Made by a program: the position numbers and the translations under genes. The notes beneath the pieces were generated by a model that was given only the letters and a program-made list of their open reading frames with translations, did no database searches and had not been told where the DNA came from. A DNA stretch of 64,000 bases from Sulfobacillus acidophilus DSM 10332 (lineage in GTDB: Bacteria; Bacillota; Sulfobacillia; Sulfobacillales; Sulfobacillaceae), in the NCBI GenBank assembly GCA_000237975.1, contig CP003179.1, positions 620,001-684,000 of the forward strand. Reading direction: 5' to 3'. Positions 1-64,000 of the stretch are shown here, piece after piece; within the stretch, counting starts at the first letter, position 1; every line of letters begins with the position of its first letter.

Positions 1-2
1 AA

Positions 3-147
3 GCGGCGATAGATGTTGTCCGCCGAAATCGCGGGCCAGCACCCAATAGATGGACGATCCTGAACAACCCATCCTTTGTCAAGGACTTTCACGGCGATGG
101 GAATTATTCCTATTCGTTTGGCATGTTCTGGATTAACACCGGACGGG
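3..147 (+). CDS. 3' fragment of an unidentified gene entering from the left edge
   Basis: An open frame runs from base 3 until the IS3-D terminus begins at about 130-150. The stretch just before the junction (KDFHGDGNYSYSFGMFW) looks like ordinary protein rather than IS sequence. I do not recognise the family. The gene appears to have been cut by IS3-D, because the same frame continues only into antisense transposase sequence. The exact junction is uncertain, since the right inverted repeat of IS3-D was not matched to a second copy. Confidence 0.3.
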
Positions 148-632
148 CGGAATGGGCGGAGCCATCCCCTTCAGGGCCCAAGCATAGAACTGGGCCGGCG
201 GCCAATCCTGTAAACTGCCATGCATCCGTCGTTCGTTGTAAAACGTAATCCATCGGGCAATCGCCTCATAGGCTTCCGCTAGCGTGTGAAACACTTGATT
301 GCCAAGACATTCCGCTTCCAAGACGCTGTGCCAGGACTCAATATGGGCGTTGCGGTTGGGCGTCGCATGGGGGATGCGTTCGTGGACTAATCCCCAGGCC
401 TCGACCCCGGCCGCCCAGACCTGGGCGGTAAATTGGGGGCCATTGTCCGTGCGGATTACCGGGGCCACGCCCGGTGCCCAGTGCGGTTGGCGTTGGGCCA
501 CGGCCCGTTGAAGGGCGCGGAGCGCCTGCTCGGCGGTGCACGTCCAGCCGATATGGTAACTGAGGATCGACCGGTCAAACACATCCATGACGCTGCAGAG
601 ATAGAAAAAGCGATCCTGTCCCGTGACATAAG
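133..632 (-). pseudogene. IS3-D OrfB transposase, 3' exon after the group II intron
   Basis: This encodes the C-terminal half of an IS3-family DDE transposase. The RTDNGPQF motif carries the second Asp and HIESWHSVLEAE carries the catalytic Glu, followed by the usual FYNERRMHGSL tail. The frame starts abruptly at 632, where the group II intron ends. The 5' half of the same gene lies at 6299-6746, ending in WETDLKY. Joining the two halves across the intron gives a DLKYAYVTGQDRFF-type segment that matches the intact relative at 20038-20994 (DITYGYIAGEDRFF). The intron therefore landed inside the transposase gene. Whether splicing can still occur is doubtful because the intron is itself disrupted. 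Confidence 0.85.
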
Positions 633-685
633 GTAGAGTAAGAGACAGGGCGCATCTCCGGGATGTTTCCCTGCCTCTCCTCTCC

Positions 686-719
686 GAACCGGACATGCAC
701 CTCTCGGCGCATCCGGCTC
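686..719 (-). ncRNA. Group II intron domain V
   Basis: Read on the minus strand, this 34-nt segment begins GAGCCGGATGCG, has a GAGA-type loop and ends CATGTCCGGTTC. That is the classic domain V hairpin: paired GAGCCGGATGCG / TGCATGTCCGGTTC arms with the catalytic AGC-type triad region. It sits about 50 nt before the inferred 3' splice site, leaving room for domain VI, and directly downstream of the maturase stop codon at 726, as expected. Confidence 0.9.
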
Positions 720-1645
720 TCCATTTCAGTGTTGCACAGCAATAGCAACATCACGATAGCGCGAAGTGAGAAGAGGTGGTGTCGGGTCATGGGTCAGGAT
801 ATAGGGATTCCGTGGCGGGTTGTGCCAGCGGAATTGGCCCTTGCGACTCGAAGCGAGCCGTCGAAGAGTAACCGTGCCCCATTGGCCATCCGGCCATCGC
901 CCCGTCACCACCCACGTTTTGGCCGCGCCGGGTTGCGGTGCGCGGACATGACGGGCGAGCTCCCGGGCGACGCCGCTTCGGTATTTGCGTGCCATCCAAC
1001 GAGCCAGCTTCCAGAACACGAGGTGGTCGATACGCCGATAGACCATGGCGGTATAATCGGTGTATTGGTAGAAGTTCGCCCAACCTGCCAACTGGTGATT
1101 GAGATGGTCGACCAGTTCAAGGTGATTACGAGAGTAATCCGTCGACAACTCCGCTACTAAGCGGTCGGCCAAGCGTCGATACCGCTCCCATGGAATCTGG
1201 GTGACGGGGCGTTTGCGACCAGCGGGTCCCCGCTTGCGGATGATGCGATAGCCAAGGAACTCGAACCCATCGTCCACATGGGTGATATGGGTTTTCTCCA
1301 TGTTGAGCGTGAGCTTCAACGTGTCTTCAAGAAAATTCCGGCAGGCTAACCGCACCGCTTCCGCGTGTTGGCGGGTTCCTTTGACGATGACCACAAAATC
1401 ATCCGCGTAACGGAAGTACGAGACCGCCGGACGCCATTGGCGCTGCTCGCGCAGCGCAATCGGCCGTTGGCGGGAAATCCCGTCATTCCACTGCCAGCGG
1501 TCGCGTTTGGCTTTCGTGCCACAATACTGCTGCTCCATCCACTGGTCGAACGCATGCAGCATGATATGGGACAGCAGTGGGGACTATAGTGGTCCCCAAA
1601 AACTAGACAATTTGGGAGGCCCTTAAGTGTTACACTGGACACACG

Positions 1646-1939
1646 ATGACGAAACAAAAGCGGTATTCCGCTACCTTCAAGAGCCAAGTGGTGCTCGAAA
1701 TGCTCAAGGAAGAAAAAACCGTTAGCCAGATTGCTGCCGAATACGGCATTCATCCCAGTCAATTGCATCGCTGGAAGCGCCAGGCGCTCGAGAATTTTCC
1801 GCAGTTGTTTACCGAGTCCCAAGTACTCCAACAACAGGCCCAAGCCCACCAACAACAGCTGACCGAGCTGTATGCGGAAATCGGGAAACTGACCACCCAG
1901 GTCGAGTGGCTTAAAAAAAAAATCTGGCCTCGACCCTGA
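1646..1939 (+). CDS. IS3-A OrfA (helix-turn-helix protein)
   Basis: A 97-residue IS3 OrfA. It has an N-terminal helix-turn-helix of the FKSQVVLEML...VSQIAAEYGIHPSQLHRWK type and a C-terminal Gln-rich leucine-zipper-like coiled coil. It ends just after a run of ten A residues (ttaaaaaaaaaatctgg at 1911-1927). OrfB lies in the -1 frame, so the A-run is the probable site of programmed -1 frameshifting to make the OrfAB transposase, as known for the IS3 family. Confidence 0.93.
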   Translation: MTKQKRYSATFKSQVVLEMLKEEKTVSQIAAEYGIHPSQLHRWKRQALENFPQLFTESQVLQQQAQAHQQQLTELYAEIGKLTTQVEWLKKKIWPRP

Positions 1940-1959
1940 CCCGCGATGAACGGATCACC

Positions 1960-2799
1960 TTGCTGGATCGGGGAGTGGATACCCTGCCGTTGACGACGCA
2001 AGCCGCGTTGTTAAGCCTCAACCGCTCGAGCCTCTATTACCGGCCCGTCGGGCCGGATGCCGAGGAGATCGCGCTGAAGCATCGCATCGATGAAATTTAC
2101 ACCGATCGACCGTTTTACGGATCCCGGCGAATAACGGCTCAGTTGAACCGTGAGGGTTACACCGTGAACCGCAAACGCGTGCAGCGCTATATGCGGGAGA
2201 TGGGGATCTGGGGGCTCGCGCCGGGCCCCCAGACCAGCACTCGCCATCCCCAGCACCCGGTGTATCCGTATTTATTGAACGGTGTCACGCCGGCGTACCC
2301 CAATCATGTGTGGGGGATTGACGTGACCTATATCCGGTTGGTACATGGTTGGCTTTACCTGGTGGCCATTATTGATTGGTATTCCCGGTTTGTCGTGGCG
2401 TGGGAGCTCTCCGAAACGTTGGAACTGCCCTTTGTGCTCACGGCCGCGGAGCGGGCGTTGTCCATCGCCACTCCGACCATTTGGAATCATGATCAAGGCA
2501 GCCATTTTACCAGCCCCCAATACACGGCCTTGTTGTTGGCTAAGGAGGTACAAATCAGCATGGACAGTAAAGGGCGAGCGTTGGACAATGTGTTGACGGA
2601 ACGGCTGTGGCGCAGCGTGAAATATGAAGAAGTCTATCTACACGATTACCGTTCACCACGGGAAGCCCGATCAGGCTTGAGCCGATACTTTACGTTCTAT
2701 AACTATCACCGGCTGCATCAATCCTTAGGCTACACGCCACCCGCGGCCTGGTATACGCCCCTCCCGTCCCTCGCCGGGAGTGGGGTTTCCCGGGATTGA
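1960..2799 (+). CDS. IS3-A OrfB (DDE transposase)
   Basis: 279 residues as drawn from a TTG, but translation probably comes by -1 frameshifting from OrfA. An HTH_21-type segment (YTDRPFYGSRRITAQL...NRKRVQRYMRE) precedes the integrase core. The core has DVTYIRL (first Asp), NHDQGSHFTSPQY (second Asp) and DNVLTERLWRSVKYEE (Glu). The C-terminus has the FYNYHRLHQSLGYTPP signature. It looks fully intact. Confidence 0.95.
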   Translation: MLDRGVDTLPLTTQAALLSLNRSSLYYRPVGPDAEEIALKHRIDEIYTDRPFYGSRRITAQLNREGYTVNRKRVQRYMREMGIWGLAPGPQTSTRHPQHPVYPYLLNGVTPAYPNHVWGIDVTYIRLVHGWLYLVAIIDWYSRFVVAWELSETLELPFVLTAAERALSIATPTIWNHDQGSHFTSPQYTALLLAKEVQISMDSKGRALDNVLTERLWRSVKYEEVYLHDYRSPREARSGLSRYFTFYNYHRLHQSLGYTPPAAWYTPLPSLAGSGVSRD

Positions 2800-2828
2800 A
2801 TCCCTCCTAGACAGCCCTACGGGCTGGG

Positions 2829-2875
2829 CCTCCGGTTTGCCGACGGGCTGACAACAGCCCGCGCCAAACCGGAGG
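2829..2875 (+). other. Long nested hairpin downstream of IS3-A orfB
   Basis: CCTCCGGTTTG (2829-2839) pairs with CAAACCGGAGG (2865-2875). Nested inside, CGGGCTG (2844-2850) pairs with CAGCCCG (2855-2861) around an ACAA loop. It lies between the orfB stop and the right inverted repeat and is identical in all four copies. It has no T-run, so it is not a standard terminator. It may block read-through transcription or act in transposition. Confidence 0.75.
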
Positions 2876-3832
2876 GTAATGGTTTCGATGACACTCAAAG
2901 GAAGGAGGCCAGTATCACACTTTAGGGGTCAAAAATCTGTCTTGACAATGGGGTCCACCTTAGACAGGACTCCACCCTGCGGTACCCCTTCATGCGTGGA
3001 GCGAAAGAGCCCGTGATCGATAAGACCGGCTTTAAGCATGCGCCAGAGCACCCGGAGAAATCGGCGGTCCGCAATGCGGCGTTTCACTGCCTTCATGAGG
3101 AGCCGATGATGCACCGTATCGAAGTAACTCGCGAGGTCGCCTTCAATGACCCAGCGTCCCGCGGTGCCTTGGACGGTGTCCGTGAGCGCCAGTTTGACGG
3201 AGCGGACCGCGTGATGCACGCTGCGGCCCGGACGAAACCCGTAGGACATCCAGCGAAAGTCACTTTCCCAGATGGGGTCCATGGCCATTAGCATGGCGCG
3301 TTGAACCACTCGGTCGCGCAGGCAAGGAATCCCGAGCGGGCGTTGCTTCCCGTTGGGTTTGGGAATGTAGATGCGACGCGCCGGGTGGGGCCGATAGGTG
3401 TCGGTGAGCAGTTCCGTACGCAGCCGCTCGAGTTCTTCGGCCTGTTGCGCTTCCCAACGGCGTTTAGTCATCCCATCGGCTCCCGGCGTGTGAGCGCCGG
3501 GGGAGGTGAGGGTCCTTCGAGCCGCTTCTTCAAGCCAGTCGCGATTCGTGATGAGTCGTAGAAGGCGATCAAACCGACGGTTTGGCTCCTCCATGGACCA
3601 CGTGGCCAGTTTGCTCTGCATTTCACTGATTATCAAAGGTCTTCACCTCATTGGGTCAGATCATTTGCGGAGGAAACCACTGAAACTGTCTCCCTTTGCC
3701 ATGTGACCGGCTTTCCCGGTCGCGGACTACTACGGAGACTCCGTCAACAGGTGCGCATCGGGGTACCTACTCCCTTGCCATCGCAACCTGCCTTCCCCAG
3801 TTCATGAGCACAAACGCATTGCATGGGCGAGG

Positions 3833-4996
3833 TGGATGTTAGTCTAAATTGTGGACACCTCGAATTGAGACACGATGGTACACTATTGCTCAATTGAGGT
3901 GAATCCGATGGCCAATCCGTATGATCGAGCGTTTAAAGAACAAGCGGTTCAACTCGTGTTGACCCAACAAAAAAGTGGGGCCCAAGTGGCTCGTGAGCTG
4001 GGCATTCCGAGTCAGACGTTATATGCGTGGGTGGCTGCCTATAAGGCCGACCCGGTCGAACCCTTTGTCGGCAGCGGGCATCTGAAAGCGGAAGACCAAG
4101 CCCTGCGCGATTTGCAGCGACGCATTCGAGATCTCGAAGAGGAGAACGCGATCCTAAAAAAAGCGATGCGCATCTTCACCAACGATCGGACGTCATCGTT
4201 CGGTTCATTCATGAACACCGCTTCCCCTTCTCGATCACGCAGATGTGCCAGATCCTCGATGTCTCGCGAAGCGGGTATGATGCCTGGTGCCATCGTCCAC
4301 CCAGTACCCGGGCGCAAGCCCGGGCCCGGCGGGTCGAACGGATTCGAGCGGTGTTTACGACATCGGGCGAACGGTATGGCAGCCCCAAAATCACCGCTGT
4401 GTTACGGCGGGACGGCGAGCGCATCAGTCAAAAAACGGTGGCGCGGTTGATGCACGACCATCGGCTGCGGTCCCGGGTGGTGCGCAAATATCAGGCCACG
4501 ACCAATTCGCGGCACGCATTCCCCGTACACGAGAATGTGCTGAATCAAACCTTTACCGCGGATCGCCCGCATGCCGTGTGGATGGCAGATATCCCGGACA
4601 TCCCCACCGAGGAAGGATGGCTCTCTTGAGCAAGCCTCGAGGACTTGGTCCACCCGAAAAATTGTGGGATGGGCGGTGGATCGGCGCATGACGCAAGACT
4701 GAGTTCTCCGGGCCTTAGACCGCGCGGTCACGCACAGCCGGCCGCCAGCCGGCGTGCTGCATCACTCGGATCGCGGTAGCCAATATGCCGCGACGGCGTA
4801 CCAAGAGCGCCTTAAGCAATACGGGATGACGGCCAGCATGAGTCGGAAGGGGAATTGCGATGATAATGCCATGATTGAATCCTGGCACAGTCTCCTCAAG
4901 AAGGAGCTGATTTACCTGACGAAATTTCGAAGCCGAGACGAAGCCGAACGGGCGATCTTTGCCTATATCAAGATTTTCTATAATCGGCAGCGGATC
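3833..4996 (+). mobile_element. IS3-B copy 1, truncated at its right end (IS150-like)
   Basis: The left end TGGATGTTAGTC is present at 3833, but the element stops at 4996, where IS3-B copy 2 begins with the same TGGATG end. About 110 bp at the right end, including the last orfB codons and the right repeat, are missing. orfA is open from 3884 (MANPYDR, after a GAGGTG site). orfB has an internal TGA at 4627 and an extra base in the TTGGTCCACC stretch near 4650 compared with copies 2 and 3, so this copy is dead. Confidence 0.85.
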
Positions 4997-5071
4997 TGGA
5001 TGTTAGTCTAAATTGTGGACACCTCGAATTGAGACAAGATGATACAATAATTCTCCATTGAGGTGAATCCG

Positions 5072-5359
5072 ATGGCCAATCAATATGATCGAGCGTTTAA
5101 AGAACAAGCGGTTCAACTCGTGTTAACCCAACAAAAAAGTGGAGCCCAAGTGGCCCGCGAACTGGGCATTCCTAGCAAAACCTTGTATGCCTGGGTCGCC
5201 GCCTACAAAGCCGACCCCGTCGAACCCTTTGTGGGCAGCGGGCATCTGAAAGCGGAGGACCAAGCTCTGCGCGATTTGCCGCGGCGTATTCGGGATCTCG
5301 AAGAGGACAAGGCGATCCGAAAAAAAGCGATGCGCATCTTCACCCACGATCGGAAGTAA
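5072..5359 (+). CDS. IS3-B OrfA
   Basis: 95 residues from the ATG at 5072, placed 6 nt after a GAGGTG ribosome binding site. The helix-turn-helix (FKEQAVQLVLTQQKSGAQVARELGIPSKTLYAWV) is followed by a charged coiled coil (RRIRDLEEDKAIRKKAMRIF). This is the DNA-binding first product of an IS3/IS150-type element. OrfB lies in the -1 frame immediately downstream. Confidence 0.88.
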   Translation: MANQYDRAFKEQAVQLVLTQQKSGAQVARELGIPSKTLYAWVAAYKADPVEPFVGSGHLKAEDQALRDLPRRIRDLEEDKAIRKKAMRIFTHDRK

Positions 5360-6226
5360 TCTTTCAGTTCATTCATGAACACCGCTTCACCTTCTCGATC
5401 ACGCAGAGGTGCCAGATCCTCGACGTTTCGCGAAGCGGGTATGATGCGTGGCGCCATCGCCCTCCCAGTACTCAGGCGCAAATCCGGGCCCGGCGGGTCG
5501 AACGGATTCGAGCGGTGTTTATGGCATCAGGGGAACGCTACGGCAGCCCCAAAATCACCGCCGTGTTACGGCGGGAAGGCGAGCGCATTAGTCAAAAAAC
5601 GGTAGCGCGGTTGATGCACGACCATCGGCTGCGGTCCCGGGTGCTACGCAAATATCAGGCCACGACCAATTCGCGGCACGCATTCCCCGTCCACGAGAAT
5701 GTGCTGAATCAAACCTTTACCGCGGATCGTCCGCATGCCGTGTGGATGGCAGATATCACGTACATCCCCACCGAGGAAGGATGGCTCTCTTGAGCAAGCC
5801 TCGAGGACTTGTACACCCGAAAAAATTGTGGGATGGGCGGTAGATCGGCGCATGACGCAAGACTTAGTTCTCCGGGCCTTAGACCGCGCGGTCACGCACA
5901 GCCGGCCGCCGGCCGGCGTGCTGCATCATTCGGACCGGGGGAGCCAATATGCCGCGACGGCGTACCAAGAGCGCCTTAAGCAATACGGGATGACGGCCAG
6001 CATGAGCCGGAAAGGGAATTGCTATGATAATGCCATGATTGAATCATGGCATAGCCTCTTGAAAAAGGAGCTCATTTACCTGACGAAATTTCGAAGCCGA
6101 GAGGAAGCCGAACGGGCAATCTTTGCCTATATCGAGATTTTCTATAATCGGCAGCGGATCCATGGTGCCCTGGATTATCAGACTCCGGCCGAGGCCGATG
6201 CGGCGTATCATGCGCGACACGGCTAA
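5359..6226 (+). pseudogene. IS3-B OrfB transposase with in-frame TGA
   Basis: The frame opens around the orfA stop and encodes an IS3 transposase: SITQRCQILDVSRSGYDAW (HTH_21), DITYIP (first Asp), HHSDRGSQYAA (second Asp), NAMIESWHSLLKKEL (Glu). It is split by a TGA at 5791-5793 in GWLS*ASLEDLYTRKIVGW. This copy also has six A residues (TGTACACCCGAAAAAATTG) where copy 3 has five, which adds a frameshift. The TGA is present in all three copies in the window. Confidence 0.85.
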
Positions 6227-6298
6227 TGTCTCAATTTCGGGTGTCCATTTTATTGACATAGGTCCAAATCGCCCTCCGCAATTATTCGCTGGGCGTAC

Positions 6299-6746
6299 CG
6301 TACTTCAAGTCCGTCTCCCAGAGCTGGTTGGGGCCGGTGACGACCCGATTGGCCGCTAGCCGGCGGACCGGACGGTCCGCCGCGGCGGGAAAGCGACGGC
6401 CTTGGAGCAGATGCGCTTCGGCCAACACCCGATACACGCTTTTTTTGTTAATGATCACCTGATGCTCTCGCCGCAACCATGTCGTCAACTTCCGGTACCC
6501 ATACGCTGGCCCATCGGAACTGGCGATATACTCGCTCAGCCACTCCAGCACTTGGCCTTCGGCGACCTGGGTACCCTGTTGAGTCCAATAATAGCCGCGC
6601 CGTGGACGCCCGACGGCGGTGAACCGGGGCTGCCGGATGGGCCGTGCTTGGCGCTGACGCCAAGCATAATAGGTGGATCGGGCCACTCCCGCCAATCGAC
6701 ACACCAGGGTCGGTCGGTAGCCTGCGGTAATCCATTTATGGGCTAC
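6299..6746 (-). pseudogene. IS3-D OrfB transposase, 5' exon
   Basis: N-terminal part of an IS3 OrfB: CRLAGVARSTYYAWR (HTH), GPAYGYRKLTTWLRREHQVIINKKSVYRVL (HTH_21), then GPNQLWETDLKY with the first catalytic Asp. It ends at the group II intron 5' boundary. The remainder is at 133-632. It overlaps the end of orfA in a different frame, as is normal for IS3 elements. The exact translation start is not evident and may be by frameshift from orfA. Confidence 0.82.
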
Positions 6747-7054
6747 TTCACACCGCGAGGAGGGACCCGGTCGGCTTTTTTTACAAGGTCTTTCAAAATC
6801 GCGATTTCTAAGTCTTTGTCGCCGAGGATCTCTTTGAGTTGCCGATTTTCGGCTTCGGTTTGAGCGAACGCCGCCCGGAGATCGGCCGTCTCGGGTCGGG
6901 CAGGCCGCCGGGTCGCGGCCCGGACCCAGCGCCGGACTGGGTCGGGGGGCAGGTGGTGTCGCCGGGCGACAGCCGCGGCATTGCGACAGTCTAACGCTTC
7001 TTGAATGCACTGCGCTTTCAACTCCGGGGTCATCCGGGGGCCCTGATCGGTCAT
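6743..7054 (-). CDS. IS3-D OrfA
   Basis: 103 residues from the ATG at 7054 (MTDQGPRM), downstream of a GAGGAGACGAGAG-type purine-rich stretch. It has a helix-turn-helix (NAAAVARRHHLPPDPVRRWVR) and a leucine-zipper region (AFAQTEAENRQLKEILGDKDLEIAILKDLVKK). It is intact, but its partner orfB is interrupted by the intron. Confidence 0.8.
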   Translation of the reverse strand: MTDQGPRMTPELKAQCIQEALDCRNAAAVARRHHLPPDPVRRWVRAATRRPARPETADLRAAFAQTEAENRQLKEILGDKDLEIAILKDLVKKADRVPPRGVK

Positions 7055-7204
7055 CGTGTCTCTCGTCTCCTCTGAAAAATACTGGCCGCATTGGCCGCAT
7101 ACCATATACCGGGGTATCTATCATCCGTACCGCGATATCTCGATCGGTGACGGCGGGCCCTGCGGGAGCGGTCCACCCCCCTTTCCGGTGAAAAATAATC
7201 TTAG

Positions 7205-8443
7205 TTAACTGGCTTCGGGGGTGGCCGGTTCCACCGACACCCGATAGCCCAGGGCTTCGAGCCGCCGAATTTCCCGGCGGACCAGGGCCTGACGATCCCG
7301 CTGATCAAAATAGGTGGCGCCCAAATCTTCGTAGACAGCCCCCGGGATTCGCAGGATCGCATACACCGCGATCAAGATGTGGCGCCCGGTCGCCACAGCC
7401 GCACGTTGCTTACCGCGGCGTCCCGCGAGGCGGTGATACACCGCCCCCAGATAAGTCTTGGTCTTGCCCGCGGCGTGGCCGCTTTGGGTCAAGGCGGCCC
7501 GCAGCGCCTTACTGCCCTTGCGCGTGCGCGTCGGTCGCGCTTTCCCCGCACTTTCGTCCTGTCCGGGGCTGAACCCGGCCCAAGACACCAGGTGAGCGGC
7601 GGACGGAAACCGTTGCATATCGGTCCCGATCTCGGCGATAATGATCTCGGCCGTGCGACGCTCGACCCCGGGAATGGTTTGCAACCGGGTGAGGGCGTCG
7701 TCAAAATTTGCGAGACGGGTGGCGATTTCCTCGGAGAGCGCCGCGATCTGGCGGTCCAAAAAGGCGACATGCTGGAGCTGCACGCGCAGCATCAGGCGCT
7801 GATGGGCCGTCACCAAGCCGGTCAAGGCCTGGATCAGGGTGTCCCGGGAGGCGCGGATCCGGGGATCGGCCAAATCGGCTAAGGCCGCGGGGTCGGTCAC
7901 GCCGTCCGTCAAGGCAGCGAGAATCCGCTGGCCGCTGACGCCCAACACATCGCTGATGACGCTCCCGAGCTTGACATTGGCCCCTTCCAACACCTTTTGG
8001 ATGCGGTTGGCTTCCGTGGCGCGGGCTTGCTGCAGGCTCGTTCGGTAACGCACCAGCTCCCGCAGCTCCCGCTGCGGGCGTGGCGGGATATAGCTGGCCT
8101 TCAACGCGCCGATCCGGAGCAACCCGGCGATCCACTGCGAATCTTGCACGTCGGTCTTCCGCCCGGGCATGCCTTTGATGTGCTGGGGATTCACGACCAT
8201 CACGGCCTCAAAGGGATAGGCTTCCAACAGGTTCACGACCGGCTTCCAATACACGCCGGTTGCTTCCATGGCCACGTGCGTGACCCCACAGGATTGCAGC
8301 CAATCGGCTAACGCCAAGAGATCGGGCGTCAGGGTCCCAAACGACCGCGTCTCGCTGACCGTCGGCGTCAACACCGTGGCCACAATGACCTTCTTGTGGA
8401 CGTCCAACCCGGCGCCATGAGTCACGACAATATCTAAGTCCAT
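7205..8443 (-). CDS. IS110-family DEDD recombinase, intact
   Basis: 412 residues from the ATG at 8443 (MDLDIVV), just behind a GAGGTGAG site. The N-terminal RuvC-like DEDD domain has GLDVHKK (Asp), MEATGVYW (Glu) and GRKTDVQDSQWIA (Asp pair). A central coiled coil follows. The C-terminal Transposase_20 domain has LQTIPGVERRTAEIIIAEIG and FPSAAHLVSWAGFSPGQDESAGK with the candidate catalytic Ser. Length and domain order are complete for the family. IS110 recombinases cut and paste using a bridge RNA; the matching candidate is the structured upstream leader 8453-8650. The element ends are not defined, because there is no second copy in the window. Confidence 0.93.
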   Translation of the reverse strand: MDLDIVVTHGAGLDVHKKVIVATVLTPTVSETRSFGTLTPDLLALADWLQSCGVTHVAMEATGVYWKPVVNLLEAYPFEAVMVVNPQHIKGMPGRKTDVQDSQWIAGLLRIGALKASYIPPRPQRELRELVRYRTSLQQARATEANRIQKVLEGANVKLGSVISDVLGVSGQRILAALTDGVTDPAALADLADPRIRASRDTLIQALTGLVTAHQRLMLRVQLQHVAFLDRQIAALSEEIATRLANFDDALTRLQTIPGVERRTAEIIIAEIGTDMQRFPSAAHLVSWAGFSPGQDESAGKARPTRTRKGSKALRAALTQSGHAAGKTKTYLGAVYHRLAGRRGKQRAAVATGRHILIAVYAILRIPGAVYEDLGATYFDQRDRQALVRREIRRLEALGYRVSVEPATPEAS

Positions 8444-8452
8444 GCGTCTCAC

Positions 8453-8650
8453 CTCAGTTCATCAAATCCTCCGACAGCCTCGGAGCGTCAGAGAACTCTC
8501 CTCTGCGTGCTCACCTATCGTCGGCGCGAGCCGACGGCGGGGCAACAATCGGGGGTGCTCGACGAGGCCGGAATCCGTCTCCTTCGCGAGCTCGCAGCAT
8601 CAGAGGGAAGTCGATCTCGGCCGGAGGTTGTCTTCAGCATAGCGCGATCA
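8453..8650 (-). ncRNA. Candidate IS110 bridge RNA in the non-coding end upstream of the recombinase
   Basis: About 460 nt upstream of the recombinase start holds no gene, and the proximal 200 nt are full of hairpins. CTCCGA/TCGGAG is at 8481-8498, and CGTCGGC-GCGA-GCCGACG (7-bp stem, four-base loop) is at 8519-8536. GC-rich complementary pieces follow near 8590-8620. Known IS110-group elements encode the bridge RNA in exactly this position. Target- and donor-binding loops could not be assigned without the element ends. Confidence 0.5.
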
Positions 8651-8910
8651 CTCCCATTTTTCATTCCCGTGGGTGCCCCGAATCCGGGGCATGGGTGTCT
8701 CCTTCCCAGATTGTCCCATCGTGGTCGGTCAGGTTGTCTCGTCGGGTTCCTGCTCGCTGGAAATTTTTTTCGAGGCGCCAGGGGGCACCGTTTTACCAAT
8801 CTCTGGAGGTTCCATGCGAGTATCCCAGGTTTTTCAATCTCGCTGGGAGATCATACCGACCCTGACTTCATGCACCGACACCTGGATCTTAGGCGGATAG
8901 CCCCACGCCT
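8651..8910. other. Non-coding stretch between the IS110 element and IS3-A copy 2
   Basis: I see no credible gene. A hairpin GTGCCCCGAATCCGGGGCAT lies near 8672-8692. The distal part of the IS110 left end and old host DNA must both be in here. The stretch continues beyond IS3-A copy 2 at 10288, as the CCT duplication shows. Confidence 0.5.
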
Positions 8911-9073
8911 TAAGGTGGACCCCATTGTCAAGACAGATTTTTGACCCCTAAAGTGTGATACTGGCCTCCTTCCTTTGAGTGTCATCGAAACCATTACCCT
9001 CCGGTTTGGCGCGGGCTGTTGTCAGCCCGTCGGCAAACCGGAGGCCCAGCCCGTAGGGCTGTCTAGGAGGGAT

Positions 9074-9913
9074 TCAATCCCGGGAAACCCCACTCCCGGC
9101 GAGGGACGGGAGGGGCGTATACCAGGCCGCGGGTGGCGTGTAGCCTAAGGATTGATGCAGCCGGTGATAGTTATAGAACGTAAAGTATCGGCTCAAGCCT
9201 GATCGGGCTTCCCGTGGTGAACGGTAATCGTGTAGATAGACTTCTTCATATTTCACGCTGCGCCACAGCCGTTCCGTCAACACATTGTCCAACGCTCGCC
9301 CTTTACTGTCCATGCTGATTTGTACCTCCTTAGCCAACAACAAGGCCGTGTATTGGGGGCTGGTAAAATGGCTGCCTTGATCATGATTCCAAATGGTCGG
9401 AGTGGCGATGGACAACGCCCGCTCCGCGGCCGTGAGCACAAAGGGCAGTTCCAACGTTTCGGAGAGCTCCCACGCCACGACAAACCGGGAATACCAATCA
9501 ATAATGGCCACCAGGTAAAGCCAACCATGTACCAACCGGATATAGGTCACGTCAATCCCCCACACATGATTGGGGTACGCCGGCGTGACACCGTTCAATA
9601 AATACGGATACACCGGGTGCTGGGGATGGCGAGTGCTGGTCTGGGGGCCCGGCGCGAGCCCCCAGATCCCCATCTCCCGCATATAGCGCTGCACGCGTTT
9701 GCGGTTCACGGTGTAACCCTCACGGTTCAACTGAGCCGTTATTCGCCGGGATCCGTAAAACGGTCGATCGGTGTAAATTTCATCGATGCGATGCTTCAGC
9801 GCGATCTCCTCGGCATCCGGCCCGACGGGCCGGTAATAGAGGCTCGAGCGGTTGAGGCTTAACAACGCGGCTTGCGTCGTCAACGGCAGGGTATCCACTC
9901 CCCGATCCAGCAA
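9074..9913 (-). CDS. IS3-A OrfB (copy 2)
   Basis: Identical in sequence to the copy 1 OrfB (279 residues; DDE residues in DVTYIRL, NHDQGSHF and TERLWRSVKYEE). The open frame itself is undamaged. Its expression is compromised by the shortened A-run upstream. Confidence 0.93.
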   Translation of the reverse strand: MLDRGVDTLPLTTQAALLSLNRSSLYYRPVGPDAEEIALKHRIDEIYTDRPFYGSRRITAQLNREGYTVNRKRVQRYMREMGIWGLAPGPQTSTRHPQHPVYPYLLNGVTPAYPNHVWGIDVTYIRLVHGWLYLVAIIDWYSRFVVAWELSETLELPFVLTAAERALSIATPTIWNHDQGSHFTSPQYTALLLAKEVQISMDSKGRALDNVLTERLWRSVKYEEVYLHDYRSPREARSGLSRYFTFYNYHRLHQSLGYTPPAAWYTPLPSLAGSGVSRD

Positions 9914-9923
9914 GGTGATCCGT

Positions 9924-10226
9924 TCATCGCGGGTCAGGGTCGAGGCCAGATTTTTTTTTAAGCCACTCGACCTGGGTGGTCAGTTTCCCGATTTCCGCAT
10001 ACAGCTCGGTCAGCTGTTGTTGGTGGGCTTGGGCCTGTTGTTGGAGTACTTGGGACTCGGTAAACAACTGCGGAAAATTCTCGAGCGCCTGGCGCTTCCA
10101 GCGATGCAATTGACTGGGATGAATGCCGTATTCGGCAGCAATCTGGCTAACGGTTTTTTCTTCCTTGAGCATTTCGAGCACCACTTGGCTCTTGAAGGTA
10201 GCGGAATACCGCTTTTGTTTCGTCAT
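9924..10226 (-). CDS. IS3-A OrfA (copy 2, altered C-terminus)
   Basis: Same helix-turn-helix and coiled coil as copy 1, but the A9 run shifts the last residues to WLKKKSGLDPDPR, giving 100 residues. This is the only one of the four copies with A9. Confidence 0.9.
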   Translation of the reverse strand: MTKQKRYSATFKSQVVLEMLKEEKTVSQIAAEYGIHPSQLHRWKRQALENFPQLFTESQVLQQQAQAHQQQLTELYAEIGKLTTQVEWLKKKSGLDPDPR

Positions 10227-10317
10227 CGTGTGTCCAGTGTAACACTTAAGGGCCTCCCAAATTGTCTAGTTTTTGGGGACCACTATACCTGTCCATGGTA
10301 ATTTCGGGGCTTAAGAG

Positions 10318-10512
10318 CTGATCACCCAAGAAAAAAATCGCGCGTTGGTGCAATTGTTCTGTGTCTGGGGGCCGTATGCCCAGACGGACGAGCCCTTTTT
10401 CTCGAACGTCTTTGGGGTGGCGTCGCAAACCGTGTTGGAACGCTATACGCCGGATACGCTGGCGGCGACCCCGCTGGCGGATCTCGCGGCGGAAATCGCC
10501 GCGGCCGGTCGG
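10318..10512 (+). mobile_element. Internal fragment of the second IS110-type element
   Basis: About 195 bp starting CTGATCACCCAAG are almost identical to the reverse complement of about 43316-43513 in the IS110 recombinase gene at 42.7-43.9 kb (reading ITQEKNRALVQLFCVWGPYA). One C/T difference was noticed. It is fused directly to the truncated istA of IS21-C, so it marks an illegitimate recombination or deletion joint. Confidence 0.85.
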
Positions 10513-11455
10513 TCCGGACCCGCGTATAGCGGTACGGCGCAAAGGCTTGGGGCGGTAGCGCCCGGAACACGGCACGCTCCTCCGCGAACAGGTCTGCTAC
10601 GGGGCGCTGTTTTTTGTAATGGCGGCGCTGCCAATGGGCCTCGCTCCGCCGGAGCAGATCCCGATCGCTGCCGACCAGGTCGGTCACCTGCGGCACTGGC
10701 ACCAGGAGATTACGGCGGATGAAGCCCACCTGGTTTTCCCCGTTCCCTTTTTCGTGGCCCGCCGCGGGATTACAGAAGGTGATCTCGAAGCCGTAGTGTG
10801 CACTAAAACGCTGAAAGAGCTCCGTGACCCGGACGGTTTCGCCCACCCGGCGGCCGACGCCGCTCGCATTGTCGAAGACGAGGCGGCGCGGGGCGCCGCC
10901 AATGTAGTGCAAAATGTCGACGAGGCCTTGCACCACGCATTCCGCGGTTTCCCCCCGGAACAGTTGCAGATATCCCGCATTGCTATACGGAAACGAGACG
11001 CAGAGAAAGTGCAGGCGCATGCGCTCGTCGTGCTCCAGGACATCGGCTTGGCCGAAGTCGACTTGGGCCGCTTCCCCGGGCTGCCACACCAGTTCGAGCG
11101 TGCCCGTGGTCGGCGCCGTCCGGCGCCGCTGCCGGACATAGCGGCGGACGGTGGGATACGAGACGGCGAACCCCGGAACCTCTTCCCGCAGGCGATCATA
11201 GACGCGTTGCGCCGTATGCCGCTGTTTGTACCATTGGTGGGCATCCTCAGCGAGCCACGCATCAATCGTGGATTTATAGGGATCTAATTTGGACGGACGG
11301 TCCGCTGCCGTCGGTGCCGACGCGGAGAAATCGGTCTGTTGTAGATACTTCCGCACGGTCTTGCGATCAATCTGCAGTTCCGTGGCGATGGCCGATACCG
11401 ACCATCCCTGAGCCTGCAAGCGCTTGATTTTCTGAATTCTGGACATCGACATCAT
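10513..11455 (-). pseudogene. istA: IS21-C IstA transposase, 3'-truncated
   Basis: The N-terminal HTH (MSRIQKIKRLQAQGWSVSAIATELQIDRKTVRKYL) is followed by the integrase core: AAQVDFGQADV (Asp), LVFDNASGV (Asp), HEKGNGENQVGFIRRN (Glu). The frame loses homology at about 10512, where an IS110 fragment in opposite orientation is joined. The C-terminal domain and the istB gene are missing. Upstream lie the 23-bp-spaced terminal repeats of this IS21. Confidence 0.85.
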
Positions 11456-11539
11456 CCTTGGTCAAGTTCCTCCTCTCAGCGGGTTCGTCAGAACCCCTTT
11501 TTACTCTCTGAGAGGGGCGTGGACAGCGCTAACAATTAA

Positions 11540-11625
11540 TGACCAATTTGGGGAATTTCTCATGACCAAACTGGGGAATTCTGTTGACCAAACTGTCCAC
11601 TTCTAGTTGACCAAATACAGTCTTT
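11540..11625. repeat. IS21-C terminal repeat array
   Basis: Four direct repeats begin TGACCAA at 11540, 11563, 11585 and 11608, that is every 22-23 bp. The first two also share GGGGAATT. They lie upstream of istA, as expected for transposase-binding repeats of an IS21 terminus. The other end of this element is lost. Confidence 0.75.
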
Positions 11626-12247
11626 TGGGAAAACAGGGCGACCGAAAGCCTTGGTCAGCGGATTCGCGCGGCGATCCGTCGCGTTCCTCGCAGCTTCACC
11701 GGAGAGATCCGTCGTTCTCCAGCCGACCGTTCGACCTCGTGAATCACTGCCTACCTGCTCCCCCAGGCAACGGCCCTTCCATGCTGTGCAAGTATTCGCC
11801 AGACCGATCGCTTGGAGTCGTCGATGGGGTCGAGGTCGAGATCACCGGGCACTGGAGCTTCCTCTGGCGAAACACCGGACCGTCTCTCGCCTTCATCCGC
11901 GGGGCTTTTCCGCGGACGAACGGGCCGGCGATGCCGACGGCCGTGTGGGTGCGGCCGGTCCTCGAACGCGGGGCTTCTGTATCGGAAGCCGGTTAACCGG
12001 TGGGGGCGTCAAGAAAACCGATGCTCCACAAGGACAGTGGGGGGCTAACCTGTCGAAAGATTTACGGAAAGCTGATCGACGGCGGTCAGGTGTGGCCCGG
12101 CCTTACCGGCCGGGCTAGATATGGGGCCATTAAAATACAGTGGTGTTGGGCGGGCTGCCTCTTATGGAAATACTTCGATACCAGCAGGAATTTTTGATGA
12201 GATGCGCGAATGAGGTCCTTACCAATGAGAAAAAGGTGGCATTTTAC
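11626..12247. other. Region without a convincing gene, upstream of the dGTPase operon
   Basis: Several overlapping GC-rich open frames exist, but none has a recognisable domain or a good ribosome binding site. A GC-rich hairpin (GGCCCGGCC...GGCCGGGCT) lies near 12092-12116, just before the AT-richer operon DNA begins. The operon promoter should be in 12117-12247; I could not fix its boxes. Confidence 0.45.
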
Positions 12248-13594
12248 ATGAACTCCTATACGTTCTCGAACGAGAACATCTGGTCTAAATATCTTTCCAC
12301 AAAAAGGCGTCGGCAATCACTATCATCGAGTACTGTAGACGCACGGAATGATTTCGAAAAAGATTATGGTCGCATGATTTTTAGCAGTGTTGTTCGCCGA
12401 CTGCAAGGGAAGTCTCAAGTTTTTCCGCTAGACCCCAATGATTTCGTTCGAACCCGATTAACTCACTCGGTGGAAGTGTCTGCGTTAGGACGTTCCGTCG
12501 GAGCTAGTCTGGAGAATATCTTGGGCGATTTTTCGAAAGGACTAGTTGGTCCGTTACTTGCCACAGCCGGGTTGGTTCATGACTTAGGTAACCCTCCTTT
12601 TGGACATCACGGAGAAATTGCTATTCAAGAGTTTTTTCGGGATTACTTCGCCAAGAATCCTAATGTTTATATGCAATTAAGCGACGGCCAAAAAAAGGAT
12701 TTCTTGTTTTTTGATGGTAATCCTCAAACGTTTCGTTTATTAACGCGTTTACAATGGCTTTGGGATACTAACGGCTTTAATCTTACAGCTGCAACGTTGG
12801 CGGCCACCGTCAAATATCCCGTTAATTCATGTGACGGCAATCAACGAAATGAGAACAATTCTCATGGTGTAGAAAAAAAGAAGTTTGGCTTCTTCCAGTC
12901 AGAACAACAGACTTTCGAAGAGATCTGGGATTCGTGTGGATTGCAATATGGGCAACGGCATCCCTTAGCCTTTGTCCTCGAAGCGTTGGATGACATCGCA
13001 TACATTTCTGCCGACATTGAAGATGGACTTAAAAAAAGATTGATTACACTTGACGACATTCGAGATGCGGTGGGCAGTGAATTCGTCGACCGAGCATCAA
13101 AGATTGACTCTTTTCCAATTCCCTGGACGGGAGACGACGTGTCAGACATTCTGGTGCAACGTGTTCGGATTGCTTGTCAGGGGAAAATGATTGAGGGGGT
13201 AGTTCATGTCATTGAAAACAGGTTGTCGGATTGGGCTGAGGGGCGTTTTAACGAACAATTGTTAGACCTATCGGATATAGAATGGGTTAATCGGCTCAGG
13301 AAATTGGCCAAGGACCGCTTGTATAATGCTCCAGAGGTTTTACAGTTGGAAATTGCGGGCTCGCGAATTATCGAAGGACTTCTTGATGTTTTTGTAAAGG
13401 CAATTATGTCACCTCATGAACCGCATACCACGTTTGGAAAAATTTATGCCTTAATTCCGCCACGCTTGCGATATATTGCGGAGCAAGATGATTCTCTAGT
13501 ATCCAAGCTACAACTTGCGGTCGACTATATTACCGGAATGACGGACGACTATGCTGTTCACCTTTACCAAAAATTGAGCGGGGTTTCATTATGA
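12248..13594 (+). CDS. dgt: dGTPase-like HD-domain triphosphohydrolase
   Basis: 448 residues from the ATG at 12248 (MNSYTFSNENIW), 8 nt after AAGGTGG. This start fits the family's N-terminus better than the upstream codons at 12140 or 12164. It has the dGTPase motifs: TRLTHSVEVSALGRSVG (His), GLVHDLGNPPFGHHGE (HD pair plus His) and ALDDIAYISADIEDGLKK (Asp). Family members hydrolyse dGTP or other dNTPs to nucleoside and triphosphate, and in E. coli the Dgt class limits phage growth. The gene is AT-richer than its surroundings, which suggests transfer. Its end overlaps the next gene by 4 nt, so the two are probably co-translated. Confidence 0.88.
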   Translation: MNSYTFSNENIWSKYLSTKRRRQSLSSSTVDARNDFEKDYGRMIFSSVVRRLQGKSQVFPLDPNDFVRTRLTHSVEVSALGRSVGASLENILGDFSKGLVGPLLATAGLVHDLGNPPFGHHGEIAIQEFFRDYFAKNPNVYMQLSDGQKKDFLFFDGNPQTFRLLTRLQWLWDTNGFNLTAATLAATVKYPVNSCDGNQRNENNSHGVEKKKFGFFQSEQQTFEEIWDSCGLQYGQRHPLAFVLEALDDIAYISADIEDGLKKRLITLDDIRDAVGSEFVDRASKIDSFPIPWTGDDVSDILVQRVRIACQGKMIEGVVHVIENRLSDWAEGRFNEQLLDLSDIEWVNRLRKLAKDRLYNAPEVLQLEIAGSRIIEGLLDVFVKAIMSPHEPHTTFGKIYALIPPRLRYIAEQDDSLVSKLQLAVDYITGMTDDYAVHLYQKLSGVSL

Positions 13595-14274
13595 AGACCA
13601 ATTATCATGTTCTTCGGGAATGGTTTTGGACCCATGTGCCTGAGGTGCTTCTGAATCCGCCGGATGGGCTAGACTCGATGTACCTGGTGGGGGGCGCTGT
13701 ACGGGATAGCGTAATGCATTCGGTCCCGCGAGACGGCGATGTGGTGATTACCCGGTCGTCGCTTCCGGAGGCATGGAGACCGTTCGGTCACTCCAACACG
13801 TTCGGCGGTCTTAAAATTCCAGGACCGACCATGACATGGGATGTGTGGCCGCTCGCGGACACGTGGGCAATGCGTGTGGGAACGGTCCCCCCGCAACCGG
13901 AACGGTTTCCGGAAACCTGCGTCTTTAATGTTGACGCGGGGATCGTGCATGTTCTGACAGGCCAGGCGTGGGATGAACCGATGATTCAGGGTTTGCGGGA
14001 TCGGCGGCTCGACATTGTGTTGACGGAGGACCTGTTGCAGCGTAATCCCACCCCGTACCTGAACGTGGCGAAAGCGTTCTGGCTGCAGCAGCGCTACGGT
14101 TTGCGGTTTTCCCCTCGGGTTGACGATTACATTGCGTGGGTGCTGTCTCATGCGGCGGAGGCGCCAACGCGGATATGGCACGAAGCGGTGCGTCACGGCT
14201 ACCTTGAGGGGATCCGAGGCGCGATGTTTCGGCGATACGGAGCTTTTCAGGAGACCGCCGTCTCTCCGTTTTAG
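13591..14274 (+). CDS. CCA-adding/poly(A) polymerase-type nucleotidyltransferase head domain protein
   Basis: 227 residues. Near the N-terminus is YLVGGAVRDSVM...PRDGDVVIT (residues 31-54), the signature of class II tRNA nucleotidyltransferase/poly(A) polymerase head domains: GG, RD, then a D-x-D metal pair at 48/50. Later segments are VFNVDAGIVHVLTG and NPTPYLNVAKAFWLQQRYGL. It is far shorter than a full CCA-adding enzyme and lacks an obvious RNA-binding tail, so a tRNA-repair role is not implied. The ATGA overlap with the dGTPase gene says the two act together. The substrate is unknown. Confidence 0.75.
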   Translation: MKTNYHVLREWFWTHVPEVLLNPPDGLDSMYLVGGAVRDSVMHSVPRDGDVVITRSSLPEAWRPFGHSNTFGGLKIPGPTMTWDVWPLADTWAMRVGTVPPQPERFPETCVFNVDAGIVHVLTGQAWDEPMIQGLRDRRLDIVLTEDLLQRNPTPYLNVAKAFWLQQRYGLRFSPRVDDYIAWVLSHAAEAPTRIWHEAVRHGYLEGIRGAMFRRYGAFQETAVSPF

Positions 14275-14460
14275 TATGGGACCTCCGGCGTCAACCACCC
14301 CACGGTTTCAGCCGGGGCCCCCGACGCCGGCAATGGGTTGGTGGTGGCTATGGGTCCCGACTAATTGGTAACTGGCGCGCGATTGAGTTCCTAACGACGG
14401 CCCCGGCCGCAGGCCGGGGCATGGCAGGCCGTGTCATAACGAAAGTCAGAGGCGTAAACG

Positions 14461-14637
14461 ATGCGACGATTATGGTTGGCGTTAGCCGGAATTGGGGGCC
14501 TCGGGGTCGTCGGAGCGGTAGGGGCTAGTTCGGTGTCCACATCGGCTCCTGTCACATCTTCAGCACGTCGCTTGACAGAAAAAATAATTTTTTGCAGGCC
14601 CCGACGCAAAGGACTTTGGGATCCGTCTGTCGAATAA
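14461..14637 (+). CDS. Small membrane/secreted protein start, probably truncated
   Basis: 58 residues from the ATG at 14461. The first 30 residues form a signal-like segment (MRRLWLALAGIGGLGVVGAV, then Ser/Thr-rich). Homology to anything recognisable ends near 14575, where IS1634-type DNA begins, so the last 20 residues are probably not original. No strong ribosome binding site. A GC hairpin (GCCCCGGCC...GGCCGGGGC) lies just upstream near 14400-14420. Confidence 0.35.
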   Translation: MRRLWLALAGIGGLGVVGAVGASSVSTSAPVTSSARRLTEKIIFCRPRRKGLWDPSVE

Positions 14638-15568
14638 CCTGCGTATGAACACACCTTACATCGTCGGGGCGGGGCCGGTGATTCGATTCGGGCCTGTGCG
14701 AAGAGATCGGCCTCGTGGTCGCCATTGACCAATGCGTGCGGTGGGATCCCGAGCGCTGTCACCTCTCCCCCGGGGAGCGGATCTTAGCCTTAGTCATCAA
14801 TGTCCTGACCGCTCGGCAGCCCTTATACCGGGTGCATGAGCAATTTGCGCTCACCGATACGCCCCTGCTGTTAGGAGCGGGGATACCGCCACCGACTTAA
14901 CCGATGATGCGCTCGGACGGGCCCTCGACAAAATCGCGGCCGCGGGCGGGGAAACCGTCTTTAGTGCGGTGGCGACACGAGCCTGACTGCATGACCGGGT
15001 CTGGCATCCCGACGGCCCCCTGTTTGTCCACTGGGATAGTACGACGCGATCGGTGTATGGCACGTATCCGGATGCGGGCTCCGGGTCAGGGGTCACTCCG
15101 GCCTATGGGCACTCCAAAGATCATCGGCTCGATCTCCGCCAAATTATTTTGACGCTCTTAGGGACCCGGGAGGGGCTCCCGGTCGTCGGGACCGTTCAAG
15201 AGGGGAACCGCAGCGACAAGACCTTAAATGCCGAGATGGTGGCCGCCCTCGACGACTATTTTTCGCTCACCCAGTTGCGGCAGTTGGTGTACGTGGCCGA
15301 CTCGGCCTTGGTGACCGGCCCCAACCTGGAGCTCCTGGCGGAGCGTCAGCTCCGCTTCCTATCCCGCTTACCGGATACGTATCACGTGGCCGCCGACATC
15401 AAAGCCGCGGCTTGGGTGTTTCGGCTAAGTTTATTTGGCTTTACTGACTTCAATGGTTTGTGAGGTTTTTGGTAAATTTAGATGGATTTCTTGGTGGCAC
15501 CAGAGGAGGTCTCCAGGGAAAATACGAGGGCCTCGGACAGTTGGCACCTGTACCGAGGCCAGTGAAAG

Positions 15569-16222
15569 TTGCGATCTTTCTTGGCTATCTTATGGCATTT
15601 TTGGCCGTCCTTCAAGGCCTATGAGCAGAGTTGGGACGTTGCCTGGCCCACGATTACGTGCCCGAACGGGCACGGCCCTCTCGCAAAAAACGGGACCTAT
15701 TGCCGCGATTACGTGGATGCCCAAGGAGCCCATTCGCTACGCGTGCAACGGTATCGCTGCCGGCCCTGCCAGCAGACGTGGACGCTGTTCCCCACGTTTG
15801 CCACCCCGTTTTCGGCGTATGCCCAAGGCGTCGTCTGGGCGGTCGCCATCTGGCATCGGGAACACGGGTGGTCTTGGCGGCGACGCATTCAAGCGTGGTG
15901 CACGGCCCATCATGTTCCCGTCCATATTCGCACGTTGCAACGCTGGGCGCGACAGTGGAGCCGACGCATGACGGCCTGTTTGCAACAATTGATGGTCTGG
16001 ATTGCGGACAACGGCTATCGGGAGCAGGTGGATGTCTGGGGGCGGGTGGACACGGATACGGCGTTTCAGGCATGGCGACAGTTGTGGCGCGGCCTGCAGC
16101 AGCGTATGGCCGCGTGGCGGAGGGGATCCCTTTGGGTGGGACCGACGCTCTTGGGTTTAGGCTGTCACACGGAATGCCGAATGGCACGGGGACCAACGGC
16201 TGGGGTAGGGTCAGGTGATTGA
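15569..16222 (+). CDS. Zinc-ribbon protein of DUF6431 type (Tn-A)
   Basis: 217 residues from a TTG; the true start may lie slightly downstream. A zinc-binding region with CPNGHGPL and RCRPCQQTW (C-x2-C) occupies residues 31-75. It is followed by WSWRRRIQAWCTAHHVPVHIRTLQRWARQW, which looks like a helix-turn-helix. The partner gene in Tn-B (39803-40319) has the same arrangement with CPQC...CRPC. I assign the DUF6431 label from memory of such zinc-ribbon proteins. It precedes the transposase in both transposons, so it is likely a target- or end-binding accessory protein. Biochemistry is unknown. Confidence 0.7.
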   Translation: MRSFLAILWHFWPSFKAYEQSWDVAWPTITCPNGHGPLAKNGTYCRDYVDAQGAHSLRVQRYRCRPCQQTWTLFPTFATPFSAYAQGVVWAVAIWHREHGWSWRRRIQAWCTAHHVPVHIRTLQRWARQWSRRMTACLQQLMVWIADNGYREQVDVWGRVDTDTAFQAWRQLWRGLQQRMAAWRRGSLWVGPTLLGLGCHTECRMARGPTAGVGSGD

Positions 16223-16252
16223 CCATTTCTGCCATGAGGAGGCTGATGACCC

Positions 16253-17671
16253 ATGTTGTCATCTCGGACGACACCCGAACTAATTGCGGCGTTTCGTTAC
16301 CATGTCATTGCTCCGTTAGTGAGTCGACCGCTCTCGTATGGCGAGCAGCGTGCGCTCATTCAGACCCTCTGCCAGCAAATCTGGCAGGCGCCCGATGGCG
16401 AGCCGGTAACCCTGAGTCCGCGCACGATTTATCGGTGGTTGGCGGCGTATCGTGCCGGCGGTTGGGCGGCCTTAGCGCCCGCGCCGCGGGCGGATGTAGG
16501 CACCATGCGCCATCTTGATCCGGAAATCTTAGCTCTCGCTATCCAACTCCGTGACGAAAATCCCACCCGGTCTGTCCAACAGATTATTCGGGTGATGGAG
16601 TTGGCCCACCGGATTGAGCCGGGATCGGTGAAATATAGCACGCTTACGTACCACTTTCGTCGGCGGGGTGTTTTGGCAAAACAAGCGCCCGATCCGGAGC
16701 ACGTTCTCCGGCGCCGCCAAGCCCCGTATGCGAATGCGGAATGGCAAGGTGACACCCAGTATACGGTCCGTCTTCCGGATCCAGCCCGACCGGGCCGGAC
16801 CAAACAAGCCTATCTCTTTGCATTCATCGACGATTACAGTCGCTTTATTGTGGGAGCGCAGTTCTTTTTTGAAGAGAACCGCCCTCGTCTCGAAGAGGTG
16901 CTCAAGTGGGCGATTGTGCGGCACGGCGTACCCGAAATTTTGCATTGCGACAACGGCGCGGTGTACTCTTCGCACTATCTCCAACGGGTCTGTGGCGAAC
17001 TAGCCATTGACCTACGCCATGGACGCCCGAGACATCCCAGCGGGAAAGGAAAAATTGAACGCTGGTTTCGCCGAGTCGATCAACAGTTCACGGGGGAAGT
17101 GGAAACGCTGATCGCCGACGGACGCGTGCAAACGCTCGAGCAGCTCAACGCTCTCCTGGAGGCGTGGTTAGCTGTGGGATATCACGATGCGCCGCATAAG
17201 AGTTTGGCTGGGGCGACGCCCCGGCAGGTCTGGACGGCGAGCCGCCAAGATCATCCACCGCGTACCCAACCCGTGGAAACATTGCGGCGCATCTTCTTGT
17301 GGCAGGACACTCGCCGGGTGGACAAAACGGGGGTCATTCAGTTGGCCGGCAATCGATACGAGGTGGATGCCCGGCTGGCGCGCAAAACTATCACGGTGCG
17401 ATATGATCCGTACGATCTCACCGTAATCCACTGCGAGTATCAGGGCCAGGTCTATCCCGATGCGACGCCGCTCGTCTTACACCATCATCGCCACCGCGAG
17501 GTGCCCAATCCGGAATCCCCACCGGCTGCGCCGGCAACCGGCTTAAATTATCTCACCCTGGCTCAGGAACAACAGGCTACGCGTGCCCAAGCACAGCAAG
17601 CCCGCATTCGCTATGCCACCCAATCCCTCAATTCTGCGCATCCGAAGGAGGACCCCCCGCTACATGCTTAG
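16253..17671 (+). CDS. Tn-A DDE transposase (TniA/Mu-like)
   Basis: 472 residues from the ATG at 16253 with GAGGAGG 10 nt upstream. N-terminal HTH (LSPRTIYRWLAAYRAGGWAAL). Integrase core: EWQGDTQYTV (Asp), LHCDNGAVYSSHYL (Asp), SGKGKIERWFRRV (Glu). C-terminal Mu-type beta-barrel (RRVDKTGVIQLAGNRYEVDARL). The last codons overlap the AAA ATPase start (ATGCTTAG). The pairing of such a transposase with an ATPase is the logic of Tn7/Tn5053/Mu-type transposition. The gene looks intact. Confidence 0.9.
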   Translation: MLSSRTTPELIAAFRYHVIAPLVSRPLSYGEQRALIQTLCQQIWQAPDGEPVTLSPRTIYRWLAAYRAGGWAALAPAPRADVGTMRHLDPEILALAIQLRDENPTRSVQQIIRVMELAHRIEPGSVKYSTLTYHFRRRGVLAKQAPDPEHVLRRRQAPYANAEWQGDTQYTVRLPDPARPGRTKQAYLFAFIDDYSRFIVGAQFFFEENRPRLEEVLKWAIVRHGVPEILHCDNGAVYSSHYLQRVCGELAIDLRHGRPRHPSGKGKIERWFRRVDQQFTGEVETLIADGRVQTLEQLNALLEAWLAVGYHDAPHKSLAGATPRQVWTASRQDHPPRTQPVETLRRIFLWQDTRRVDKTGVIQLAGNRYEVDARLARKTITVRYDPYDLTVIHCEYQGQVYPDATPLVLHHHRHREVPNPESPPAAPATGLNYLTLAQEQQATRAQAQQARIRYATQSLNSAHPKEDPPLHA

Positions 17672-18470
17672 AGGCTATTTTGGCTTTACCCGCGAGCCGT
17701 TCAGCAAAGAGCTCGATCCCACGGAATACTTTCCGCACAACGGATTTCAGGAATTACACGCTCGGCTCACCATCATGGTCGAAACCCGTGCCTGAGGGCT
17801 CGTGACCGGGGACATTGGATCGGGGAAATCGAGCGCCGTCCGGCGGCTAGCCGCCGGCTTAGATCCCCATCGCCACCCCGTAGTCTACTGCGCCGAGTCT
17901 CAATTGACGCCATTCGATTTTTATTCCTTGGTACTGGAGGCTTTCGGCATGACGCCACGCTTTCAGCGATCCCAGGCGCGGCGTCAATTCTTGACGCTTA
18001 TGACCGATCTGTTTGACCAACAGCATAAAGTACCGGTCCTCATTATTGACGAGGCTCAAAATCTTCCCGCCACCATGCTCCAAGAACTCCGGTTCATCAC
18101 CAATACCCAAATGGACGCCGTCACGCCCTTTGCGTGCATCTTGGTGGGACAACCCGACTTGCGAGCCCAGCTACGACTACGATACTTTGAACCGATTCAA
18201 CAACGCATCGCCTTGCGCTACCATTTAGGCGGCCTGTCCGAGTCGGAAACGCAGGCCTATGTCGCACATCATTGTAAGCTTGCAGGCGCGACCCATCCGT
18301 TGATGGCGCCCTCAGCCTTGAGTCTACTCTATACCACCACCCACGGCATCCCGCGGCTCATCAACCTGTTCGCCGTCCAAGCACTCTGGGCTGCAGCGGC
18401 GGCCCATGCGGACATCGTTGATGAGGCACACATGCAACAGGCCATTGCCGACTGGCGCGACGGCAGTTGA
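17664..18470 (+). pseudogene. Tn-A AAA ATPase (TniB/ExeA-like) with one in-frame TGA
   Basis: 269 codons. MLRGYFGFTREPFSKELDPTEYF is the typical ExeA-like start. A TGA at 17793-17795 interrupts RA*GLVTGDIGSGKS directly before the Walker A motif. Walker B is VLIIDEAQNLP, followed by sensor 1 (ACILVGQPDL) and a lid domain (THGIPRLINLFAVQAL). The frame is otherwise perfect, so the TGA is a recent point mutation, a sequencing error or a read-through site. A restart at the GTG at 17802 would lack the N-terminal segment but retain both Walker motifs. Confidence 0.85.
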
Positions 18471-19765
18471 CTCACCCATACGTTCACAAGACCTCCTCTC
18501 GGGAACCGGCAGGGGGTCTTGTGCCAACGGCCTTAGCAAAACTTTCAGGGCTAAACAGCTTGACAGTGAGCGGCAGCGTTGCCAAGAAGCGTTAGCGCCA
18601 ACACTTGGGCCGCCGATGTGTGGAGGCCGCTGGGCCGCATCGGCGTCCGGGCGGACGCCGCGACATACCAGGCGTCGGAACAGCATGGCTGGATTGATGG
18701 CCGGGACTATCGCTTGGTGGTCTATCGGTCGAGTCATCTCGACCGCCGGAAGGCCCAGACCCTGGACCGAGCGGTGACGCGGGAGTTCCAGCAGTTGACG
18801 CGGACAGCCGCGGCCTTAGGCGCGCGTACCTTCGCCAGCGCCGCTGATTGTATATGGTCAAATAAAAATGGACAGTTTGGCCATCGTTTTTCCCCAGTTT
18901 GGTGTCCGGTTTTATTATACTCGAAAATACCCCGGTGCGAATTCTCCGCATCCACGGTGAGCAGGCACCGATTCACATTGGGGCCGAGACGACGGCGCCC
19001 ACGGCTGCATGCCCGCGGTGTGGCCAGCCGAGCGCCTGGGTTAAAAGCCATTATTGGCGCGCCCCGCGCGATGTTCCGTGGAGGGTCTGGGCGGTGCAGT
19101 GGCACCTCCGGGTCCGGCGCTTTGTCTGTCCGAACCCCGCCTGTTCACCAGCGATTTTCTGTGAACGCCTACCCGGTGTCGCCCCATATCCACGGTGAAC
19201 CCGGAAAGCCCAACAGGCCATGGTCTGCTGGACCTTGGTGACCTCGGCGAGCGACGCCGCTCGGCAGCTGCAGACGACGGGTTTCCCGGTCAGTCGCCAA
19301 ACCCTCAACCGATGGATTCTCGCGATGCCCCGGCCCGATCCGCCCGCGCCACGGGTCATCGGCCTCGATGAATGGGCCCGGCGGAAAGGCCAACGGTACG
19401 CGACCATTGTGGTCGACCACGAACGGGGCACCATCCTCGACATTTTGCCGGATACGCGCGCCGAGACGGTGGCCGCGTGGTTACGAGCCCATCCGACGGT
19501 GGCGATCGTGACCCGAGACCGGGCGGTGGCTTTTGCTCACGCCATTGCCGAGGGGGTGCCCCAGGCGCAGCCAGTGGCGGACCGCTTCCATCTGTTCCGG
19601 AATTTGGCCGACGCCGTGGAACGGTTCTTCCCACGGCATCCCGAACCGCTACCGCCCTCCGAACCGCTGGCGGCGCCAGAGGCGCCGACGGACTTTTTAG
19701 CCCCTTAAGAAAGCATGACAAAAGCGATCTCTCTTGATACCGTAAAAACAGGTAAAGGAGAGGCT

Positions 19766-20044
19766 ATGATTCCGATGAGTCAAACCTATGCACCCGAATT
19801 TAAACAGCAAGTGGTACGCGAAGTACGAGAAACCGGTAATGCGGCCCTGGTAGCCCGGCAACATCAGCTGAACCCCTCCATGGTGCGCCGCTGGGTCCGG
19901 GAAGCCTTAACCGCAGAATATCCGGATCCGCAAGCCTTGTCGTTAGCCGAAGAAAACGTGCGCCTAAAGCGGCTGTTAGCGGAGCGCGACCTTCAAATTG
20001 CGATGCTCCAGGATTTTCTCCGCAAAAAGGGGATGCGGTGGTGA
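19766..20044 (+). CDS. IS3-C OrfA
   Basis: 92 residues from the ATG at 19766 (MIPMSQTYAPEFKQQVV), chosen because of AAAGGAGA a few nt upstream; an in-frame ATG at 19715 lies inside the terminal repeat. HTH (NAALVARQHQLNPSMVRRWVREAL) plus a leucine-rich coiled coil (LAEENVRLKRLLAERDLQIAML). The end overlaps the orfB start by 7 nt (ATGCGGTGGTGA). Confidence 0.9.
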   Translation: MIPMSQTYAPEFKQQVVREVRETGNAALVARQHQLNPSMVRRWVREALTAEYPDPQALSLAEENVRLKRLLAERDLQIAMLQDFLRKKGMRW

Positions 20045-20994
20045 CAGAATTATGTGAACAGGTGCATGCATGGGCTGAGGCGTACCCCCAGGTGCCCCTG
20101 CAAGTCTGGTGTGCGACCGTGCATCTCCCGCGCGGGAGTTATTATGCCTGGCGCCGGCGGCAGCTCAACCCGTCCGAAGACCGACGGCGCGCGGCCGTCG
20201 GCCGCGCCCCTGTGGGCTATAGCACCACCCAAACCGGGCATGCGGTGTCCGACGACCAAATCATGGCGTGGATTCTGGCCATTTTGGAGCAGGAAAATCC
20301 CTGGTATGGCTATCGGAAAGTCACGGCGGTCTTACGCCAACAGTATGGGTTGATCATCAATCCGAAAAAGGTCTATCGGCTGATGAAGGCTTGGCACTTG
20401 CTCTGGCCCGATCGCCCCCCGAAATCGCGCTATCCGCGCAAATTGGCCCGGAATTGGGTCATCACGCGACCGAACCAGCTGTGGCAAACGGACATCACCT
20501 ACGGATATATTGCGGGCGAAGACCGTTTTTTCTACGTCCAAGCGATTTTAGATGTCTGTGACCGGAGTATCGTGGCCTATCACATTGGGCTGACCTGCCG
20601 GGCGGCGGACGCCGCCCAGACGCTTCAACGAGCCGTCCAGGCCCGCCAGACCGAATGGGGTCCGGAACCGCCCGTGATTCGCACCGATAATGGCCCTCAA
20701 TTTACGGCTCACGTGTTCGAAGCCCAGTGTCAAGCCTTCGGCTTGACCCACGAACGGATTCCCGTGGCGACGCCGAACGCCAACGCCTATATTGAGGCCT
20801 GGCATGCCCTGTTAGACCGCGAATGTCTGAGTCAGGAATTTGCGACCTATGCCGAAGCCTACGCGGCGGTCACCCGGTGGATTGCGTTTTATAACCAGCG
20901 CCGCCTGCACGGAGCCTTAGGGTATCGGTCTCCTGCCCAAATGCGGCACGCCGTGGCGAACGGCCAAGCACAGTGGACCCCGTTGTGTGCGTAA
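20038..20994 (+). CDS. IS3-C OrfB (DDE transposase)
   Basis: 318 residues, intact. STYYAWRR-type N-terminal helix (GSYYAWRRRQ), HTH_21 (WYGYRKVTAVLRQQYGLIINPKKVYRLM). Core: WQTDITYGYIAGEDRFF (first Asp), IRTDNGPQFTAHV (second Asp), NAYIEAWHALLDREC (Glu). C-terminal FYNQRRLHGALGYRSP. It serves as the reference for reconstructing the IS3-D orfB exons. Confidence 0.95.
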   Translation: MVTELCEQVHAWAEAYPQVPLQVWCATVHLPRGSYYAWRRRQLNPSEDRRRAAVGRAPVGYSTTQTGHAVSDDQIMAWILAILEQENPWYGYRKVTAVLRQQYGLIINPKKVYRLMKAWHLLWPDRPPKSRYPRKLARNWVITRPNQLWQTDITYGYIAGEDRFFYVQAILDVCDRSIVAYHIGLTCRAADAAQTLQRAVQARQTEWGPEPPVIRTDNGPQFTAHVFEAQCQAFGLTHERIPVATPNANAYIEAWHALLDRECLSQEFATYAEAYAAVTRWIAFYNQRRLHGALGYRSPAQMRHAVANGQAQWTPLCA

Positions 20995-21739
20995 TCGCCC
21001 CAAAATGGGAGCGAATGCCCTAGAGAGAACGCTCGTGTCAAAAAAACGGGGGCCAAACCGAGAGGCGCCGACGGAGACGCCGAACCCTTCCCGATCGCGA
21101 GCCCGCTGAGCTGCGATTCATGCGCGGTTGGCCCAGGGCGACAACTTCTCGGCGATCACCCGCGCGTTGAATCTCGACCGACACACCGTCCGCAAGTATG
21201 CCCGGATGCCAGCGCCGCCCGCTCCCGACGCCCCCCAACGTCGACGCCGACCCCAAGAGGACCGGTGGGCCGCGGTCTTCGAAGCCGCGTGGGCCGCAGG
21301 GCATCACACGCCGACAGCGCTAGACGCGGCGGCCCGCACCCCAGGCTATACGGGAAGCCGGTCGACCGTGTATCGCTGGCTCGTCGCCCGTCACGGGACG
21401 AGGCGGCGACATTCGCCGCCTCGACGCCCGGCACCCTGGCGGCCGCGGCGCTGGGCGATGGCCTGTCTCCGGCGGTGGACGACGTTGCCCCGGGCGACGA
21501 CGGAGCGGCTCTCGATGCGCCTGCAAGATCCCGAGGTGCGCCGCGTCTGGACCCTGGTGCATCAGTTCCGGGTCATGGTCACGCATCACCGCGAGCGAGC
21601 GCTCGCGGCGTGGCTCTGCCGCGCGGAAACCAGCGGCATTCCGGAATTGGCCCGCTTTGCACGGGGCCTCTGCGCGGACGAGGCCGCGGTCCGGGCGGCC
21701 ATTCGGGAGCCGTGGAACCAAGGACGTGTCAAGGGCAAT

Positions 21740-21867
21740 TGAAATTCCCCAGAAAAGATAATTTGAAAATCCCCAAAAACGACACCTGAAAATCCCCCAT
21801 AACGCCAGCTGAATTTCCCCAAAAACGGTATTTGAAATTCCCCATGATCGACAAGGAGAAAATCCCC
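21740..21867. repeat. IS21-A terminal repeat array (istB side)
   Basis: Six repeats of the type TGAAAWTCCCC begin at 21740, 21764, 21787, 21810, 21833 and 21856, a period of 23-24 bp. The opposite end carries the inverted version. Probable IstA binding sites. Confidence 0.85.
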
Positions 21868-21929
21868 AGCGGTCTTAGGTCGGCGTGACCGCCCAGGTTG
21901 GGCGGTCGCCTCATCGAACGGTTGGCAGG

Positions 21930-22742
21930 TTAGGGAGTAGCCGTATTCCCGGAAGTCAAGGGCGGCCGTGCGGCCGCCTCCCCGAATAAGCCGGCTTGAC
22001 GCTTTTCCCGAAGTCGATAGGAGTCCCCGCGAATATTGAGAATCGTCGAGTGATGTACCAGACGGTCGAGAATCGCGGTGGCGAGCACGGGATCCCCGAA
22101 TACCGCCCCCCATTCCGTGAAGCCCTTATTCGAGGTGAGTGCCAAGCTCCCGTGCTCATAACGGGCGGCCACCACGCGAAAGAAGAGGTTGGCTTCCAGC
22201 GTGTTGAGGGGCAGATAGCCGACTTCATCAATACACAGCAGGCGCGGGCGAGTGTACGTCGCCAGCCGCGCGGCAAACCGATTCTCGTCCCAGGCCTTGC
22301 GCAAGTCTGCGACGAGATCTTGAATCGTGACACAGTACACGGGAATCCGCGCGTAAATGGCCTGCATGGCCATCGCGACCAAAATGTGCGTTTTGCCTAC
22401 TCCCGGGGGACCGAGGACAATAAGATTGTCCGCCGCATCCACCCATTGTAAGGTCGCCAATTGGCGGACTTGCCGCTCATCCAGCGTGGGTTGCAACGCG
22501 AAGTCGAAGTGCTCCAGCGTCTTGTGAAACGGGAGCCGCGCCATCTGCGTATGCGACCGCACATACCGCGTCTGACGAGTGGCCACCTCCGCGTCCAACA
22601 AATCGGCCAGATATGCCGTATAGGTCCACTGCGCGGCGGCGGCTTGCTCGGCCCGGGTTGCCGCCAAGCGCCCCACTTCGGGCAACTTCAACCGCTCACA
22701 GAGCGCGGCAATGGGATCGAGGGGATCGCGCGTCGGGGTCAT
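21930..22742 (-). CDS. istB: IS21-A IstB helper ATPase
   Basis: 270 residues. DnaC-like AAA+ ATPase that assists the transposase in target capture. N-terminal helical region (DPIAALCERLKLPEVGRLAATRAEQAAA), Walker A GPPGVGKTH, Walker [14 protein letters not shown], sensor region ([38 protein letters not shown]) and C-terminal [12 protein letters not shown]. The start overlaps the istA stop by 4 nt (translational coupling). Intact, unlike the IS21-B version. Confidence 0.96.
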   Translation of the reverse strand: MTPTRDPLDPIAALCERLKLPEVGRLAATRAEQAAAAQWTYTAYLADLLDAEVATRQTRYVRSHTQMARLPFHKTLEHFDFALQPTLDERQVRQLATLQWVDAADNLIVLGPPGVGKTHILVAMAMQAIYARIPVYCVTIQDLVADLRKAWDENRFAARLATYTRPRLLCIDEVGYLPLNTLEANLFFRVVAARYEHGSLALTSNKGFTEWGAVFGDPVLATAILDRLVHHSTILNIRGDSYRLREKRQAGLFGEAAARPPLTSGNTATP

Positions 22743-23986
22743 ACGGGCACCACTCGCTCATAGACGCTTAAATCCCGGGTGTCCGGGACCGTCTCCGCCG
22801 GGACCGTGAGGGTCCGCCGGCGGGCGACGGGTTGTTGGGGCACCCGTTCGGGCGGCGCGCTTGCATGCCCCATCGCCGCTCCCACCACTTGGTGGGGTTC
22901 GGTGGGAAGCGGATAGCTGGCCAAAACGCGCTGATCCTGGCGAATTTCGATGCCATCCGGCGCGGTGCGCCGAACCTGGACCACGTGTCCGGCCGATTCC
23001 CACGGGACGGCAAACCGATGCCCTTCCCAATGCACAAAGGCATCGACGGTGACCTTGCGGTCCCACTGTTCCCCGAAGGCCCAGAGCCGCGTGGGATCGT
23101 AGGGGGCCGCACCGGCATAATCCGCCGCCCAGCGGTCGGCGGGCCGGGCAAAGGTGGTGCCGTGCATCCGCTGATCGCGGTCGGCGGCCCAGCGCACCAC
23201 CAGGGCATTCAACCCCTCGAGGGTGATGGCCTCCGGAACCCGGGGCCAAAAGTTGTGGCGGACATACTGCACCGTCCGCTCCACCTTGCCCTTTGTGCGG
23301 GCGCGGTAGGGGCGAGCCGCCTTCGGGCGAAAGCCATGGAACGCGGCAAACGCCGCGAAGCGGGGATTCCACACGACCTCCCCGTCAAAGGGATGCGATA
23401 CGACCATGGGCGTCATGTTATCCGACAAGATCGGGCCTGGCACACACCCGAAATAGGCGAATGCATGCTCTAAGCAGGCAAACAAGGTCTCTTGTCGCTG
23501 ATCGTGGACAAACTCGACATACATGCGACGGGAATACCCCATCGTGTACACGAAAATATAGAGTTTCCGCGGCCCGTCGGGATAGACCAACGGGCCGAAA
23601 TCCGCCCAGTCGCATTGGGCTTGTTCGCCGGGTGCGGTTTCAAATCGCGGGGTGGGAACCACGCCCCGCTGCGGACGCAGCGGCGCCACCTGTTGCTTGA
23701 CTAAACTTAGGCTGCCGGTAAACCCTTGGGCCTGCAACTCTTCCCAGAGCACCTGGGCATTGTGACAGCCCTGGGCCCACCGCTCTGCGATATACTCGGT
23801 GTAGGGATCGCGTTTACTGGGACGAGTACGCCGGCCTGGGGCGTGCTCGTCTGTCTGATCCGCCACGATCTTGGCAATCGTCTTGCGATCCCGGCCTGTG
23901 GCTTTGCGAATGGCACTGATGCTTTCCTTTTGGTGATATCGCGCCATAATCCCTTGCGCCTCCTCAGGGGAGAGATAGTACGCCAT
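22739..23986 (-). CDS. istA: IS21-A IstA transposase
   Basis: 415 residues from the ATG at 23986 (MAYYLSPEEAQ); a GTG at 24061 would add 25 residues. HTH (QKESISAIRKATGRDRKTIAKIV), then the core with AQCDWADFGPL (Asp), LSDNMTPMVV (Asp), TKGKVERTVQYVRHNFWP (Glu), then the C-terminal DNA-binding domain (DRKVTVDAFVHWEGHRFAVPW). Intact. Confidence 0.96.
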   Translation of the reverse strand: MAYYLSPEEAQGIMARYHQKESISAIRKATGRDRKTIAKIVADQTDEHAPGRRTRPSKRDPYTEYIAERWAQGCHNAQVLWEELQAQGFTGSLSLVKQQVAPLRPQRGVVPTPRFETAPGEQAQCDWADFGPLVYPDGPRKLYIFVYTMGYSRRMYVEFVHDQRQETLFACLEHAFAYFGCVPGPILSDNMTPMVVSHPFDGEVVWNPRFAAFAAFHGFRPKAARPYRARTKGKVERTVQYVRHNFWPRVPEAITLEGLNALVVRWAADRDQRMHGTTFARPADRWAADYAGAAPYDPTRLWAFGEQWDRKVTVDAFVHWEGHRFAVPWESAGHVVQVRRTAPDGIEIRQDQRVLASYPLPTEPHQVVGAAMGHASAPPERVPQQPVARRRTLTVPAETVPDTRDLSVYERVVPV

Positions 23987-24077
23987 CGATTCATCGCCTT
24001 CATCGTGAACGTCACCGCCACACGCCGACGGTGCCTTCGAACATTCCCCCTGGCGGACCACATATCCTGTCGATGTT

Positions 24078-24203
24078 GGGGAATTTCACTGGTCGTTTTT
24101 GGGGATTTTCAACAAGCGTTTTGAGGGATTTTCAACTGGCGTCTTTGGGGAAATTCAACTACCGTTTCTGGGGAAATTGAATTGTCCTTATTGAGGATTT
24201 TAA
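24078..24203. repeat. IS21-A terminal repeat array (istA side)
   Basis: Six GGGGAAWTTCA-like repeats begin at 24078, 24101, 24124, 24147, 24170 and 24193, exactly 23 bp apart. They are the inverse of the array at the other end. The transposase promoter must lie within or next to this array. Confidence 0.88.
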
Positions 24204-24535
24204 AACTGTCGTTGACAGACGCACGGAAGGGCTAAACTACCGGATTAAACGGCTGATGCGATTAATGTACGGTCGGGCCAGTTTTGCCTTACTTCGATCC
24301 CGTTTGTTACTCACCGCGGGGCAGTGAAGGGGTGGTGCCTGGAGCTCCTTGTCCCGAGGCCCCGGGACGCGGCGTCATGGGCGTTGGACGTCTTTCGGCG
24401 AAGGAGCTTCGACCGTGTCGAGAGGGTCGGAACATGTCGATTCGTTGCAGATCGGGCCCAAACCTCAGGGGGACCACTATGGGTTGTACCAAAATTGGAC
24501 AAGAGCCATTTTCACTGACCAAATACACAAGGGTC

Positions 24536-25596
24536 GTGCGGCGATCCGGTTACGCCAAGATGCGACCTCCGGGCTGTACATGGGACGGTTGAGGAACACG
24601 AACCGACTGAAGGACCTCTGTGGGCTGAAATGTCGCCCCGGCCTACACCGCTTAACAGGCCGGATTCAGAGAGACCCCCATCTCTTGGCAGATGGAGGTC
24701 CCACGGGGCGGAATATCCGTATTGTTCGGCCTCGGGGCACTCCGGGAGAGCGTCGCTAGACGGAGTATCTGAATCGACTGGCAGAACGCCAGGATAAAGA
24801 GTGGGGTCGGCAACCTCGCCCATGCAATGCGTTTGTGCTCATGAACTGGGGAAGGCAGGTTGCGATGGCAAGGGAGTAGGTACCCCGATGCGCACCTGTT
24901 GACGGAGTCTCCGTAGTAGTCCGCGACCGGGAAAGCCGGTCACATGGCAAAGGGAGACAGTTTCAGTGGTTTCCTCCGCAAATGATCTGACCCAATGAGG
25001 TGAAGACCTTTGATAATCAGTGAAATGCAGAGCAAACTGGCCACGTGGTCCATGGAGGAGCCAAACCGTCGGTTTGATCGCCTTCTACGACTCATCACGA
25101 ATCGCGACTGGCTTGAAGAAGCGGCTCGAAGGACCCTCACCTCCCCCGGCGCTCACACGCCGGGAGCCGATGGGATGACTAAACGCCGTTGGGAAGCGCA
25201 ACAGGCCGAAGAACTCGAGCGGCTGCGCACGGAACTGCTCACCGACACCTATCGGCCCCACCCGGCGCGTCGCATCTACATTCCCAAACCCAACGGAAGC
25301 AACGCCCGCTCGGGATTCCTTGCCTGCGCGACCGAGTGGTTCAACGCGCCATGCTAATGGCCATGGACCCCATCTGGGAGAGTGACTTTCGCTGGATGTC
25401 CTACGGGTTTCGTCCGGGCCGCAGTCTGCATCACGCGGTCCGCGCCGTCAAACTGGCGCTCACGGATACCGTCCAAGGCACCGCGGGACGCTGGGTCATT
25501 GAAGGCGACCTCGCGAGTTACTTCGATACGGTGCATCATCGGCTCCGCATGAAGGCCGTGAAACGCCGGATGGCGGACCGCCGATTTCTCCGGGTG
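24536..25596 (+). mobile_element. Group II intron copy 2, 3'-truncated
   Basis: From about 24815 to 25596 it matches copy 1 (leader plus the 5' part of the RT gene) almost base for base. A GTGCGGCG sequence at 24536, 15 bp after the ISL3 end, is a plausible GUGYG intron start. Domain I would then fill 24536-25009, which contains no gene. The element stops in the middle of the RT gene at 25596, where the downstream operon DNA begins. Domain V and the 3' end are missing. Confidence 0.65.
25010..25596 (+). pseudogene. ltrA: Group II intron RT fragment with frameshift
   Basis: Same start as copy 1 (TTG ATA ATC AGT GAA ATG, after a GAGGTG site). A single G is missing in AACGGAAGCAACG near 25296 (copy 1 reads AACGGGAAGCAACG), so the frame switches from 25010-25357 to the overlapping frame that runs through GFRPGRSLHHAVRAVKLAL and EGDLASYFDT. 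It ends at 25596 before the YADD box. Non-functional. Confidence 0.88.
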
Positions 25597-25701
25597 ATCC
25601 GGATCCGCTATCCCCACATCGATTAAATCGTTGTGTGCCAATGCCATTTTCTCAATCAAAACTTCGAGTTCATGTGATTGACCAAAGTCCACCATTTCCA
25701 T
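25597..25701 (-). CDS. Truncated open frame at the end of the radical SAM operon
   Basis: An open frame MEMVDFGQSHELEVLIEK... runs into the truncated intron at 25597, so only its first 35 codons are native. The composition resembles a normal soluble protein. It has no clear ribosome binding site. It would be the last gene of the operon, cut by the intron fragment. It overlaps the short frame 25656-25754; at most one is likely real. Confidence 0.3.
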
Positions 25702-25754
25702 GACGTTTCGCCAATTTCATTCGAATAGCTCCCCAAAACTAGGTCAACAAACAT
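25656..25754 (-). CDS. Possible 32-residue peptide after the GNAT gene
   Basis: ATG at 25754, 14 nt after the GNAT stop, behind AACAGGACA. The product begins MFVDLVLGSYSNEIGETS and continues with an aromatic stretch WKWWTLVNHM before the stop. Operons with two radical SAM enzymes, a protease and an exporter often contain a short precursor peptide, so it is noted. There is no family evidence, and a frameshifted larger gene is an alternative. Confidence 0.25.
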   Translation of the reverse strand: MFVDLVLGSYSNEIGETSWKWWTLVNHMNSKF

Positions 25755-25768
25755 TGTCCTGTTATCCG

Positions 25769-26218
25769 TCACGTTCTCTTTCCTTTCGATTGCCCTAGAT
25801 ACTTCTTGAATCCCACCATGGCATCACTGACGTACCCGGCTCGTTTGAACAAGGCATGGCCCCCATGTCTCTCCGCCCCGCTCACCAACATGATCATGGT
25901 GCAATGTCTCGTGCGGCAAACGGTTTCAATATGGTGCAACAAACGCATGCCGACTCCTTTCCGACGGTGGCGACTGTCCACGATCACGTTTTCTACGACA
26001 GCAAAGGGCTGGTTATTAAACATTGCATCCATGCAAATTCCGAGTTGCGCAGTTTCCAGTACCAAACCCGAGTCATCACAAACAAACAGAAAGTTGTCGT
26101 CGTCTTTGCGAAAACGTTCAATTTGAGTCGGCGTTACCAAAACGTTACGGGAAACCAATTCTTCATAGAGTGATTGCAATGCATTGCGATCACTAGCAAG
26201 AGCCTCACGGATTACCAC
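25769..26218 (-). CDS. GNAT-family N-acetyltransferase
   Basis: 149 residues from a GTG at 26218 that overlaps the stop of the upstream protease gene by 7 nt. GNAT fold features: MVIREALASDRNALQSLYEELVS (start of the fold), AVVENVIVDSRHRRKGVGMRLLHHIE (motif A with the R/Q-x-x-G-x-G/A acetyl-CoA loop, here RRKGVG) and HALFKRAGYVSD (motif B). It would acetylate an amine from acetyl-CoA. In this operon it may tailor or detoxify the product. Last complete gene of the operon. Confidence 0.88.
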   Translation of the reverse strand: MVIREALASDRNALQSLYEELVSRNVLVTPTQIERFRKDDDNFLFVCDDSGLVLETAQLGICMDAMFNNQPFAVVENVIVDSRHRRKGVGMRLLHHIETVCRTRHCTMIMLVSGAERHGGHALFKRAGYVSDAMVGFKKYLGQSKGKRT

Positions 26219-28428
26219 CGTTCACCAGCCTCTTTCGTATGTGGCACAGCCCACAAGTCTTTTTTGAGACCACAAAGCAGTCCATCTACCATGACTAAAC
26301 TTCTAAACCAGTATGTGTGAGGGGGTGCGGTTTCCGGAAACCTTATTTTCGTTTCTACCGTAGCCTCTTCTCCTGGTTTAATGAGCACGGTACAGTATTG
26401 ATTGTCATAAGTAACACCAATGTCGTTTCCGGCGGCAACGGCAAATCCTATTGCTAACTCAAGCGGTGCATTCGATTGGTTGTCTATCTTTAGGCGTTGG
26501 GTTTCTTCCGTGCCGAGTCGGAGCACTGAGTTCCCTCTTAGGGACAGGTTTATTTCAGGTAGACCGATAGGTATGTCTTTGATCACCCCGCACACTGGGC
26601 ATGTTACAAAATGACGCTCAAACCGTGGACTCACGCCATGTCGGTAACGAAGAACGTTGGTTGGCCGCGAACAACCGGGGCAGGGATCGCTTGCCCCGGT
26701 TGTTCCCACAAACTCATAGCCGTTAACCATGCATTGATCATCCCAAGAGAAGCCATTTGCATGAGTTCGTGCAATGATGGTCTCAACCATTTCCATAGAA
26801 AAAGCCGACAACATTTCGGTATATTTCCTGCTGGACTTGTGAACATGGGCCGACCAATCAATTCGATCCCTCACATTATTTTTGACTAATTCCCAAGCCA
26901 ACGACTTGAGCTCTCTAATTGTATTTTGATTTTTTCGGGAAATGCCGAATTTAACCAAAGCAATCTCATCAAGATTTTCAGCAGCGGAAATGCGTGGCAT
27001 GCTCCCATTGACCAACCGGATATACAGCTCTGGGGACAAAGAATCTTGGCCAAACACATCGAGATAGCTTTCATGGTCAGATTGTTGGGGTACCGCATAC
27101 AATTGGCGATGTGGTTTACTACCCAGCACCAACCGTAGACGGCCCTCGTTAAGGTCTCGAGCCAAGCTGTTCGAAATGGCAAACCGAACTAGCCATGTTC
27201 CGGGTGGCAGTATCCACTTTTTAACATAACGGGTTAAACTATCATTGATCACCGGAACTGTTCTCTTGGTAAGCTTCCATGATGGGTCCCCCAACAAGAA
27301 AAACGACCATTCATGGCCGCGCCTAGTGCGGCTGTATGTAGTCCGGATCACCCGTGCTGCTTCTCCGAGAGCGACTCCCTGCAGAAGCAAAGCCGTGTAA
27401 TAAAAATGAAGATACTCCGGTTCAGAAACAATGGTCGACGTGCCAAGAACCGAAGCAGCAATGCCATCAAGGAAGCCAAATGCTAAATTGTAGGGCCTTT
27501 CGTAGAGCCCGTTATCCACACGAGCGCTATAACAAGAATAAGCAAAGACATGACGAGCATTAATAGACCATGCAGGAATTAGTTCGAGATCGGGTTTGAA
27601 ACACACGCCATTGTAGCTGCAGGCGGGCACCGCGGGAAAATCAGCTCGCCCAAAGCTCCCAAATCGAAAAGTACGAGCGGTGTTAACGCGTCCGCAAATT
27701 GCACCGTTAGTGAGCCAAAAAATATCATCCCGACCGTGGCCAACCAGAGTCAAAAGATCAGTATCAATACCTTCCGATATTGTCTTAGGGGTTGACATCT
27801 CGTAAGGAATAACTTGCACGTTGTCCTGATCAAGTTTTTCGGTTGCATGTTCAGTTCTTACGATGTGCGTTACCCTGGAACTGGGTTGCCGACGATATAC
27901 ATTAATTTTGTTAATTAGGTTCACCAAACTTATAAGGTCATGCGACGCAATGAAACCCACGTCTAGGCGGTTGTCCGATTGTAGGCGCTCGATAACATTA
28001 AAAGACTCCCAGTCCAGTTGGGCAGTGCCCAGAATCACGCTTACGACGTGGGCTCCCGAACTTTCGATTATGCCCTTAACGGTTTTTGAATTCTCGGAGG
28101 CGATGTACAGTGGAGCTCGTACCACTTTAGCGTAATGGAGTCCAGGCCATTCTTGGCCTGAAAGTGCGACAACTATGTGACCTGCACGGCCTGTCACAGC
28201 CCCATTGTGCCTATGAATTGCTGAGGCAATGGGCGTATTGGGAGCATGGTCAGAATTGAATAATTGTAAGTCGTAAGATATACCAACCTTTCTCAGCACC
28301 TGAGAAAACCATGTGGCCGCCGCCGTCCCAATCACTGGGCAGATACGAGAGCCTTCATCCAAATTATCGACAAGCACCCGGTAGCCCATTTCATCCACGC
28401 AATTCATGATTGTCACAGTACCGGTCAC
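26212..28428 (-). CDS. CHAT/C25-like cysteine protease with zinc ribbon and beta domain
   Basis: About 738 residues from the GTG at 28428, which sits 9 nt behind GGAGAGGTG; an ATG at 28407 and a TTG at 28446 are alternatives. Caspase-fold features, numbered from the TTG: LLTLVGHGRDD with His237, then HVFAYSCYSARVD with Cys305, and the closing AARVIRTTYSRT...SFFLLGDPSWKL typical of gingipain/CHAT-like peptidases. Downstream lies a zinc ribbon (CPGC...CPVCG) and a C-terminal beta-sandwich-like region (SLRGNSVLRLGTEETQRLKI). The start overlaps the MFS gene end and its end overlaps the GNAT start. It could mature a peptide product or act as an effector protease. No close family recognised. Confidence 0.68.
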   Translation of the reverse strand: MTGTVTIMNCVDEMGYRVLVDNLDEGSRICPVIGTAAATWFSQVLRKVGISYDLQLFNSDHAPNTPIASAIHRHNGAVTGRAGHIVVALSGQEWPGLHYAKVVRAPLYIASENSKTVKGIIESSGAHVVSVILGTAQLDWESFNVIERLQSDNRLDVGFIASHDLISLVNLINKINVYRRQPSSRVTHIVRTEHATEKLDQDNVQVIPYEMSTPKTISEGIDTDLLTLVGHGRDDIFWLTNGAICGRVNTARTFRFGSFGRADFPAVPACSYNGVCFKPDLELIPAWSINARHVFAYSCYSARVDNGLYERPYNLAFGFLDGIAASVLGTSTIVSEPEYLHFYYTALLLQGVALGEAARVIRTTYSRTRRGHEWSFFLLGDPSWKLTKRTVPVINDSLTRYVKKWILPPGTWLVRFAISNSLARDLNEGRLRLVLGSKPHRQLYAVPQQSDHESYLDVFGQDSLSPELYIRLVNGSMPRISAAENLDEIALVKFGISRKNQNTIRELKSLAWELVKNNVRDRIDWSAHVHKSSRKYTEMLSAFSMEMVETIIARTHANGFSWDDQCMVNGYEFVGTTGASDPCPGCSRPTNVLRYRHGVSPRFERHFVTCPVCGVIKDIPIGLPEINLSLRGNSVLRLGTEETQRLKIDNQSNAPLELAIGFAVAAGNDIGVTYDNQYCTVLIKPGEEATVETKIRFPETAPPHTYWFRSLVMVDGLLCGLKKDLWAVPHTKEAGERW

Positions 28429-29632
28429 TATCCCACACCTCTCCAAGATGACTTTGGCGCAAACTTCCTATGACTGTCGCAACTGTCAGGATCATAAAAG
28501 CGAAGCAGCCGTCGAGCACTGTTGAAACCCCAAACTTGCTTACCAACAACCCGCCAATAATCGGCGTGACTGGCCCAAGAATGCGGGCGCCAGCCCGAAA
28601 AACCGCTGACACGCGCCCAATGGCACTAACGGGTACAATTTCCTGACGCAAATTGGTAACGTTCACATTGAATAACGATGTCGCAAAGCTCATATACCAT
28701 GCCGACAACTGCGCCGTTAGCATATTGAAAGCAAACATCCAACCGGCCGGGATCAACAGTAACAGTCCTGAAGTGATTGACAAACGGGAGTTGCGAGAAG
28801 CCCTTTGGACTAACTGCGGAAAAGCGATTCCGGACAAAATTCCAGCTGTGTTCGATACAGTTAACAGTGTGCCAACATTGACGGCGGCCAAATGAAGACG
28901 ATGCCGCATTATATACAATACTTGAGGTTCAAGGGCCCCCAAAGGGATGTTCAACATCAACGTTAGTACCATGACCAATCGAATGGCCCGATTACCCATA
29001 ATGAAACGAATCCCGATCCGGTCTACCTGTGGTGCATCGGCGATTTGGGTATTGACAGAAGGTGCCGGTAATCGCAATGACAGGTCCAATATGATAGCGC
29101 ACATGTAAGTGAAGGCCGCGATTACAAAAACGCCACGGATCCCTAGCTTTGAAATGCCAAATCCGGCAAACAAAGGCGCACCAACCCAAATGGCGTTTTT
29201 GATGCTAGTCCACGTGCCATTGGCTACTGCAATTTGCCCTGGTGGCACTATCATACGGATGCTCGACTGCATCACGGGCCAATAAAATATTTCAACCATG
29301 CCCAGAATAAAGGAGAAACAATACAAGTACAGTGGCGTCATCCGGCTAACGCCATGGGCGATCCCGATCGATGTGATGACTAGAGCCAAAACGTCCGTTG
29401 CCACTAGCACGGCTTTCTTAAAGGTTCCATCCGCCAGCATACCCGCAAATGGCCCGAGAATCTCTCCCAAATACCCGACTGCCACGGTAATCCCCAATGC
29501 CAGTGCGGAATGTGTTTTGTTATATATTACCCACGGCACAACGAATAAGAGCAACTGGTTGCCGATTTCGGACACAACCCTCGTCGCCAACAATAATACA
29601 AACGGTATATTGTTCCGCAGCAACTGAGTCAT
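28391..29632 (-). CDS. MFS exporter
   Basis: 413 residues with about 12 hydrophobic segments, beginning FVLLLATRVVSEIGNQLLLFVVPWVIY. The GPFAGMLADGTFKKAVLVATD loop is the MFS motif A position between helices 2 and 3. Resembles MFS_3/enterobactin-exporter-type drug or siderophore efflux proteins. Located in the cytoplasmic membrane and likely to export the operon product. It lies 9 nt after the radical SAM gene; its ribosome binding site would overlap that gene's last codons. Confidence 0.9.
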   Translation of the reverse strand: MTQLLRNNIPFVLLLATRVVSEIGNQLLLFVVPWVIYNKTHSALALGITVAVGYLGEILGPFAGMLADGTFKKAVLVATDVLALVITSIGIAHGVSRMTPLYLYCFSFILGMVEIFYWPVMQSSIRMIVPPGQIAVANGTWTSIKNAIWVGAPLFAGFGISKLGIRGVFVIAAFTYMCAIILDLSLRLPAPSVNTQIADAPQVDRIGIRFIMGNRAIRLVMVLTLMLNIPLGALEPQVLYIMRHRLHLAAVNVGTLLTVSNTAGILSGIAFPQLVQRASRNSRLSITSGLLLLIPAGWMFAFNMLTAQLSAWYMSFATSLFNVNVTNLRQEIVPVSAIGRVSAVFRAGARILGPVTPIIGGLLVSKFGVSTVLDGCFAFMILTVATVIGSLRQSHLGEVWDSDRYCDNHELRG

Positions 29633-29641
29633 CGTTAAAGT

Positions 29642-30793
29642 CTAACCCTCGTTTTCACCCTTCTTAACGATCATACTTGACACCTTTAAATCGATTTCCT
29701 TGGAATTCACGTACCTGCTCGGGATGTCGCCGTTTGAAAAATCGGGGGAGAACATAGTGTTTTTTAGTAATTGCCCATTATCCCAGTACTTATGGACCAA
29801 ATTGTGAAACGTCGAATCGGTCGCCGGAAATCCCTCCACAAATTGTTTGACTTCCTCCCAACTAATCTCGGGATGGTCGACAAAATGCCTTGCTATGTCA
29901 CCCACGGTAGGGAGCTTATAACGGAATATGTGGCCAGTGCGCTCAATCGTATCAAAGGCCGGTATCTGAACAGATGCAAAAGGAATGCCACGCGCGGCAC
30001 TATAACGACTTAAATGGCCTATGAGGCGATAGACGTAACCGTCTTCAGGAGCTTGTAAGTCATACGTGCTTTCGTCGTTCGCATAGACAGTCCTCAGCAG
30101 GGTCCCGCGTCCACGGTCGTACGAATCGACGACACGAATGACATCCTCTTTATAGAACTCACGCATGCCGAGCAAGCAGGCATAAATACATTGGGCCCCG
30201 GTGTCAGCCATGCGCGATAGGAGGGCGGTGAGTTCGTCGAGCTCATCTAGATAGGGAATAATCGGCGAAAAGTGTATTGATAAAGGCACTCCAGCTTGCG
30301 CAATATCCTCTGCAATTGTCAGCCTCTCGCTAATCGTCGGCGAATGGGGTTCCATAGCTGGATGGTATTGTGCAGACGGGATAGAAATGGAGATCTCGAC
30401 GAGCCCGCTCTTTGCCATTTCTTGTAAAATGTCTATATCCCGAAGGGCGAGATCTGACCTCGTCACAATGAATGTTGGAACCCGGTATTTAGCGAACAAC
30501 TGCAAGACTTTACGCGTAAGTAACCGCTTCCGTTCGAGTGGCTGGTAGACATCCGCAGTCGGTCCCAGATAAACGATTCCAACTTCTTGCGAGGAGTGTG
30601 CCATCATAGACAACTCCTGCTCTAGATCCTCGAGAATCTCCTGCCGTGCACGTACTTTCCCGAGACCGTAGTCCGGTGTGCGATACAAGCAATATGTACA
30701 ATTGAAGTAACAGTTGTCGTAGAGGTCTAAAAAGTACTTCCAATGATGAGAGCGCATATTTTCAATAGTGCTGTGATAGCGTCCTAAAATCAT
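29642..30793 (-). CDS. Radical SAM protein, spore photoproduct lyase-like
   Basis: 383 residues from the ATG at 30793, 8 nt after AAAGGAG; the upstream GTG at 30802 is too close to that site. The 4Fe-4S binding motif is NCYFNCTYC (Cys spacing x3, x2). The segments LGPTADVYQPLERKRLLTRKVLQLF and IVTRSDLALRDIDIL are typical of the SplB-like/Rv2578c-like radical SAM group, which is distinct from peptide-modifying SPASM enzymes. It would generate a 5'-deoxyadenosyl radical; the substrate is unknown. It lies 17 nt after the DapF-like gene. Confidence 0.88.
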   Translation of the reverse strand: MILGRYHSTIENMRSHHWKYFLDLYDNCYFNCTYCLYRTPDYGLGKVRARQEILEDLEQELSMMAHSSQEVGIVYLGPTADVYQPLERKRLLTRKVLQLFAKYRVPTFIVTRSDLALRDIDILQEMAKSGLVEISISIPSAQYHPAMEPHSPTISERLTIAEDIAQAGVPLSIHFSPIIPYLDELDELTALLSRMADTGAQCIYACLLGMREFYKEDVIRVVDSYDRGRGTLLRTVYANDESTYDLQAPEDGYVYRLIGHLSRYSAARGIPFASVQIPAFDTIERTGHIFRYKLPTVGDIARHFVDHPEISWEEVKQFVEGFPATDSTFHNLVHKYWDNGQLLKNTMFSPDFSNGDIPSRYVNSKEIDLKVSSMIVKKGENEG

Positions 30794-30810
30794 TCCCGTC
30801 ACTCCTTTAT

Positions 30811-31611
30811 CTACCAGACCTCGTGCGTCTTTCCCTCGAATACTATCTGAGCCGACCCAATCAAGGAGAATCTTCCTTCGTTATCCTCACATGCTTGCAG
30901 AGTACCGCCACGGAACTGTAGGTTAATTGGTGTACTCGGCTGGTTTCGACCCAAGCTATTCCAAACCTTAGCTACCGCTATGGCTCCAGTCCCGCAGGCA
31001 AAGGACTCGCCCGTACCACCTCGCTCCCACGACCGAATGGATAGACAGCCTTCATCGTTAGATTCAACAAACATAACGTTTGTAGTTTGAGGGAGAAAGT
31101 CCGGATGATGCTCGATCATTGGTCCAACTTGTGCAACCGGATACTCCTGCAAACCTCTTACAAACACTACTGCATGGGGAACCCCTACATCCACGGCCAC
31201 CACATTCTCGGACCTCCCACTCAAAAATATGGACCGGTGAAAGAGCAACTTCGCATCCAAGCCATTGGTTTCAATGCAGCGTTCACTGGTGAGAAGCCGC
31301 GCGCGTTTGACCCCGACGTCTGTTTCGATAAAAGCATCCGGACGACAGCGCCCGAGTACTTCCCACACAAAGAGAGCCACACACCTTAGACCGTTGCCGC
31401 AAAGCGCTCCAATGCTTCCATCAGGATTGAGAACCTGCATTTTGACGTCTCCGATGTCCGATCTACTCACTAGTAAAATGTCGTCGGCACCCACTCCGTA
31501 ACGGCGATCACATAATCTCGTTAGACGCTCGAGCGACGGAGGAAATGGATTTCGAATGAAGTCGAAAATTAAAAAATCGTTGCCGTTCGCCTGCATTTTC
31601 CAAAATCTCAT
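30811..31611 (-). CDS. Diaminopimelate epimerase-like (DapF-fold) racemase
   Basis: 266 residues from the ATG at 31611 behind AGGTGAG. Full DapF length, with both catalytic cysteines: GALCGNGLRC (Cys71) and ESFACGTGAIAV (Cys206), plus the N-terminal KMQANGNDFLIFD and the substrate loops LNPDGSIGA and TNVMFVES. The second loop (ERGGTGES) carries one extra residue compared with the usual ERGxGET. Because it sits in a two-radical-SAM operon rather than a lysine operon, a role as an amino-acid racemase for a secondary product is more likely than lysine/peptidoglycan synthesis. The DapF-like histidine racemase of staphylopine synthesis is a precedent. Confidence 0.85.
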   Translation of the reverse strand: MRFWKMQANGNDFLIFDFIRNPFPPSLERLTRLCDRRYGVGADDILLVSRSDIGDVKMQVLNPDGSIGALCGNGLRCVALFVWEVLGRCRPDAFIETDVGVKRARLLTSERCIETNGLDAKLLFHRSIFLSGRSENVVAVDVGVPHAVVFVRGLQEYPVAQVGPMIEHHPDFLPQTTNVMFVESNDEGCLSIRSWERGGTGESFACGTGAIAVAKVWNSLGRNQPSTPINLQFRGGTLQACEDNEGRFSLIGSAQIVFEGKTHEVW

Positions 31612-31635
31612 GGTCTCACCTGCCTTTTACTAACG

Positions 31636-32997
31636 CTAAGCGCATGCATCTATAAAATCATCTATTATCCAATGCACCAGAGCCTTGCCAGCCGCCGTAA
31701 GTGAAAAGCCTTGCGATTCTTCGGAGAGAAGACCCCAGTCGCATTGTTGCTGCACGAACTTATCAACCTGATTACCCAATCCCAGTTGGGTTGCTGTATC
31801 CTTAGATACTTCCAAGTTTATTCCGCCATATGTTCTTAATTCCCGAATAAATTGGAATATGAAAGCGTCTTTCTCCCGCAGTCTCGTATAGGATTTTACT
31901 GGAAACTCGCCTGTCCTCACCATCTCTTCCCATTCCTTAGTTAGTTTAGAGTTTATATAGTAAAAAGATGGGCCTTGGCTCCATGCTCCCTGCCCAATGC
32001 CAATGTAGGGGGTAACATTACGCCAAATCTGTTTGTGTAACTCCCAAGATGGCTTTGTAGATTCAGCCTTAATCCACCATCCCAATGGAGATTCAACATA
32101 CCCCTTGTCACTCAAAATGTTTTTCGCAATGTAATATCTGAGGCGAGAATCGAATTCCTCAGGGAACCGCTCCGAATCCTTTTCGAATCGCCGAAGATTG
32201 GCGGTTCTGTCTCGGACTTCAAGACGGTACAAGGTAATCGAAGGTATCCCCATAGAGCTAACTTCATTGACAGTACGGGCCCACGAATCCAAGGTTTCGT
32301 TGGGAAACCCGTATATTAGATCAGTATTTACTACGTCGAACTTCCCGAGTGACGCCTCTATAGCACGCATGGCTTCCTGGCCCGACAAAAGCTGATGCTG
32401 AGCCGAGCGTATCGAGTCGTCGATAGTTTGTAGTCCACTACTTAGTCTTGTTACTCCCGCGTCTTGCATAATTGCTATTTTTTCAGAGGTTAAGCTTGAT
32501 GGGGCGGCTTCACAAGTTATGCTACTTCCAGGGCTGGGCTTAATCCCATTAATGATTGAACGGAGTAAAAAGGCAAATTGGTCGTCATCTAGAACCGTAG
32601 GAGTTCCTCCGCCGAAATAAATTGATTTAACAACCTTCCCTGCTGCCCCATGTTTTTTTAAAAGTTCCAACTCCATTTCCAGTGTTTCCAGGTACCTTTG
32701 TCTCTTATCCCTATCGTTTTTAGTAGTCACACCGAAAGCAAGATCACAAAAGTGGCAAATCTGCTCGCACCAGGGGACTCCAGCATAGAAACTTAAAGTT
32801 GGCTGGTCTAATAAAGCCGCTAGGTTGTCGCGTATTTCATTGGCGGAATTTGTCTGCGGCCTACGGCTATACAAGCGTTGTATGTTATTAAACCGAAACG
32901 TGCGAGAATTTTTATCTGCGAAATAGTGGTCCGGTAAAAGACGAAAATCTTTCGCCATCTCTTCTCGCGCAGCATCGATTACCGAATACGAAAGCAT
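31636..32997 (-). CDS. Radical SAM protein, HemN/HemW-like
   Basis: 453 residues from the ATG at 32997, which follows GGTGGTG by 6 nt; a GTG at 33009 is possible. Motifs: VPWCEQICHFCDL (C-x3-C-x2-C), SIYFGGGTPTVLDDDQ, EAAPSSLTSEKIAIMQDAGVTRLSSGLQTID and NTDLIYGFPNET, all typical of the coproporphyrinogen dehydrogenase-like group. A winged-helix-like C-terminal part follows (REKDAFIFQFIRELRTYGGIN). Such proteins include true HemN, the haem chaperone HemW and radical methylases/cyclopropanases. First gene of the operon, directly downstream of a good promoter. Confidence 0.88.
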   Translation of the reverse strand: MLSYSVIDAAREEMAKDFRLLPDHYFADKNSRTFRFNNIQRLYSRRPQTNSANEIRDNLAALLDQPTLSFYAGVPWCEQICHFCDLAFGVTTKNDRDKRQRYLETLEMELELLKKHGAAGKVVKSIYFGGGTPTVLDDDQFAFLLRSIINGIKPSPGSSITCEAAPSSLTSEKIAIMQDAGVTRLSSGLQTIDDSIRSAQHQLLSGQEAMRAIEASLGKFDVVNTDLIYGFPNETLDSWARTVNEVSSMGIPSITLYRLEVRDRTANLRRFEKDSERFPEEFDSRLRYYIAKNILSDKGYVESPLGWWIKAESTKPSWELHKQIWRNVTPYIGIGQGAWSQGPSFYYINSKLTKEWEEMVRTGEFPVKSYTRLREKDAFIFQFIRELRTYGGINLEVSKDTATQLGLGNQVDKFVQQQCDWGLLSEESQGFSLTAAGKALVHWIIDDFIDACA

Positions 32998-33042
32998 GAT
33001 GTACACCACCTATTTATGGCAAATTTGGCAATATACGATTAA

Positions 33043-33071
33043 ATTATAACCAATAACCTAAAGGCGCACAA
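33043..33071 (-). promoter_or_regulatory. Sigma-A-type promoter for the radical SAM operon
   Basis: On the minus strand TTGTGC (33066-33071) and TATAAT (33043-33048) are separated by exactly 17 bp. Transcription would start near 33035, about 38 nt before the ATG at 32997. The 5' leader is AT-rich. Confidence 0.7.
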
Positions 33072-33106
33072 GTTTAAACCGACGTATCGCACCTAAAATT
33101 TGGCAA

Positions 33107-33418
33107 CTACTCTATTTCTTCTTCTGATTCTATGGTGATCGAGCCCTGACGATCCGGCGGCGTCGTAAAAACGATCTCCGACACGCTGAGGGCCAGCCAA
33201 ATCGCTTCCAAGGTGGGATGAAATAACGGATCTAAGCCGATGTGGCGATGGCCTTGGGGATCGGTGACCACCTGCAAGAACTCCAGAAGCCGGATGACTT
33301 CGTGGCCTGTCGGATGGGGTAGGATTCGGCGGGATGGGGAGGGGATGGAAATTCCCGAGCGACGTAGACGCCGTTCAACGATTTGATTTTCGGCCTCTTC
33401 GGCTTGCTCGGCTACCAA
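33107..33418 (-). pseudogene. Remnant open frame, possibly the C-terminal end of a transposase
   Basis: 103 codons starting VAEQAEEAENQIVERRLRRSG and ending IESEEEIE. Upstream the frame breaks into stops within 60 nt, so only a C-terminal piece is left. The style (PHPTGHEVIRLLEFLQVV...PLFHPTLEAIWLALSV) resembles the tail of IS1634-type transposases, and an N-terminal IS1634 remnant is at 14.6 kb, but I could not prove the link. Confidence 0.3.
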
Positions 33419-34207
33419 TTCAGTCCGCGGCTGGCCGACATCGAGGCCCGGTTTTGACGGTGGGAAGCCGATCCAGACTACGGTGTGCTCAACCGCTTGG
33501 CGCGGTAGCGAATTCGTGTAGGCTTAAAACCCCTCTCGCTGTCGTTCAGGCAGGTCAGCCTTTATCCTCATATTGTCCCGGTCATCTGACCCGCAGTCGC
33601 CCTCTGATGGTTGACGGACTTGGGCCTTTTCTCGGCATGCTCTACTCCCCGTCGGGTTTCCCCTTCGGATAAGCCGGGTGATGATGGGCCATTCTCATAT
33701 CGAGCCCACTGCCTGGCTAAGAGAGAACACTTTCTTGCAAATGCAAATCACTCATCCGGAGTTGAATCATTTAAAGCCGACGAGAGTGCACATCCCGGAA
33801 TAGTTACCGTATGGATGTATAAACAGGACAATTTAGCCTGTCGACGCCGATCGAAATTTGATCCACTTGCGCCAACCAAATTTGACCCACCGGCGGAATC
33901 CCCCGGGGATGCGGGGGTGGCTGGCGTGCGAATGGCCGAGGAATTGGGGACCAGTGTGTGGATACTGTAACACACTCTGCATGGCTCTTGTCTTCAGGCT
34001 TAGTTCGGGCGTGACTTCCGGGGGACTGTCCCAAAAGGCAGTTTCTTCGCTTCGCTAATAACGGCCAAACCCCATGGGGGATCAACAAAACCGCTCTTTT
34101 GGTACGAGTTCTCAAAAGGCACACCAGGGAGGCGGTTGCCATGGGTCGACAGCGCCGGTCCACCAACAGATCATCGATCGAACAAATCATGATCCCCGGA
34201 TTATCTG
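33419..34207. other. Region without a convincing gene
   Basis: Mixed GC content, short overlapping frames on both strands, no recognisable domain. The right half leads into IS1182-like coding sequence at 34208. Probably junk left by successive insertions and deletions. Confidence 0.5.
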
Positions 34208-34663
34208 GGGCCGAAGGCGGTCCGCGAGCAAATTCCCTTCCTCTGGCTGACCGGGCGTCAAACGCCCGACTGTCGGACCCTGAATCGTTTTCGCGGGGAG
34301 CGGATGCAGGCGATTGTGGATGAGGTGTTTACCGGGATCCTGACCCTCTGAATTGAAGAGGGCTATGTCACCCTGGATGCCTATTTTGTCGATGGTACCC
34401 AGGTTGAGGCCAATGCCAACCGATACCCTTATGTATGGAAGAAAACTGTGGAAGGGCAGAAGGATAAACTCGAGGCGGCGATTCGCGAACTCTTGAAACA
34501 CATTGAGACGGTGGTGCAGGCCGAAAATGCCGAATACGGGGATCGGGATTTACCCGAAGTCGATCCCCGGCCGCTCACCGCCGAGGCTTTGGTGTTGAGT
34601 CTCACGCTTCGTGGCACCCAATTTCTCGTGCTTCGTGTCGTTCGAACCGCCAACGATAACGGG

Positions 34664-34685
34664 CCTCCGTGCGGAGGCCCGTTCC
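34664..34685. terminator. Hairpin inside the left end of Tn-B
   Basis: CGGGCCTCCG-TG-CGGAGGCCCG is a near-perfect hairpin, located downstream of the ATPase gene (minus strand). No T-run follows on the minus strand, so termination is only suggested by position. Confidence 0.4.
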
Positions 34686-35131
34686 CATCGAGGTCATCGC
34701 CTGCTGGGCGTTACACCGTTCCGGCCCACTGCAGTTCGGCTTCGGCGATTGCCACCATTGCCTCGTCGACAATTTGGTGTTGCTGACTCCAAGCGGCCAT
34801 CAGGCTGGCACGCGCCCAATGATTAATCCGGCGCGGAAGCCCTTGCGACCAGGCATGGGCAGCGGCCAGCGCTGCCTCCGTAAATACCGGCCGCTCTACC
34901 CCGACGGCCTGCAGGTGGTGTCGCAGGTAGTCGGCAGTTTCTGCGACGGTCAGCGGGGCCAGATGATAGGCGACCGTGACCCGCTGGCGAATCGCCTCGA
35001 GCGGTCGGAGCGCCAACTTGCGCCGCAACTCGGTGTGCCCAACACACAGCAATGCCAAGGGGGCCGTCGTGTCCATGGCGAAGTTCAAGAGGAGCCGCAA
35101 ACTCTGCAGGACATGCGGCGAGAGCAAATGG

Positions 35132-36400
35132 TGGACCTATGTCAATAAAATGGACACCCGAAATTGAGACATTAGCCGTGTCGCGCATGATACGCCGCAT
35201 CGGCCTCGGCCGGAGTCTGATAATCCAGGGCACCATGGATCCGCTGCCGATTATAGAAAATCTCGATATAGGCAAAGATTGCCCGTTCGGCTTCCTCTCG
35301 GCTTCGAAATTTCGTCAGGTAAATGAGCTCCTTTTTCAAGAGGCTATGCCATGATTCAATCATGGCATTATCATAGCAATTCCCTTTCCGGCTCATGCTG
35401 GCCGTCATCCCGTATTGCTTAAGGCGCTCTTGGTACGCCGTTGCGGCATATTGGCTCCCCCGGTCCGAATGATGCAGCACGCCGGCCGGCGGCCGGCTGT
35501 GCGTGACCGCGCGGTCTAAGGCCCGGAGAACTAAGTCTTGCGTCATGCGCCGATCTACCGCCCATCCCACAATTTTTCGGGTGTACAAGTCCTCGAGGCT
35601 TGCTCAAGAGAGCCATCCTTCCTCGGTGGGGATGTACGTGATATCTGCCATCCACACGGCATGCGGACGATCCGCGGTAAAGGTTTGATTCAGCACATTC
35701 TCGTGGACGGGGAATGCGTGCCGCGAATTGGTCGTGGCCTGATATTTGCGTACCACCCGGGACCGCAGCCGATGGTCGTGCATCAACCGCGCTACCGTTT
35801 TTTGACTAATGCGCTCGCCTTCCCGCCGTAACACGGCGGTGATTTTGGGGCTGCCGTAGCGTTCCCCTGATGCCATAAACACCGCTCGAATCCGTTCGAC
35901 CCGCCGGGCCCGGATTTGCGCCTGAGTACTGGGAGGGCGATGGCGCCACGCATCATACCCGCTTCGCGAAACGTCGAGGATCTGGCACCTCTGCGTGATC
36001 GAGAAGGTGAAGCGGTGTTCATGAATGAACTGAAAGATTACTTCCGATCGTGGGTGAAGATGCGCATCGCTTTTTTTCGGATCGCCTTGTCCTCTTCGAG
36101 ATCCCGAATACGCCGCGGCAAATCGCGCAGAGCTTGGTCCTCCGCTTTCAGATGCCCGCTGCCCACAAAGGGTTCGACGGGGTCGGCTTTGTAGGCGGCG
36201 ACCCAGGCATACAAGGTTTTGCTAGGAATGCCCAGTTCGCGGGCCACTTGGGCTCCACTTTTTTGTTGGGTTAACACGAGTTGAACCGCTTGTTCTTTAA
36301 ACGCTCGATCATATTGATTGGCCATCGGATTCACCTCAATGGAGAATTATTGTATCATCTTGTCTCAATTCGAGGTGTCCACAATTTAGACTAACATCCA
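35132..36400 (-). mobile_element. IS3-B copy 3 (1269 bp)
   Basis: TGGACCTATG...CTAACATCCA ends with TGG duplications (35129-35131 and 36401-36403). OrfA (ATG at 36325 to 36038) is intact. In orfB the homopolymer is A5, giving LYTRKIVGW in the correct frame, so the only defect is the TGA at 35604-35606 in GWLS*ASLEDLY, shared with copies 1 and 2. Because this copy has a perfect target duplication, it transposed while probably already carrying the TGA. Confidence 0.93.
36038..36325 (-). CDS. IS3-B OrfA (copy 3)
   Basis: 95 residues, same sequence as the copy 2 OrfA (MANQYDRAFKEQAVQL...). ATG behind GAGGTG. Complete helix-turn-helix and coiled coil. Confidence 0.88.
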   Translation of the reverse strand: MANQYDRAFKEQAVQLVLTQQKSGAQVARELGIPSKTLYAWVAAYKADPVEPFVGSGHLKAEDQALRDLPRRIRDLEEDKAIRKKAMRIFTHDRK

Positions 36401-36803
36401 TGGCTCTCATCGAGCACCAACACGGGCAACCGGCCGTGCTGTGTGGCCAACGTCCACAGGGTGTGCCGGACCGCCCGTTCGGTGTCGTCGGTCCGCGGCG
36501 AGACCGGGACGGCGAGGGCATGGGCCACCGCCCGATATAAATGCCGCGGCGTCCAAGTTTCTGCGACGGGCAGATAACATAGCTGATACTGGGCGGGATT
36601 CAGCGGGTGTAGCACGGCGCGGAGCGCCGTGGTTTTTCCCACGCCGGATTCTCCCGTGAGCACCAAAAACCCCCGGTCCTCGAGGACATGGCGAATCCGC
36701 GCCCGCGCTTCTTGCCACGATGGCGCCGGAAACAATCGCTCCACCGGGAGATCGCGGCTAAAGGGCGGCCGCTGGCACCCCCAATAGTGCCACCACGTGT
36801 CAC

Positions 36804-38174
36804 TCATAGCGGTCCCTCCTCTTCCGGGGGGCGGTAGCGGAGGCCCGCCGGGCGGCGGGCTCGCTGCCGCGCTTCCAGGACGGTGAGATAACTCAGGCCG
36901 GTTGACGCAGGAGGGGTCGAGGGCGCGTCCGCAGCGGGCGGCTGTGTCAGCTGATCGGCGCGCACCGCCCGCCCGTCATATGCGTCGTGATACCAGACGT
37001 CGATCGTATCGGGTTGGTGGGGATCAAACCGGAGCTGAACCTCCGCTTGCAACAAGCCTTCCGGGACGACCCAGCGGTGGCCGGCCCAGCGCAGTTGGCC
37101 CGTTTTGTCCACCCGCCGGGTGACCTCGACGCGAAAAGCGGCGCGCAAGGCTTCCCAGCTGAGGGGCCGATGACAGCCGCCCCGCCCCCAACGGACGAGG
37201 GGCGGCTCGCCCGTTTCGCTGTGGACCCGCCGATGATAGTGCTCTTCGCACCAGGCCTGAAACCAGGTGTTGAGTTGGCCCAAGGAGTCGGCGGGTTGTG
37301 CCCGCAACTCCGGCAAAAACGAGGACTGCACATGGCCCCAGAGGCGTTCTTGTTTGCCTTTGCCGGCGGGCTCGTAGGGGGTCGCATGGATGAGCCGAAT
37401 ATTGAGCCGAGCACAAATCGTGGCAAGGCGATCACTGCTATAGGGCCCCCCGTTGTCCACATACAAGCGCTGGGGAGCACCCCAGCGCTGCAGCGCCTCC
37501 CACAGTAAGTCTTCCAATACCGTGAGATCGGCTTGCCAGGCAAACTGGCCGGCGACAATGCGCCGGGAATAGTCGTCCATTAAGACCCAACAATACGTGG
37601 GACGTTTGCGCTGCGGATCCTCCGGCGTCGGGTCGGGCAGATACGGCCCGTTCATGATATCACTTTGCCATAGCGCCCCCGGCTCCGGCGCTTCCCAGCG
37701 CCGATAGCGTTTGGGTGCCGCGGTGCGTAAGCGCCGCCGGGTGATGCCCGCAGATGCCCAATGCCGATACAGGGTCGACCGGCGCATGCGGTCCACCAGG
37801 CCGGCGTCGAGGCCCGCGGTGGGAGCCCACGCCCGCAAAAGGGCCATGACCTGATCGGCGCTGCGTTCGGGAACTTCCCGCTTCAGGGCTACCGCCTGCA
37901 CCCAGAGGGGGTCAGAAAACGCTCGGCGCGTCCCATGATCGCGGCGGCGCTGGGGGCGTAAGGCGTCCAGGCCGCCCGCCCGATAGGCGGCACAATAGCG
38001 TTGGATGCTCCGGGACGAGGGGACCCACACCTGGCCATCCGGCGTGGTCGGGGGATGATCGCGTAAAAAGGCCCAATAGGCGGCTCGATCGGCGGCCGAG
38101 ACAGCCGGATCCAAGAGCGGGCTGATGAGCCGATAGCGAAACAACGCCCACGCGTCCCGTTCTGCGTTGGTCAT
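36804..38174 (-). CDS. Tn-B DDE transposase (TniA/Mu-like)
   Basis: 456 residues from the ATG at 38174 (MTNAERDAWALFRYRLISPLLDP), chosen because it aligns with the Tn-A transposase start and has AAAGGAG upstream; the longer frame to 38414 is GC-rich spacer. HTH (PSSRSIQRYCAAYRAGGLDAL), core ALWQSDIMNGPYL (Asp), LYVDNGGPYSS (Asp), AGKGKQERLWGHV (Glu), C-terminal barrel (RRVDKTGQLRWAGHRWVVPEGLLQAEV). Clearly the same family as the Tn-A transposase but well diverged. Intact. Confidence 0.9.
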   Translation of the reverse strand: MTNAERDAWALFRYRLISPLLDPAVSAADRAAYWAFLRDHPPTTPDGQVWVPSSRSIQRYCAAYRAGGLDALRPQRRRDHGTRRAFSDPLWVQAVALKREVPERSADQVMALLRAWAPTAGLDAGLVDRMRRSTLYRHWASAGITRRRLRTAAPKRYRRWEAPEPGALWQSDIMNGPYLPDPTPEDPQRKRPTYCWVLMDDYSRRIVAGQFAWQADLTVLEDLLWEALQRWGAPQRLYVDNGGPYSSDRLATICARLNIRLIHATPYEPAGKGKQERLWGHVQSSFLPELRAQPADSLGQLNTWFQAWCEEHYHRRVHSETGEPPLVRWGRGGCHRPLSWEALRAAFRVEVTRRVDKTGQLRWAGHRWVVPEGLLQAEVQLRFDPHQPDTIDVWYHDAYDGRAVRADQLTQPPAADAPSTPPASTGLSYLTVLEARQRARRPAGLRYRPPEEEGPL

Positions 38175-38412
38175 GAGGCGTTCCACTCCTTTCCCCTTGA
38201 CCGTACGGCGAACCGGACGACCTGGGGAGAGATCAATCAGGGTGGAAACCCCGCGGGCGTGCGACCCAGCCGCCGACGGAGGTGGGTATGGCGGGGAAGG
38301 ACGCCGCCGGGTAACCCGGTGGGCACCCAGGTCCGCCAGGTCACGAACCCCGTCGGGGTGCCCAATTCCCACACGGCGCCTAACACGAGAGCCACCGCCT
38401 GGAGAATGCCCC

Positions 38413-39802
38413 ATTTTTCGTGGAAATTGAAACTAGCGATCCCGATGGCTCTCTGGTTTACTAGAGAGGTCTAACCCATCATGAAGGAGGAATCGCTAGT
38501 GGCTTCCAGTATAACGAAAAAGTCCCGCTCGGAACAGACGCTGACCGTGCCGTGGGTAGACATTCTCCAGGATGCGGAAGACGGCTTATTGGCGCTGTCG
38601 ATCCGGGTCGGATTGCAGGTCTTGCAACAGATGATGGCGGCCGAGGTGGAGCAGTTAGCGGGGCCTAAAGGACGTCATGATCCGCAACGCCAAGCGGTCC
38701 GACACGGGACCGAAGTCGGGAGCGTCTTTTTGGGGGATCGCAAAATCTCCGTTTCGCACCCACGGGTGCGGGCAGCCGATGGCTCGGAGGAAATTCCGTT
38801 AGACACCTACCATCAGTTTCAGGACCCGACGCTGGCGACCCAAGCCGTACTGGAACGGATGCTGTATGGCTTAGCGAGCCGCCAGCAGCGCCATGCCGAT
38901 GCCGCCTTTGAATCCGCGATGGAGCAGCCGGGCCCCAGCAAAAGCACGGTGAGCCGGCGCTTTATCCAAGCCACCCAACAGGCCCTCGACCGCTTCCTCC
39001 AACGCCGGTTGGATGACCGGACGTGGGTTGTGGTGATGATCGATGGTTTGCGCGTGGCCGACCACATGGTGGTCGGGGCCTTAGGGATTGATGCGGAAGG
39101 CCACAAACGCGTACTGGGATTGGTGGAAGGGGCCACCGAAAATCATACCGTGGTCACGGCCTTATTACAGGATCTGATCACCCGCGGCCTGACGGCCGCG
39201 CACGGATTACTCGTGGTCATCGATGGCGCCAAGGCCTTAGCCAAAGCGGTGCGCGAGGTCTGGGGGGATCGCGTCCTCATCCAACGCTGCCAAATTCACA
39301 AGCAACGGAATGTGCTGGACCACCTGCCGAAATCGGCCGAAAATCGTGTCCGCCAGCGCTTACGGAAAGCGTATCAAGAACCGGATGCGGACAAGGCCGC
39401 CCAGGCATTAGAAGCGCTCGCGAAAGAGCTTGAACGGGACCATCCCGGCGCCGCCGGGAGCCTCCGAGAAGGGTTGGAAGAGACCCTCACCGTGCAGCGT
39501 TTGGGTCTTCCGGGCCTCTTGCGCCAAACGTTGGCCAACACCAATGCCATGGAATCTCTTAACAGTCAATTTCGGACCCATGCGCAGAACGTCAAACATT
39601 GGACCAATGGGCAACAAGTCTTACGCTGGTTGGCGTCGGCGAGCTTTTTCATCGAAGACACGTTGACGCGGATCCCGGGCTATCGCGAGATTCCCGTGTT
39701 GCAAACGGCCTTAAAATCAGCAGTGGCGCATAAACCCGAACAAAAAACCGAGCAAATCGGTTAAATCATGAGAAAGGATACGCTAGCGAAATTCCACGAA
39801 AC
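38413..39802 (+). mobile_element. IS256-family element
   Basis: The ends TTTTCGTGGAAATT (left) and, reverse complemented, GTTTCGTGGAATTT (right), each followed by CTAGCG, are inverted repeats. Inserted into the DUF6431-type gene of Tn-B. I could not see a matching 8-bp duplication, so the exact ends are uncertain by a few bases. Confidence 0.85.
38481..39764 (+). CDS. IS256-family (Mutator-type) transposase
   Basis: 427 residues, start ATG at 38481 shortly after CCCATC; an internal start at the GTG (VASSITKK) behind GGAGGAATCGCTA is equally good. The DDE residues are in VVVMIDGLRVADHMVV (Asp), LLVVIDGAKALAKAV (Asp) and LANTNAMESLNSQFR (Glu). Also IQRCQIHKQRNVLDHLP (the C-x2-H signature region) and the C-terminal GYREIPVLQ. 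Complete and apparently functional. Confidence 0.95.
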   Translation: MKEESLVASSITKKSRSEQTLTVPWVDILQDAEDGLLALSIRVGLQVLQQMMAAEVEQLAGPKGRHDPQRQAVRHGTEVGSVFLGDRKISVSHPRVRAADGSEEIPLDTYHQFQDPTLATQAVLERMLYGLASRQQRHADAAFESAMEQPGPSKSTVSRRFIQATQQALDRFLQRRLDDRTWVVVMIDGLRVADHMVVGALGIDAEGHKRVLGLVEGATENHTVVTALLQDLITRGLTAAHGLLVVIDGAKALAKAVREVWGDRVLIQRCQIHKQRNVLDHLPKSAENRVRQRLRKAYQEPDADKAAQALEALAKELERDHPGAAGSLREGLEETLTVQRLGLPGLLRQTLANTNAMESLNSQFRTHAQNVKHWTNGQQVLRWLASASFFIEDTLTRIPGYREIPVLQTALKSAVAHKPEQKTEQIG

Positions 39803-40319
39803 CTGGGACAACCTCCACCGCCTGCCAGCAGAGTGGCAACCACCCCCAATCCGCGGCGCGCGCCGCGGGCGGGGGGTGCCATGTGCGCCACGGCGTCCCG
39901 ATCTGCCACGTTTGCAACACTTGATGAACCTGTTGGCGAAAGGCGGGCAACTGGGGCTCCCAGCGGCGCCAGCGGCGCTTGACGGCCGTCACCTCGACCT
40001 GCCAATCCGTGGCAATCCGGCGCCATGACTGCCCTTCCGTCGCTACGGCGGTCAACACGGCATCCAAGACGGGCACCGTCCAACTTTCATAGGGCAAAAG
40101 CCATGGGGGGAACACGGTCTCGACCGTGTGGCAGGGCCGGCAACGCAGTCGGAGCAGCGCCAAACGCCCCCACTGCCCCGGGGCGCCTAGGACGTTCCGA
40201 GCGCGCCAGCCCTGACATTGGGGACAGGGACGATATCGGGTTTCCTGGGTCGCTAAAAAGGTCTGGTAACGCGTGACAAGGGTCCCGCTATCGGGTAAAG
40301 TAAAAGTACTCGGATTCAC
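39803..40319 (-). pseudogene. Tn-B DUF6431-type zinc-ribbon protein, 3' cut by IS256
   Basis: From a GTG at 40319 (VNPSTFTLPDSGTLVTRYQTFL). Zinc site CPQCQGW...RCRPCHTVETVFPPW, then an HTH-like stretch QSWRRIATDWQVEVTAVKRRWRRWE. The frame runs into the IS256 end after QAVEVVPG. Its former C-terminus probably continues on the far side of IS256 in 38175-38412 (a frame with GILQAVALVLGAVWELGTP). Counterpart of 15569-16222 in Tn-A. Confidence 0.7.
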
Positions 40320-41211
40320 GAGCAACAGCAGGCTGCGGTCCGCCAAGACGAGCAGTCTGTTGTTTTTTGTCCGCTCCTTTCCGGCCAGAAATAAAAAAGC
40401 CAATTTTATTTCATGTCTCTGGGGCCGGGGGAATCAAGTTTTTGCCCCGGATTGTTTGGGAGGCAAGCCGCAATCGAAGGATGGCCCTGGGGCTACGCCT
40501 TGGGGCCGCCGTGAGGATGGGGTTGTTCCCGTCAAACATTATGGGACAACTCGCTCAAAAAACGGTCAAAAAACGTGAGACTCTACACTTTGGCGGCCCA
40601 ACTCACACAGTGGGAAGACCGGTTGCGGCCGCAACCGGTGGAGCATGATCCGGGATCCCCGGCATCGCCCACTGAAGCGAATGCGATCGCGGCGCATCCG
40701 ACCGATTCGTCGGGAACGGCCGAGGGCAGCCCCCCGTCCTTGACGCCCGATCAGCGGAAGCGGGCGATCCGGCTGGTCAAGAAGCTCCGTCAGGAGAGTC
40801 TCCCCCGGCTCGCGAAATATGAGGCGCAACGGAAGACGCTGGGCGATCGGAATCGCTTTAGCAAGACGGATCCGGATGCGACCTTCATGCGAATGAAAGA
40901 TGACCATCTCAATAAAGGACAGTTGAAGCCCGCTTATCATGGGCAAATCGGCACGGAAAATCAATTCATCGTGGGCTTTAGTGTCCATCAACGCCCCGGG
41001 GATACCCTTTGCCTGATTCTGCATTGGGACCACCTGAAACAGCAACTCGGTCAATTGCCTCAGACCATTGTGGCCGATGCCGGATACGGGAGTAAAGAAA
41101 ATAACGCATATCTCGACCACCATCGCCGCACGGCGGTGGTCAAATTCAACACCTATCGTCTGGAGAAAACCCCGAGATGGAAAGCCCAAATAAAACGGGT
41201 CGAAAAGTTGA

Positions 41212-41351
41212 AGCCGGCGGATCGGATTTCCGTCTCGCATCTCGTGGATGCCGTTCCGCAGTGGCTGGCCGACCACCGCTCGCATTGGCTCTATGGGCGA
41301 CAAGGGCTTCCGACGCATCGTCCTTTCGTCACGGAGGTCGCTTCCCGATGA
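41212..41351 (+). pseudogene. 3' end of a host gene truncated by IS1182
   Basis: After IS1182 similarity stops, the same open frame continues (SVSHLVDAVPQWLADHRSHWLYG...) to a TGA at 41349-41351. This stop overlaps the next ATG in ATGA, typical of a co-translated upstream neighbour. Only about 45 codons remain; family unknown. Confidence 0.45.
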
Positions 41352-42520
41352 AGAAGCGCCTCGGGGATTTTCTGCGGAGTGCCGTCACCGAGAGCCTGTC
41401 CGTGGCGGCCCGTGTCAGCACTGAAACGTTGGTCTTGAGTTTTGGGGGGCCTCCCGTCGTGGCGTCGGGCGCGGGCGAAGTCGCGGAGCGCATGACGGAC
41501 GCGGTGATCCGGACTTTTCATCCCTCGAATGTGGCGCTCGAACCGGGTCTCGCCGTGGTGGTGGCGCCCATTCCCGAAGAATCCCGGGTGTCCCCGGGAT
41601 TCTTTTTGTATACGCTGAAGACCGTTCCCGACGGCGATGGCTGGCGCGTTCTGCCGAATGAAGTCGATCACGTTTACCCGCATTATGTGGCGGACGGGCG
41701 GTTGGCGCAATGGATTGGACAACGGTTAGCCGGAAAAGACGGAACGTTTGATGTCTTGGACGCCATTCATCCGGGAACCTCCGCGCAAATCGCGTGGTCT
41801 TTGTGGATTGATCAACGTGCGCGCACAACCTTTTCGGATGACTGGTATTACCGCGAAACGATGTATTATATCGGGTCTGTTGAGTCGTCGTCCGGCACCG
41901 GGTATTACTTGTGGAACCGCAGTGTGACCAATCATGGGTTTACGTATTCGGTCTGCACCGGGGAGGCCATGAGCGACCGGGAGCCGCCCCGGATTTTTGA
42001 AACCCGGAAAGCCCTGGAAGAGGCCGTTCACGCGCAAACCATTCCGATTGCGCAGGCCATCTGGGTTCCCGAGGACTTACGGATGCAGTTGACCGTGGCG
42101 GCGTCCCCGACTGACCGTGTGCCGCACGTTTCTCGCTCTGCGCCGTCGCCTTCGATGGTCCATGTCTCCCGACCGCAGACCGTACGGACCTGGCAATCCA
42201 ACGGATCGACGGTGCCGGACTTACATGCGTCCTTCTACATCGCCGGGTTTCAATCGACGGCTCATCCCGATCCGGTTTATGTGGTCTGGCGTCCGGTGCC
42301 GGACGGGCCGGTCAATGCGCAGGGGCTGCCGCACGAGGTGCAATTGGTGACGAATGCCCGGGGGGATGTGTTGGTCTGGCGATCGGCCGATTCTGCATTT
42401 GCCTATATGGCCCGCCAAGGGTTTTTCGCGCAACGGCATCCGCACGCGACACCCGTCGGCGTCATTGAACCCGCCATCCAACCAGCTTCGGCCTCGGCGA
42501 TTCCGGTTCGGCTGGTGTAA
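41348..42520 (+). CDS. Hypothetical protein, first intact gene of the backbone cluster
   Basis: 390 residues from the ATG at 41348 (MKKRLGDFLRSAV), with GGAGG 10 nt upstream and a 4-nt overlap with the preceding stop; longer upstream starts lie in IS1182 DNA. No signal peptide or membrane helix. Rich in Trp and Tyr in the middle (FSDDWYYRETMYYIGSVESSSGTGYYLW). I recognise no domain. Followed by short genes on the same strand. Confidence 0.75.
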   Translation: MKKRLGDFLRSAVTESLSVAARVSTETLVLSFGGPPVVASGAGEVAERMTDAVIRTFHPSNVALEPGLAVVVAPIPEESRVSPGFFLYTLKTVPDGDGWRVLPNEVDHVYPHYVADGRLAQWIGQRLAGKDGTFDVLDAIHPGTSAQIAWSLWIDQRARTTFSDDWYYRETMYYIGSVESSSGTGYYLWNRSVTNHGFTYSVCTGEAMSDREPPRIFETRKALEEAVHAQTIPIAQAIWVPEDLRMQLTVAASPTDRVPHVSRSAPSPSMVHVSRPQTVRTWQSNGSTVPDLHASFYIAGFQSTAHPDPVYVVWRPVPDGPVNAQGLPHEVQLVTNARGDVLVWRSADSAFAYMARQGFFAQRHPHATPVGVIEPAIQPASASAIPVRLV

Positions 42521-42534
42521 GGGGTGGCGTTCCG

Positions 42535-42705
42535 ATGTGGTCGAATTCCGGGCCGTCAGCCCCGCTGGGGCTGAACGACGCAGGGTATCGCGGCTCGGTA
42601 GGGCATTGGCCGGAAGTCCCGCGGTTAAATGTCAAGAACCGATGGGAATGGGTCATCGGCGAAAAGGGCCAGGTTCATCTAAACCTGCCGGAAAGGAGGT
42701 GGTAG
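42535..42705 (+). CDS. Small hypothetical protein (56 residues)
   Basis: ATG at 42535, 14 nt after the previous stop, behind AGGGGTGG. The C-terminal half (NVKNRWEWVIGEKGQVHLNL) looks like real protein. A perfect hairpin CAGCCCC-GCT-GGGGCTG lies inside codons 8-14, resembling the intergenic hairpins of this cluster, which is an argument against the gene. Confidence 0.4.
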   Translation: MWSNSGPSAPLGLNDAGYRGSVGHWPEVPRLNVKNRWEWVIGEKGQVHLNLPERRW

Positions 42706-42708
42706 AAA

Positions 42709-42735
42709 ATGGGAAATCAGTTGTCGGTCCCCTTA
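42709..42735 (+). pseudogene. Start of a gene cut by the second IS110 element
   Basis: AAAGGAGGTGG is followed 6 nt later by an ATG (MGNQLSVPL), one of the best ribosome binding sites in the window. Within about nine codons the sequence becomes the 3' end of the IS110 recombinase gene. The rest of the gene is not recognisable. Confidence 0.5.
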
Positions 42736-43935
42736 GTGCGGCATCCACTTCCTTTCATCATAGATTTGGCCCCGGGTCAGCATCCCGTAGACCACGCCGA
42801 CCCACTGGCGTGCCGTCAAGACCAGCGCCCGCTTATGTGCATGGTGCGTGGCTTCGCCGTATTTCTTCTCGTAAAAGGCTTTGAACTGCGGGTCCCGCAC
42901 ACGGACTCTCTCGGCCGCTTCGATAAAGTAATACCGCAAATAGACGTTGCCCGTCCGCGTCAGCGGACGGATGTCGGCATCAAAATGTCCCGATTGGTGC
43001 GGGCGCCAGGTCAGCCCCGCATATTTGGCCAAGGCATTTTCCGACGGAAATCGCTCGATCGGCCCGATTTCGGCCAGCAAGCCCGCGCCATAGACCGGAC
43101 CAATCCCCGGAATCGTGGTCAGGGTTTGGCGAAACGCTTGCACGTCGCGCGCAATCACGTTGTCCAGCGCCTGTTGTTGATGTTCCAAGACCCGGATGGT
43201 GTCCAGATGCATCACCAAGCTTTGGCGCCGCGCGTCCTGTTCGTCTGGATGCAACCGAAAGGCGCGCTGGGCCAAACGATGCAGGGTCTGCGCAATGTCG
43301 TCGGGCGCTTTCAACCGTTGGCGACCGGCCGCGGCGATTTCCGCCACGAGATCCGCCAGCGGGGTCGCCGCCAGCGTATCCGGCGTATAGCGTTCCAACA
43401 CGGTTTGCGACGCCACCCCAAAGACGTTCGAGAAAAAGGGCTCGTCCGTCTGGGCATACGGCCCCCAGACACAGAACAATTGCACCAACGCGCGATTTTT
43501 TTCTTGGGTGATCAGGTGGCTCAGCTGCCGACGATGGCGGGTCAAGACCTGCAACGCCGCATAGCGGGGGTCCGGCGGGGTCCACGGCGTGACGCGCCCA
43601 AACCGGAGGACATCCGCGATCAGCGCCGCATCGGCCCGATCGGTTTTCCCCCGATCGACGTACGTCTCACCGAACTTCTGAACGACTTTCGGATTGAGGA
43701 CGTACCAGGTCGGCTGCCACCGCTGCAAGTCGGCGGTTTGGGCCAGCCATTCCATCAGCGGCACATGGTACACGGATGTGGCTTCGACGCCTACAGCCAG
43801 GCGACCAATTGCTCGGCTCCCGCCTGATCGTTGGGGACGGTCGTCCGAGCGACCACCCGGCCATCGGCTGCCATGGCACAGACCACATGATTCCCGAGAC
43901 TCGTGTCAATACCGACGTACAACACAGGATCCATT
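42733..43935 (-). pseudogene. IS110-family recombinase with one frameshift
   Basis: The natural start is the ATG at 43935 (MDPVLYVGIDTSLGNHVVC), behind GAGGTGAG. The frame breaks near 43797: EQLVAWL is followed by a stop, while the other frame continues LAVGVEATSVYHVPLMEWL. The rest is complete: VDRGKTDRADAALIADVL (Asp), LTTIPGIGPVYGAGLLAEIG and FPSENALAKYAGLTWRPHQSGHF (Transposase_20 with the candidate Ser). One indel thus inactivates it, or is a sequencing error. Pieces of a close relative are at 10318-10512 and 59888-59922. Confidence 0.88.
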
Positions 43936-44200
43936 CGATCTCACCTCCTTTCGCGGAGGAATGCATCGGGAACGGGATTTCGTCGACGCGCCGACGCCTT
44001 CGTCGCAACCTCGCTCATCAGCCGTCATCGCCGACCCCGGTGTGCGATAGACCGGTGCCACGGGTCTCCGGGGCGGGAGCGGCACCCCGCGCGTTAACGA
44101 TGACGAAGGGACGTCGCCGACTCACAGACTTTCGAAGCCGTCGATGCGGCAGGAGGCACGCAGTCTTAAGTCGTCCCGATCTTCTTCGAGCATCGCCGAC
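43936..44200 (-). ncRNA. Candidate bridge RNA of the second IS110 element
   Basis: Gene-free leader upstream of the recombinase. It contains CCTCC-TTTCGC-GGAGG (43945-43961) and CGTCG-ACGCGC-CGACG (43980-43996), plus further GC-rich complementary blocks up to about 44110. Same position as in the IS110 element at 7.2-8.7 kb. The element's outer end is not defined. Confidence 0.42.
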
Positions 44201-44255
44201 GAAATCCCATCTGGCAAGCCAGATCCTTCCAGATGCTGATCGCCGCTTGCCGCGA

Positions 44256-44283
44256 GGCAAGCCCCAAGACTAAAGCCTTGGGA
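44256..44283. other. Tandem hairpins before the next backbone gene
   Basis: CTTGCC-GCGA-GGCAAG-type and CCCAAG-ACTAAAGC-CTTGGG hairpins in series, ending about 40 nt before the GTG start at 44322. They may belong to the IS110 end or be a leader structure of the downstream operon. Confidence 0.45.
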
Positions 44284-44321
44284 TAGCACAATCAATCTTT
44301 TTATACGAGGAGGCAAGCATT

Positions 44322-44573
44322 GTGCAAGACTGGATGTTTCGCGACGAAGCGGGTCGACAGGTGATGCGTCAGGCAACGGCTCGGACGCTGAGTGGGATCG
44401 GCGTCTGGCAGTGGGTCCAGACGCAGGTCGGCGTCTGGAGCGGCGGCGCGTATCACGGATTGACGTTGATCCCCGCCAGCAACGATCCGTGGCAGATGAC
44501 CTGGACGGTCGAATGGGTCGATGCGGCGGGACAGCACACGGGGACCGTGACCATTCGGCGAGCGTCGATGTAG
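44322..44573 (+). CDS. Hypothetical protein, 83 residues
   Basis: GTG start (VQDWMFRDEAGRQVMRQ) with GAGGAGG 8 nt upstream. Small and soluble, with alternating Trp/Thr beta-like stretches (ISGIGVWQWVQTQVGVW-type pattern). No family recognised. The stop is followed at once by a GC hairpin (44575-44591). Confidence 0.7.
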   Translation: MQDWMFRDEAGRQVMRQATARTLSGIGVWQWVQTQVGVWSGGAYHGLTLIPASNDPWQMTWTVEWVDAAGQHTGTVTIRRASM

Positions 44574-44574
44574 G

Positions 44575-44591
44575 GCCCCGCCCGGCGGGGC
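44575..44591 (+). terminator. GC hairpin after the gene at 44322
   Basis: GCCCCGCC-C-GGCGGGGC directly after the stop, without a T-run; an attenuator or mRNA-protecting hairpin rather than a full terminator. Confidence 0.5.
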
Positions 44592-44621
44592 GGTTCAAGC
44601 TGGAAGGAGGGGGATTCGATC

Positions 44622-45002
44622 ATGGACTTTGAAACCGTAGCGTTGGAACGCGGATTGGATGAATTGGTCGCCCTAACGGCGCATGCCGTCCGGGCGCCCT
44701 TGGGGCTTGGCGATCCCGTGGCGCAGACCGACGGGTGGTATTGGTCGATGGTCGGAGACCCGGGCCATCGGTGGACCGTCAGTGTCGCGACGCGGCATCA
44801 ATGGCGGCACGATGGGCTGGTGGCGGTGTGGCAGCGCACGGCGGGGCATCTGGTTGCGCAATGGGTGTGGGAAGTGGCGTGGCAGAGTGGTCAGTGGACG
44901 GATCAATGGTGGATGCGGCCGGTCGAGGGGCGGTGGACGCGGACGCCGGTGCCCCCTGATCCGGTCTGGGGGCTGACCCCATCGGCAATTAAGCCCGCGT
45001 GA
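44622..45002 (+). CDS. Hypothetical Trp-rich protein, 126 residues
   Basis: ATG at 44622 (MDFETVALERGLDELVAL) behind GGAGGGGG. Very Trp-rich (DGWYWSMVGDPGHRWTV, AQWVWEVAWQSGQWTDQWW). Similar in style to the 83-residue protein upstream, as if both share a beta fold. No family recognised. Ends at a strong terminator. Confidence 0.75.
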   Translation: MDFETVALERGLDELVALTAHAVRAPLGLGDPVAQTDGWYWSMVGDPGHRWTVSVATRHQWRHDGLVAVWQRTAGHLVAQWVWEVAWQSGQWTDQWWMRPVEGRWTRTPVPPDPVWGLTPSAIKPA

Positions 45003-45028
45003 CGCGTGTCGCGTTTGGTTTGAACGAA

Positions 45029-45059
45029 ATCCCCCGCCATCCCGGCGGGGGATTTTTTT
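45029..45059 (+). terminator. Rho-independent terminator
   Basis: ATCCCCCGCC-ATCCC-GGCGGGGGAT followed by seven T. Ends the transcript of the two upstream small genes. Confidence 0.92.
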
Positions 45060-45188
45060 GTTGGGCTGTCGGAACAATCCCTCCCGGTTGCCGCCGGGAG
45101 TCAGGCTCATTCTCTCCAGGATTTGCCTGAACTGTATCCGACAGGCGTCGTGTTGTCAAGGGTTCGCCGAAAAAGGAGGCTGCTCTTT

Positions 45189-45515
45189 ATGCGAAACGTC
45201 GTGTCGGATCTGTGGTCGCGGATTTACGGGCTGTGGGGGCGGACGCATCCGGTACCAGTGCCGCCAATGTCCCATGTGGTGATTCGTCGGAGCACCCGCC
45301 GTTCGTCGGTGGTCTCGGACTACCGGGCGATGGGCCGCAAGCCCCCGGCGCTGCCGGGGGTTTTTCGTCGGCATTCTCGTAAAGGAGGCGCGCTGTCCGA
45401 TGACTTACCGCGACGTGATGGATGTTTATACCCCGAAGACTCGGCCCGCCCCGCCGGTGGTGACGCCGCATCCGAAACAGGTGCGCCGCCGTCGGGCCTT
45501 TCAGGTGCCGGTTGA
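45189..45515 (+). CDS. Short basic protein, C-terminal limit uncertain
   Basis: ATG at 45189 (MRNVVSDLWSRIYGLWGR) with AAAGGAGG upstream. A terminator-like hairpin (45342-45365) interrupts the frame near codon 52, and the last third overlaps the next gene in another frame, so the native protein probably ended earlier and the frame has been extended by mutation. No family recognised. Confidence 0.45.
   Translation: MRNVVSDLWSRIYGLWGRTHPVPVPPMSHVVIRRSTRRSSVVSDYRAMGRKPPALPGVFRRHSRKGGALSDDLPRRDGCLYPEDSARPAGGDAASETGAPPSGLSGAG
45342..45365 (+). terminator. Terminator-like hairpin
   Basis: CCCCCGGC-GCT-GCCGGGGG followed by five T. It sits inside the open frame starting at 45189. Confidence 0.75.
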
Positions 45516-45567
45516 TGCCGCCGATCCCCAGGCTCCGGATTTGTTACGGGTTGTGATTCGGCCATGA
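45400..45567 (+). CDS. Small hypothetical protein (55 residues)
   Basis: ATG at 45400 behind AAAGGAGG (MTYRDVMDVYTPKTRPAPP). Pro-rich N-terminal part, then a basic patch (KQVRRRRAFQV). Its TGA overlaps the next ATG (CATGACG). No family recognised; start and coupling are convincing. Confidence 0.6.
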   Translation: MTYRDVMDVYTPKTRPAPPVVTPHPKQVRRRRAFQVPVDAADPQAPDLLRVVIRP

Positions 45568-45725
45568 CGCGAATGTTCGGGAGCCGCCGGCGTTTGCGCT
45601 GGCGGTCTCCGCTAGGCGTGCTGGTTGGTGCCGGAGCGGTGTTGGGCGGATTGGGCGCCCTGTGGGCGTTCTATCTTGCGTGGTGGATTTTAGGGGTCTG
45701 GATGACGGGAGGAGGACGATTGTAA
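45564..45725 (+). CDS. Small single-pass membrane protein (53 residues)
   Basis: ATG at 45564 overlapping the previous stop. A basic N-terminus (MTRMFGSRRRLRWR) precedes a hydrophobic segment (LGVLVGAGAVLGGLGALWAFYLAWWIL) of transmembrane length. The TAA overlaps the next ATG (TAATG), so three genes are translationally linked. Confidence 0.6.
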   Translation: MTRMFGSRRRLRWRSPLGVLVGAGAVLGGLGALWAFYLAWWILGVWMTGGGRL

Positions 45726-46282
45726 TGACGCAGATGACGTTGTTCGACGTCGTGACGCAGAGCCCGGCCGCAACCGAGGCCCGCGTGTTTTTGGCCGTCG
45801 GCGGGGTGCCGGTGGAACGGACTCGCGACCACGTTCGGATGCAAAGTTTTCGTACGGCCCGGGTGGAAACGGCGAGCGACTGTGGGGTGTTAGGGGAACA
45901 AGTCGGCGACGTGTTGGCCGACTGGCACCGCACCGGCCGCGCCGTGGCGGTGGCTGCGTTTGTGGCGGGGTTGTTGGACCGCTTTCCGGCGTTACAGGTC
46001 GTCCGGACCGAGGCCCTTCATGCGGTGCCGACCCTGGCGGACCGTTTGGCCCGCCAATCGGAGGCGTTGGATGCCGAGCAGTTCGTGGCGGTGACGTTGA
46101 CGCCGCAAGGCGATCACCTTCAGACGCAGGCGCTCATTCAGCTGGATCCGGACCTGACCGCGGACGTCGTCAAAGCCCTGGGCCAGGCCCTCGGCCGGTG
46201 GGCCCGCGCCGAGTCTCCATCGAGCGTGGATGACCTGCCGGCCCGATTCTTGGCGGGCTTTCAGTATGGACTGCCGGCGTGA
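45725..46282 (+). CDS. Hypothetical protein, 185 residues
   Basis: ATG at 45725 in TAATG with GGAGGAGG upstream (MTQMTLFDVVTQSPAATEARVF); starts farther upstream lie in the preceding gene. Soluble, with segments VLADWHRTGRAVAVAAFVAG and LDAEQFVAVTLTPQGDHL. No family recognised. A perfect GC palindrome (46281-46301) follows the stop. Confidence 0.72.
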   Translation: MTQMTLFDVVTQSPAATEARVFLAVGGVPVERTRDHVRMQSFRTARVETASDCGVLGEQVGDVLADWHRTGRAVAVAAFVAGLLDRFPALQVVRTEALHAVPTLADRLARQSEALDAEQFVAVTLTPQGDHLQTQALIQLDPDLTADVVKALGQALGRWARAESPSSVDDLPARFLAGFQYGLPA

Positions 46283-46301
46283 CCCCGTCCCGGACGGGGT
46301 C
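46281..46301 (+). terminator. GC palindrome after the 185-residue gene
   Basis: GACCCCGTCC-C-GGACGGGGTC overlapping the stop region. No T-run. Same style as the hairpins after neighbouring genes. Confidence 0.5.
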
Positions 46302-46337
46302 GCGACCCCAATCAATCTCTTCAGGAGGCGATTGCTG

Positions 46338-46517
46338 ATGCATCACAATGTCATTCGCTTAGCGGCTGTCCGCCGTGCCCGGGCCCGCCGCGCTTGGACC
46401 GCTGAGGATGTGCGCGAACATCGGGTGGTGCTAGCGATGTGGGTCGTTGTCGGACTGGTGGTCGCGGTGACATGGGCCCACGGGGCCGGGGTGCCCGGAT
46501 TGGTGCCGGGGCTGTAA
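46338..46517 (+). CDS. Small membrane protein (59 residues)
   Basis: ATG at 46338 behind AGGAGG (MHHNVIRLAAVRRARARR). Basic N-terminal half, then one hydrophobic helix (VVLAMWVVVGLVVAVTWA). No family recognised. Confidence 0.6.
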   Translation: MHHNVIRLAAVRRARARRAWTAEDVREHRVVLAMWVVVGLVVAVTWAHGAGVPGLVPGL

Positions 46518-46520
46518 TCC

Positions 46521-46925
46521 ATGCCGACGATGAATCCGGCCGCTACTCGTCCGTGGGCCTACATCTGCTCGCCCTTTCGGGCCGACACACCGGAGCAGCA
46601 GGCGCGACACGTGGCCTGGGCCCGGCAGATGGCGCGGCAGGCGTGGGACGACGGGTATTGGCCCATTGTGCCGCATTTGTATGCGCCACAGTTTTTGGAC
46701 GACGCCGATCCGGTCGAGCGGGCCTGGGGACTCCAATGGGGGCTCGACCTCCTCGACCGGTGCGTCGTGATGTACGTGTGGGCCGGCGGCCCCCCGAGTG
46801 CCGGGATGGCGGCGGAAATCGCCAGCGCCCAGCAGCAGGGCCTGCCGGTTCGGCCGTGGATCCCTACAGAAGGAGGTCTCCCCGATGTTTCAACCGGCAA
46901 CAACGACGACGCCGCAATCGGTTAG
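46521..46925 (+). CDS. DUF4406-type nucleoside 2-deoxyribosyltransferase-like protein
   Basis: 134 residues. YICSPFRADTPEQQARHVAWARQMARQAWDDGYWPIVPHLY, then LQWGLDLLDRCVVMYVWAGGPPSAGMAAEIASAQQQGLPV. This is the compact Rossmann-like fold of the DUF4406/deoxyribosyltransferase group found in phages and plasmids, with the conserved Glu in the MAAEI segment. It may act on nucleotides or merely bind them. The last 40 nt overlap the xseA start in another frame. Confidence 0.72.
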   Translation: MPTMNPAATRPWAYICSPFRADTPEQQARHVAWARQMARQAWDDGYWPIVPHLYAPQFLDDADPVERAWGLQWGLDLLDRCVVMYVWAGGPPSAGMAAEIASAQQQGLPVRPWIPTEGGLPDVSTGNNDDAAIG

Positions 46926-47088
46926 CACGCTGGTGGCGGCCCTCAAAGGGGTCGTGGAGCCCGCGTTTCGCCAAGTATGGGTTCAAGGGGAACTCTCGGG
47001 CGTTAAGCACCACCCGTCCGGTCACTGTATAGTGGTCCCCAAAAACTAGACAATTTGGGAGGCCCTTAAGTGTTACACTGGACACACG

Positions 47089-47382
47089 ATGACGAAACAA
47101 AAGCGGTATTCCGCTACCTTCAAGAGCCAAGTGGTGCTCGAAATGCTCAAGGAAGAAAAAACCGTTAGCCAGATTGCTGCCGAATACGGCATTCATCCCA
47201 GTCAATTGCATCGCTGGAAGCGCCAGGCGCTCGAGAATTTTCCGCAGTTGTTTACCGAGTCCCAAGTACTCCAACAACAGGCCCAAGCCCACCAACAACA
47301 GCTGACCGAGCTGTATGCGGAAATCGGGAAACTGACCACCCAGGTCGAGTGGCTTAAAAAAAAAATCTGGCCTCGACCCTGA
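47089..47382 (+). CDS. IS3-A OrfA (copy 3)
   Basis: 97 residues, same as the copy 1 OrfA, with the A10 run at its 3' end. Confidence 0.92.
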   Translation: MTKQKRYSATFKSQVVLEMLKEEKTVSQIAAEYGIHPSQLHRWKRQALENFPQLFTESQVLQQQAQAHQQQLTELYAEIGKLTTQVEWLKKKIWPRP

Positions 47383-47402
47383 CCCGCGATGAACGGATCA
47401 CC

Positions 47403-48242
47403 TTGCTGGATCGGGGAGTGGATACCCTGCCGTTGACGACGCAAGCCGCGTTGTTAAGCCTCAACCGCTCGAGCCTCTATTACCGGCCCGTCGGGCCGGA
47501 TGCCGAGGAGATCGCGCTGAAGCATCGCATCGATGAAATTTACACCGATCGACCGTTTTACGGATCCCGGCGAATAACGGCTCAGTTGAACCGTGAGGGT
47601 TACACCGTGAACCGCAAACGCGTGCAGCGCTATATGCGGGAGATGGGGATCTGGGGGCTCGCGCCGGGCCCCCAGACCAGCACTCGCCATCCCCAGCACC
47701 CGGTGTATCCGTATTTATTGAACGGTGTCACGCCGGCGTATCCTAATCATGTGTGGGGGATTGACGTGACCTATATCCGGTTGGTACATGGTTGGCTTTA
47801 CCTGGTGGCCATTATTGATTGGTATTCCCGGTTTGTCGTGGCGTGGGAGCTCTCCGAAACGTTGGAACTGCCCTTTGTGCTCACGGCCGCGGAGCGGGCG
47901 TTGTCCATCGCCACTCCGACCATTTGGAATCATGATCAAGGCAGCCATTTTACCAGCCCCCAATACACGGCCTTGTTGTTGGCTAAGGAGGTACAAATCA
48001 GCATGGACAGTAAAGGGCGAGCGTTGGACAATGTGTTGACGGAACGGCTGTGGCGCAGCGTGAAATATGAAGAAGTCTATCTACACGATTACCGTTCACC
48101 ACGGGAAGCCCGATCAGGCTTGAGCCGATACTTTACGTTCTATAACTATCACCGGCTGCATCAATCCTTAGGCTACACGCCACCCGCGGCCTGGTATACG
48201 CCCCTCCCGTCCCTCGCCGGGAGTGGGGTTTCCCGGGATTGA
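47403..48242 (+). CDS. IS3-A OrfB (copy 3)
   Basis: 279 residues, same protein as the copy 1 OrfB; all DDE residues present. Confidence 0.93.
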   Translation: MLDRGVDTLPLTTQAALLSLNRSSLYYRPVGPDAEEIALKHRIDEIYTDRPFYGSRRITAQLNREGYTVNRKRVQRYMREMGIWGLAPGPQTSTRHPQHPVYPYLLNGVTPAYPNHVWGIDVTYIRLVHGWLYLVAIIDWYSRFVVAWELSETLELPFVLTAAERALSIATPTIWNHDQGSHFTSPQYTALLLAKEVQISMDSKGRALDNVLTERLWRSVKYEEVYLHDYRSPREARSGLSRYFTFYNYHRLHQSLGYTPPAAWYTPLPSLAGSGVSRD

Positions 48243-49079
48243 ATCCCTCCTAGACAGCCCTACGGGCTGGGCCTCCGGTTTGCCGACGGGCTGACAACAG
48301 CCCGCGCCAAACCGGAGGGTAATGGTTTCGATGACACTCAAAGGAAGGAGGCCAGTATCACACTTTAGGGGTCAAAAATCTGTCTTGACAATGGGGTCCA
48401 CCTTACTGGTACTTTGTGCTGAAAGACGAGGCCGCCCAGCTTCGGGGGGTGTTGTTTCGCCGTGACGCGGAACGGCTCGCGTTCCCGCTCCAAGACGGGC
48501 AGCAGGTGGTCATTCGGGGCCGTTTGGGCGTCTTCGAGCGCGACGGGCAGACCCAGATTTACGCCACCACCATCGAGCCCGTCGGCGCCGGAGCGGCGCT
48601 TTTGGCCCTCGAAGCCTTGAAGCGGCGGCTCATCGCCGAAGGGCTCTTTAACCGCCCCAAGCGCCGCTGGCCGCGGATTCCCCGCTGCGTGGCGGTGATT
48701 ACCGCCGAAAGCGGCGCGGCCCGGCGGGATATTGAAGCGGTGGCCGCACGCCGTTTTCCAGGCTTGCCGTTGGACTTGATTCCGGCCAGCGTTCAAGGCG
48801 CCCGCGCGGTCGAGGAGCTGGTGGCCGCCATTCAGCGGGTGGATCTGGCGCGGCATGACGTGGTCATCATCGGCCGTGTCAAGGGCAATTGAAATTCCCC
48901 AGAAAAGATAATTTGAAAATCCCCAAAAACGACACCTGAAAATCCCCCATAACGCCAGCTGAATTTCCCCAAAAACGGTAGTTGAAATTCCCCATGATCG
49001 ACAAGGAGAAAATCCCCAGCGGTCTTAGGTCGGCGTGACCGCCCAGGTTGGGCGGTCGCCTCATCGAACGGTTGGCAGG

Positions 49080-50701
<1,622 letters not shown>

Positions 50702-51521
50702 CGATTCATCGCCTTCATCGTGAACGTCACCGCCACACGCCGATGGTGCCTTCGAACATTCCCCCTGGCGGACCACATATCCTGTCGATGTTGGGGAATT
50801 TCACTGGTCGTTTTTGGGGATTTTCAACAAGCGTTTTGAGGGATTTTCAACTGGCGTCTTTGGGGAAATTCAACTACCGTTTCTGGGGAAATTGAATTGT
50901 CCTTATTGAGGATTTTAAAACTGTCGTTGACAGCCGCGGCGGCGGAGCCATGGAGGATTTGCAGGCGTTTAATGCCGAGATGGTGGTCCGGGCCGTCTCC
51001 GCCTGCCCGGTGCCGGTGATTTCCGCTGTGGGCCATGAGATCGATACCACCCTGACGGACTATGCCGCGGATCAGCGGGCACCGACCCCCTCGGCCGCAG
51101 CGGAACAGGCGATTCCGGATCGGGCGGTGTTGCTCCAAGAGGTCGCGCAGGCCCGCGCCCGGTTTCAGGCGGCAGTGGTCGCCGATGGCCAACGGCGCGC
51201 GGACCGGCTGGCCCGGATTCGCCAGCATCCGGTGTGGCAGGATCCGGCCCGCGTGGCTCAGGTGTATCAACTCGCGCTCGAACGGCGCATGGAACGCTGG
51301 GACCGGGCGCTCGAACGCGCCGCCGACAAGTGGTCGCAACGGCTAGCGTTGGCGCGGGCACGCTTTGCCGCGGTCGACCCGACGGCTATTTTGAGCCGCG
51401 GCTATGCTTACGTGACCGATGCTGCCACCGGGCAGGGCGTCACCGCCGCCACGGCGGCGGACCGGATTCAGGTGCATTGGGCCGACGGGACGGTCGGGTA
51501 CCGAAAGGAGGGGTGAAGCCG

Positions 51522-51693
51522 ATGGAGGACATTGCTACCTTGTCGTTTGAAGAGGCGCTCGCAGAACTGGATCGGCTGACGGGGCTGTTGGAAAAAGGCT
51601 CCCTTGGCAGACGCTTTGGCCGCCAAACAGCGGGGCGCGGCGTTGCTGGACCGGGCGCAGGCGCTCTTGGACCAGTATTACACGGCGTCCTAA
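51522..51693 (+). pseudogene. xseB: Exonuclease VII small subunit gene with frameshift
   Basis: Starts with ATG at 51522, 5 nt after the xseA stop (MEDIATLSFEEALAELDRLTGLLEKGSL), typical XseB. Near 51602 the frame changes: the remaining codons read in another frame as LADALAAKQRGAALLDRAQALLDQYYTAS and stop at 51691-51693. A 1- or 2-nt indel (possibly larger) therefore disrupts an otherwise complete protein of about 57 residues. A hairpin ACGCCCCC...GGGGGCGT follows the stop. Confidence 0.85.
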
Positions 51694-51712
51694 CGCCCCC
51701 GCCGGGGGGCGT
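51693..51712 (+). terminator. GC hairpin after xseB
   Basis: ACGCCCCC-GCCG-GGGGGCGT right at the xseB stop, without a long T-run. Confidence 0.55.
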
Positions 51713-51750
51713 CCGGTGTTTGACCACTTTTCTTGAGGAGGATGATGACG

Positions 51751-52140
51751 ATGTTAAACCAAGTGACGTTGATTGGCCGCTTGACCCGGGACCCGGAGGT
51801 GCGGTACGCCCAAAACGGCAAGGCGGTGGCCGGCTTTTCGGTCGCCGTGGACCGGCCGGTGGCGAACGCCGACGGCAAGCGCGACGCCGACTTCATCGAC
51901 TGTGTGGCGTGGGACAAACTCGGGGAAACCGTGGGCAACCACTTGACGAAGGGGCGGTTGGTGGCCGTGGAAGGGCGGCTACAGATTCGGTCGTACGAGG
52001 CCCAAGACGGGACGAAGCGGCGGGTGACCGAGGTGGTGTGCCGGAACGTGCAGTTTCTCGATGCGCCGAAGAAGGCTCAGAGCTCCGAGAGTGGTCCGGC
52101 CCCGGCCGACGAAGAGCTCCCGGATGACCTGCCGTTCTAA
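51751..52140 (+). CDS. ssb: Single-stranded DNA-binding protein
   Basis: 129 residues from the ATG at 51751, 9 nt behind GAGGAGG; the in-frame ATGs at 51742/51745 are too close to that site. The OB fold is complete: MLNQVTLIGRLTRDPEVRYAQNGKAVAGFSVAVDRP...DFIDCVAWDKLGETVGNHLTKGRLVAVEGRLQIRSYEAQDG...TEVVCRNVQFLD. The C-terminal acidic tip ends DELPDDLPF-like (EELPDDLPF), which recruits replication and repair proteins. Its position after xseAB suggests a plasmid-type DNA-metabolism operon. Confidence 0.97.
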   Translation: MLNQVTLIGRLTRDPEVRYAQNGKAVAGFSVAVDRPVANADGKRDADFIDCVAWDKLGETVGNHLTKGRLVAVEGRLQIRSYEAQDGTKRRVTEVVCRNVQFLDAPKKAQSSESGPAPADEELPDDLPF

Positions 52141-52146
52141 CGGGGG

Positions 52147-52200
52147 CCCTGCGGGGTCCTGGGGGCCGACTAGGCGCTCGGTGCCTAAGACCCCGCAGGG
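52147..52200 (+). terminator. Perfect 12-bp inverted repeat after ssb
   Basis: CCCTGCGGGGTC (52147-52158) and GACCCCGCAGGG (52189-52200) around a 30-nt loop that includes a smaller GC hairpin. The left arm and following bases recur, slightly altered, at 54476-54497. Confidence 0.7.
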
Positions 52201-52224
52201 ATCGGCGAGGAAAGGAGGGACGGG

Positions 52225-52380
52225 ATGGTACAACCGTCTGTCTCGCGTCCGGCTGCAGGCCGAACCAGCGCAGCGTTTTATATCTGGCGAGCGGCCTGTA
52301 CGGCCAGCGAACTTCCCGGCGACGACGGGATTTTGCATCACCCGGCGGATGGTCGCGTTGGACCCCGCCCGTTGCGTTAA
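52225..52380 (+). CDS. Small hypothetical protein after ssb (51 residues)
   Basis: ATG at 52225 behind AAAGGAGGGACGGG (MVQPSVSRPAAGRTSAAFYIW). The ribosome binding site is excellent but the protein has no recognisable domain. It ends where the GC-rich backbone gives way to AT-richer DNA, so it may be truncated. Confidence 0.4.
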   Translation: MVQPSVSRPAAGRTSAAFYIWRAACTASELPGDDGILHHPADGRVGPRPLR

Positions 52381-52669
52381 CGCCATCCCCGGACTTTCAA
52401 CTGTTCGCAATAGTCGGGGAGCCCAATCCGTCATCCAAGTACAATCGAAACATTTCTTGAAGATGGGCGTTTCGGGTTCGTCGAGTAGCAGGAACGGATC
52501 TAGACGCGATTCCGGTAGCCATACTATTCGGCTTGCCGTCTATTGGCCTTTTTCGGCCATTTTCTGCAATTTCTCAGCCATCCAGACGAAGTGTTGCAGG
52601 ACTCAGTTTCCGTTGGCTAACCTTTAATTTTCCCCAGGCCAAGACCCGTTTTCACAAATACTTAAAATA
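52381..52669. other. Gene-free transition zone
   Basis: No convincing gene. Base composition drops from GC-rich to AT-rich across this stretch, which precedes the convergent secreted-protein genes. Confidence 0.45.
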
Positions 52670-53230
52670 TTATTTGGTAAAAAATCCTGCCAAAAAGGAT
52701 CCGTCTTTGGCGTTAATTACCAGGTTGTCATGGGTAACGTATATGGGGAATCCGCTGGGTGCCTGGCTCACATTCACTGGCGTAGGAGATGTGAAAGTCA
52801 CCACCCAAGCCGGTACATTCTTGATGGTACGGAATGGAACGGTTGTACCAGGTCCAGGGATTGAGCCGGGCAAGGTGAAGTCTGTCAACTTTACCGATGT
52901 CACGGAGCGACCGGGAGCGTTGTCATACGATTGTGCGATGGAGACAGCTTGGGTCTCAGAAATAGGCGGGTTGCTCAATTCGGGAGGCATTAACAGGGCC
53001 TGATCATTATTAATGATGACGCCGTTAGATGGAATGATATTCGGTACTTCCGTCGCCGGGGTTGGGGGATTAGCGGTTGTAGACACAGAATTCGCCGTCG
53101 TCGGGGACATTGTTGAGCTGTTCCCAATATTACCATTGGGTTGGGCTGCATATACATCCATAAATCCCGTCGCCAGGGTGAAACATCCGATTAACGTTCC
53201 AGCAATGATCGTGCTTCTTGTAATTTTCAT
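52670..53230 (-). CDS. Secreted protein of unknown function
   Basis: 186 residues from the ATG at 53230, 7 nt after AAGGAGGGA. N-terminal signal peptide (MKITRSTIIAGTLIGCFTLATGFMDVYAAQ, cleavage probably after YAA), then a Ser/Thr/Pro linker, then a folded region with VTSVKLTDFTLPG and VPAWVVTFTSPTPV, ending VINAKDGSFLAGFFTK. The end resembles peptidase-propeptide-like (PepSY) repeats in style, but this is not certain. Likely cell-surface or extracellular. AT-richer than the backbone. Confidence 0.78.
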   Translation of the reverse strand: MKITRSTIIAGTLIGCFTLATGFMDVYAAQPNGNIGNSSTMSPTTANSVSTTANPPTPATEVPNIIPSNGVIINNDQALLMPPELSNPPISETQAVSIAQSYDNAPGRSVTSVKLTDFTLPGSIPGPGTTVPFRTIKNVPAWVVTFTSPTPVNVSQAPSGFPIYVTHDNLVINAKDGSFLAGFFTK

Positions 53231-53242
53231 GGCAATCCCTCC

Positions 53243-53960
53243 TTAAGCTTCTGAACCGTAACGAGTATCCCAAATGGCACACCAGTTAGCGTTAGGCCAA
53301 TTTCCAGCTCCATATCCCCCGTTTTGGGATGTATCGGTGTTGATTTGATTGACCGAGGCGTTATCGTTATACCATGTGCCGTTGTATAAATGCTGAACAT
53401 AGTTAAAGTAGACTGGATGATTATAATCACCCGCCATTTGATCGCCGGTAGAATGAACTTCTCCTAACCACTCCGCCCGATTGGGAGTCGAATTCAAATA
53501 AGTATTAAATTGCCCAACTCCGTTTATGATAAAGTCGGTCTGCCCATTGCCTTGAGTATAAACAGTAAACTCGTTAGATGTTCCATAATTTGCTGCGTTC
53601 GTATCCACGAAAAGTTGCTCCGGGGGATTTAGCCCGCCTGATTGCCCATATTCATAAAAGAAGTATACGCTCGATGAACTCCAATTAACATATTTAAGCC
53701 ATCCGATCTGTGCCAACTCATTACCATTGTTGGTGTTAGTTATCATAGACCAAGCCGAGCTTGTAAAACATATTCTAGGATCATAATTAGAAATTTGTGC
53801 TTGAGCTCCTGATGTAGAGATGATCGATGTGGCCATTCCATCAAACAAAGGATAGCTATAAAAAGTACACGCCCAAGCACTGGAAGGGAAAGCGAGTGCT
53901 GCAACTATTAAGCCAGTAGACTGTAAATAGTCCCCATTTCCCCTTAGGTATGATCTTGGT
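53243..53960 (-). pseudogene. Secreted Asn/Tyr-rich protein, N-terminal frameshift likely
   Basis: The main frame (TTG at 53848) encodes an Asn-, Tyr- and Trp-rich protein (ICFTSSAWSMITNTNNG, SSSSVYFFYEYGQSGG, FDTNAANYG-type repeats) typical of an extracellular domain. Upstream in the same frame is a good signal peptide core, GLIVAALAFPSSAWA, but no start codon precedes it before a stop. In the adjacent frame an ATG at 53960 (MTKIIPKGKWG) runs up to that point. A one-base indel near 53925-53935 would join them into one secreted protein of about 239 residues. It lies 12 nt upstream of the other secreted-protein gene, so both form one operon. Confidence 0.65.
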
Positions 53961-54638
53961 CATTTTCTCTTTCAAAGTACCGGTCAACCTACGTTTTCTA
54001 GCCAATGTCCTATCTGGCTCCTTTCGTTATTGCTTTTTTCTATGAAATTTATTTCCTGTGTCACGATGATATCCCTTGAATTCCTTGTCAGTCCACATTA
54101 ATTGTTCGACAGAGATCAACTGGTTTGCCGAATCCGTTAAACTTAATCGATTAGATTGAACGGCTCCCGGGTATCGTCATTCCGTAGACCGTCGGAATGC
54201 CGATAGACGTCTACAACCCCTTAACCGATTGGGAGAATCTGGGAAGGTGGCCGAACCGTAACCAAAGTTTGGGAGCGGGAGGACTTGGATGAGCGGGGAT
54301 TCTCGACGAGGTATCGGACCCAAGATTGGGTTGAAACGCCCGAGGGTGCTGAGTGCTGGGTAACGTTAACGCTAAACATACGTGAGACGGTCCCTTAAAC
54401 GTGGGATAAGGCTTGGTTGCACAAATTCTAGGAGACATTTGGATGCAATTACATGCTGCCCATGCTCAACCCGGTCCTTGCGGGGTCCTGGGGGTCGACA
54501 GGGAGGGCGGCTTTGCGGAGTACGCAGGATCGGCGAGATCATTAAAAATCTTGTCATGGCGTTTACTCATCTACTGAAATACGATACCATCGTTGCCGTA
54601 AAATTTTCATTAGGGTCGCAGAAAGGAATTGTGGTCAC
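53961..54638. other. Intergenic region upstream of the glycosyltransferase
   Basis: No convincing gene. The AT-rich part (53961-54150) should contain the promoter for the minus-strand secreted-protein operon. GC-rich DNA resumes after about 54200. A copy of the post-ssb sequence (CTTGCGGGGTCCTGGGGG) is at 54476-54493, followed by ACGCAGGATCGGCGAG at 54522-54537. Confidence 0.5.
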
Positions 54639-56570
54639 GTGCCCCGTGAGTCAGAGAACTGGACTTCGGCAGACCAGAGTCCTTGGCGGCGCGGTGAACC
54701 CTTTGGCGCGTTTTTGGTGCGGACGGAGCGGTTGCCGCCAGCCGCGGTGGAGCATGTTCTTGCCGAGCAGCACCGGCATGGCGGGCGGTTCGGATGGATT
54801 GCACATCATTTAGGCTATTTGTCGCGCTTCGAGTTTTTGCGGGCCTTGGCAGTTTATTACGGCGTGCCGTTTTGGGATACCATGACCGACGAGCGCCTCG
54901 CGGGTGTCGATGCAACATTGTGGCAATCTGTGACCGTATCGGATCTGTTAGCGTATGAAACGATTCCCGTGCGGTGGTGGGCGCCTGGGGTACTCGAGTG
55001 TTGGACCTTGAATCCCGTCAGCACGCCTGTCATGGCGTGGCTGCAAGCCCATTGGCAACCGACCGCTTATGCGTGGGTCGTCCTGTCCGAACAAGCCTGG
55101 CAAACCGTTGTTCATCGATTCTGGGGATCTCTGCTGACGGAAGAAGCCGTGGATCGGCTGGCGGTGACTCAGTCGGCCTTTTCGGCCGAGCGGGTGATCA
55201 CTCCAAAGCAAGGGGTCGCCGGCATGCTGGGCGTCGGCCTTTATGGCAGTGCCTGGATCGTCTCGCCCCATGTCGCCCTCCTCGGCACCGTTTTGGGGCT
55301 CTGGGCTGGATTTGCCGGATTTTGGGCAATGAAATTGCTGTGGGGCTTGGCCACATGGGTGTCCGGCCACGACCGAACACTTGGCGTCTCGGACCCATTG
55401 GATTCCTCCGGCGACGCATGGCCAGTGTATACGGTGTTAGTTCCGCTCTATCACGAGCCACCGGCGGTGGTTCACGCTCTGATTCAGAGTTTAGCGGCGT
55501 TAGATTATCCCGCGAACAAATTGGACGTCTTGTTTCTGGTCGAAGCCGACGACACGGAGACCATTGACGCCGTCAAGGCTGCTCGTCCCCCCTGGCATAT
55601 TCGGATAATTCGCATTGCCGATAGTTTACCTCGCCCGAAACCGAAAGCCTGCAACTATGGGTTGCAGTACGCCCGGGGTCAGTTTCTCGTCATTTATGAT
55701 GCGGAAGATCGACCGGATCCCGCTCAGTTACAGGTTGCTGTTCGTGCGTTTCGGGCGGCGTCCGGTTCCGTCGTGTTGCAAGCGGCTCTCAATTTTTATA
55801 ATGCGACACAGAATGTCTTGACTCGGGCCTTTGCGTTGGAATACGCGCTCTGGTTTGATGCGTTGTTACCGGGATTAACCCGGTTCGGCTGGCCCATTCC
55901 CTTGGGCGGCACGTCCAATCATTTTGAGACGGCGACGCTGCGGCGACTCCAGGGGTGGGATCCCTATAACGTGACAGAAGATGCCGATTTGGGGCTCCGC
56001 GCGGCCGCCTTGGGGGTTCGCGCGCAGGCGTTGGCGTCGACCACCTGGGAAGAAGCTACATCGCGTCTGGGCAATTGGATTTGGCAGCGATCCCGGTGGA
56101 TTAAAGGCTACATGCAGACCACGTTAGTCTATACCCGCCGACCGGTGGATGTGGCTCGTCAGATGGGGTGGGGTGCGTATGGGGGTGTGATGACGCTGGT
56201 GGCCGGTACGCCCTGGGTTTTGTTAACAGCTCCCGTGGCCTGGGTTCTTGGAATGTTGGTTTGGATGGATCCGGCGGCTGTCGGGAGCGTCCGTGATCCA
56301 AGCCTTCGGGTCGCCTTGCTGGGGCTGTTGATCGTAGGGTATGGTACCTTAATCGTCGCGCATGGGATCGCGGGCTGGCGCCGCGGATATCGCTGGGCTC
56401 TTTGGATTGCGCTGATCTTGCCGATCTATTGGGCGTTGGCCTCGGCAGCAGCCTGGCTGGCCCTTTATGAATTGATGACCCGTCCGTCGTATTGGTACCG
56501 AACCCGTCATGGGGATGCCGAAAATGCCTCCTCGTCTCCCGCACCTCCCCTATCCTTGACGGTTCGGTGA
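54639..56570 (+). CDS. MshEN (GspE N-terminal)-GT2 family glycosyltransferase, membrane-bound
   Basis: 643 residues from a GTG at 54639 behind AAAGGAATTG. Residues about 19-160 form a GspE-N/MshEN-like region (FGAFLVRTERLPPAAVEHVLAEQ, GGRFGWIAHHLGYLSRFEFLRAL), a known c-di-GMP-binding fold. Two transmembrane helices follow, then a processive GT2 domain: VLVPLYHEPPAVVHAL, DAED at 354-357, TED at 446-448, QRSRW at 483-487. Further helices are at the C-terminus. Similar in parts to NfrB-type enzymes, which carry the MshEN domain at the other end. Likely makes and exports a polysaccharide under c-di-GMP control. Two membrane-protein genes follow on the same strand. Confidence 0.88.
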   Translation: MPRESENWTSADQSPWRRGEPFGAFLVRTERLPPAAVEHVLAEQHRHGGRFGWIAHHLGYLSRFEFLRALAVYYGVPFWDTMTDERLAGVDATLWQSVTVSDLLAYETIPVRWWAPGVLECWTLNPVSTPVMAWLQAHWQPTAYAWVVLSEQAWQTVVHRFWGSLLTEEAVDRLAVTQSAFSAERVITPKQGVAGMLGVGLYGSAWIVSPHVALLGTVLGLWAGFAGFWAMKLLWGLATWVSGHDRTLGVSDPLDSSGDAWPVYTVLVPLYHEPPAVVHALIQSLAALDYPANKLDVLFLVEADDTETIDAVKAARPPWHIRIIRIADSLPRPKPKACNYGLQYARGQFLVIYDAEDRPDPAQLQVAVRAFRAASGSVVLQAALNFYNATQNVLTRAFALEYALWFDALLPGLTRFGWPIPLGGTSNHFETATLRRLQGWDPYNVTEDADLGLRAAALGVRAQALASTTWEEATSRLGNWIWQRSRWIKGYMQTTLVYTRRPVDVARQMGWGAYGGVMTLVAGTPWVLLTAPVAWVLGMLVWMDPAAVGSVRDPSLRVALLGLLIVGYGTLIVAHGIAGWRRGYRWALWIALILPIYWALASAAAWLALYELMTRPSYWYRTRHGDAENASSSPAPPLSLTVR

Positions 56571-56629
56571 CGGGGGCCTGGGGGAACGGACGGCCGTTTG
56601 AAATTCTGTGAGAAATGGAGGCGATAACA

Positions 56630-57151
56630 ATGCCGGAATCCGGTGCATTTGTGGCCTATTGGTATCCGTCCAGTCGTTCACGGAACACCCGGCTCATTGG
56701 GGGTCTCATCATTATCGTGGTCTGGTGGGCTGTAATGGCCTTGAGTCCCCTGCCGCTGTTGTGGCGTTACGTGGGGTGGGCCCTATGGCTGGGCGTGACG
56801 GCGAGCGCCCTTTGGGTAGGACTCGGGCCGTCGTCTCGGCACTGGGTGTCCGGCACCCGGCAAGGTTCCGTCATTATCAGCGAGGCGGTGCAGGGCACGG
56901 TGGTCCGCGAGACGCGCCAATCCGTTTGGCCTCACTGGTTCGTTCGCTTGGCGGGCCCGGTCTATTGGGGCATTCAGGGCATTCAGGCGGTGTGGCATAT
57001 TTCTCTCACTCATGTCTGGTTGGGTATTGGCCTTTTGCTCCTTCTGAATAGTTGGGAGGCGTGGATCACGCCGACGACTCGAGTATGGTGGACCATTCAT
57101 ACCGCATCGGGGCGTCAGGTGTTGCGGGTCACAGCCTGGGCCCCGGATTAA
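56630..57151 (+). CDS. Membrane protein, 173 residues
   Basis: ATG at 56630 (MPESGAFVAYWYP) behind GGAGG; an upstream in-frame ATG at 56615 includes the binding site itself and is rejected. Three or four hydrophobic segments (LIGGLIIIVVWWAVMAL, WALWLGVTASALWVGL, VWLGIGLLLLLNSW). No family recognised. It lies about 60 nt after the glycosyltransferase and may be part of the same export system. Confidence 0.72.
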   Translation: MPESGAFVAYWYPSSRSRNTRLIGGLIIIVVWWAVMALSPLPLLWRYVGWALWLGVTASALWVGLGPSSRHWVSGTRQGSVIISEAVQGTVVRETRQSVWPHWFVRLAGPVYWGIQGIQAVWHISLTHVWLGIGLLLLLNSWEAWITPTTRVWWTIHTASGRQVLRVTAWAPD

Positions 57152-57214
57152 CCGGCCGCGGGTTTGGACTCCCTCTCCGTTGCGCTCGTTTCCGGAAGGA
57201 GGTTCGTCGCTGCT

Positions 57215-57643
57215 GTGACCCCCTATGTCGTCGTGGCAACCGGACGGTACCGATGGAGAGCCCCTAGCGTGCTGGGGATGACCACCGGTTTCTGGGGCGG
57301 ATGGACCGCTTGGGTGTCGACCGGGGTCGTCCCGCATTGGTGGGTCGGATTCGGTATGGTGATGGTCGGAATCAGTGCCGCTTTGACCGCGTTATATGTC
57401 CGACCGGTCTCCGTCTGCGTTGGACCCGGGCGCGTCTGGATGCGGCGGCGACGGATCGACGTATCGCGCCGCATTCGTTGGGTGGCCTTTTTGCCGTCAG
57501 GCGAAACGGTTCTTTCCTTTAACCTGCTTTATCAGTTCGTCATTCCGGGTGACGTATTTTTCCAAAGGCAACTCCATGCCCTGTTGGCGCCCTATTATTC
57601 GGTGCGGACCATGGATGGTACGGGGAGGTCCCGTCCGAGATGA
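57215..57643 (+). CDS. Membrane protein with PH-like tail, 142 residues
   Basis: GTG at 57215 (VTPYVVVATGRYRW), 12 nt after AAGGAGG. Two hydrophobic helices (MTTGFWGGWTAWVSTGVV, WVGFGMVMVGISAALTALYV), then a basic beta-rich region (VCVGPGRVWMRRRRIDVSRRIRWVAFLPSGETVLSF) resembling bacterial PH-like domains. Overlaps the next gene by 4 nt. Confidence 0.65.
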   Translation: MTPYVVVATGRYRWRAPSVLGMTTGFWGGWTAWVSTGVVPHWWVGFGMVMVGISAALTALYVRPVSVCVGPGRVWMRRRRIDVSRRIRWVAFLPSGETVLSFNLLYQFVIPGDVFFQRQLHALLAPYYSVRTMDGTGRSRPR

Positions 57644-57948
57644 TCCATAGCCAGCCGTGGTTGATGGCGGGTCTCGGGGGTCTGTGGTTTGGGGGTTGGT
57701 TTAGCATGCTCTCGGCTCCCAGCCGAGAGGTGTTGCGGCTCTTATTGGCGCGTCGGCTGGACCGCCCGATAGCCTCACCGCATCGTCGCCAACGTGGCAT
57801 CCATCGGGTCGAAGACGGTCTGTTGGCTGGCGTGGGGATGACGTTGTTCTTGCATGATCCTCACCATGCTATCGCGATTATTGTTCTGATGCTGGGTTAT
57901 GGCGTGTGGGCGGTGTGGCGTGACCGCCGCCGGCGTCCCTTCGCCTAG
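57640..57948 (+). CDS. Small membrane protein, 102 residues
   Basis: ATG in the ATGA overlap with the upstream gene (MIHSQPWLMAGLGGLWFGGWF). Two hydrophobic segments, N-terminal and C-terminal (AIAIIVLMLGYGVWAVW), with a basic middle. No family recognised. Confidence 0.65.
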   Translation: MIHSQPWLMAGLGGLWFGGWFSMLSAPSREVLRLLLARRLDRPIASPHRRQRGIHRVEDGLLAGVGMTLFLHDPHHAIAIIVLMLGYGVWAVWRDRRRRPFA

Positions 57949-58068
57949 TCGTTGCGGCATTCCGGCTGCCCCTGGGGCCAACACGTCTTCGATGCCTTTC
58001 CTTGTTCTGTGCCGCCGGTCCCCGGCGGATCGGGCATCCCGAAAAATTCCGAAAGGATGGAATGTTCG

Positions 58069-58707
58069 ATGGCGGTTGCCGTGGCTCCTGATGCCCTTAC
58101 TGAGGCGATTCGTGCATTGCACACGTTACGGCCCCGTTTGACCGATGATGCGTCGGCTCGCGGGCAGCGATGGGATGCGGCCGCAATGATTTATGCCGCG
58201 GCTGGCCGAGCGGGTTTGATCCGTGCGGCCCAGGAGGCGGGATATTCCCTACGCACCCTGCAGCGATGGGTTCAACTGAGTCGGGTGTTTCCGCCCGCGT
58301 GGCGGGCGCAGTATCCCCGGGTGTCCGAAGGAACGCTTTTGGGGATCTTGCGGGTCCTCCAGTGGTTTCCGTCCGGTCAGCCGGAACGCGATGTGCGGTG
58401 TTGGTTGGCGTTGGCGGATCGTCATAGCTGGGGACGTCAGGGGGTAATCAAGGCGGCGCGGGCACGGAAGGCGACGCGACCGCAGGACGGACCGCCGTCG
58501 CCATTGGGTGCGGAAGCCGCCGCGGCGTTTGCCGACGGGTTGCGCCGTTGGCAGATGATGGCCGCGTCTCCTTTGAGCGTGGCCGACCGAGGCCGCTTAG
58601 CCGCAGAGATGGCTCGTCATCTCGAAGAAGCCGTCACCGTGTTTAACCAGCTGTGGAGTCCTTACTACCTCGAACGGCTCACCCTTACGCGAGAACCGCT
58701 GGTCTGA
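58069..58707 (+). CDS. Helix-turn-helix-like protein, paralogue 1
   Basis: 212 residues from the ATG at 58069 (MAVAVAPDALTEAIRAL). An HTH-like segment IRAAQEAGYSLRTLQRWVQLSRVFPPAWRAQYP occupies the middle third, with C-terminal helices (ADRGRLAAEMARHLEEAVTVFNQLW). It is homologous along its length to the next gene. Possibly a plasmid copy-number or partition-type DNA-binding protein; no family confirmed. A GC hairpin follows the stop. Confidence 0.68.
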   Translation: MAVAVAPDALTEAIRALHTLRPRLTDDASARGQRWDAAAMIYAAAGRAGLIRAAQEAGYSLRTLQRWVQLSRVFPPAWRAQYPRVSEGTLLGILRVLQWFPSGQPERDVRCWLALADRHSWGRQGVIKAARARKATRPQDGPPSPLGAEAAAAFADGLRRWQMMAASPLSVADRGRLAAEMARHLEEAVTVFNQLWSPYYLERLTLTREPLV

Positions 58708-58725
58708 CGGCCGGTCCCCGGCCGT
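58707..58725 (+). terminator. GC hairpin between the two paralogues
   Basis: ACGGCCG-GTCCC-CGGCCGT starting in the stop codon of the first paralogue. No T-run. Confidence 0.55.
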
Positions 58726-58783
58726 TGCCGCATTGGTGTGGTCGAGGCTTTGGCGGTTCATGGAGGAAAGGAGAGACCCCTTG

Positions 58784-59362
58784 ATGGCGATTTCGTTAGA
58801 GACCGATTTGATTCAAACCCTGATTGACGAGTTTGTGACGGTCAGCCGTCATCACCATGCGCAGGCCTGGCGGTTGTGGGAGCTGGCCGCGGCGATTTAC
58901 GATGCGGGCGGCCCCACCGGATTACATCGGTTAGCTCACGTGACCCATTATGCCTATAGCACCCTGCGTGGATGGGCGGCGGGCATCGGGCGGTTTTCCC
59001 CGGCGTTGCGCGCCCAGTTTCCAACTCTGTCGCCCGATTTATTCCGGACGGCCGATTGGGCCCGGCGGCAGTTTACCGGAGACCGGCCCGAAGCGACGAT
59101 GGAGTATTGGTTGACCTTGACCGCCACGGAGCATCTGACCCGCGATGCCTTGCGCGCTCGTGTGTTGCAGCGGCGGGATCAGGTGCCGTTGACGGACGAT
59201 GTGACCGGCCATGCTCGCCAGCAGCAGCTTATTCGCATGGCCGACCGGGCGATCGCGGCAGCCGAGGAGATCGAGCGTCTGGCCAGCGAATTCAACGCCA
59301 AGTACAAAGCGTATGCACTCTTTACGCTGGACGTGACGCGCACGCCGTATGTGCCGGCGTAA
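58784..59362 (+). CDS. Helix-turn-helix-like protein, paralogue 2
   Basis: 192 residues from the ATG at 58784, behind GGAGGAAAGGAGAG. Shares with paralogue 1 the plan LWELAAAIYDAGGPTGLHRLAHVTHYAYSTLRGW...FSPALRAQFPTLS and the length of all segments. The sequence has diverged, so this is an old duplication. C-terminal helix AIAAAEEIERLASEFNAKYKAY. Function unknown. Confidence 0.7.
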   Translation: MAISLETDLIQTLIDEFVTVSRHHHAQAWRLWELAAAIYDAGGPTGLHRLAHVTHYAYSTLRGWAAGIGRFSPALRAQFPTLSPDLFRTADWARRQFTGDRPEATMEYWLTLTATEHLTRDALRARVLQRRDQVPLTDDVTGHARQQQLIRMADRAIAAAEEIERLASEFNAKYKAYALFTLDVTRTPYVPA

Positions 59363-59436
59363 TGACGCGGGGGGAGGAGGCCCTGCGGATGCAGGGTCTC
59401 CTGGATTATTTGGGGTGAGGAGCGGATGTTCCGATG

Positions 59437-59638
59437 ATGGACGACACGGATTTGGCGTTGTGGCAGTTGCTGTGTGACCAGACCATGGCGCTGGAACCCC
59501 GTCACGCATGCGATTGAGCGTGTGGCGGACCAGACGCCCGTGCTTCAGAATGTCCCGGACGTTCTCCTGATGGCGGTTGCCCGCACGGCCATTCCGGCGT
59601 TAATCGCCGAAATCCGAGGATTTAGCTGCTGGAGGTGA
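59437..59638 (+). pseudogene. Small gene with frameshift
   Basis: ATG at 59434 or 59437 (MDDTDLALWQLLCDQTMALEP). The frame is lost at a CCCC run near 59497; the next frame continues VTHAIERVADQTPVLQNVPDVLLMAVARTAIPALIAEIRG to a TGA at 59636-59638. One C deletion would give a protein of about 67 residues. Family unknown. Confidence 0.5.
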
Positions 59639-60220
59639 CCCGCCGTCTTCGGAATCGGCGTCAATCGAAACCGGTCCGGCACCCTCGATGGAAGGGCCCG
59701 ACCGATCGGCAACCCAGCCCTTGTTTCGACGTCGAAACAGCCCCCGGGTTGGTGTCGGGCGCGAGCAAGGTCTCGTAGGCCTGACCTGCCGGGAGCAGCG
59801 GCAAGGTCGCCCAATCCCACCGCTTCACCCGGGCCAACCGGGCCGGAATCGTCCGGGCAATCTCGGCGGAGACCACCCGGGCCTCACGCGTCCTGCTCGT
59901 CCGGATGCAACCGAAAGGCGCGCCGCTTACCCAGTTTTGACCGAAATTCCCCGCGCCAACTATTACCGCGGACGGTCGGGAATGAAGCGCGATATGCCAT
60001 CCCGATTCGGCGACACGGTCGCGATCAGTTGGCCGCCCTCGGCAGTATCGGCTAACATGCGCCGCTACCAAGGTCCAGTTAATCCTCCCGGGGGGAGGCG
60101 AGCCTGCGCCCATCGCACAACGGCGTCCTACCCCCGATTTTTGTGCTCGGCGTCTCGCCAGCGCTTAAGTTTGTCGGCTGCCTGATATTTGTGGGACATT
60201 TGCATATTTCGGTCTGATTT
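59639..60220. other. Scrambled region with an IS110 remnant
   Basis: No intact gene. 59888-59922 matches 43232-43266 of the second IS110 recombinase gene (HPDEQDAR region) with two mismatches. The rest has overlapping short frames without recognisable domains. The IS21-D terminal repeats begin at 60221. Confidence 0.6.
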
Positions 60221-60289
60221 ACCAGGCGGATCGGAAAGTCGTTACCAGGCAGATCGGAAATCTCTTACCAGTCGCGTACCGAATTTCTT
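60221..60289. repeat. IS21-D terminal repeats
   Basis: TTACCAG-initiated repeats at 60221, 60244 and 60267, exactly 23 bp apart; the first two also share GATCGGAAA. They lie just beyond the istB stop. Confidence 0.8.
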
Positions 60290-60300
60290 GGCCCGCGGGA

Positions 60301-61074
60301 TTACTCCGTTATGTTTGTTGTATCCTGTTCCGTAGGGCTTGACAAGACCTTGCGCATCGATTCCCCTTGAATGACCACGCGATGCGCTCCATGAATGAGT
60401 CGATCGAGAATCGCTTCCGCTAACGTGGGATCGGGAAACAGGGCGTGCCATTGATCGATGGGCACCTGGCTGGCAATGGCCAATCCTCGCGCTTGATAGC
60501 GGTCATCCACGATTTCAAACAAATCCTGACTTTCGGCCAACGTCAGCGTGGTAAAACCCCAGTCGTCTACGAGCAACAGGTCCCAGCGGGATAATCCCCG
60601 CAGCCAGACGAGCCATCGGCCTTCTTGTTTGGCGACTTGGGCTTCGCCCAAGAGCCGGGGTAATCGATAATACCGCACGCGCAGGCCACGGCGGCACGCC
60701 GCGTGCCCCAGGGCGGACAAGAGAAAGGATTTGCCTACGCCGGCCGGGCCCGTGATCCACACCGGTTGATGCTGCGTAATCCAATGACCGGGGAATCACT
60801 GGCGAATCAATCCGGTATTCCACTGCCGAGGCGCATGATAATCGACATCTTCGGGGGTCGCGGGGAAGCGCCACGGCGCTTCCCGCAATCGGCGGGACAA
60901 TTGGCGTTGTTGGCGGGCCGCCCATTCGGCATCCAGCAACAGGCTCAACCGATCATCAAACGCCAACGCCACGATCTCGGGTTGGTGTTGCTGTTGGCGC
61001 CAGGCGTCCGCCATGGCGGTCAGACCTAATTGGTGCAAGCGATCAATGAGAGGGGCGTGTAACCTGGCAATCAT
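60301..61074 (-). pseudogene. istB: IS21-D IstB with in-frame TGA
   Basis: From the ATG at 61074 (MIARLHAPLIDRLHQLGLTAMADAWRQQ). The frame is uninterrupted except for a TGA at 60796-60798 in GLIRQ*FPGHWITQHQPVW. Walker A is ITGPAGVGKSFLLSALG; Walker B is DLLLVDDWGFTTL. An otherwise complete IstB of about 257 residues with one nonsense change. Overlaps the istA end by 32 nt. Confidence 0.88.
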
Positions 61075-62150
61075 CCTCCTGCTGATAATAAGCCGGTCCC
61101 CGGAGATTGTCGTGCGGGGGACTCGGATGACGCTCATCGGTGGATGGGGCTCCGGAGGACGCCAACGCGCGACAGAAGGCCGTAATCCCCCGGGTCGTCG
61201 TAATGTCGGTGGTGAGGGCCCGCTCGGCGGCTTGTTCTAACACCGTCGGAGCAAACTGGTCGTGTAACCGCACCAGGCCCCGCAATCGCGGGTACATTTG
61301 CTCCGGAACCGGGACCCGCTGCAAGAGCGTGTCAAATAGCCGCGCCCACGTTGGGCCAATCTGGCGAGCCTGCTGCAGAAAGGCCTCCGGCGACCACCCG
61401 TGCGCCATCGCTTGATGATGGGGCGGCATATGATCCCGGACGGTGTGATAGGTGCCGGGCCGTACGGCCCGGGGGTGACTCGCCACGCGCTGGTGATCCG
61501 CAAAAATCTCGACCGTGCTGGCCGTCACCCGGACTTGCACGACCTGCCCGACCAAATGGAAGGGCACACTGTAGTAGCATTTGTCAACGATAATGTGATA
61601 ATGGGGGTACACGGTCGCGTCACGCCAATCACCGTCTTCGAAGGGATGGGCGGGTAAGGGCTGTAGTCGCGACCGTTCATCCTGGTCAAACCAGATCCAT
61701 CGGGACCCGGGGAGTTTCTGAAAGGGGGCCTGGTTCAGACGATCCCGTTGCATCGCCACATAGTGCTGCGCGGCGGCCCAGCCGATCAGGGGACCAACCT
61801 CCTGATTTTCGAGGGGCCCCAACACGGCGCGCTCGGCAATCTTCACGCCGGTTTCGACTGTGGCTTTGTCGCGCGGGTGGCGAGGTCGCGCAGGGACGAC
61901 CCCGACATGATAGTGGGCCGCCATCTCTTGATACGTCGGGTCCAACACCACATCGCGCTGCCGGTCACGGATTAACGCACGGGGGTTTAAGGTGGACCCC
62001 ATTGTCAAGACAGATTTTTGACCCCTAAAGTGTGATACTGGCCTCCTTCCTTTGAGTGTCATCGAAACCATTACCCTCCGGTTTGGCGCGGGCTGTTGTC
62101 AGCCCGTCGGCAAACCGGAGGCCCAGCCCGTAGGGCTGTCTAGGAGGGAT

Positions 62151-62990
62151 TCAATCCCGGGAAACCCCACTCCCGGCGAGGGACGGGAGGGGCGTATACC
62201 AGGCCGCGGGTGGCGTGTAGCCTAAGGATTGATGCAGCCGGTGATAGTTATAGAACGTAAAGTATCGGCTCAAGCCTGATCGGGCTTCCCGTGGTGAACG
62301 GTAATCGTGTAGATAGACTTCTTCATATTTCACGCTGCGCCACAGCCGTTCCGTCAACACATTGTCCAACGCTCGCCCTTTACTGTCCATGCTGATTTGT
62401 ACCTCCTTAGCCAACAACAAGGCCGTGTATTGGGGGCTGGTAAAATGGCTGCCTTGATCATGATTCCAAATGGTCGGAGTGGCGATGGACAACGCCCGCT
62501 CCGCGGCCGTGAGCACAAAGGGCAGTTCCAACGTTTCGGAGAGCTCCCACGCCACGACAAACCGGGAATACCAATCAATAATGGCCACCAGGTAAAGCCA
62601 ACCATGTACCAACCGGATATAGGTCACGTCAATCCCCCACACATGATTGGGGTACGCCGGCGTGACACCGTTCAATAAATACGGATACACCGGGTGCTGG
62701 GGATGGCGAGTGCTGGTCTGGGGGCCCGGCGCGAGCCCCCAGATCCCCATCTCCCGCATATAGCGCTGCACGCGTTTGCGGTTCACGGTGTAACCCTCAC
62801 GGTTCAACTGAGCCGTTATTCGCCGGGATCCGTAAAACGGTCGATCGGTGTAAATTTCATCGATGCGATGCTTCAGCGCGATCTCCTCGGCATCCGGCCC
62901 GACGGGCCGGTAATAGAGGCTCGAGCGGTTGAGGCTTAACAACGCGGCTTGCGTCGTCAACGGCAGGGTATCCACTCCCCGATCCAGCAA
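62151..62990 (-). CDS. IS3-A OrfB (copy 4)
   Basis: 279 residues, identical in sequence to copy 1 OrfB as far as I compared; DDE residues present. Confidence 0.93.
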   Translation of the reverse strand: MLDRGVDTLPLTTQAALLSLNRSSLYYRPVGPDAEEIALKHRIDEIYTDRPFYGSRRITAQLNREGYTVNRKRVQRYMREMGIWGLAPGPQTSTRHPQHPVYPYLLNGVTPAYPNHVWGIDVTYIRLVHGWLYLVAIIDWYSRFVVAWELSETLELPFVLTAAERALSIATPTIWNHDQGSHFTSPQYTALLLAKEVQISMDSKGRALDNVLTERLWRSVKYEEVYLHDYRSPREARSGLSRYFTFYNYHRLHQSLGYTPPAAWYTPLPSLAGSGVSRD

Positions 62991-63010
62991 GGTGATCCGT
63001 TCATCGCGGG

Positions 63011-63304
63011 TCAGGGTCGAGGCCAGATTTTTTTTTTAAGCCACTCGACCTGGGTGGTCAGTTTCCCGATTTCCGCATACAGCTCGGTCAGCTGTTGTTG
63101 GTGGGCTTGGGCCTGTTGTTGGAGTACTTGGGACTCGGTAAACAACTGCGGAAAATTCTCGAGCGCCTGGCGCTTCCAGCGATGCAATTGACTGGGATGA
63201 ATGCCGTATTCGGCAGCAATCTGGCTAACGGTTTTTTCTTCCTTGAGCATTTCGAGCACCACTTGGCTCTTGAAGGTAGCGGAATACCGCTTTTGTTTCG
63301 TCAT
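63011..63304 (-). CDS. IS3-A OrfA (copy 4)
   Basis: 97 residues, same as copy 1, with the A10 frameshift run. Confidence 0.92.
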   Translation of the reverse strand: MTKQKRYSATFKSQVVLEMLKEEKTVSQIAAEYGIHPSQLHRWKRQALENFPQLFTESQVLQQQAQAHQQQLTELYAEIGKLTTQVEWLKKKIWPRP

Positions 63305-64000
63305 CGTGTGTCCAGTGTAACACTTAAGGGCCTCCCAAATTGTCTAGTTTTTGGGGACCACTATAGTTATCCGGCACGACAATACGCGGCACACCCCCAA
63401 AAAAGGCAAAGGCGTGCTGATGCCCCTGAATCCAGGAGGCACGCGTTTCATCGGGGTGCAATTCGAGAAACGTATCATGGCTATACCCGAGCACAGCAAC
63501 AAACAGGTGACCCGAATGCACGTGCCCGGTCTCCGGATCCACAACGGGAACCGGGTCTCCCGCATAGTCGACAAACAGATATTCCCCCGGATGATAAACG
63601 CGATGAAAGACGACCTGCAGCGTCCGAACATATTCCCGGTAGTGGGTGGCGAATTGGGTATATTGGTACCCATCCGGATGCGCGACCTTATATTGCTGCC
63701 AGAGTTGCTCTAAGGTGACGGGCCGTTGGCGCAAGGCGCGATAAATCGCCCCCCAATCGGGTTCGGGACGCTGGCGTGGGGCGCCCGCTGGGTCGAGGAT
63801 ACAGCCATTCTTCCAACGCCGAATCCGTCAGGTTGTCCGGGAGCGGCCATTGCCCCCCGGCGGATTCAAAACGCCGGACAAGTTCCCGCACCGTCGGATG
63901 CGTACACCGCACCGTTCGGGCCACTGCGCGGGCCGGTAATCCGACTTCGTACACCAACCGTAAGATTTCACGAATTTGTCGCATGCTCAGCCTGCGTGTA

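What the first reader, a model, noticed from the sequence alone, without database searches (positions are those of the whole stretch)
8453..8650. Structured leader upstream of an intact IS110 recombinase: candidate bridge RNA
Seen: gene-free 460 nt with several perfect hairpins, including a 7-bp stem with a GCGA loop, directly upstream of the recombinase. Known: IS110-group elements make a bridge RNA from this region whose two loops pair with target and donor DNA. The recombinase has all DEDD residues and the Ser-containing domain, so this element may be active.
Basis: partly seen in the sequence, partly recalled or inferred. Interest (0 to 1): 0.6.

Follow-up and report, generated by a model that had tools for sequence, protein, structure and literature searches.

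The report
Bridge RNA targeting Shine-Dalgarno sites
The stretch in front of this jumping gene's recombinase encodes a guide (bridge) RNA whose two short guides match where the element sits and its own end, and in relatives the guides and these DNA sites have changed together, so natural selection has preserved the pairing.

Summary
Confirmed and extended. The recombinase (window 7205-8452, minus) is an intact IS110-family DEDD/Ser enzyme. An empty-site copy in the same genome fixes the element at 7067-8700. About 8468-8627 encodes a bridge RNA: single-sequence folding is no better than chance, but relatives show compensatory changes, and a model built from close relatives finds the RNA at the right place upstream of distant recombinases. 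The target guide (GAAGG+AG) equals the left flank and the donor guide (CAGAGG+AG) equals the right end. In 65 and 63 elements, own guides match perfectly 43 and 51 times, against about 4 after permutation. Differences from IS621: the core is AG, the guides are 5 nt plus core, no right-target or right-donor guide is detectable, and the two bases after the target guide copy the element's own left end (37/42). This lineage's guide spells a Shine-Dalgarno motif (AAAGGAG); the window copy sits at the ribosome-binding site of another IS's transposase gene and supplies a new AGGAG to it. The mechanism is known (2024); this is a variant. Expression and activity are untested.

The parts
7067..8700 (-). 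Complete IS110-group element (about 1.63 kb); AG core at both ends
   Evidence: Empty-site copy at G000:C1:578015-578992: joined flanks identical at 566 of 568 bases
7205..8452 (-). Intact IS110 DEDD recombinase (415 aa; probable ATG start at 8443)
   Evidence: PF01548, PF02371, NF033542 and IS621/ISCro4 matches; residues D17, E63, D101, D104, S301
8468..8627 (-). Bridge RNA body, closed by CCUCCG...CGGAGG; the exact 5' and 3' ends are inferred
   Evidence: Covariation in 14 relatives; covariance model R1 hits
8579..8585 (-). Left target guide: GAAGG + AG core
   Evidence: Equals the left flank at 8699-8705; covaries across relatives
8577..8578 (-). Dinucleotide AC after the target guide, identical to the first two bases of the element's left end ('left-side handshake')
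   Evidence: Identical in 37 of 42 elements; permuted mean 12.7, max 24
8498..8505 (-). Left donor guide: CAGAGG + AG core
   Evidence: Equals the right end at 7067-7074; covaries across relatives
8519..8537 (-).
   Evidence: its length varies among relatives while its base stays paired
8699..8705 (-). Left target (GAAGG + AG), pre-existing DNA
   Evidence: Present in the empty site
7067..7081 (-). Right end TATTTTTCAGAGGAG (left donor + AG core)
   Evidence: Boundary fixed by the empty site; motif TTC-N5-AG in relatives
8674..8691 (-). Hairpin TGCCCCGGATTCGGGGCA at the left-end tip, upstream of the bridge RNA body
   Evidence: Sequence; recurs with different stem sequences in relatives
8636..8664 (-). 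Possible promoter ATGAAA-N17-TATGCT inside the left end
   Evidence: 8 of 12 consensus matches; ATGAA in 39 of 44 elements but the full spacing in only 10 of 44; the stricter scan found none
7181..7198 (-). Second, decayed right-end-like sequence inside the element (TTATTTTTCACCGGAAAG)
   Evidence: Aligns with the right end of the four sibling copies; not used by this copy

Best explanation
The left end encodes an IS110-type bridge RNA, made on the minus strand from about 8627 to 8468. [quoted passage not shown] The enzyme then exchanges strands at the AG core, which inserts the circular element or excises it. The two bases after the target guide (AC) match the incoming left end and probably stabilise the recombined left junction. 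The target is read on one side only, as about 7 bp. In this lineage the guide spells a Shine-Dalgarno motif, so insertions land at AAGGAG sites, some of them ribosome-binding sites, and the right end's own AGGAG replaces the lost motif. Shown here: structure, guide/flank and guide/end identity and covariation, and the empty site. Inferred: transcription, pairing, strand exchange and activity.
For: Exact empty site. Five full copies plus a left-end relic in this genome. Covariation: 9 pairs with double changes, score 0.260 against 0.133 in shuffles and at most 0.093 when slid. Model R1 has matches immediately upstream of the recombinase in most held-out loci, down to about 43% protein identity (E from 3e-7 to 0.7), and none in four other IS110-type loci of this genome (L020, L022, L024, L030). 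Own target guide perfect in the left flank 43/65 (permuted mean 3.9, max 13); own donor guide perfect at the right end 51/63 (mean 3.7, max 11). Position -6 of the target guide matches at chance (12/59), so the guide is 5 nt plus core. Clade 1: A-guides go with A-targets 9/9, G-guides with G-targets 3/4, p = 0.014. Dinucleotide after the target guide equals the left-end start in 37/42.
Against: No RNA data; thermodynamic stability is not above shuffles. No right-target or right-donor guide could be found, although IS621 has both. Some copies mismatch their guide (L141, L145, L152, L158), which may be decay or guide mutation after insertion. No strong promoter.
Confidence: 0.92

Rival explanations
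1. The structured leader is a cis-acting mRNA element (attenuator or translational regulator of the recombinase) and the guide matches are incidental repeats of end sequences.
For: It lies directly upstream of the recombinase start; one hairpin set is close to the gene.
Against: The guides change together with external flanks and with the far right end across many elements; a regulator of translation would not follow target flanks.
Confidence: 0.03
2. The repeats are recombinase binding sites in DNA (subterminal repeats) rather than RNA guides.
For: The same short sequence recurs at the left tip, inside the left end and at the right end; ATGAA and TTC-N5-AG motifs are conserved.
Against: Protein binding sites would be constant for similar enzymes, but guides differ between close relatives together with the flanks; base-paired columns covary as RNA helices.
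Confidence: 0.03
3. It was a bridge RNA system but this copy is dead; the conservation is inherited.
For: The window copy is single and its sequence class has no second full copy; it has a decayed inner right end.
Against: Intact ORF and catalytic residues, matched guides and ends, and a near-identical empty site about 49 kb away suggesting a fairly recent insertion. Not exclusive with the best explanation, which does not need this copy to be active today.
Confidence: 0.3

Closest known systems
IS621 bridge RNA (IS110 group; Durrant 2024 PMC11208160, Hiraizumi 2024 PMC11208158)
   Same: Guide RNA in the left end upstream of a DEDD/Ser recombinase; target loop before donor loop; left guides include the core dinucleotide; insertion without extra duplication beyond the core
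   Different: Core AG not CT; guides 5 nt plus core (IS621 left guides 8-9 nt including core); no detectable right-target or right-donor guide; handshake-like match is after the left target guide and copies the right donor (IS621 handshake guides are next to RTG and RDG)
seekRNA of ISEc21 (IS110 type; Siddiquee 2024 PMC11187229)
   Same: RNA from the upstream non-coding region determines the target; natural reprogramming between relatives
   Different: ISEc21 seekRNA matches both strands of its target; here only one side is matched
IS900 of Mycobacterium avium (IS110 family)
   Same: From background knowledge (Doran 1997, not read here): inserts at ribosome-binding site/start codon signals. 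PMC8141618 reports preferential insertion motifs and mostly non-coding insertions
   Different: Its guide RNA was not compared here

Membership tests
IS110 family recombinase | DEDD RuvC-like domain plus Tnp domain with catalytic Ser | tested here: met
IS110 group (not IS1111) | Long non-coding left end upstream of the gene carries the RNA | tested here: met
   Left end about 250 bp upstream of the gene holds the RNA; right end roughly 20-140 bp
Bridge RNA | Conserved RNA secondary structure | tested here: met
Bridge RNA | Left target guide and left donor guide matching target and donor, covarying | tested here: met
Bridge RNA, IS621 type | Right target guide pairing with the right target | tested here: not met
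   Right target shows no preference and no complementarity signal over permutation in 51 elements
Bridge RNA, IS621 type | Right donor guide pairing with the right donor | tested here: inconclusive
   No signal in a gap-free scan; discontiguous pairing as in IS621 would be missed
Bridge RNA, IS621 type | Promoter formed at the RE-LE circle junction | tested here: inconclusive
   The best candidate lies inside the left end, 8/12 matches
Bridge RNA | RNA bound by recombinase and required for recombination | not testable with these tools
   Needs biochemistry

The most novel reading that the evidence does not exclude
A widespread branch of IS110 elements (AG core, many phyla) uses a one-sided bridge RNA: the target loop reads 5 nt + AG of the left target and then 2 nt of the element's own left end, that is the recombined left junction, with no right-target guide. 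One lineage has aimed this at Shine-Dalgarno motifs.
Probability: 0.5. Interest if true: 0.6.

Novelty: new variant of a known kind. Interest (0 to 1): 0.5.

Why it matters
It gives natural guide/target and guide/donor co-variation in a branch with a different core and a simpler code (7 bp, one-sided) than IS621, which makes the minimal rules of bridge recombination testable. Siddiquee et al. (PMC11187229) found target logos on one side only in many IS110-family elements and suspected wrong end annotation; here, with an end fixed by an empty site, one-sided recognition looks real. A guide aimed at Shine-Dalgarno motifs offers a way to find sites in any genome while leaving the downstream gene a replacement ribosome-binding motif.

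Tried and rejected
Single-sequence folding stability: no better than shuffles. Rfam: no bridge RNA family hit; only a CRISPR-repeat match below threshold on the other strand. Right-target and right-donor guides: scanned at fixed and free offsets, no signal above permutation. Insertion at start codons beyond what the motif itself gives: 8 of 16 insertions against 10 of 32 background motif sites, not a clear excess. Junction promoter: nothing strong. A short ATG ORF at the left-end tip was considered, but its frame is not conserved. The guide/flank scores use sites picked by best match, so only (where permuted guides get the same choice) is used as the test; the regexes miss part of the loci.

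Full report
What is there. The recombinase gene lies on the minus strand (7205-8452) and is an intact IS110-family enzyme: Pfam DEDD_Tnp_IS110 and Transposase_20, NCBIfam transpos_IS110, and IS621 and ISCro4 as relatives of solved structure. D17, E63, D101, D104 and S301 are present. The genome holds four sibling copies, 92-93% identical in DNA.

Ends. The region interrupted by the element occurs uninterrupted at G000:C1:578015-578992. Window flanks joined at a single AG match it at 566 of 568 bases. The element is therefore 7067-8700 with the AG core at both ends; AGGAGAC is shared at both junctions here, but the siblings and other relatives narrow the common part to AG. The DNA that was hit is the ribosome-binding region of an IS3-type orfA (HTH_Tnp_1): GGGAAGGAG-ACGAGAGACACG-ATG. 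After insertion the right end itself ends in AGAGGAG, so a purine-rich motif remains 12 nt before that ATG.

RNA structure. Aligned with 13 relatives it gives a consensus with 43 pairs. 96.5% of cells pair (35-45% when slid), nine pairs carry double changes, and the covariation score is 0.260 against 0.133 in shuffles. The count of pairs with double changes alone was reached by 62 of 500 shuffles, so the case rests on the covariation score, on the slid control and on the next test. A covariance model from these 14 sequences finds matches directly upstream of the recombinase, on the right strand, in most of the distant loci it had not seen (E-values from 3e-7 to 0.7, rough by the tool's own account). 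It finds none in four other IS110-type loci of this genome. In this genome it finds exactly the five copies plus one relic on contig 2.

Guides. After a conserved GAGCYCG stands the target guide, and after GAGCACG the donor guide; each is followed by AG. In the window the target guide GAAGGAG equals the left flank and the donor guide CAGAGGAG equals the right end. The siblings have AAAGGAG with AAAGGAG flanks and CACAGGAG with a CACAGGAG right end. Across relatives down to about 43% protein identity, guides differ strongly and follow their own flanks (GTCGCAAG, TGGCTCAG, TTTAGCAG, CACCCTAG and others). Giving permuted guides the same search region, perfect matches fall from 43/65 to 3.9 on average (max 13) for targets and from 51/63 to 3.7 (max 11) for donors. 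With one element per distinct guide the counts are 19/38 against 0.9 and 22/32 against 1.0. Position -6 of the target guide matches only 12/59, so the guide is 5 nt plus core. The relic on contig 2 carries the G-type guide and a GAAGGAG flank. Over this clade A-guides face A 9/9 and G-guides face G 3/4, p = 0.014 (a small table built by hand, not corrected for relatedness).

What differs from IS621. In IS621 both loops have right-hand guides and the core is CT (PMC11208160, PMC11208158). Here the right target has no base preference, and no complementarity to the 3' sides of the loops exceeds permutation. Eight copies of a more distant element in another genome also share only left-side sequence, GCTAA, though no empty site was checked there. 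Instead, the two bases after the target guide equal the first two bases of the element's left end in 37 of 42 elements (permuted mean 12.7, max 24), while they match the right target only 5 of 39 times. The signal persists with one element per 65% identity cluster. The natural reading is a handshake pairing in the recombined left junction. IS621 handshake guides lie on the other side of each loop. Recognition of the left junction for excision is an alternative reading that predicts the same match.

Shine-Dalgarno. The guide of this clade, and of L062 and L202 (47-49% identity), is AAAGGAG or close to it. Eight of 16 such insertions have a start codon with an ORF of at least 60 codons 3-12 nt downstream, against 10 of 32 for all such motifs in the window and 14% at random positions. 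So the sites are what the motif gives; no further preference is shown. IS900 is an older example of an IS110 element at translation start signals (background knowledge).

Limits. Everything is sequence evidence. RNA ends, promoter and activity are inferred. Newer work outside the open library could already describe this branch.

Noticed in passing
L160 (1-1100) and L153 (from about 2820): Target guides CACAGGAG and CAGAGGAG match the right-end sequence of sister elements, and these copies sit directly at such right ends: IS110 elements apparently targeting the ends of relatives, giving tandem arrays.
   Followed up: partly
L159:1479-1557: A 79-nt bridge RNA in which the target and donor halves are fused by a deletion between the two repeated AGGAGA guide segments.
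   Followed up: no
window 7072-7204: This copy has a right end about 115 bp longer than its siblings, with a decayed inner right-end motif; its donor guide fits only the outer one.
   Followed up: partly
LE of most relatives; window 8653-8664: ATGAA is conserved about 40 nt inside the left end (39 of 44 elements) and is the inverted repeat of the TTC(AT) before the right-end core; role unknown (recombinase site or -35 element).
   Followed up: partly
window 633-721 (-): Group II intron match (Rfam RF00029).
   Followed up: no
window 8911-10290 and copies at C1:1150758, 681987, 621872, 667315: IS3-family element (orfA/orfB) present in several near-identical copies; the window is very IS-rich.
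   Followed up: no
L191-L198: Eight near-identical copies of a 41%-related element whose core appears to be AA (GCTAA left, CGTTAA right end) rather than AG.
   Followed up: partly
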